From positions 1-26,414 of IMG/VR virus record IMGVR_UViG_3300017752_000129: a stretch of DNA of 26,414 nucleotides. The stretch is one strand, 5' to 3'. Below the pieces are notes generated by a model that did no database searches, was not told the origin of the DNA, and saw only the letters and a program-made list of their open reading frames with translations. The position numbers and the translations under genes were made by a program. Positions 1 through 26,414 of this stretch are shown here, piece by piece (position 1 is the stretch's first letter; each line of letters opens with the position of its first letter). The DNA is from a virus.

Positions 1-115
1 ACAGCTCACCTACTTCTTCGTCAATGAGACCAAGATACATTTTGTAGTTTGCTTCACTTGGCGGCTGATCGCAAGCCACAGCGAATGTGTCAATATCTCT
101 AAATACGTTTGTCAT
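1..115 (-). CDS. MazG/PRA-PH-like nucleotide pyrophosphohydrolase (3' part beyond window)
   Basis: Only the first 38 codons are inside the window; the frame is open at base 1. The start ATG (115-113) has a GAGG Shine-Dalgarno about 6 nt upstream and lies 9 nt after the stop of the co-chaperonin gene, so it is the next gene of the same operon. The visible protein begins MTNVFRDIDTF, continues CDQPPSEANY and reaches LGLIDEEVGEL. A helix carrying an LIDEE-x-x-EL motif is typical of the all-alpha NTP pyrophosphatase superfamily (MazG, HisE/PRA-PH), where the acidic residues bind magnesium and the enzyme hydrolyses nucleoside triphosphates or phosphoribosyl-ATP-type substrates. Phages commonly carry such proteins. 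The assignment is inferred from this short N-terminal stretch; the second half of the active site cannot be checked here. Confidence 0.6.
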   Translation of the reverse strand, partial: MTNVFRDIDTFAVACDQPPSEANYKMYLGLIDEEVGEL

Positions 116-124
116 GTAATCCTC

Positions 125-535
125 TTAGTTTGCGCCGAAATCTTCTGGGCGTATTGTTGCGACATCGCCATCGGCATATTCACCGCCAATGCGTACATCA
201 TTAGGTTTGTCTTCTGCATATGCTAAAACACTTTCTGCTTCAACCATTCTCATTTCAACTTCACCTACGTCGGTAATATCAAGTTTCATTCCTCTAGTCC
301 AACGACCGTGTTCGACAAGTATCCAATGACCAATTTCATATTCGTCTTTGTTCTCAGGACCTTTGGAATATACCTTACCCCAACGAGGATAAACTCCTCT
401 TGTCTGGCCGTCATCACTACTAATGATTAATCCGCTTGCAGTTTTTTGCTCGCCAAAGTCCATATCAGTTACAAGAACTCTATTTCCTATAGCACGGAGT
501 TTATCAGTCTTAATTGAATTAATATTTATTGCCAT
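125..535 (-). CDS. GroES / T4 gp31-like co-chaperonin
   Basis: 136 aa. Residues about 10-105 read as a GroES fold: an opening strand LRAIGNRVLVTDM, a mobile-loop region with TASGLIISSDD where GroES would contact the GroEL-type chaperonin, then the barrel strands GKVYSKGPE and GHWILVEHGRW. A short acidic tail (about 107-136) follows. T4 gp31 replaces host GroES to fold the major capsid protein; the same role is inferred here. The start ATG is preceded by AGGTGA inside the last codons of the 107-aa gene and lies 3 nt after that gene's TAG, so translation is probably coupled. The early-type promoter at 1449-1421 is the nearest visible promoter. Confidence is good for the family, moderate for the gp31 role. 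Confidence 0.8.
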   Translation of the reverse strand: MAININSIKTDKLRAIGNRVLVTDMDFGEQKTASGLIISSDDGQTRGVYPRWGKVYSKGPENKDEYEIGHWILVEHGRWTRGMKLDITDVGEVEMRMVEAESVLAYAEDKPNDVRIGGEYADGDVATIRPEDFGAN

Positions 536-538
536 TAA

Positions 539-862
539 CTAGTCACCTTTTTGTACAAAATTACCGTCTTCGTCTTCGATCCAATCGTCATTGTCTACTG
601 CTTCTTCTGGTGGCATAAACTCTGTACGTTTTACTGGATTTTCGTCAGCTTTATTAGGGTTAGCATTTTCATAATAACCTTTTAATACATCCTCACGACT
701 TCTAATAACTTGTCCGCCTGGACCTAATTCATCGCCACGAGCATTAATTTTTGCATTGCCAACTGCTGGAGTCATTTCATTACGTTTTCTTAGTAAATCC
801 ATGTCAACTTGTTTACCTTGCATAGTTTTATAAACTTTTGCGCCTTTTGTTTTCTGTACCAT
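539..862 (-). CDS. Conserved-looking phage protein of unknown function (107 aa)
   Basis: Function not recognised. The N-terminal third is basic (MVQKTKGAKVYKTMQGKQV) and the C-terminal third very acidic (EEAVDNDDWIEDEDGNF), with a central Gly/Asn-rich stretch including TPAVGNAKINARGDELGPGG and then REDVLKGYYENANP. No membrane segment, signal peptide or cysteine is visible, so a soluble, partly disordered cytoplasmic or virion-associated protein is likely. A good Shine-Dalgarno (TAGGAG) lies about 8 nt before the ATG, in the 30-nt gap after the DnaE-like gene. The stop codon sits 3 nt before the start of the co-chaperonin gene and its last codons carry that gene's ribosome binding site, so the two are probably made together. 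From memory, similar short proteins are widespread in marine T4-like phages; this could not be searched. Confidence 0.75.
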   Translation of the reverse strand: MVQKTKGAKVYKTMQGKQVDMDLLRKRNEMTPAVGNAKINARGDELGPGGQVIRSREDVLKGYYENANPNKADENPVKRTEFMPPEEAVDNDDWIEDEDGNFVQKGD

Positions 863-892
863 ATTAGTATCTCCTAAATGTTATATGCTTAC

Positions 893-1414
893 TTATCTCA
901 GGAACTCTCTCCAATCCAGGCCAAACTGGATTGAATTTATCTTGTGTACACCAATTAGATATAGCACGTATGATGCTACAGAGCTACCTCTACCTACACC
1001 CCATACAATATTGTTCTCACGCATAAAGTCTACAAGATAAACCATATACCGTAGTAATGGTAGCATACCTCGTTTGTTAAACTCTGCATATTCTTCAAAG
1101 TAACGTGTAAGTTCTTCTTGTGTTTTACATTTATCTTGTAAAAATTTTGAAATATCTAAATTCTTATATTCATCAGGCATAAACCATTCTGATTGTAATG
1201 CACCGTCAAAAGTCTTTTCGTCTACATCTAATGGAATATACTTTTGTAGTTTGTCAAAGCCTTGTTCTTCCATAGCGGCATTGAACTTGTCTACATCATC
1301 GTCTGCATCGCACAACACCACATGTACTTTATCCGCATGACCACTATAGATCATGTCAATTAAATCTCTATTGGAGAATCGTGGTATTCCGAGGTCGTCA
1401 GTTTTCATAAGCAT
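893..1414 (-). CDS. DnaE-like protein: stand-alone fragment resembling bacterial DNA polymerase III alpha palm entry
   Basis: 173 aa. The C-terminal 45 residues (NNIVWGVGRGSSVASYV, then LYLIGVHKINSIQFGLDWREFLR read in two parts) match the conserved GRGS block where the palm domain of bacterial Pol III alpha begins; that family normally reads GPGRGSAAGSL...ITxIDPLxxxLLFERFLNPxR. The protein stops exactly there, before the block carrying the catalytic aspartates, and is about one seventh of a full alpha subunit. Nothing in the 30 nt after the stop continues the homology. The N-terminal half (about 1-90, including VHVVLCDADDDVDKF) is unassigned. It cannot be a polymerase by itself; nucleotide binding or interference with the host replicase is speculation. 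Two starts are possible: ATG 1414, which would lie at the transcription start of the promoter just upstream, or ATG 1408. A domain relic is the alternative explanation. Confidence 0.7.
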   Translation of the reverse strand: MLMKTDDLGIPRFSNRDLIDMIYSGHADKVHVVLCDADDDVDKFNAAMEEQGFDKLQKYIPLDVDEKTFDGALQSEWFMPDEYKNLDISKFLQDKCKTQEELTRYFEEYAEFNKRGMLPLLRYMVYLVDFMRENNIVWGVGRGSSVASYVLYLIGVHKINSIQFGLDWREFLR

Positions 1415-1420
1415 ACTTGT

Positions 1421-1449
1421 ATTTTACGACACTTTTATAAGATTGTCAA
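1421..1449 (-). promoter_or_regulatory. Sigma70-like promoter, TTGACA-N17-TAAAAT
   Basis: On the minus strand, -35 TTGACA is at 1449-1444 and -10 TAAAAT at 1426-1421, with a 17-bp spacer. The -35 box lies in the last codons of the 78-aa gene and the -10 overlaps its TAA stop. The predicted start point, about 7 nt on, is at or near base 1414, the A of the ATG of the DnaE-like gene, so the transcript may be leaderless. It would drive the DnaE-like, 107-aa, co-chaperonin and pyrophosphohydrolase genes separately from the late fibre genes. Confidence 0.6.
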
Positions 1450-1660
1450 GTCCTGATTCGCCATTATCTTGTTGCTGTCGTAATAAAGCAGAAGCTCTGC
1501 GTGATCGAGCTTCATCTTTAAACATTTCGAGTATAGTTGCTACTTGCTGTTGTAGTTGTGGATTTTGCGTTGAGAAATATTTACGGCCTAATTCTGCTAC
1601 CTTGTCTTCAACTTCTGAATCAGATAGAACGCTAAAATCATCTACAAGAGGATTAAACAT
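1424..1660 (-). CDS. Small acidic/helical protein of unknown function (78 aa)
   Basis: Function not recognised. The protein is predicted to be almost entirely helical: DSEVEDKVAELGRKYF, then PQLQQQVATILEMFKDEARS and RRASALLRQQQDNGESG. Such a Gln/Glu/Arg-rich pattern suggests a short coiled coil. The start ATG shares one base with the stop of the 195-aa fibre-type protein (TAATG) and no Shine-Dalgarno is visible, so expression by translational coupling is likely. That makes it the last gene of the late fibre operon and a candidate fibre chaperone or small virion component, by position only. Its last codons contain the -35 and part of the -10 of the next promoter. Confidence 0.7.
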   Translation of the reverse strand: MFNPLVDDFSVLSDSEVEDKVAELGRKYFSTQNPQLQQQVATILEMFKDEARSRRASALLRQQQDNGESGLDNLIKVS

Positions 1661-2247
1661 TATATTGTACTATACGAACCTAAGTAATTTAGATGAACAT
1701 TTTGACCTGCGTCTGTGGTCCATGCTTCAATTAAAATTGGTTCAGTTAAACTAATCATTGATGTTGTTTGAACATTTTCTCCGTTAGCTTGCGGCCAGTT
1801 AGCTGAAGTTACTTTTATAACTCCTGTTCCTGGTGCTTGCCAAGTTACCTCCGCACTTGGAGTTCCTCTCAATGCCATTGTTAGTTTGCCGTAGTTACCT
1901 GTTGCGGGCCACGAATCTAAAATTAATACTAACGAGTTATTAACAGTGACGTTTTGAAATCCACCATCTGTCCATTCAATTGTTGTATCGGAAGATAAAC
2001 TTCCTGTATTGTATGCTTTTTCTGCTGTTGCTTGAGTAACAGAATTTTGTATTATATTCCCATTGAAATTATTATTTCCATCTACTCTAGCGGCATTTGT
2101 TAGCAAGTCAGTTAATTCTGTGCTTGCATTTTGCATACCTGTTTTAATTGTTGAGAAGTTATCACGAAAGCCTTGACTATCGTTGTCTTGTCCTGCTACC
2201 GGATATTCTTCATCTATTTGTGTAAAAGTTACTGTACTATTGGCCAT
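1660..2247 (-). CDS. Tail-fibre/virion structural protein (195 aa)
   Basis: No close family is named, but composition and context mark a virion protein: Thr/Asn/Gly-rich, no cysteine, predicted mostly beta after residue 70 (TTIEWTDGGFQNVTVNNSLV, LTMALRGTPSAEVTWQAPGT). The N-terminus holds a degenerate copy of the module seen in its neighbours: DSQGFRDNFSTIKTGMQ here against GDSIRESFRKVNENFQEL in the giant fibre. A short heptad-like helix (NASTELTDLLTNAARV) follows, then a beta-rich tail ending GQNVHLNYLGSYSTI. It has a clear Shine-Dalgarno (AGGAG, 7 nt spacing) and its own late promoter box immediately upstream. A small tail-spike or fibre-tip protein is the best guess. Confidence 0.75.
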   Translation of the reverse strand: MANSTVTFTQIDEEYPVAGQDNDSQGFRDNFSTIKTGMQNASTELTDLLTNAARVDGNNNFNGNIIQNSVTQATAEKAYNTGSLSSDTTIEWTDGGFQNVTVNNSLVLILDSWPATGNYGKLTMALRGTPSAEVTWQAPGTGVIKVTSANWPQANGENVQTTSMISLTEPILIEAWTTDAGQNVHLNYLGSYSTI

Positions 2248-2264
2248 TTAATATCTCCTAAAAT

Positions 2265-2272
2265 TATTTATC
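2265..2272 (-). promoter_or_regulatory. T4-type late promoter box GATAAATA
   Basis: GATAAATA on the minus strand, one base from the T4 late consensus TATAAATA. It lies 5 nt beyond the stop of the 891-aa gene and 17 nt upstream of the 195-aa ATG, with the Shine-Dalgarno (AGGAG at 2259-2255) between. A start about 6 nt downstream would give a leader of roughly 12 nt. Confidence 0.6.
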
Positions 2273-2276
2273 GTAC

Positions 2277-4952
2277 TTATACATTGTGTCTGTAATTTGC
2301 GAACAGAATATATTTAGAGTTACTAGTTTCTTTTGTGCTATCCATAAGATACCTATCTACATCTAAATTAAACTTACTAAAGTCAAATCCGCTATTTTTA
2401 ATAGCACTCAATACAATTTGACTGGTTCCCGGTTTACAATAGCATAATACAATAGCTGGTGTATACCCTAGTTCATTAACGCTACCAGGTTGAGATGATC
2501 TCATCCATAGTGGAACAAACTCTCTGTTTGTTGCGCCTAGTCCTCTTATATTATCACGCATGTTGTTTATGTTGCTAATATAACGTTTGTTGTCTAAACT
2601 TTGCGATGCATCAATTTGAACATTATCTGTTTTAATAGTATTCTCATATTCAGGTCGCCTAGTTGCCACAGGTCCTAAGCCTTCGAGTATTTTTATTATA
2701 TTACTCTCTGTGCGTTGGTCAACTACTATTCCATCTTGCCACTTGATACCTTGTGTACCATCATCTCTAGTTTCAAGATAAAACTGATCACCAAATGTTA
2801 CTGTAAATGGTCTGTTTCTTGTAGTTATTACAAACTGTGGTTTTACATCATAATCATAGTAATTGTTTTTAGAACTTGTACTAGTTATGTCCGATGTAAT
2901 TTTGTTGTTTGTGTCAATTATTATTTTCTTTCTAGTTCTACCTGTAGCAGTATCACTAGGATCTTTAACTTCTAAGTATATCACTTCGTATACACTAGTA
3001 TTCGTTCCAGGTACGTTAGCAATAGCAGTTTTTAAATCACCTACTCTGTATTGTTTTCTTTTGTGGTTCTGCGCTGTTGCCGCTACAAACTTATCTAAGT
3101 CAACACTTTCAATGCCAGCATATGCTAACATCTTAATTTCTCTTTGGATACCAAAATTTGGATCCTGTGGTCTGTATATATTTTCAGGAATAAAAATTTC
3201 AGGATCTGCAACAAAGTTAGAATACTCTGTGCGTATGTCTTGCTTTAGTAAAGGTTTTAAATACAAGTTATTATATTTCTTTGTTTCAGGATCATTTACT
3301 TTAATAGTAAACTCTTTCTTAGCAATGCTATACTTGTATTGATCTTCTGCATTAACTGTAAATTTATATTCTCTATCAATTGTAGTATCTGCACCGTCAA
3401 TGATAATAGTGTCGTTATCAAAAACAATTAGTCCAAACTTTTCATATGAAAACTCTGCCCATAATGCACTGTCGTTTGTAAATATATTTGAACTTGTACT
3501 TAGATGATCACTCTGTGTAACATATAACTGTCCATTATCTTTTACAACATCTCCTGCTTTATAGTTTCTACCTCCACGCCAAACACTCTTGTATACGTTT
3601 TGTCCAAATGCATTTACTTTGCCTACAATTTCTCCATCGTATGATAATTGTAGCCCTGGTGGAAGTCTGCCACTTTCTAAACTATACAATACTCTACTGT
3701 TTGGTACATTAGTTTCTGCTTCAACTCTAAGTACACTAATAATATTAGTATTAATAGTACCAAGGTCGCTTATAGATTTCCATGTTGTTTTACTGTTAAT
3801 TTCACCTAGCAGTCTTAGTGTAAACTCTTTTGATGTACTTGCATTTTCATCAATTTGATCTGGTGTGTATCTAGTTGCTTTAATAGTAAATTTAAATTGT
3901 TTTGTTACTTCAGTTTGATAAGGTACACGCCCTGCAATATCTCCTGTTGATGTATCTAATACCATACCAGGAGGTAATATACTTGATGTTAAATCAGCAT
4001 TGTTTGCTAATAGTTCATAATTAACAAAGCCAGTTTGTGTGTTAGTATCAATAATATCTAACGGAATAGTAACATAGTTGTTTGCACGTTTAACACCTAA
4101 GTCACCCGGCGTAATCCAAATAGGTGTTCTAAGGTTTGTATTATCTGCTGTAAACGTTCCTGTACCAACTTGTAGTATAGTGTTATCAACTCTGAAAAAG
4201 TCGTCCCCAACAACAAATACTCTAAATGTACGTCTTGACACTGTATCGCCGTCAGTAACACTAACTGTAAATTGATAAAATCTATTTAATTTCTTAGGTG
4301 GTTTTTCTGAATAGTTAAAGTCCCAAGTTGTAGTATCGTAAAAGAAACTGTCAAAACCGTTAGTTGATCTAACACCAAAGTCAAATCCGCCACTTATTAA
4401 ATCGTATGGAACTGTATCATATGTTCCATCACTGTATTGCAATCCTTTTTCAATAGCAAGTAACGGATCAACAATACCAATAATACGTCCATCATCAGTT
4501 AATGATGTTCCTGGAGGTAATTCGCCATCGCCGTCTGCTATGTAATATGTAAGTACGTCACCAGCAATTAAATCATCGTCAGTTGCTACTAATTGAAATT
4601 CAATAGGGCTACTGTCTAGTATATAAAACGTATCATTATTGCCAACTGGAAGTAGTCCTGGATCAGTTTGCCATTCAGGAGCATCAGGACCTGATACTGT
4701 TAATTTAAAAGTTCTGTCTCTTACTTGAGTATCTAGTGTAGCTCGCAATACAAATCTATATTCAATTTTACGAGCAACTTCGTATGGAGTGCCTACTATA
4801 GAATTATTTTCAAGACGCATTCCTAGCGGTAACTTACCGCTTATTAATGTTGCTACTGCACGAGATAGGACAGGTAGCGCAACTTGAGTTGTTACTTTTT
4901 CCTCAAGCTCTGCTAATAATGTATCTGATTTTGCTGTCCAAAGTTCTGCCAT
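2277..4952 (-). CDS. Multi-domain virion protein with Ig-like (He_PIG-type) repeats, 891 aa
   Basis: A large beta-rich structural protein. Four copies of the LPxG-x-L-x5-GxIxGxP signature of putative Ig (He_PIG) domains are visible: LPLGMRLENNSIVGTP (about residue 37), LPPGTSLTDDGRIIG (141), LPPGMVLDTSTGDIAGRV (322) and LPPGLQLSYDGEIVGKV (427), most followed by strands such as YRFVLRATL or FKFTIKATR. Between about 450 and 490 lies an insert, SVWRGGRNYKAGDVVKDNG then QLYVTQSDH, with the W-x-Y-x-x-GDxVxxxGxxY pattern of chitin/cellulose-binding modules (CBM5/12-like). The C-terminal third (about 555-891) is a different, unassigned domain. The start has an AAGGG Shine-Dalgarno 8 nt upstream; the 238-aa gene ends 20 nt before it. 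Likely a fibre or tail-decoration protein that binds surface polysaccharide; binding is inferred. Confidence 0.8.
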   Translation of the reverse strand: MAELWTAKSDTLLAELEEKVTTQVALPVLSRAVATLISGKLPLGMRLENNSIVGTPYEVARKIEYRFVLRATLDTQVRDRTFKLTVSGPDAPEWQTDPGLLPVGNNDTFYILDSSPIEFQLVATDDDLIAGDVLTYYIADGDGELPPGTSLTDDGRIIGIVDPLLAIEKGLQYSDGTYDTVPYDLISGGFDFGVRSTNGFDSFFYDTTTWDFNYSEKPPKKLNRFYQFTVSVTDGDTVSRRTFRVFVVGDDFFRVDNTILQVGTGTFTADNTNLRTPIWITPGDLGVKRANNYVTIPLDIIDTNTQTGFVNYELLANNADLTSSILPPGMVLDTSTGDIAGRVPYQTEVTKQFKFTIKATRYTPDQIDENASTSKEFTLRLLGEINSKTTWKSISDLGTINTNIISVLRVEAETNVPNSRVLYSLESGRLPPGLQLSYDGEIVGKVNAFGQNVYKSVWRGGRNYKAGDVVKDNGQLYVTQSDHLSTSSNIFTNDSALWAEFSYEKFGLIVFDNDTIIIDGADTTIDREYKFTVNAEDQYKYSIAKKEFTIKVNDPETKKYNNLYLKPLLKQDIRTEYSNFVADPEIFIPENIYRPQDPNFGIQREIKMLAYAGIESVDLDKFVAATAQNHKRKQYRVGDLKTAIANVPGTNTSVYEVIYLEVKDPSDTATGRTRKKIIIDTNNKITSDITSTSSKNNYYDYDVKPQFVITTRNRPFTVTFGDQFYLETRDDGTQGIKWQDGIVVDQRTESNIIKILEGLGPVATRRPEYENTIKTDNVQIDASQSLDNKRYISNINNMRDNIRGLGATNREFVPLWMRSSQPGSVNELGYTPAIVLCYCKPGTSQIVLSAIKNSGFDFSKFNLDVDRYLMDSTKETSNSKYILFANYRHNV

Positions 4953-4972
4953 ATTTTATACCCTTAACGGAA

Positions 4973-5689
4973 TTATACTATATACCCTAAATCTACAGTG
5001 TTGCCTACATCTGGATCAACAGTCTGAAAATCTAAGTCTACTGTATGGATAATGAATTCAAGTGCATTAGTATATGTTTCTCTAACATTACCAAAATCAA
5101 ACCCAGTTAAATAGTCACCAAAGTCTCTAATATCATATCCGTATACTAGTCCTTCAACATTTGCGGCAATACCGCCTTGTCCTTGTATTGTGTTTGCTTG
5201 TAGTACATTAACTTGTGTAATGTTTTTATTGTTAGCACTTAAATTAGCAGATAGTGTTGGTGCAGTGTCTTGGCTTACAATACCTACAGTATCTAAATCA
5301 ACAAAAATTGTTTGGCCGTCGGTTCTAGTGTTAGTTCCTTCACCGCCTCTAACATTCATTGTCTGTCCTCTTGAAACTGTAAGAGAACCACTGTCAGATA
5401 CTACTAATAATTGGTCTAAACTGTCTGCACCATTTAATGTAATAGTATTTGCTGTTGAACTAAGTGTTATATTGTTTCCACCTACTAGTCGTTTAAATCC
5501 ATGTACGCCTGCAATTTTACCTCCGTACAATCCATCGCCTAAACTACCTAAGTTTTCAACATTAAAGTCTTCTACAATTCGTAAGTCTAATTCTTCAAAG
5601 TTATCGTTAATTTTAATAAACGCATCACGAAGATCATCACCAGTTCCGTCGTTTGCGATTGTTCCTGTGTTAATGTATGTAATTGCCAT
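4973..5689 (-). CDS. Tail-fibre/virion structural protein (238 aa)
   Basis: Begins MAITYINTGTIANDGTGDDL and continues RDAFIKINDNFEELDLRI, the same N-terminal module as the giant fibre (GNDGTGDSIRESFRKV). The module probably forms a short trimeric helix or an attachment segment; that is inference. The remainder is beta-rich and repetitive, with NNITLSSTANTITLNGAD, SGSLTVSRGQTMNVRGGEG and LSANLSANNKNITQVNV typical of phage fibre shafts, and ends in an unassigned segment ALEFIIHTVDLDF / DVGNTVDLGYIV. The 523-aa fibre gene ends 11 nt upstream and a GGAG Shine-Dalgarno precedes the ATG, so it shares the transcript begun at the late box at 7301-7294. No enzyme motif is seen. The short tail after the shaft suggests a fibre adaptor rather than a receptor tip. 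Confidence 0.8.
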   Translation of the reverse strand: MAITYINTGTIANDGTGDDLRDAFIKINDNFEELDLRIVEDFNVENLGSLGDGLYGGKIAGVHGFKRLVGGNNITLSSTANTITLNGADSLDQLLVVSDSGSLTVSRGQTMNVRGGEGTNTRTDGQTIFVDLDTVGIVSQDTAPTLSANLSANNKNITQVNVLQANTIQGQGGIAANVEGLVYGYDIRDFGDYLTGFDFGNVRETYTNALEFIIHTVDLDFQTVDPDVGNTVDLGYIV

Positions 5690-5700
5690 TTATGTCTCCG

Positions 5701-7272
5701 TTACCATGTATCACCCGACCATGCTATTCTCTTCCAAATATTTGTTATAGAATCATGATCTGCTGTGCAATAATATATGTATGATCCGTTAAATGCAATC
5801 ATACCTTGTTCGTCACCTGCAACACCAATTGAAGTAACTGGTACGCTGGCACTAGTAATCTTTACTTTGCCTGTGTTTGATGCTAGTGTTAATGTATTTG
5901 TAGCAGTTAGGCTAATTGTGTCGGATGCCGCCGCAGTAAATGTTGTTGCGTTTGGTATACTTAAAAATCCACCTGGTACTAAATTAATACCACTGTCACT
6001 TGTAATTCCTAGTGCTGAGCCAACTCTATCAATGTCACCTGTAACTGTTCCGTTAATTCGATTGTTAACGCTGTCAACCATTACACTTGAATCATCTGCA
6101 AATACCGAACCTACAACATCTCCTTCTAAACTGCCAAAGAATTTTCCTTGTTCTGTATCAACTAGTATTGAACTATCGTTGCTTGTTATATGTCCTTTTA
6201 GTTCAATGTCATTGTTAACAATTAATGCATCTGTATCAAGAGTTTCAAACCAACCTTTTGTGAATCTAAATATATGTGATTTTTCAGCCGGTATAATTCC
6301 GCCTATTGTTTCTGGAGCATCTGATAAGCCGCCTAAATAAAGTTTAGTCCAAGTATTATCATCGCCTAAGAATGTATATTTGCCGCCTAGTATTGTTACT
6401 GATTGTGATCCACTACCTGCACCAGCATCTGATATTCTTAGTTGTCTTGACTGTGTAAATATTGCTTGGTCAATGTTTACTGCTAAGTTAACACCGTTGT
6501 CACTCCAAGTACTTGACAATGGATTGTATGCTCTTAGATTTAAACCTCTAGTTCCTAAACTTTCGGCTACTACTCTACCGTCACTTGCAGATATTTTTGT
6601 AAGTGCGTCATTACCAGCACCAATAAATTGTATTTCACCATCTATTTTTGGATTAGGAAATCTATCAGCAACATGATCATATGCAACACGATCTGCATCA
6701 TCAGCAATCAAACGTCCATTCAAGTCACCTGTGTTGTTAACATCAATAGTTAATGTGCCGTCTGCTATACTTTCTGCTGTAACATAGTTAGGAACATTTA
6801 ATAAGTCTGTAAACGATCCTGTTGTAGCTACAGTTGCTAATCCTGCAACGTAAGAAGCATTTAATCCTGCAATGTTAGCGGCATTTACAACAAAGTCGTT
6901 TTCACTAGCAAAGTTAGCATCATTAACTAGTTGACTTAATGCACTTGGTATTATTGGCTTGTCAGTAATATCTGCCCAAGCATTACTTGCGCCTGTTGGT
7001 AAGTTAGTAAGATCATTATAGTCTCCACTAAACAGTGTTGGTCTATTATCTAAGTCAGCGTAGTCATTTGATATTGCTACTGCCGCTATCGAACCTCCAC
7101 TAGCATTTATATTGTTAACTGTCAGTGTGTCTGCAACTATCGTTCCGGACGCATTAACATTAACCACATCAACTATACTACTTCCTAGTAGATTTAAATT
7201 ATCCCCTGTCGGAAGTTCTTTGATTTGTTTGTCGCCTGCGGCGTCAAAAACTAGTGGAAATCTGTTTGCCAT
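5701..7272 (-). CDS. Tail-fibre protein with DLxNxP repeats (523 aa)
   Basis: N-terminus MANRFPLVFDAAGDKQIKEL then GDNLNLLGSSIVDVVNVNAS is of a type I recall from marine T4-like phage fibres. The shaft has repeated Y/F-x-DLxNxPT units (YADLDNRPTLF, YNDLTNLPTGAS, WADITDKPIIPS, FTDLLNVPNYV at about residues 70-165), and around 370-420 a DDSS-x-x-VD alternation (SNDSSILVDTEQGKFFGSL, ADDSSVMVDSVNNRINGTV). The C-terminal tip reads GMIAFNGSYIYYCTADHDSI followed by TNIWKRIAWSGDTW, a compact aromatic-rich ending typical of fibre tips. No catalytic motif is seen. It has a late promoter box 22 nt upstream and an AGGAA Shine-Dalgarno 8 nt before the ATG. It lies 37 nt after the giant fibre gene. Confidence 0.85.
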   Translation of the reverse strand: MANRFPLVFDAAGDKQIKELPTGDNLNLLGSSIVDVVNVNASGTIVADTLTVNNINASGGSIAAVAISNDYADLDNRPTLFSGDYNDLTNLPTGASNAWADITDKPIIPSALSQLVNDANFASENDFVVNAANIAGLNASYVAGLATVATTGSFTDLLNVPNYVTAESIADGTLTIDVNNTGDLNGRLIADDADRVAYDHVADRFPNPKIDGEIQFIGAGNDALTKISASDGRVVAESLGTRGLNLRAYNPLSSTWSDNGVNLAVNIDQAIFTQSRQLRISDAGAGSGSQSVTILGGKYTFLGDDNTWTKLYLGGLSDAPETIGGIIPAEKSHIFRFTKGWFETLDTDALIVNNDIELKGHITSNDSSILVDTEQGKFFGSLEGDVVGSVFADDSSVMVDSVNNRINGTVTGDIDRVGSALGITSDSGINLVPGGFLSIPNATTFTAAASDTISLTATNTLTLASNTGKVKITSASVPVTSIGVAGDEQGMIAFNGSYIYYCTADHDSITNIWKRIAWSGDTW

Positions 7273-7293
7273 TATCTATGTTCCTATTTTATA

Positions 7294-7301
7294 TATTTAT
7301 C
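7294..7301 (-). promoter_or_regulatory. T4-type late promoter box GATAAATA
   Basis: GATAAATA on the minus strand in the 36-nt gap between the giant fibre gene and the 523-aa fibre gene, 22 nt before the latter's ATG. It is followed by TATAAAATAGGAAC containing the Shine-Dalgarno. It likely gives the 523/238/891-aa genes a transcription start independent of the 10.4-kb gene upstream. Confidence 0.6.
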
Positions 7302-7308
7302 GTGTTTG

Positions 7309-10300
7309 TTACTTACCGACTAATACTTCAATAATTCCTTTGCCGTCCGTATCTTTTGCTTCTACTGCTTTACCAATAATTGTTCCGTATTGTGGACTAT
7401 TATTAACCATTGCATATCCTGGTATAGCACTGGATACAAGTATATCACCTTTAGCAACTGTACCAAGTACCTTACATGGTACACGCCCTGTTAGTGCAAC
7501 ACCTATTACGTGATCACCTTCAAGTCCACTGTTCATCAAGTGTGCTGGATTAGTTGTAACAACACCTGCAACTCTGTGATCAGCTTTTTTATCAGTTAGT
7601 GTAATTTCAGCATCGCCGCCTAATACAACAACTGTACCTGATTCGTAATCTGCATCAGCTAAGTAGTTCTCTGCCAAGTCAGCATATTTTGCATTAGTAG
7701 CTGTACCGCTGAATGTTGTACCATATACTGTACTCCATGCCGCTGACGCACTACCTAAGTTACGTGTACCAGTTGGAATAATATTAGTATCAACACTACC
7801 ATTCATTGATATAGTATCTGCGCCTGCATTACCTAAATCAACATTGCCTGTAAATGATGCTGTTGTACCACTTACGCCTGCACTAAATGTTCCTGATGTA
7901 CCACTTATAGCTCCTGCTGAGAATGTGCCACAACCAAGTGTACCATTTACTTGCGTAGCACCAGTGCTTGCATTTACAGTAAATTTATTAGCACCAATTT
8001 CAAAGTTTACATTTGATTTAACTAACGCCTGAGTTGTTACTAATGATTCTGTTCCATTTGCAATTACAACAATTGAACCAGCCGCTGAATTTGTAAACGC
8101 ACTTGGTCCACCTAATGAAATACCTGTTGGCGCCGCAGTTCCTTGCTGAGAATCTAACGCTTCAATAAAGTTTGTGTAGTTCCATTGTGATGCTACATAA
8201 CCTTTACCAGTAAGTGCCGCCACGTTACCTTGTGCAGTACTTTCACCAGTTACTCCTGCTGTACCAACGTTCAGTTGTCCTGGCATATCAACTCTAGGCT
8301 GTATTGCCGGGTTACCTGTGCCATCTGCTTCAAGTACTTTGCCGCCGTCCATTGTAGTAAATATTACTTTGTTACCTGAGGATGACAATACTATGTCAGT
8401 TGGTGTACCACCAAGTACATAATTAGTTGCTTGTAGTGTACCATTTGAAGTTCTTCTAGCAATACTATCATTTGATGCACCAGTACTAATTATTGTTGTA
8501 CCATATACGCCTTCTGATTGTTTTACTAGTGCCGCGCCAACAATACTTTGTCCTGCGGCAAACGCTACTGGAGCACCTAGTAGTCCTGTTGTACTTCCTA
8601 CTACTGCTGATCCGTTAAACGTTCCAGTTACATTTTCAATTCTAATAGTATTTTCTGATTCTACTCTACCTTGTACAGTACCACTTGCACCAGTTGCCGA
8701 TTGTGTTATAGTTTCGTTATCAACTACACTTACATTACTTGCAAAAGTTAATATTGTAGCTGTCTGTGCTACAATTTCACTATCTTCAAAGTCAGCATCT
8801 AATAGACCAAAGCCTTGATCAACTATAGTTTCAAACGGTACTTCTTCAATTATACCTGTTCCATCAGATGATCTACCTAATACAGTATCTGTTGCAATTT
8901 CTTCAATCTTATCTACTGTAATACTTCTGTCTTTAATACCAATGTATCCACTTGCATTAACTGCTGTTACAGTAACACCACTCTGTGCTTGTGCTACTCT
9001 TTCAACCCCGCCAAGTATTTCAGCTATTTGAATAACGTCTGCACTTGCAACAAAGTTGTCCGATGTTCTAACTGTACAAAGTGTATTACCTACTATAGTA
9101 TTAACAACTCTACCACGCTGTGTACCTTGTATAATTACATCACCTGCGTTTGCTGTTAATCCATTTGAAAGTGTAAGTTGTATTTCATGTGCAAACGTAC
9201 TAGCATCAAATGTTGCTAATCCTCTGCTAGATTGTCCTACATCATCACCTGTACCATATAGTCCTGTACTGTCTGCTGATGGTTTTGCTCTTTCCATTAG
9301 CAACTTACTTTGTGCAATACTTGCAGTAGCGTTAATATCTGCATCAACTATTGATCCGTTTTCAATTTGGAAGTTAACTTCTGCAATTGGATCAGTTAAT
9401 GAGTTTGCTCTAACACCTGCTGTTCTTGTAAGTGATACATTAATAATGCTGTTAGCATCTTCTCTAGCATGACCAACTTCATCAAATGGACCACGTATAA
9501 TAGTTGCACTAACAGTACTCTTAGTTAGTGTACCTACTATAGCTTCAGCTTCATTAAAGTCTACACTAGGCAGTCCTGATACTGGTCCTGTGCCTAGTTC
9601 ATATGTAATAACTGCAATGTTGTTACCTGGTTCTAGCTCACCAATAATTTCATCAGTAGTTGTAAAGATATCTACAATGGTTGCTTCTTTTGTACCACTT
9701 GCATCTCTTACAACATCGCCAACTTCGTGTGTGTCACTACCGCTACTATCTTCTGGTAGTGTTGTATATGCTTTGCTTAAACCTGTGAATACTACAAGGT
9801 CGCCGCCTTCAACTCTGTTTGTTGCGGTATTTCTTACAGATTCAAAACTATCAAATTCTGTAATCTTTGTATCAACGTAATCTTTGTTTGCCGCATCTGA
9901 TCCACCATCTGGGTTAGCAACGTTTGTTATTTTATTTGCTCCCATTTGTAAATCACCTGTCATTTCAGGTGTTCCACTTAGTGGTAAAAATCCAGTACCA
10001 ATTGTACCAGCTACACTGTTATCGTTTTTGTCTCTACCTAAACGTTTGTTGATGTATGATACGATAGCTTTTTCTACTGGTACTGCTGTATCTGATTCAT
10101 CTGCCATTGAGTCATCAATTGAAAATTCATCAATTGTAACACCCTTTTTAAATCCAAGTGCGTTAGCACCTGTAATACCAATCTCACCTGAGAATTTAAT
10201 ACTACCTTGTCCTTGGTCAACTTCAAAGAACTTACCAACACGGAAGAAACCAAATTGGTCTGTACTCATCCAAAATACTCTACCTTTACGTCTTTCCCAA

Positions 10301-13300
10301 ACTTGCGCACTTGATGCGTTTGGAGAATCTGTATAGAATGGTGCTAGTCCGTTTTCAGGATCACCTAAAATAACATTTGGATAGTTACTTGCGTTAAATC
10401 CACCTGTACCAATCTGTGTAAAGTCATGTCCAGTTGCACGACATAGTGAAATACTAACTGTAATTTCTGCTGACTGTTTGTTTGGAATAGTAGCACGTAG
10501 TATCTTATTTGCTGTAAATGCTGTATTAATACCTTGTGTTGCACCACTTGTTAAATCGCCACGTGCCGCACCGTATATTGTAATAAATGCTGGTGTAGTT
10601 GATGTTGCCGCAATAGTTTGTGCTGACTGATCTCTAACATAACCAATGGCTACTAATGTTGCCGCTTTTTGGTTACTTCTTACAACATATGCATTACCTC
10701 TTTGATATGAAAGACCTGCTGTAACTGCATTATAGTTTGTACCTAATGCAACATCGTATGCAATAGCATCAATCATTAATCCAACATCACGTTCACACTT
10801 AGCATCGTCATATTGTAACTGTGTATAGTTTGTATTGATAAAGCCAATTGTGTTTGATTGTATAGTTGCTTTGTTTGCTAATAGTGAACTATTTGCTGTA
10901 CTGTACTGTGCGTCTACCCAACTAATACTTGGAAGTACTGTAGCTGGTAAGTTTGACAATCCTTCGTCATTAATAACACCTTTAATAATGTTTACTAATG
11001 CTTCTACTTCGTTTCCTTCTGTTGCTGTAGCACCTGTTCCGCTAGTGTCTTGTACTACTATAGCCTGTAATGGTGTTACTGCAACTTCTGTCACAACCTT
11101 TTCAACTACTTCAGCTAGGTATGTATATGCATCAACAGTAGCAGTTTTTTGTCCTACTCCTAATTGTGATGCCGCACCTACAAAGTATGCTTTAGCATTT
11201 GTAGTTGTACCACTGTTACCGCCATATAATACATCATAACATAATGCATCAACAATGTATCCAACATCACGTGAACAATATGCTTTGTTCATTGCATTGT
11301 ATACTGATAAGTGGTTTATTTTAATATGTTCTAATATTTCTGCTTGTATAAATGCTTTGTTTGCAATCAATTGATCTTTAGCATTTACTTTATTTGCAGA
11401 TCCACCTGTTGGTGCAGGAAATACTAATTCATCTGCTGATACACTTGTACTTGCTTGTCCGTTTTCAAGTATGTCAATAATTTCACTAAAGCCTGCATTA
11501 GATCTTTCTACTGATGGACTTTGTGTAAATCTAACAATCTGATGTGATCTACCTTCCCAGTTGAATACCATACCGCCGGAGTAACCAGTTGCTGTTGGAG
11601 CCACTCCAATACCGTTAGCAATAACGTTAGTAACAATATTCATTAACGTTTCTACTCTTGTGTCTGCATCTACTTCTGGAGCTGTACCTGTTAAATCTTG
11701 TGTAACACCATTAGTATTAATTGCTGTCCAAGCAGTTTGTGCTAAAATATAATCTGCAACAATTTCTTTTGCTTTGTTTACTGCCGCAATAGTTTCTACA
11801 GTTTGACCTGCTACTCTACTTACTGCACCAATCCAATATGATAGTGCCGCTTCTACAGTCTTAGCATTACCGTCGTGCTTGATATCGTGATCAACTGCAC
11901 TTAGTATCATGCCTATGTCTCTGTAACATTTAGCTGAATCATAAGTTAAACTTGGATACGTTGCATCAACAAATGCAACTACTTCTTCTTGTACAAAAGT
12001 TTTGTTTCTTAAAATTAAAGAACTTGCATTTAAATCTTGTAGTATTGCAGGTGGTTGAGTATTATTAATATCTGTTTGTAAACGTTTAACTTCTGTTTCA
12101 TCAATAACAAAACCTTCTGCCGCTGGATTAATAGCAATTTGTAAGTCACCTATGTCGCCACCTTGACCGCCTGCAACATTTGCACTGTCAACTTGCATTT
12201 CAATGTTATCGTATTCTACTTCAAATGTTACACTAACACTTTCATCTGGTAGTGACTGTCCTTGACTATCAAAGCTACTAAACGCAATTGATCTGTAAGT
12301 GATGTCATCACTTTCGTCAAAGTTAATAGCAGTAGATGGACGAGTTACTAATTGATCTTGATCTCTTACACCATCAAATCTGTGTGTTGATGCATGTCTA
12401 TATTCTATAAACGCACCGTTAGCAACATCTTCTCTTACTTGACTAAAGAAGTCTCCGTTAGTACCTTCTGGGGTACCACTAATTTGCATTTGATAAATTG
12501 TGTTGTTGTATCTACCAACTGGTATTACACTAGTTCCATCTGATCCATATACTTTGTCAATTGTAAATGCTAGGTCAACAGCACCACCGCCGCCTAAAGC
12601 ACTGTCTGCAATAGTTAGTGAGTTGCCATCTGCATAGCCTGATCCACTTTGTGTTACTTCTATTGTAGCGGCACCGCCTGCACTAACAACTACTTTGAAT
12701 AATGCATCACTTCCAGTTCCGCCTGTTGCTGTTACATTATTATATGTACCAACTGTTCTACTAGCATCTGCTCCGCCAATTCCTGTAACAGTATGTATAC
12801 CTGAAATAACCTTATCACCTGGATTTGTACCGTCACCTAAAGACTTTGCAACGTTAATATTGTATTGTAATGTTCCGGCAGCACCTGGGTGGTTAATAGT
12901 AATTACTGAATTGTTTTCTGGTAAGCGTTTTAAATCTGTAATATATAATGAATTTGATTCGAATGTATTGAGGAAGGATCCATCTTCAAACCATCTTACA
13001 GCTCTTGCTGGTTGTGACATATCTCCACTGTATACAACCTGATCTGGAATTTCGTTTGGATCAGCACCTTCAGCAACTAAGCCAAAGTTACCATAACCGT
13101 TAGAACCGTTTAGTGATCTAATCTCTGAACCATTAGCCGCATAGTATGCCGCATGGCAGTAGTATGTAAACATACTAACCATTTCAGAGAACGCACCGTT
13201 TGTAGTTACAAGAGCGTAACCTAAGTCGTTAATCTGTGTAAAGTCGTTTCCGAGCATACTTCTGTTACCAGCAGTTTGCAAGTATAAGTCTCTAGCAATA

Positions 13301-16300
13301 TCACCTGGACGATCTTCAAACAATGATTCATCAAATCCTGCATTGTTGTTAGATGTTGCATCTAAGTAAATTTTACACCAACCCTGTGATTGGTCGTAAT
13401 CTGATATAGCATTAACTTGGAAACGTCTACCTTCAATATAGAAAGGACATGGTAATTCTGGTTCTCTAATAAACAGACCTTGTCCTTCTTCAGAGCGTAC
13501 CCAAAGTGTGTAGTTATTAATCTTACCACTTTCAGCACCGTTACCAACATCAATAGTTGTTGGAACACTCATAGGTAAGTTACCTACATAAGCGTCAACA
13601 AACATACCACCAGCAAATATCTGAGCATTAATACTCTTACTAAATGATGATCCTGTTTGTACATATGGTGATTTAGTTAAAATTTGTCCTGCTGGGTCAA
13701 GTACACATAAGAATCCGCCGTGTCCTTGTACAGTCATGTTACGTAAGATACTAGCATCGTTCATCAAGAACACATCCATCTCATCATTACGTTTAGGTGG
13801 ATTAAAGCGTCTATCAAACGCATATATTATTCTATCAACTAAGTTGTTTACAATAGTTCCAGTACCTGATTCAGCTACACCGTACTTAAAGTCTGGTGCA
13901 ATGTATGAACTATTACCTGTGTTTTGTAGAATGTTTGATGGGCTGTATGCTCCTTGGAACAATCTGTTCATAATAGTTGCTGTGTATAATATTGCATTTT
14001 TAGTAACGTTTTCTTGTCCACCAAATCCGCCGTTATTATATTTTACAATATAACTATCATAGTATTCGCCTTGTACTTGTAATGATTGCTCATCATCGCC
14101 AATTAATAAATCTTTACCAATTGCATCAGCAATAAGTCCTGTATCTCTTTTACACTTAGCAATGTTATATGTAAATACTGCTTCTGGACTAGCATCAATA
14201 ACTGTAATTGCACTATCTCTAATTGTAGTAGTTGCACCAGCAATGCCAGAGTTGGCTGCCACTAGTGCTGAATCTAATCCTATTAGACTTGGGAATGTTT
14301 CTGACGCTAAGTTTAGCAAGTTATTGTTATTGATATTTGTACGTAGTATTTCAACTAAGTTAGAAACTTCAGTACCTTGTGTTGCTGTAGCAGGAGTTCC
14401 AGCAATATCTTGTGCAATGCCATTACCTGTTGTTGGAGTAACTGCAATATTTTGCACAATATCACTAAACACACCTTTTAAATGTTGCAACATTTCTACT
14501 GTTGCTTGTCTGGTAACAATTTCTAAACGCAAACGATCACCAATAAACATATCTTTAGTGTATTCAACTATTGCTGTGTTTGAGTTATACATAATGTCAT
14601 ATGCTACTGCATATGCTAAACAACGTGCATCACGTAAACGAACTTCTTCGTTAAAGTATTTTCTAGGACTATTTAATTTTAAATATGCTAATGCCTCTTG
14701 AGCAATAAAATCATAGTTAGCTACAAGTCTGTCTTTTGCATTTTCACGTAGTGGATCAGTTGTGTTAACAGTATTGTATACTGGAAGTGATGCTGAATTA
14801 TCTGTATCCATTACACCATTTTGTATAATGTCAATGATTTCATCAAACGCCGCTGATGCTCTAGTAGTTGCATCTGTTGAACTAACTATTGCTGGTAAGC
14901 CGTTAACTAATCTTTTTGCTTCAGTAAGACCTACAACCCATATGCTTTTTAGTTGTGCATCTTTATAAATTGTTTTGTCTCTTTGGAATTCTAATCCTAA
15001 ATATCTTGCATTATATGTAGTATCTAATGCAATATCGTATCCGATACCTGTTAGGATTTTAATTAGATCATCACCAAACTGTGTGTGATCATAAAGTAAA
15101 TCAGAAGTATTTTGATTAATATACTCAATTACTTCATTTTGAATAAATTCTCTGTTCTCTGCAATAATATTTGCCGCTCTAGCATACTCACCTGCGTTAG
15201 TAACTGCAATGCCTGTGTCTACTGGCAGTTCAGGATTTGTTAGGTAATGGTACCCAAAGTAACCTTGCCAATCACCTGTTTGGTTATAGAATCTTGCACC
15301 ACCTGTTGTAATGTCTAGGCCGTCAAAATATTTGTCTCTATAGGTGTATGTATTTGCATACTGTGATTGTGATACACGATTTTTTGGACGTATAATTACT
15401 CGTCTAAATTCATCACCTTTTAATGATACGTTAGCCGCAATCTTAATTGGATAGTCTTCTTCGTATTGTCCTGACTCAACAAATATTGTTACTTGTTCAG
15501 TATTAACAAAGTTACCGTATTCAAGATCTTCGCCTTCAATAAAGTCAATTGGTTTTAACAAATGTACTTCAATGTTATCGTTACCATTGTTTGTTGCGTC
15601 ATTTTGTGTGTAAGTTACAATACGACCTTGCGCACCTGATATCTTACCAACAAGTATTTTACCTGGAAGAACATCTCTGTTTTCAATATTACCTTGGTCA
15701 GTAGCACCTAGTCCGCCATTGGCTACAATAACACGATATGTTTTACCGTATGCTACACTTGCACCTTCGTCAATGCCATTTGAAAGAATATTAATAACTA
15801 AGTTAAATTTATCTGTTACAGCTTGTCTTGCAACAGGTTCAGCATCATCACCTATATCAAACTTTTGTTTTTCGTCTGTTTGATATACTAGTCCAACATT
15901 ACCTTGTCCAGCATATGTTGTAAACAATGTACTATCTAATGGTGTTGATAAAGTTTCATCTGTAAATAGTTCTAGTGTTCTTGCTCCTGTAACTTTAACA
16001 TAATAGAAGTTATCATTTACTTCTGTCATGCCTGATACAGAATCAATTACAATAATATTTTTATCTACAAGTCCGTGATCAATAACTGTAGTTAAAGTTG
16101 CAATACTACTGCTTGTAATAGAAGCAACAGCTACTTGGTTAAATCTTCTGTTTAACAATACCTGTTCTACATAATCTCTAGCTGTAGTAATAGCCGCAAC
16201 AGTCTCTGTTAATTGTCGACCTATTGCAATTCTACCACTTGCACTAGCATAGTAGCTCTCGGCAGCTCTTCTAGTTAAACTGTTTGCTGTTGCTTCTGTT

Positions 16301-17730
16301 AAACTTGGCGAACGATTAATATCAAATGCAATAGCATCTAATATTAGTCCTAAGTCTCTTTCACATAATTCAATATTATATTCAAAGGTAGGATATGTAA
16401 ATGCTAGGTATGCTGTTATCTCTCTGATAAACCATTCTCTATTATCTTCAATAAGATTTCTTGCTTGATTAAACAGTGGATTATTAATACCTCTAGAAAC
16501 AACTTCTGCGTTGGCCGCTTTGTTATCTCTAGTAATTGTTTGCATGTAAGGACCTGGTTCAGCACTAGATGCTTTAATCATTTCCTCTGCACGTTTTGCC
16601 GCGGCGTTAATACTTCTATAAGCATAACTCCATGATGTACCATCTTTGCCACTTGGCACGCCACGCATTTTGTCATCACCTGTTGTGCTAACAAATAAGT
16701 TTTGTGGACTTGAATAACTTGTGTTATCTACATAAAATTTAGTAGCCGCTTGTAAGTCTTCTGGACTAGTAGTTAATCCTGCTAGTTCTCCTGGGCTATC
16801 ATGTAATACTAACGGACCTGTCATAGTATCGCCTTGGCGTCTTACTACGCTCTTACGTGGCATTGCTTCGTTTGCTAAGAAGAATCCTTCTAAGTTTGAA
16901 TCATATCCTGCGTCAGTAAATGTATGTGTATCATTTGCGTCAATAATATGTGTAATGTATGCTTGGTCAGTGTCATCAAGAGCACCTGCTTTTGATCTGT
17001 GTACACTAAGCTGACTTGTTGTTTGGTATCTAAGGTAGTATGTAGTATCTGAAATAATAGTAGAAGGGTCTGTGTCTTCTGCTTTGAATACGTAAGGTGT
17101 TCCGTTAATAGTGTTATCAAATCCGTGATCAATAACAGTTATGTTACCGCCTGTGTAACTTTGAACTGTTAGTATATACTCTGATGCGTCTACTGGTTCG
17201 TCTTCAACACGTATTGGTAATACACCTGCAATATATCTTGCATCTGCATAGCCTTTTGTAATAACAACATCATCTATTGTAAAATCATTTCCTGGGTGTA
17301 CAGCATTTAATCTGTCAACTGCTGTCTGTGTTATACCAACATTGGCAATAGCTCTTTCACTAGCGTTTAATGGTTCACCTAAACTTGGTGACAAGTCTTG
17401 TGCTAATGCTCTAAATGCTGTTGATAATATAATCTTACCAGCTATATCATAACTAATGCTTATACTGTCTGCTTCACCGTTTCCTTCAGCAGAGTCACTT
17501 GCAAACTCTTGATATTCTAATGCAGTACCTGCATCATTAACAAGAAGTATTTTTCTTGGGTCTAATATGTTTGGTGTATCGCCTAAGTTTGTAAAACTGA
17601 TTGTTCCACCAGCTCCAAATACTGCATATAGTTCTTGAAAGTTCTCGTTTACCTTACGAAACGATTCTCTAATACTATCGCCGGTGCCGTCATTACCCTC
17701 AACACCAATATCAATACCTTGTTTTGCCAT
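7309..17730 (-). CDS. Giant tail-fibre/virion structural protein (3473 aa) with helical repeats, beta-helix-like segments and YADLAE C-terminal domain
   Basis: One uninterrupted 10.4-kb frame. The N-terminus carries GNDGTGDSIRESFRKV-NENFQEL, shared with the 238-aa fibre. About 340-370 (STTGDDKMRGVPSGKDGTSW, SYAYRSINAAAKRA) and 740-780 (TIFVESGQYEEDYPI, NVSLKGDEFRRVIIRPKN) resemble pectate-lyase-like beta-helix entry strands; about 1310-1400 (MDVFLMNDASILRNMTVQGH) continues this style. Between them run seven degenerate CxRDxGxxxDAIxxDI repeats. The shaft after about 2450 is ordinary fibre beta sequence, including IGTGFLPLSGTPEMTGDLQM. The last 150 residues (KYADLAENYLADADYESGTV ... VTTNPAHLMNSG ... 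VALTGRVPCKVLGTVAKGDI) resemble a fibre C-terminal domain related to peptidase-G2/intramolecular-chaperone families; self-cleavage is possible, not shown. GGAG Shine-Dalgarno 8 nt upstream; late promoter 17790-17783. Probably the largest receptor-binding or baseplate fibre. Confidence 0.85.
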   Translation of the reverse strand: MAKQGIDIGVEGNDGTGDSIRESFRKVNENFQELYAVFGAGGTISFTNLGDTPNILDPRKILLVNDAGTALEYQEFASDSAEGNGEADSISISYDIAGKIILSTAFRALAQDLSPSLGEPLNASERAIANVGITQTAVDRLNAVHPGNDFTIDDVVITKGYADARYIAGVLPIRVEDEPVDASEYILTVQSYTGGNITVIDHGFDNTINGTPYVFKAEDTDPSTIISDTTYYLRYQTTSQLSVHRSKAGALDDTDQAYITHIIDANDTHTFTDAGYDSNLEGFFLANEAMPRKSVVRRQGDTMTGPLVLHDSPGELAGLTTSPEDLQAATKFYVDNTSYSSPQNLFVSTTGDDKMRGVPSGKDGTSWSYAYRSINAAAKRAEEMIKASSAEPGPYMQTITRDNKAANAEVVSRGINNPLFNQARNLIEDNREWFIREITAYLAFTYPTFEYNIELCERDLGLILDAIAFDINRSPSLTEATANSLTRRAAESYYASASGRIAIGRQLTETVAAITTARDYVEQVLLNRRFNQVAVASITSSSIATLTTVIDHGLVDKNIIVIDSVSGMTEVNDNFYYVKVTGARTLELFTDETLSTPLDSTLFTTYAGQGNVGLVYQTDEKQKFDIGDDAEPVARQAVTDKFNLVINILSNGIDEGASVAYGKTYRVIVANGGLGATDQGNIENRDVLPGKILVGKISGAQGRIVTYTQNDATNNGNDNIEVHLLKPIDFIEGEDLEYGNFVNTEQVTIFVESGQYEEDYPIKIAANVSLKGDEFRRVIIRPKNRVSQSQYANTYTYRDKYFDGLDITTGGARFYNQTGDWQGYFGYHYLTNPELPVDTGIAVTNAGEYARAANIIAENREFIQNEVIEYINQNTSDLLYDHTQFGDDLIKILTGIGYDIALDTTYNARYLGLEFQRDKTIYKDAQLKSIWVVGLTEAKRLVNGLPAIVSSTDATTRASAAFDEIIDIIQNGVMDTDNSASLPVYNTVNTTDPLRENAKDRLVANYDFIAQEALAYLKLNSPRKYFNEEVRLRDARCLAYAVAYDIMYNSNTAIVEYTKDMFIGDRLRLEIVTRQATVEMLQHLKGVFSDIVQNIAVTPTTGNGIAQDIAGTPATATQGTEVSNLVEILRTNINNNNLLNLASETFPSLIGLDSALVAANSGIAGATTTIRDSAITVIDASPEAVFTYNIAKCKRDTGLIADAIGKDLLIGDDEQSLQVQGEYYDSYIVKYNNGGFGGQENVTKNAILYTATIMNRLFQGAYSPSNILQNTGNSSYIAPDFKYGVAESGTGTIVNNLVDRIIYAFDRRFNPPKRNDEMDVFLMNDASILRNMTVQGHGGFLCVLDPAGQILTKSPYVQTGSSFSKSINAQIFAGGMFVDAYVGNLPMSVPTTIDVGNGAESGKINNYTLWVRSEEGQGLFIREPELPCPFYIEGRRFQVNAISDYDQSQGWCKIYLDATSNNNAGFDESLFEDRPGDIARDLYLQTAGNRSMLGNDFTQINDLGYALVTTNGAFSEMVSMFTYYCHAAYYAANGSEIRSLNGSNGYGNFGLVAEGADPNEIPDQVVYSGDMSQPARAVRWFEDGSFLNTFESNSLYITDLKRLPENNSVITINHPGAAGTLQYNINVAKSLGDGTNPGDKVISGIHTVTGIGGADASRTVGTYNNVTATGGTGSDALFKVVVSAGGAATIEVTQSGSGYADGNSLTIADSALGGGGAVDLAFTIDKVYGSDGTSVIPVGRYNNTIYQMQISGTPEGTNGDFFSQVREDVANGAFIEYRHASTHRFDGVRDQDQLVTRPSTAINFDESDDITYRSIAFSSFDSQGQSLPDESVSVTFEVEYDNIEMQVDSANVAGGQGGDIGDLQIAINPAAEGFVIDETEVKRLQTDINNTQPPAILQDLNASSLILRNKTFVQEEVVAFVDATYPSLTYDSAKCYRDIGMILSAVDHDIKHDGNAKTVEAALSYWIGAVSRVAGQTVETIAAVNKAKEIVADYILAQTAWTAINTNGVTQDLTGTAPEVDADTRVETLMNIVTNVIANGIGVAPTATGYSGGMVFNWEGRSHQIVRFTQSPSVERSNAGFSEIIDILENGQASTSVSADELVFPAPTGGSANKVNAKDQLIANKAFIQAEILEHIKINHLSVYNAMNKAYCSRDVGYIVDALCYDVLYGGNSGTTTNAKAYFVGAASQLGVGQKTATVDAYTYLAEVVEKVVTEVAVTPLQAIVVQDTSGTGATATEGNEVEALVNIIKGVINDEGLSNLPATVLPSISWVDAQYSTANSSLLANKATIQSNTIGFINTNYTQLQYDDAKCERDVGLMIDAIAYDVALGTNYNAVTAGLSYQRGNAYVVRSNQKAATLVAIGYVRDQSAQTIAATSTTPAFITIYGAARGDLTSGATQGINTAFTANKILRATIPNKQSAEITVSISLCRATGHDFTQIGTGGFNASNYPNVILGDPENGLAPFYTDSPNASSAQVWERRKGRVFWMSTDQFGFFRVGKFFEVDQGQGSIKFSGEIGITGANALGFKKGVTIDEFSIDDSMADESDTAVPVEKAIVSYINKRLGRDKNDNSVAGTIGTGFLPLSGTPEMTGDLQMGANKITNVANPDGGSDAANKDYVDTKITEFDSFESVRNTATNRVEGGDLVVFTGLSKAYTTLPEDSSGSDTHEVGDVVRDASGTKEATIVDIFTTTDEIIGELEPGNNIAVITYELGTGPVSGLPSVDFNEAEAIVGTLTKSTVSATIIRGPFDEVGHAREDANSIINVSLTRTAGVRANSLTDPIAEVNFQIENGSIVDADINATASIAQSKLLMERAKPSADSTGLYGTGDDVGQSSRGLATFDASTFAHEIQLTLSNGLTANAGDVIIQGTQRGRVVNTIVGNTLCTVRTSDNFVASADVIQIAEILGGVERVAQAQSGVTVTAVNASGYIGIKDRSITVDKIEEIATDTVLGRSSDGTGIIEEVPFETIVDQGFGLLDADFEDSEIVAQTATILTFASNVSVVDNETITQSATGASGTVQGRVESENTIRIENVTGTFNGSAVVGSTTGLLGAPVAFAAGQSIVGAALVKQSEGVYGTTIISTGASNDSIARRTSNGTLQATNYVLGGTPTDIVLSSSGNKVIFTTMDGGKVLEADGTGNPAIQPRVDMPGQLNVGTAGVTGESTAQGNVAALTGKGYVASQWNYTNFIEALDSQQGTAAPTGISLGGPSAFTNSAAGSIVVIANGTESLVTTQALVKSNVNFEIGANKFTVNASTGATQVNGTLGCGTFSAGAISGTSGTFSAGVSGTTASFTGNVDLGNAGADTISMNGSVDTNIIPTGTRNLGSASAAWSTVYGTTFSGTATNAKYADLAENYLADADYESGTVVVLGGDAEITLTDKKADHRVAGVVTTNPAHLMNSGLEGDHVIGVALTGRVPCKVLGTVAKGDILVSSAIPGYAMVNNSPQYGTIIGKAVEAKDTDGKGIIEVLVGK
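10740..16490 (-). repeat. Seven degenerate internal protein repeats in the giant fibre
   Basis: Seven units of one helical motif are recognisable at approximate residues 453, 880, 1028, 1188, 1932, 2150 and 2305. The core is C/L-x-RD-x-G-x-x-x-DAI-x-x-D: CERDLGLILDAIAFDI, FGDDLIKILTGIGYDI, LRDARCLAYAVAYDI, CKRDTGLIADAIGKDL, CYRDIGMILSAVDHDI, CSRDVGYIVDALCYDV, CERDVGLMIDAIAYDV. Most are preceded about 25 residues earlier by a helix LI-x-N-K/R-x-FI-x-x-E (LIEDNREWFIREI, IIAENREFIQNEV, LILRNKTFVQEEV, LIANKAFIQAEI). A second helix type, E/F-x-x-L/I-V-x-I-I-x-x-x-I-x-N (FDEIIDIIQNGV, FSEIIDILENGQ, LVNIIKGVINDEG), also recurs. The units are strongly diverged, suggesting old duplication. Confidence 0.75.
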
Positions 17731-17755
17731 TATCTACGCTCCAGATTGTGATTTT

Positions 17756-17772
17756 CAGCTACGTTTTAGCTG
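17756..17772 (-). other. Hairpin in the 5' leader of the giant fibre mRNA
   Basis: CAGCTA (17756-17761) and TAGCTG (17767-17772) are perfect inverted repeats around a 5-nt loop. The late promoter box at 17790-17783 predicts transcription starting near 17777, so this stem would form almost at the 5' end of the giant fibre transcript, about 25 nt before the ATG and clear of the GGAG at 17742-17739. It lacks the T-run of a terminator. A 5' mRNA-stabilising or translation-tuning role is possible. Confidence 0.4.
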
Positions 17773-17775
17773 TTA

Positions 17776-17805
17776 TTGTATGTATTTATCAATGCGTTTT
17801 ATAAT
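17776..17805 (+). promoter_or_regulatory. Possible plus-strand promoter, TTGTAT-N18-TATAAT
   Basis: A perfect -10 hexamer TATAAT at 17800-17805 lies 17 nt before the ATG of the plus-strand zinc-ribbon gene. The -35 is poor: TTGTAT at 17776-17781, 18-bp spacer, 3 of 6 matches. No other plus-strand promoter or Shine-Dalgarno is visible in the 92-nt gap shared with the divergent giant fibre gene. The remainder of that gap holds the late box and hairpin listed separately. Confidence 0.35.
17783..17790 (-). promoter_or_regulatory. T4-type late promoter box GATAAATA (giant fibre)
   Basis: GATAAATA on the minus strand, 53 nt upstream of the giant fibre ATG in the divergent gap. The predicted start near 17777 leaves a leader of about 47 nt, longer than the roughly 12-20 nt leaders of the other late boxes in this window, and the leader holds a 6-bp hairpin. 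Confidence 0.6.
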
Positions 17806-17822
17806 CTTAATGTAAATACATT

Positions 17823-18110
17823 ATGTTCATAAAAGAAATTAAAAGGCAAACCCAACACACACGTATTAGTAAATCCGGCAAGGAACACACTTACAAACGT
17901 GAAATGACAATTTGTATGTTTAGATGTGATAATTGTGATACTGAGTTTGAACGCCCTAGAGGATCGATGGATCCTAAACGTTTAACAAACAATTACTTTC
18001 ACGTATGTAAGACCTGTGATAGTAAGAAATTTGCACAAAAAAAGGGAGTCGAACGCAAACAAATATGGAATATGAGTGCTAGTTCGGATCTCCCTATTGG
18101 TAAACTTTAG
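17823..18110 (+). CDS. Small basic zinc-ribbon-like protein (95 aa)
   Basis: One of only two plus-strand genes in the window. Cysteines are spaced as in a two-knuckle zinc ribbon: C35-x2-C38 (FRCDNCDTEFERPRG) and C62-x2-C65 (HVCKTCDSKKF), 23 residues apart. Both flanks are rich in Lys/Arg (FIKEIKRQTQHTRISKSGK; KKGVERKQIW), suggesting nucleic-acid binding. Similar small zinc-ribbon proteins in phages act as regulators or accompany homing endonucleases; no HNH or GIY-YIG catalytic residues are visible here. No Shine-Dalgarno precedes the ATG at 17823; a -10 TATAAT lies 17 nt upstream, so the leader would be about 11 nt. The stop overlaps, by 3 nt, the end of a convergent membrane-protein gene. 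The molecular role is unknown. Confidence 0.65.
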   Translation: MFIKEIKRQTQHTRISKSGKEHTYKREMTICMFRCDNCDTEFERPRGSMDPKRLTNNYFHVCKTCDSKKFAQKKGVERKQIWNMSASSDLPIGKL

Positions 18111-18271
18111 TCTTCTTTTTTGTAAATTGCCCAAGCACCGTATGCAATAGCGGCATATGCGGCAAGTTTAGCAAAAGGTCCTGCTATTAATACAATAACA
18201 CCTACTGCAATAAGAGCGGCTCCATCCCAAGATGTACGCTCGTCTAGTCTATTTTTAATCCAATTTTTCAT
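18107..18271 (-). CDS. Small membrane protein (54 aa)
   Basis: Short gene starting at ATG 18271-18269. It starts MKNWIKNRLDERTSWDG, has one long hydrophobic stretch (about residues 18-50: AALIAVGVIVLIAGPFAKL then AAYAAIAYGAWAIY) and ends KKED. The stretch could be one long or two short membrane helices with a G-P break between them. The start overlaps the stop of the 74-aa gene as TAATG, so the two are translationally coupled, and the 3' end overlaps the convergent zinc-ribbon gene. No function is assigned; a membrane-modifying or lysis-accessory role is only a guess. From memory, similar short membrane proteins occur in marine T4-like phages. Confidence 0.65.
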   Translation of the reverse strand: MKNWIKNRLDERTSWDGAALIAVGVIVLIAGPFAKLAAYAAIAYGAWAIYKKED

Positions 18272-18495
18272 TAGTATTTTGCTCCCCTGTATTTGTTACT
18301 ACCGCCTTGTGCACCTAAGCTCTGCGGCAAAGTAGTATCTTTTTTTAGAAGTTTGTCTATTGTTGTATATGAGCCTTTGTCAACACGGGCTCCTGTAATC
18401 TTGTCTAACTTCATATCTATTGAATAGCTTGTTATAGGGCCTTGAAATAGAATTCTGTTTTTACGTAAAACATTATTATTTGTCCATTCGCTCAT
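18271..18495 (-). CDS. Small protein of unknown function (74 aa)
   Basis: Not recognised. It begins MSEWTNNNVLRKNRILFQG, with a central SYSIDMKLDKITGARVDKG and a Gly/Ser/Lys-rich tail SLGAQGGSNKYRGAKY that looks flexible. There are no cysteines, membrane segments or catalytic motifs. The start has a strong AGGAG Shine-Dalgarno with 7-nt spacing, and a late-type box (CATAAATA at 18523-18516) places the predicted transcription start right at the Shine-Dalgarno. Late expression suggests a virion or assembly-related protein. It is translationally coupled to the 54-aa membrane protein that follows. Confidence 0.7.
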   Translation of the reverse strand: MSEWTNNNVLRKNRILFQGPITSYSIDMKLDKITGARVDKGSYTTIDKLLKKDTTLPQSLGAQGGSNKYRGAKY

Positions 18496-18515
18496 AATTA
18501 ATCTCCTGTGTAAAG

Positions 18516-18529
18516 TATTTATGTAAATA
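18516..18529. promoter_or_regulatory. Overlapping divergent late-type boxes (palindrome TATTTATGTAAATA)
   Basis: The 14-bp near-palindrome TATTTA-TG-TAAATA reads CATAAATA on the minus strand (18523-18516), leading to the 74-aa gene, and TGTAAATA on the plus strand (18522-18529), leading to the 80-aa gene. Both are late-promoter variants and both point at genes with good Shine-Dalgarno sequences (18507-18503 minus; 18541-18545 plus). The minus-strand reading is closer to the boxes seen elsewhere in the window; the plus reading is less certain. Confidence 0.45.
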
Positions 18530-18551
18530 ACTATTCCAATAGGAGAAAAAT

Positions 18552-18794
18552 ATGTTTAAATGGTTATCAAAAATTTTAGGAGCTGGTGAACCGACAGCCG
18601 TAATGGAAAAAGTGTTTACCGAACCAACTAAAGTGCAAAAAACTGTAGAGAAACCTACAAAGAAAGCGCAGAAAAGTGTGGACCTAAAGTCTTTGAAGAA
18701 AGCAGAATTACTTGCTCATGCTAAAAAGAATGGTGTAAAAGCCAATGCTAGTATGAATAAGGCTGCGATCTTAAAAGCAATCAAGAACGGCTAA
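18552..18794 (+). CDS. Basic protein with SAP/HeH/Rho_N-like helix-extended-helix (80 aa)
   Basis: The N-terminus MFKWLSKILGAGEPTAV could be an amphipathic helix. A Lys/Thr-rich linker (KVQKTVEKPTKKAQKS) follows, and residues 44-80 form a helix-loop-helix: LKSLKKAELLAHAKKNGVK, then MNKAAILKAIKNG. The pattern LxxLxKAELLxxAKxxGVxxxxxxNKxxIxxxI matches the SAP/HeH/Rho N-terminal family, which binds DNA or RNA. The strong positive charge fits nucleic-acid binding; a histone-like or packaged protein is possible. It starts with AGGAG 6 nt before the ATG. It is encoded on the plus strand against the general direction, and its last 14 nt overlap the end of the convergent 95-aa gene, so there is no room for a terminator between them. 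Confidence 0.7.
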   Translation: MFKWLSKILGAGEPTAVMEKVFTEPTKVQKTVEKPTKKAQKSVDLKSLKKAELLAHAKKNGVKANASMNKAAILKAIKNG

Positions 18795-19068
18795 TAACAG
18801 CCCTTAGTTGTTCAATTGCAGTTTCACAGCGAGTCAGCTTACGCTCTAATACAGTGATAGCGGCTCGTTGTTTTCTTGACTGCTCTTCCAAGCTAGTTAC
18901 ATACTGAAGTGAAGGTACTTCTTGTTGTGTACCGTCTTCGCCTAGCATAGTAAATCTATCAACACCTTGTGCTTTTAGACCACCTGTAACTCTGTTTGGA
19001 TTTTTATCAGATGCAGTCGGTAACGAAGGACTTGCTGTTCGGCCGTACATTTTGTTCAAATAGCTCAT
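18781..19068 (-). CDS. Late coiled-coil protein of unknown function (95 aa), overlapping uvsE
   Basis: Function not recognised. N-terminal half: SYLNKMYGRTASPSLPTASD, low in structure. C-terminal half (about 58-92): TSLEEQSRKQRAAITVLERK then LTRCETAIEQLRAVI, a good coiled-coil pattern suggesting an oligomeric assembly factor or minor virion protein. The gene starts inside uvsE: its first 62 nt lie in the uvsE 3' end in another frame. It has a very strong GAGGAG Shine-Dalgarno 10 nt upstream and a perfect TATAAATA late box at 19096-19089, both inside the uvsE coding sequence. Late expression is therefore independent of uvsE. The coding overlap and embedded signals support it as real despite its small size. 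Confidence 0.75.
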   Translation of the reverse strand: MSYLNKMYGRTASPSLPTASDKNPNRVTGGLKAQGVDRFTMLGEDGTQQEVPSLQYVTSLEEQSRKQRAAITVLERKLTRCETAIEQLRAVISRS

Positions 19069-20101
19069 AGTGCTTTAACTCCTCTTTGTATTTATATAGG
19101 TCAATGCTGGCAAGATTCTTACACTTGCTCTCGCACATAATATCTGCATAATCTAAGAAGCTCAAAGCCCAGTCATTAACAAGTTGGTTAGGATAATAGT
19201 CGCTGTGCGCTCGTAGTTTTGCCTTCTTGTGACCTGCTTCTAGTAGTGCTGGAAAGTTTGGCATTGTGTCGTGTGCAAAGCCTTCGGGTAGTGCTGTATC
19301 TCTGCTGTAAGAATAATGTATAACAGGACGCACACCACGCCAGCTGTCAATCATGCGTTGATATCTATCGTCGGTGGGACGTATATATTCGCCTTCACGG
19401 CACCAGTGATGGTGTATGTCCAATACCAATGCGCAGGTGTCGACAAGCTCGAGGCTTGCATCGATGCCCCATTTGTTCTCGTCGTTCTCGATCGTGATTG
19501 TGTTTCTCGCCTCCGGAGAAAGTCTTGTGTTAACTGCGTGTTTGATACCGGCTGGACCTTGTCTGCCTGATATATGGACATTGCACTTGAAGTCTTGGAA
19601 CGATTGGCCATAGCCCATCCATCTGATGCAATTAACATGATATTCAAACTCCTCTATTGATCGTTCAACGATTTCTGGGTTATCACTGGCAAGCACTGTG
19701 AACTGACCTGGATGCATGGAAAGTCGCACATCAAGGGCTCTTGCCGTGGCACCGACTTCTGCAAACGCTCTCTCACAGTAAGCCACAACGTCAGGCTTAC
19801 GCCAATAATAGCACCAATCCCGCTGGGTATAAACAGGAAGTACATCAGAACCGAGCCGTACCATCCGTAGTTCAATTGGAAGACTTCCAACATATTCAAT
19901 CAACCTTTTGTATGACGCAATGTTGTGAACCATAAGTTCCCACAAGCGTTCTTCAGCAACTTCACGTGTCTGCCTATTGAGCCACTGTACAGTTGTGCTA
20001 CGAGTATTTAGTGGGCGTTGAATTTCTTCAAGCACTTTCTTCTTCTGTGTTTGATCTGGGTGCATGTACTTACATGCAAAGCCTATACGTTTAGTTACCA
20101 T
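19007..20101 (-). CDS. uvsE: UV damage endonuclease (UvsE/UVDE family)
   Basis: 364 aa. UVDE enzymes are metal-dependent TIM barrels that nick DNA 5' of cyclobutane dimers and 6-4 photoproducts. The family's landmarks appear in order: RIGFACKYMHPD at the N-terminus, LSMHPGQFTVLASDNP (about 126-142), NVHISGRQG (about 170), TIENDENKWG (about 200), LDIHHHWC (about 224-231), VIHYSYSRD (about 259) and DIMCESKCK (about 318-326). These supply the His/Glu/Asp metal ligands, so it looks catalytically intact. In a sunlit marine phage it probably repairs phage DNA. The start ATG overlaps the end of the hidden 49-aa ORF (ATGGTAA); no Shine-Dalgarno is visible. Base composition is about 50-53% G+C over 19441-19560, well above the neighbouring genes, suggesting acquisition. 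The last 62 nt are shared with the 95-aa late gene. Confidence 0.85.
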   Translation of the reverse strand: MVTKRIGFACKYMHPDQTQKKKVLEEIQRPLNTRSTTVQWLNRQTREVAEERLWELMVHNIASYKRLIEYVGSLPIELRMVRLGSDVLPVYTQRDWCYYWRKPDVVAYCERAFAEVGATARALDVRLSMHPGQFTVLASDNPEIVERSIEEFEYHVNCIRWMGYGQSFQDFKCNVHISGRQGPAGIKHAVNTRLSPEARNTITIENDENKWGIDASLELVDTCALVLDIHHHWCREGEYIRPTDDRYQRMIDSWRGVRPVIHYSYSRDTALPEGFAHDTMPNFPALLEAGHKKAKLRAHSDYYPNQLVNDWALSFLDYADIMCESKCKNLASIDLYKYKEELKHYELFEQNVRPNSKSFVTDCI

Positions 20102-20244
20102 TTTCTATATTGTCCGTCTAGTTCGTGTGTGCCTGAGTTTGACCACGCCCATTGTATACAGTTGTACCATGCATAGTCCGGATGTTGTCGTAGTTGTTTG
20201 TACCATTGTTTAAATAGTATAACACGTTTCTTAAAGTTTGTCAA
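20095..20244 (-). CDS. Hidden small Trp-rich ORF (49 aa), coupled to both neighbours
   Basis: Below the usual size limit. From TTG 20244 the frame reads LTNFKKRVILFKQWYKQLRQ, then HPDYAWYNCIQWAWSNSGTH and ELDGQYRKW, a plausible protein with five Trp and a basic N-terminus. Both ends are locked to neighbours: the start overlaps the glycosyltransferase stop as TTGA, and the stop overlaps the uvsE start as ATGGTAA. This is the arrangement of coupled phage genes, and it fills an otherwise empty 139-nt gap. Against it: a TTG start, no Shine-Dalgarno, and a promoter within it. The competing ATG frame at 20206-20105 (33 aa, Thr-rich) looks much less protein-like. Function unknown. Confidence 0.55.
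   Translation of the reverse strand: MTNFKKRVILFKQWYKQLRQHPDYAWYNCIQWAWSNSGTHELDGQYRKW
20216..20244 (-). promoter_or_regulatory. Sigma70-like promoter, TTGACA-N17-TATACT, upstream of uvsE
   Basis: -35 TTGACA (20244-20239) is perfect, -10 TATACT (20221-20216) matches 5 of 6, and the spacer is 17 bp. The predicted start near 20209 gives a leader of about 108 nt before the uvsE ATG. The -35 overlaps the end of the glycosyltransferase gene. The promoter would allow uvsE to be transcribed apart from the queD-like and glycosyltransferase genes. Confidence 0.6.
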
Positions 20245-21065
20245 CGCCAATTGTCTACAACCCATTGATCAGAACAATGTTCTGGATTTGGGTCTCCGTG
20301 AAATACACAAACGCAACATTCTATTCTAGGCTTTGCATTGTGTTCTTCAAATTTAAATGTTCGTTCGCCTCGTCTACCGCCAGGTGCAAATTCTCTACTC
20401 TTTCGAACTTCCCATTTCCAACTTTGAATCCAACTGTCTGGATATAAAAATGCTTGTTTAATTCTAGTTTCTTCATATAAGTAGTCTTGGTCACCGTGAT
20501 ATTTTCTAACTATTGATGCTCGATCTCTTCTAAATTTTTCCCAAAGAAAATCTAATTGACCTGTTTTAAATCTTACTATGCTTGAATTATACTTTGGCCA
20601 ATTACTACGCATAGCACGAGTAAAGTCTCTTATAGTACACCAGTGATGTGGTTGATATGTTAATAGTTTATCAATGTTTCCTGATACTACTACATCAAGA
20701 TCCATATAAAGTATAGTACCTTTAATTGGTAAATCTTTTGAAAACATATATGGCTTACACCACCAACCAGATAAGAAATTAGGCAGTGGTATAATTTTTA
20801 TATCTTCGTGTAAGTGTGCAGGGTCTTCAGTTAAACAAACAAATGTAAATGGTAATGTACAGTTACGTTTAACCATGTTATATAATTTGTTTACATAATC
20901 TGCACTATATTTTTGTCCATGTTTTAAACAAAGTATATAATAGCCGCCTTCGTCAACAGCTATAGGATCAATACCAGCAGTCGCTAGATTTTTTTCGTAG
21001 CGTCTCTCTTCCATTAATTGTCTTACTTGGTCTTTCGAAAGACCTTTCTTGTCGAGTTTCGCCAA
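20241..21065 (-). CDS. DxD glycosyltransferase (GT-A type)
   Basis: 274 aa. Near the N-terminus YYILCLKHGQKYSADYVNKL and FTFVCLTEDPAHLHEDI resemble the opening strands of nucleotide-sugar transferases. The sequence TILYMDLDVVVSGNIDKLL (about residues 116-134) holds the DxD (DLD) that binds the metal and sugar nucleotide in GT-A enzymes such as family 8. GWWCKPYMF and a late HGDPNPEHC fit the same family. The acceptor is unknown: host surface sugars, phage DNA bases and virion proteins are all possible. The frame starts at TTG 21065 directly after an in-frame stop; a later ATG at residue 17 is an alternative. The queD-like gene ends 6 nt upstream, so both probably belong to the transcript from the 21575-21547 promoter. 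Confidence 0.75.
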   Translation of the reverse strand: MAKLDKKGLSKDQVRQLMEERRYEKNLATAGIDPIAVDEGGYYILCLKHGQKYSADYVNKLYNMVKRNCTLPFTFVCLTEDPAHLHEDIKIIPLPNFLSGWWCKPYMFSKDLPIKGTILYMDLDVVVSGNIDKLLTYQPHHWCTIRDFTRAMRSNWPKYNSSIVRFKTGQLDFLWEKFRRDRASIVRKYHGDQDYLYEETRIKQAFLYPDSWIQSWKWEVRKSREFAPGGRRGERTFKFEEHNAKPRIECCVCVFHGDPNPEHCSDQWVVDNWR

Positions 21066-21071
21066 TGTTTA

Positions 21072-21521
21072 TCATGCCTCGTATATTGCTGAGTTTGCTC
21101 CATGCTCTGCACATTCAACTTTAACACAATAGCAACGATTGTCTGTTGCTTCTCTAATAAGTTTGTCTGCAAAGTTAAATGCGTGTTCTGCAAATTTCTC
21201 TGCACCAACGCCTTCAAATACTCTAATTTCTGCTAGTCCTAAATTTTGTAACATCAACATAGTTTCCATCTCTGGATCTTCGTGATCAACTGCTACTTTG
21301 TGATCGAAGTGATCTTCTAACCAAGCCTTGAGTGGCTTCAGTCCACCAAAGTCTACTGCCCAATTTTTATTGTCTAGTTTATCACAACCAAATGTAAATG
21401 TAAATGCTAGACTGTATCCGTGTAGTAGATGACAGTGTGAATGATCTGCATTAGGTTGTCTAAACACTGCTGATAAGCCAATGTTGTGTCCGTAATGCTT
21501 TGTGCTATAATGTTTTCCCAT
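21072..21521 (-). CDS. queD: QueD / 6-pyruvoyltetrahydropterin synthase-like enzyme
   Basis: 149 aa, family-sized. QueD/PTPS enzymes (T-fold) convert dihydroneopterin triphosphate, in QueD to 6-carboxytetrahydropterin, a step towards preQ0/queuosine. Landmarks: STKHYGHNIG, then DHSHCHLLHGYSLAF with the catalytic-type Cys30 and zinc His34, WAVDFGGLKPLKAWLEDHFD (about 54-73), GVGAEKFAEHAF (about 104-115) and CAEHGANSAIYEA at the end. One oddity: family members normally have LHGH where this has LHGY, so one zinc ligand of the HxH pair is Tyr36, possibly replaced by the adjacent His31. It starts with AGGAG 6 nt before the ATG behind a perfect sigma70 promoter, so early expression is likely. No other queuosine or preQ0 gene is present in the window. 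Confidence 0.8.
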   Translation of the reverse strand: MGKHYSTKHYGHNIGLSAVFRQPNADHSHCHLLHGYSLAFTFTFGCDKLDNKNWAVDFGGLKPLKAWLEDHFDHKVAVDHEDPEMETMLMLQNLGLAEIRVFEGVGAEKFAEHAFNFADKLIREATDNRCYCVKVECAEHGANSAIYEA

Positions 21522-21546
21522 GTTATACTCCTGTGTAATAATACTT

Positions 21547-21575
21547 ATTATACTACAAATTACTTACGTTGTCAA
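21547..21575 (-). promoter_or_regulatory. Perfect sigma70 consensus promoter, TTGACA-N17-TATAAT
   Basis: Both hexamers are exact: -35 TTGACA at 21575-21570 and -10 TATAAT at 21552-21547, separated by exactly 17 bp, on the minus strand. The -35 lies in the 3' end of the 193-aa gene and the -10 just after its stop. The predicted start near 21540 leaves a leader of about 19 nt with AGGAG before the queD-like ATG. This is the strongest promoter signal in the window. Confidence 0.75.
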
Positions 21576-22134
21576 CTGAAACATTTGGAAATTTCCAATT
21601 ATCTGGCAATGACCAATCATCTGTTTGGTATATAACAAAGTTACGTTTACGATAAAGCTCAAATACTTTACCTATTTGATGTATCCAATATCTTGGATCT
21701 ACAGGACGTTTTTCTGCACTGTCGTAGTTACTAGTTCCTTTGTATACATTGTTTACAGTTGAAGTTGTACTATGTAAGTCAAACCCTACTAGACGCACTG
21801 TAGAGCCCTTACATAGCTTTGCAGACAGTAATACAGCATAAGGTCCGCTCCCCCATTGAAAAGGTTCGTCCCATCTCTGATCACCTTTATACGGAAGTGG
21901 CGGAACAGTTCTTACACGTAAAGAATTAAATTGTTTTACCCAATTATCTCTAGTGTACACATAAGATGTTTGATTAACATCATTTTTTAGTGCTTCTTGA
22001 ACCATTCGTCTATCAACACATATTAAATGATCAACATGGTAATCTCGATAGATTGCATTACAGCCTATCTTAGGTTCTTGTATTTTATTAATGTCTATAG
22101 AAATGCGGCTTTCGCCGTTGCCAATTACTAACAT
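21553..22134 (-). CDS. DUF115/MptE-like or sialyltransferase-fold protein (193 aa)
   Basis: The first residues MLVIGNGESRISIDINKI and IGCNAIYRDYHVDHLICVD form a Rossmann-like strand with a G-N-G loop, as in DUF115/MptE-like and GT42-type proteins, where V-I-G-N-G-P/E-S starts the nucleotide-binding fold. QWGSGPYAVLLSAKL and VRLVGFDLHS (about residues 92-125) match the second landmark of those families (GS/TG-x-A ... GFDL). The likely role is transfer or handling of a nucleotide-activated sugar or pterin; the substrate cannot be told. It starts 4 nt after the membrane-protein gene's stop, without a Shine-Dalgarno. Its 3' end carries the -35 of the queD-like promoter. Neighbouring glycosyltransferase and pterin genes fit a modification cluster, by context only. 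Confidence 0.6.
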   Translation of the reverse strand: MLVIGNGESRISIDINKIQEPKIGCNAIYRDYHVDHLICVDRRMVQEALKNDVNQTSYVYTRDNWVKQFNSLRVRTVPPLPYKGDQRWDEPFQWGSGPYAVLLSAKLCKGSTVRLVGFDLHSTTSTVNNVYKGTSNYDSAEKRPVDPRYWIHQIGKVFELYRKRNFVIYQTDDWSLPDNWKFPNVSVDNVSNL

Positions 22135-22138
22135 ATAT

Positions 22139-22627
22139 CTATTTATTTGTACGAGATTCTACGTTTAAATAAATGTTATCAAATGTTTGTGATTTATGTG
22201 TTTTGAATATCAAATGTATACATTCGAACTCACCTGTCATACTAACACGATACTCGCCGCCTTCTTTCATATCGCCCGGTACTTTCATGTGCCAACCGTT
22301 TTCTACAGCTTCGCCTGGCTTTGTTGCTTGTATGTAGCGTTTTGTAAATGTGTTTAGTTTGTGCGAGTGTGAGCCGTCTGATGCGTATGCTATACCGTGT
22401 ACTGCTATGCTGTTGCACTGATACTTCTTTGAGCCTACCATATAGAACTCTATGTCTTTGTCTTTTGTTACTGGATTATTTGTAACACCTATTGTTGTAT
22501 CTGTAAATACAAATGCGTTATCAAAACTCATATACATGATACCTAGTGTGATTAGTGTAAACATACTAAATCCGCTTACTACGTTTGTAATGGCTTTTAT
22601 TATTTTAAATTTCTTATCTGTCATCAT
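22139..22627 (-). CDS. Membrane-anchored protein of unknown function (162 aa)
   Basis: A cytoplasmic Lys-rich start (MTDKKFKIIKAITNV), one membrane helix (about residues 17-38: SGFSMFTLITLGIMYMSFDN), then a soluble beta-rich domain probably outside the inner membrane (IEFYMVGSKKYQCNSIAVHG; KEGGEYRVSMTGEFECIHLI). Two cysteines (in YQCN and FECI) could pair. No lipobox or enzyme motif is seen. Two adjacent ATG codons are available (22627 and 22624). The first 14 nt overlap the end of the 109-aa membrane-protein gene, and no strong Shine-Dalgarno is visible, so coupling is likely. A host-envelope modifying or superinfection-related role is possible but not supported beyond topology. Confidence 0.65.
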   Translation of the reverse strand: MMTDKKFKIIKAITNVVSGFSMFTLITLGIMYMSFDNAFVFTDTTIGVTNNPVTKDKDIEFYMVGSKKYQCNSIAVHGIAYASDGSHSHKLNTFTKRYIQATKPGEAVENGWHMKVPGDMKEGGEYRVSMTGEFECIHLIFKTHKSQTFDNIYLNVESRTNK

Positions 22628-22943
22628 TAGTATCTTGCCCTGGTCTTAATTTTACAACTTCTTCTGCTATCTCTTTAAACTCTTTTCTTACTTCGCCTAA
22701 ATTTTTACTAGCTCTATGTAGAGTTCTAACAAGTTGCCTGATAGTAAATATTGTCCAAAACCACCATGTTACAGCGGTAACAGCAAATAATCCTAATCCT
22801 AGCCAAAAAGCCTGTTCAAAGTCTATCCAACCTCCTGATACCATAATAAGACAGAATATTAGGAATATGGTAGGAACTATCCTTGCGTATAGGTCCCATC
22901 TTTCAACTTGTCTCTCAATTTCTTTCTGCTTCAGTTCGTCCAA
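22614..22943 (-). CDS. Two-helix membrane protein (109 aa), TTG start
   Basis: A charged start (DELKQKEIERQVERWDLYAR), two membrane helices (about 21-40, RIVPTIFLIFCLIMVSGGW; about 46-70, FWLGLGLFAVTAVTWWFW), then a long basic/acidic helix (LHRASKNLGEVRKEFKEIAE) likely cytoplasmic. The only possible upstream start is TTG 22943, directly after an in-frame TAA; the next Met is inside the first helix. GAGGG 7 nt upstream supports the TTG. It sits 17 nt after the 361-aa fibre-like gene, so is probably on that late transcript. The size and two-helix layout with charged tail are compatible with a holin or antiholin, but also with many other membrane proteins; unassigned. Confidence 0.65.
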   Translation of the reverse strand: MDELKQKEIERQVERWDLYARIVPTIFLIFCLIMVSGGWIDFEQAFWLGLGLFAVTAVTWWFWTIFTIRQLVRTLHRASKNLGEVRKEFKEIAEEVVKLRPGQDTNDDR

Positions 22944-22960
22944 TTATTCACCCTCAGCAA

Positions 22961-24046
22961 TTATGATATATTGCCGAAAGTTTTCCACTCGCCGGGCTTA
23001 CCACTAGTTGTACAGATCCATCCAACTTTACCTCCTGAAGTTGGATTTGAATTCCATATTATATCACCTTTTTTATAATTTCCAGTTTCTGGTATTGCTG
23101 TTCCTACTTCAAACTTTTTATCTTGAAATCTTACAGGACCTGCTACTGTTAAATCTGCATCTGGAGTAAAATTCTTAACTCCTATTCCAACTTGCGATTT
23201 AAAAGTTGTTTTATTGTGTACTGTAATATTACCATTAGATTCAATTCCTATTCTAGTAGTATCATCAGTTACAAAATTTAATCCGCCTGTAGTATAAGTA
23301 CCAATTTTAAATTTGTTATCTTCATCATTGTCAATAACAAATTCGTGATCCCAACTTACTACGGATATTGTGCCATTTGGTGATTCTGTGCCTAAGCCTA
23401 AACGCTGTGTGTTTGCATCATAACGAACAAAATTATCAATATTAACATGCCCTTCAACATCAAGTGTTTCAAGTGTGCCAAGTTTCTTTAGATTACTTTT
23501 TACAACTGTTGTTCCTAATGTGTCTTGCGATAATACGTTTTGTCCGTTAATCATATAAATTTTATGACCGCGGAGTTCAATACTTTCTGTTGCGAAAAAT
23601 CTATCTGGTCTTTCTTGAAGTATAAACTGTTTAGTCGCTTCACCGCCGGGCCATAGTAAGCCTTTTCCGTATGCTGTCTTATTGCCTTTTGCGGTAAATT
23701 GTAACGGGTCTGTTCTTTCGTTTCTTACATCAGCAGTAATTTCATCTACATGCATACGCTGTGCATGTACTGTTCCTGATACTGTAAGGTCGCCTTGTAC
23801 TTCAACGCTGTTTGCAATAGTGTTTATGTGAGCTACAGCAACATGTACACCGTCATCATTAACTGTTAGGACATAGTCTGTTGCTTTGTCCTTAATGCCT
23901 TTACTAGCAAATTCAGTTATTCTGCCGCCGTGTACCTTATTACCTGATAGTTGCCTATCTAGTATAGTTGGCTCCACTGCTGGTGCGTTCTGTAGATCTT
24001 CTATTGCTGTTGCCAGCGTACTTAAACTATTGCGTATATCAGTCAT
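22961..24046 (-). CDS. Tail-fibre-like virion protein (361 aa)
   Basis: The N-terminal helix (DIRNSLSTLATAIEDLQNA) is likely a trimerising coiled coil. The shaft has typical fibre strands: VEVQGDLTVSGTVHAQRMHV (about 83-102), VEGHVNIDNFVRYDANTQRL, ITVHNKTTFKSQVGIGV and LTVAGPVRFQDKKFEVGT. A compact tip ends SGGKVGWICTTSGKPGEWKT then FGNIS, with W, C and G placed as in known phage fibre tips. No catalytic motifs are visible. It lacks the GTGDxxRxxF module of the giant fibre region and lies over 5 kb from it, separated by metabolic genes, so it may be a second, separate fibre or a whisker-like component. A late box (24079-24072) overlaps the stop of the preceding gene. Confidence 0.8.
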   Translation of the reverse strand: MTDIRNSLSTLATAIEDLQNAPAVEPTILDRQLSGNKVHGGRITEFASKGIKDKATDYVLTVNDDGVHVAVAHINTIANSVEVQGDLTVSGTVHAQRMHVDEITADVRNERTDPLQFTAKGNKTAYGKGLLWPGGEATKQFILQERPDRFFATESIELRGHKIYMINGQNVLSQDTLGTTVVKSNLKKLGTLETLDVEGHVNIDNFVRYDANTQRLGLGTESPNGTISVVSWDHEFVIDNDEDNKFKIGTYTTGGLNFVTDDTTRIGIESNGNITVHNKTTFKSQVGIGVKNFTPDADLTVAGPVRFQDKKFEVGTAIPETGNYKKGDIIWNSNPTSGGKVGWICTTSGKPGEWKTFGNIS

Positions 24047-24071
24047 CTGAGGTTCCCGTATTGTTATACAG

Positions 24072-24079
24072 TATTTATC
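24072..24079 (-). promoter_or_regulatory. T4-type late promoter box GATAAATA
   Basis: GATAAATA on the minus strand, 26 nt upstream of the 361-aa ATG. Its first two bases are also the last two codon positions read through the TGA stop of the 429-aa gene, so the promoter overlaps that gene's end. The predicted leader is about 20 nt. Confidence 0.6.
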
Positions 24080-25367
24080 AGACTACCTTGAGAAGCACTG
24101 TATCTGGATTACACCTACCGTTTAATTTGATATCTGTAGTCGGGATGTCATCTAAAAATTTACGTAATTTTACTTTACCTGCATCTTTAAACTCTTTGAG
24201 TTGATCTACAGGCTTACGTAACGTCTTTTGTATGCTTGTTGTCTCGTCAAATCCAATAATAGTTGTGCCTTTTACACTTAGGCCAGTGCCTTCTCGCATC
24301 AGTCCTTTTGGATCAATACTGCTTGCAATGTACTTACCTAATTTACGTGTTTTTACGTTGAACACCCAAAGTTCATTTGCACCTATAATAGTTGTAGGAT
24401 CAATTGATGCAAGTGAATATTTAGGATCAGCTTTGCTAAACTTTAACTTTTCTACTACTTTACTTGCTGAACGCTGTTTAGGCTTACGTGGTTTACGTGT
24501 TGCTTTTGCTTGTTCAATTATAAAATCAAGTTCTGTTAATAGTGTGTCAATAGCACTACGGAAGGTTTTGATATCACCTTTTTTAATATGTGCATATCCT
24601 TCTTTGAGCTGTTCCCAATGATCTGCTTCTAAGAACTCCATCTTGTTTAATTGCCCTTTTGTAGGCATGCGTTCTAAGTCGTTGTAATCGTCAAGTTCAT
24701 GTTCGTATAATGGTTTCATTTTACGAGCGTGTGCTTGTGTAATACCACACTTTTTAAAATGTGCTTTAATGTCAAAACCCTTAGGGTCAAATGACTTTGG
24801 GTTTTCTACCCAGCCTTCTAGCCATTCATCAATCGCTTCGCTCATTGAGTACGATTGGTCACGTATACGCTCTTGTATTGTTGGAACATGTACGTTCTTT
24901 GTTTCTTCGGCAACTTCTTTTTTCTCTAAAGCAATCTTTCTGCCTTCTTCGATTGCTTCTTCAACACGTTTTTGTAAAAAGTCCATTGAACTTTTTAATT
25001 CGCCGGTAGTGCCTGCTAGGCTCTCCCAATGCTCTGCTTCTTTTTTAGAAAATCGAGGCGCACCCTTCATATCCATACGTGCTACAATACTTGCAGTAAT
25101 ACTAAGAGCTCTACCTGGACATATCTTTACTGCATTAACTTGTTCTTTCGAATATTCGTTTTCAGCCATCCATTGCGGAACATATGCATATAAGTCTGCA
25201 GGTTTGAAATGTTCATAATACCATGTATGTGTGCTACGGCGATGTTTGTGTACTTGCTCGCCTGTCCATTCTTCCCAACCGTCCCAATTAGGTTCAGTAA
25301 GTTTTGCTCCACGCTGTATTCGGGGCGCCGCTCTAGGCTTCTTGCGTTTTGTCTTTGGCAATGCCAT
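24078..25367 (-). CDS. Large protein of unknown function (429 aa)
   Basis: Not recognised. A very basic start (MALPKTKRKKPRAAPRIQRG) is followed by a Trp-rich segment (NWDGWEEWTGEQVHKH, STHTWYYEHFKPADLYAYV). The centre (about 115-310) is long, charged and helical (FLQKRVEEAIEEGRKIALEK; THE MADE-UP of KEAEHWESL and ADHWEQLKEGY suggests two related helical units). A basic linker (ATRKPRKPKQRSASKVVEK) leads to a C-terminal beta-rich domain (ELWVFNVKTRKLGKYIASS, LSVKGTTIIGFDE). The basic tail and linker suggest nucleic-acid contact. It has a strong Shine-Dalgarno (AGGAG, 6 nt spacing) and a near-consensus sigma70 promoter, so it is probably expressed early, which argues against a virion structural role. 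No enzyme motif is seen. Confidence 0.75.
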   Translation of the reverse strand: MALPKTKRKKPRAAPRIQRGAKLTEPNWDGWEEWTGEQVHKHRRSTHTWYYEHFKPADLYAYVPQWMAENEYSKEQVNAVKICPGRALSITASIVARMDMKGAPRFSKKEAEHWESLAGTTGELKSSMDFLQKRVEEAIEEGRKIALEKKEVAEETKNVHVPTIQERIRDQSYSMSEAIDEWLEGWVENPKSFDPKGFDIKAHFKKCGITQAHARKMKPLYEHELDDYNDLERMPTKGQLNKMEFLEADHWEQLKEGYAHIKKGDIKTFRSAIDTLLTELDFIIEQAKATRKPRKPKQRSASKVVEKLKFSKADPKYSLASIDPTTIIGANELWVFNVKTRKLGKYIASSIDPKGLMREGTGLSVKGTTIIGFDETTSIQKTLRKPVDQLKEFKDAGKVKLRKFLDDIPTTDIKLNGRCNPDTVLLKVV

Positions 25368-25395
25368 TATGTTCTCCTAAACAGATTATTTTCTT

Positions 25396-25424
25396 AGTAT
25401 ATAGCCAACTTTTAAAAAAGTCAA
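25396..25424 (-). promoter_or_regulatory. Sigma70-like promoter, TTGACT-N17-TATACT
   Basis: -35 TTGACT (25424-25419) and -10 TATACT (25401-25396) each match 5 of 6, with a 17-bp spacer. It sits in the 62-nt gap after the ligase stop. The predicted start near 25389 leaves a leader of about 22 nt with AGGAG before the 429-aa ATG. Confidence 0.6.
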
Positions 25425-25429
25425 GTGTT

Positions 25430-26414
25430 TTAGATTTTTTCGCCTACTTCAAATCCGCGGAATGTTTTAAAGCGTGGGAATCGTAAACTGTATGTTCCGT
25501 CTTGATTTTGTGTTACAGCGTCAGCTCTAACTTCTACAAGATTGCCAATAAGATCATCACGACTATTCCAATAGTCGTCCCTATGAACATCAGTGAACCC
25601 ACTACCGACATTAACGACAATATCTTTACCATCGTCGGTTCCTTTGCAGACAATCGCTCCAAGTCTGCCTTCATTACGGCCAGTACCTTCTTCAACATCT
25701 ACTACCTCCAATGTTACTTCTATAAATGGTTTTGCTTTTAGCCAAGCGTGTGTTCGTTTACATTCGTATGGTGCATCGATATCTTTTATCATAACACCTT
25801 CATAACCACCGTCTACAGCCGCTTTATTTAACGCTACAAAGCGTTCTTGGCCTTCAGGTGTGTCCAAGTCAACATCTTCCCAATCCAACGCTTGTACGTG
25901 CTCTAAGGCGTCTGCATGGTCTTCTACCCAATGCTTGGTAATAAGGCTTCTAAAGCTCTGTGGCTTGTCCCAACTACCTGCTTGAAAGCAACCTAATGGA
26001 ATAGTATCAAACAAATGCAATACTGCATCACTGTTTTGGACAGTGTCTTTACGATGTATTTGTTTCATAAGGTCTTGGAAGTTAGCACTCATTACTTCTC
26101 CGTCTAATACAAGCGGATAAGGTACAGGGTGATCTTTAATTACTGCTTTAATTTCATCAATGATATGATTAAAGTTATGAAACTGTTTTCCGTTACGACT
26201 AAACATTTCTACTTTGTCGCCTTGGATAATAGTAATAACTCTTACACCATCTAGTTTAATTTCAATTTGTTTTTTGCCTACCATCTTCTTTTCATGGTTA
26301 GCTGAGTCGTGTGCAAGTGAACAGGTAAACGTAGGTATGCTATACTTGCCGTTGAACTTTTTAGCAACCTTGTTTACTGTTTTCTCACTCACACCACAAC
26401 GCAAATCTTTAATA
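25430..26414 (-). CDS. ATP-dependent DNA ligase (N-terminus beyond window)
   Basis: The frame is open to base 26414: the residues before the first possible in-window start (TTG 26404) continue IKDLRCGVSEKTVNKV, ordinary ligase sequence, so the true start lies outside. Nucleotidyltransferase motifs are all present: motif I EIKLDGVR with the AMP-accepting lysine near 26256, motif III LVLDGEV, IIIa LHLFD, IV YEGVMIKD and V WLKAKP. A C-terminal OB domain follows (LIGNLVEVRADAVTQ, SLRFPRFKTFRG). The enzyme seals nicks using ATP and serves replication and repair. Length and motif spacing fit compact viral ligases of the T4/T7 kind rather than NAD-dependent bacterial LigA. The gene ends 62 nt before the 429-aa gene. 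The promoter is not in the window. Confidence 0.9.
   Translation of the reverse strand, partial: IKDLRCGVSEKTVNKVAKKFNGKYSIPTFTCSLAHDSANHEKKMVGKKQIEIKLDGVRVITIIQGDKVEMFSRNGKQFHNFNHIIDEIKAVIKDHPVPYPLVLDGEVMSANFQDLMKQIHRKDTVQNSDAVLHLFDTIPLGCFQAGSWDKPQSFRSLITKHWVEDHADALEHVQALDWEDVDLDTPEGQERFVALNKAAVDGGYEGVMIKDIDAPYECKRTHAWLKAKPFIEVTLEVVDVEEGTGRNEGRLGAIVCKGTDDGKDIVVNVGSGFTDVHRDDYWNSRDDLIGNLVEVRADAVTQNQDGTYSLRFPRFKTFRGFEVGEKI

Follow-up and report, generated by a model that had tools for sequence, protein, structure and literature searches.

A stand-alone gene of a large marine phage encodes the N-terminal half of a probable two-chain, Pol III alpha-type polymerase core

In 2021, Iyer et al. described a minimal Pol III alpha that is split in group 2.2 jumbo phages; they suggested that its two proteins together restore an enzyme, which might work with a B-family polymerase (PolB) in strand synthesis or in repair (PMC7824862). 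The CBB authors noted an alpha subunit that, at 172 aa, was 'truncated' (PMC5259590). In the literature searched we found no experimental test of the split polymerase, and the terms searched gave no mention of it in a 2026 jumbo-phage review. The split two-piece design was already predicted in 2021, and the gene described here is a marine member of it. New in the present work are the marine lineage, the exact position of the break, the conserved genes next to the halves in two replication loci, and the conservation of a sigma70-like promoter.

The gene occupies positions 893-1414 (minus strand) of the window, the whole 26,414-nucleotide stretch of viral DNA that was analyzed, which comes from an uncultured marine lineage. 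Its reading frame is intact, running from an ATG at 1414 to a stop codon at 893-895, and encodes a protein of 173 aa, here called the N-unit, which by homology is the N-terminal half of a split Pol III alpha-type polymerase core. The initial annotation, made from the sequence alone, had described a stand-alone DnaE fragment that ends at the GRGS block, ahead of the catalytic aspartates, and three comparisons bear this out. The Pfam family PF07733 (DNA_pol3_alpha) matches residues 97-172 (E = 4.7e-9; 36.7 bits against a cut-off of 23.9). The match covers family positions 19-94 of 260, and the N-unit thus stops partway through the domain. The PHROG family phrog_11127, of 171 aa and annotated 'DNA polymerase', spans nearly the full N-unit (E = 3.7e-43). 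In a profile comparison by hhalign, with an N-unit profile built from 48 relatives, residues 70-173 (896-1207, minus strand) align to residues 269-393 of E. coli DnaE, the first palm segment (E = 3.8e-7); this comparison detected no Pol III match for the first 69 residues. The resemblance to Pol III alpha had been proposed for the last 45 residues and is in fact wider, extending beyond the GRGS motif over 104 residues. Codons G141-R142-G143-S144 (983-994, minus strand) form this motif, which contacts the nucleotide phosphates, corresponds to E. coli 361-364 and is invariant across the 48 stand-alone relatives. In E. coli DnaE the catalytic PDFDVDF sequence begins at residue 400, and the catalytic aspartates are D401, D403 and D555. 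The N-unit stops at the counterpart of residue 393, short of these aspartates.

Relatives of the N-unit are numerous. A scan of IMG/VR identified 519 stretches that encode one, a cultured-phage N-unit query added 51 further loci, 50 of which are stand-alone, and a query with the GAP32 N-unit returned 60 phage records, including PA5oct, Atu_ph07, RaK2, SCTP-2 and a Vibrio phage. The SCTP-2 N-unit, used as a query against the viral contigs, gave zero matches. The N-unit family is stand-alone, conserved and of near-uniform length over hundreds of marine viral contigs and the 60 phage records, and it is common to phages with very different hosts; the window N-unit shares 32-46% identity with its counterparts in four cultured jumbo phages. 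Same-length homologues accordingly exist in marine phages, and stand-alone members measure 147-185 aa, bar one incomplete reading of 94 aa. An ordinary DnaE of 858 aa (L231) falls outside the stand-alone type.

A gene that holds only part of a polymerase could be the decaying remnant of a full-length DnaE. The open frames of 145 stand-alone relatives reach at most 217 aa, however, and nearly all relatives terminate at, or no more than three residues from, E-F-[LI]-[RK]. The median Ka/Ks against the window is 0.15 (61 pairs), indicative of purifying selection on the N-unit, and the promoter and neighboring genes are conserved as well (see below). Truncation of a full-length gene was rejected because the stand-alone relatives include no longer version, and no relative is a longer version that was cut short in the window. 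With conservation over hundreds of contigs, decay is refuted, in agreement with the initial judgment that an intact frame with conserved ends does not look like decay.

The catalytic half is encoded elsewhere. A finger-domain profile searched against full genomes gave weak matches in open reading frames of about 190 aa in Atu_ph07 and in a marine contig of 267,783 b (G001). These proteins, here called the C-unit, match phrog_11778; with single-sequence queries their Pfam matches are under the cut-off. They open with M(KNI)PDIDIDF, starting at or a few residues ahead of PDIDIDF, and carry the motifs Y-F-K-[LF]-D-F-L, I-R-P and F-K-K-[AS]-H in the same order as after FLN in bacterial DnaE. C-unit D3, D5 and D65 correspond to E. 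coli D401, D403 and D555, and all three are invariant in two sets of 41 and 44 sequences. The break is exactly complementary: the C-unit starts at the equivalent of E. coli residue 399 and the N-unit ends at 393, so that only the five-residue loop 394-398 is absent. In GAP32, a weak PF07733 match at 56,579 was considered as the C-terminal half and rejected because it runs across two genes, one structural and the other for a dCMP deaminase; the C-unit proper of GAP32 lies at 213 kb.

By comparison with bacterial DnaE and PolC of the C family, the phage proteins share the palm sequence, GRGS, the three aspartates, and the RP and KxH finger motifs. They differ in that the enzyme consists of two chains, with GRGS in the N-unit and the aspartates in the C-unit, whereas the bacterial enzymes carry both on one polypeptide. 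The DIDF-to-KHNTG spacing in the C-unit is about 22 residues, versus about 103 in E. coli, which indicates that the thumb is absent. Similarly, C-unit residue 8 corresponds to E. coli 406 and K30-H31 to approximately 510-511, which leaves no space for the thumb (E. coli 433-510). Much of the fingers is also missing, and the C-unit terminates after the KxH helix. PHP, OB, clamp-binding and tau-binding parts are absent from the split polymerase, and the homology of the N-unit begins only at E. coli residue 269.

Two other arrangements of DnaE were compared. Cyanobacterial DnaE is likewise encoded in two pieces, with a split intein at the division. This arrangement was rejected here: N-units end in FLR or FLK, C-units start with MPDIDIDF, and neither has an extension of intein length. 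A PHP-less DnaE of phages (phrog_405/11165-like; P0004) has about the same palm start and the same catalytic motifs, but is a single chain and, unlike the split units, still covers almost all of PF07733 and has a clear finger domain. In phages that encode it alongside the C-unit, the two are separate genes. Proteins of this type, of about 548 aa, are encoded at L277:9998-11680 (P0004) and L139:14167-15408, with relatives in L269-L348, and match PF07733 at E = 1.7e-43 and the finger domain at E = 7e-15. In many marine phages the gene lies a few kb from the C-unit and near the helicase, and both genes occur in 31 of 80 loci within the stretch examined. PolB was not found in the contigs with a P0004-type gene, which are probably fragments.

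The two halves occur together. Among the 60 phage records listed for the N-unit and the best 60 of 63 for the C-unit, 59 are common; the unshared records are PP728206 (109 kb) and OP752703, the latter of which may be among the three C-unit matches beyond those 60. G001 carries both halves. Scanning contigs of prokaryotic genomes yielded PBPT01000016.1 (335,231 b), which shares synteny with the window over tail genes, a 78-aa gene, the N-unit, a 107-aa gene, a co-chaperonin and a clamp loader. Its N-unit is 72% identical to that of the window, its PolB lies at 128 kb, and its C-unit lies at 316.5 kb, adjoining primase and helicase and 213 kb from the N-unit. This contig (L351, L364-L368) was binned and deposited as Candidatus Neomarinimicrobiota; it has phage gene content, including tail, replication and split-polymerase genes, and by that content looks like a mis-binned jumbo phage. 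A further contig of 283 kb contains the N-unit, the C-unit and PolB. PolB is also present in G001, G002, G024, G025 and four cultured phages; of all the N-unit genomes and large contigs examined, only G003, a 134-kb contig, gave no PolB. In the window's own record, a 26-kb fragment, the C-unit was not found. Contigs with a single half (e.g. G014, 261 kb; G002, 180 kb) were considered as counter-examples and set aside: they are linear records and probably fragments, and given the distance of 212-213 kb between the halves in G001 and the 335-kb contig they are uninformative.

The window gene and its relatives thus compare closely with the jumbo-phage split Pol III alpha (phrog_11127 for the N-terminal and phrog_11778 for the C-terminal protein). 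They have the same stand-alone N-unit with the NTP-binding part of the palm, a distant C-unit with the metal-binding aspartates in relatives (G001, the 335-kb and 283-kb contigs, and the 59 shared records) and a B-family polymerase in the same phage.

Both units lie close to replication genes, the N-unit near a clamp loader and the C-unit near primase and helicase. Downstream of the N-unit are a 107-aa gene with no assigned function (539-862, minus strand; phrog_14844, E = 1e-15), a conserved neighbor in 73 of 73 close relatives, and a co-chaperonin-like gene (125-535, minus strand; phrog_931, head morphogenesis) with a Cpn10 match (E = 4e-4) slightly below the Pfam cut-off. The latter is found downstream of the N-unit in all 62 close and all 46 distant relatives, and a gp44 clamp loader in 42 of the 44 close relatives with enough sequence. 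Upstream is the conserved 78-aa gene (1424-1660, minus strand), with no assigned function and a weak match to phrog_15348. The C-unit is followed by primase (57/57) and helicase (29/29). Elsewhere in the window, on the minus strand, we observed a single open reading frame of 3473 aa (7309-17730), by position a giant tail-fiber-type protein, and genes for a UvdE UV endonuclease (19007-20101; E = 4e-36), a PTPS/QueD-like enzyme (21072-21521; E = 1.5e-14) and an ATP-dependent DNA ligase (25430-26413; E = 3.6e-20).

The N-unit gene also has a candidate sigma70-like promoter of its own, as the initial annotation had claimed, with the sequence TTGACA-N17-TAAAAT at 1449-1421. The -35 element TTGACA (1444-1449, minus strand) overlaps the end of the 78-aa gene, and the -10 element TAAAAT (1421-1426, minus strand) follows 17 nt later, overlaps the stop codon of that gene and lies 6 nt ahead of the ATG. 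All 80 close relatives retain TTGAC, and the synonymous positions with it: at the -35 element, the Asp codon of the upstream gene is GAC in 80/80, against a background of 41%, and its Leu codon is CTT in 80/80, against 23%. The full arrangement TTGAC-N17-TAWWWT-N6-ATG is present in 62 of the 80, and the 335-kb contig has TTGACA-N17-TAAACT-N6-ATG. Among distant and cultured phages the picture is mixed, with the promoter present in several (L195, L197, L198, L200) and absent from L001-L004. The close relatives of the window differ in this respect from the four cultured jumbo phages compared, which lack such a promoter at 6 nt from the ATG. Judged from this spacing, transcription would be expected to begin with the A of the N-unit ATG or an adjacent base, giving a leaderless message. 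In G001, genes including the primase have TTGAC-N17-TATAAT exactly 6 nt from the ATG (L262:16464(-), L263:17807(-), L264:8915(-)), whereas early-region promoters of this contig sit 23-47 nt upstream; the promoters with 6-nt spacing possibly form a class of leaderless phage promoters.

A strong host-type promoter and a likeness to part of the host replicase could suggest that the N-unit by itself serves to decoy or inhibit host Pol III, a role that the initial annotation had offered alongside that of an unrelated adaptor. These proposals are unsupported, since the complementary catalytic half is a separate gene in the same genomes and the aspartates and GRGS are invariant; a two-chain enzyme is the simplest reading of these observations. 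The N-unit family moreover spans phages of very different hosts. The host subunits epsilon, beta and tau bind DnaE at the PHP domain, at about residues 920-924 and at the C terminus, and the region homologous to DnaE 269-393 is not a known site for any of them. We consider a decoy highly improbable.

AlphaFold models, computed from alignments of the window and viral-contig sequences, had a mean pLDDT of 81 for the N-unit and 90 for the C-unit. In Foldseek searches, the top 8 PDB matches of the N-unit model and the top 12 of the C-unit model were all Pol III alpha or PolC. The E-values were weak for the N-unit (best 0.057) and better for the C-unit (4e-4), and the TM-scores of the isolated halves were modest (0.35-0.47). 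The predicted folds support the homology of the halves rather than their assembly.

Based on these results, we propose with a probability of roughly 0.78 that the N-unit serves a large T4-related marine phage as the N-subunit of a minimal polymerase core of the C family (Pol III alpha type), built from two chains. It probably belongs to a functional enzyme in two pieces and is neither debris nor decoy. The N-unit would contribute the first palm segment, including GRGS as the nucleotide-binding loop, and the C-unit, encoded far off beside primase and helicase, would supply the three aspartates, the remaining palm and shortened fingers. We infer that the two chains dock non-covalently across the loop that runs unbroken in bacterial DnaE, thereby creating a single nucleotidyltransferase active site. 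Since a B-family replicase is present in these phages as well, the split enzyme would probably be an accessory polymerase in gap filling, repair or primer extension.

With the thumb, much of the fingers, and the PHP, OB and clamp-binding parts absent, template-directed synthesis is not assured. It is conceivable that the halves bind each other and that polymerase activity was lost, the pair serving as a nucleotide sensor or as a structural replisome subunit that, for example, bridges PolB, the clamp loader and the primase-helicase. The lack of the thumb and much of the fingers, the clamp loader, primase and helicase genes nearby, and the additional presence of PolB would all fit an inactive pair. 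A structural role alone, however, would not need aspartates and GRGS that are invariant over very diverged phages, and we regard this alternative as unlikely.

A bolder version of the two-chain polymerase, which we advance tentatively and with some doubt, is an active C-family enzyme that would be the smallest described, without thumb or clamp site, dedicated to a step between primase-helicase and B-family replicase in widespread giant marine phages, with its N-subunit made from a leaderless sigma70 transcript. If the two chains do form an active enzyme, it would be a minimal C-family polymerase found in nature and would directly test which parts of Pol III are needed for catalysis; the genes are small, so that purified proteins could settle the question. 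A large group of marine phages would then have bacterial-type and archaeo-eukaryotic-type polymerases together, a pairing that bears on the mixing of replication machineries in early replicons, as argued previously (PMC7824862).
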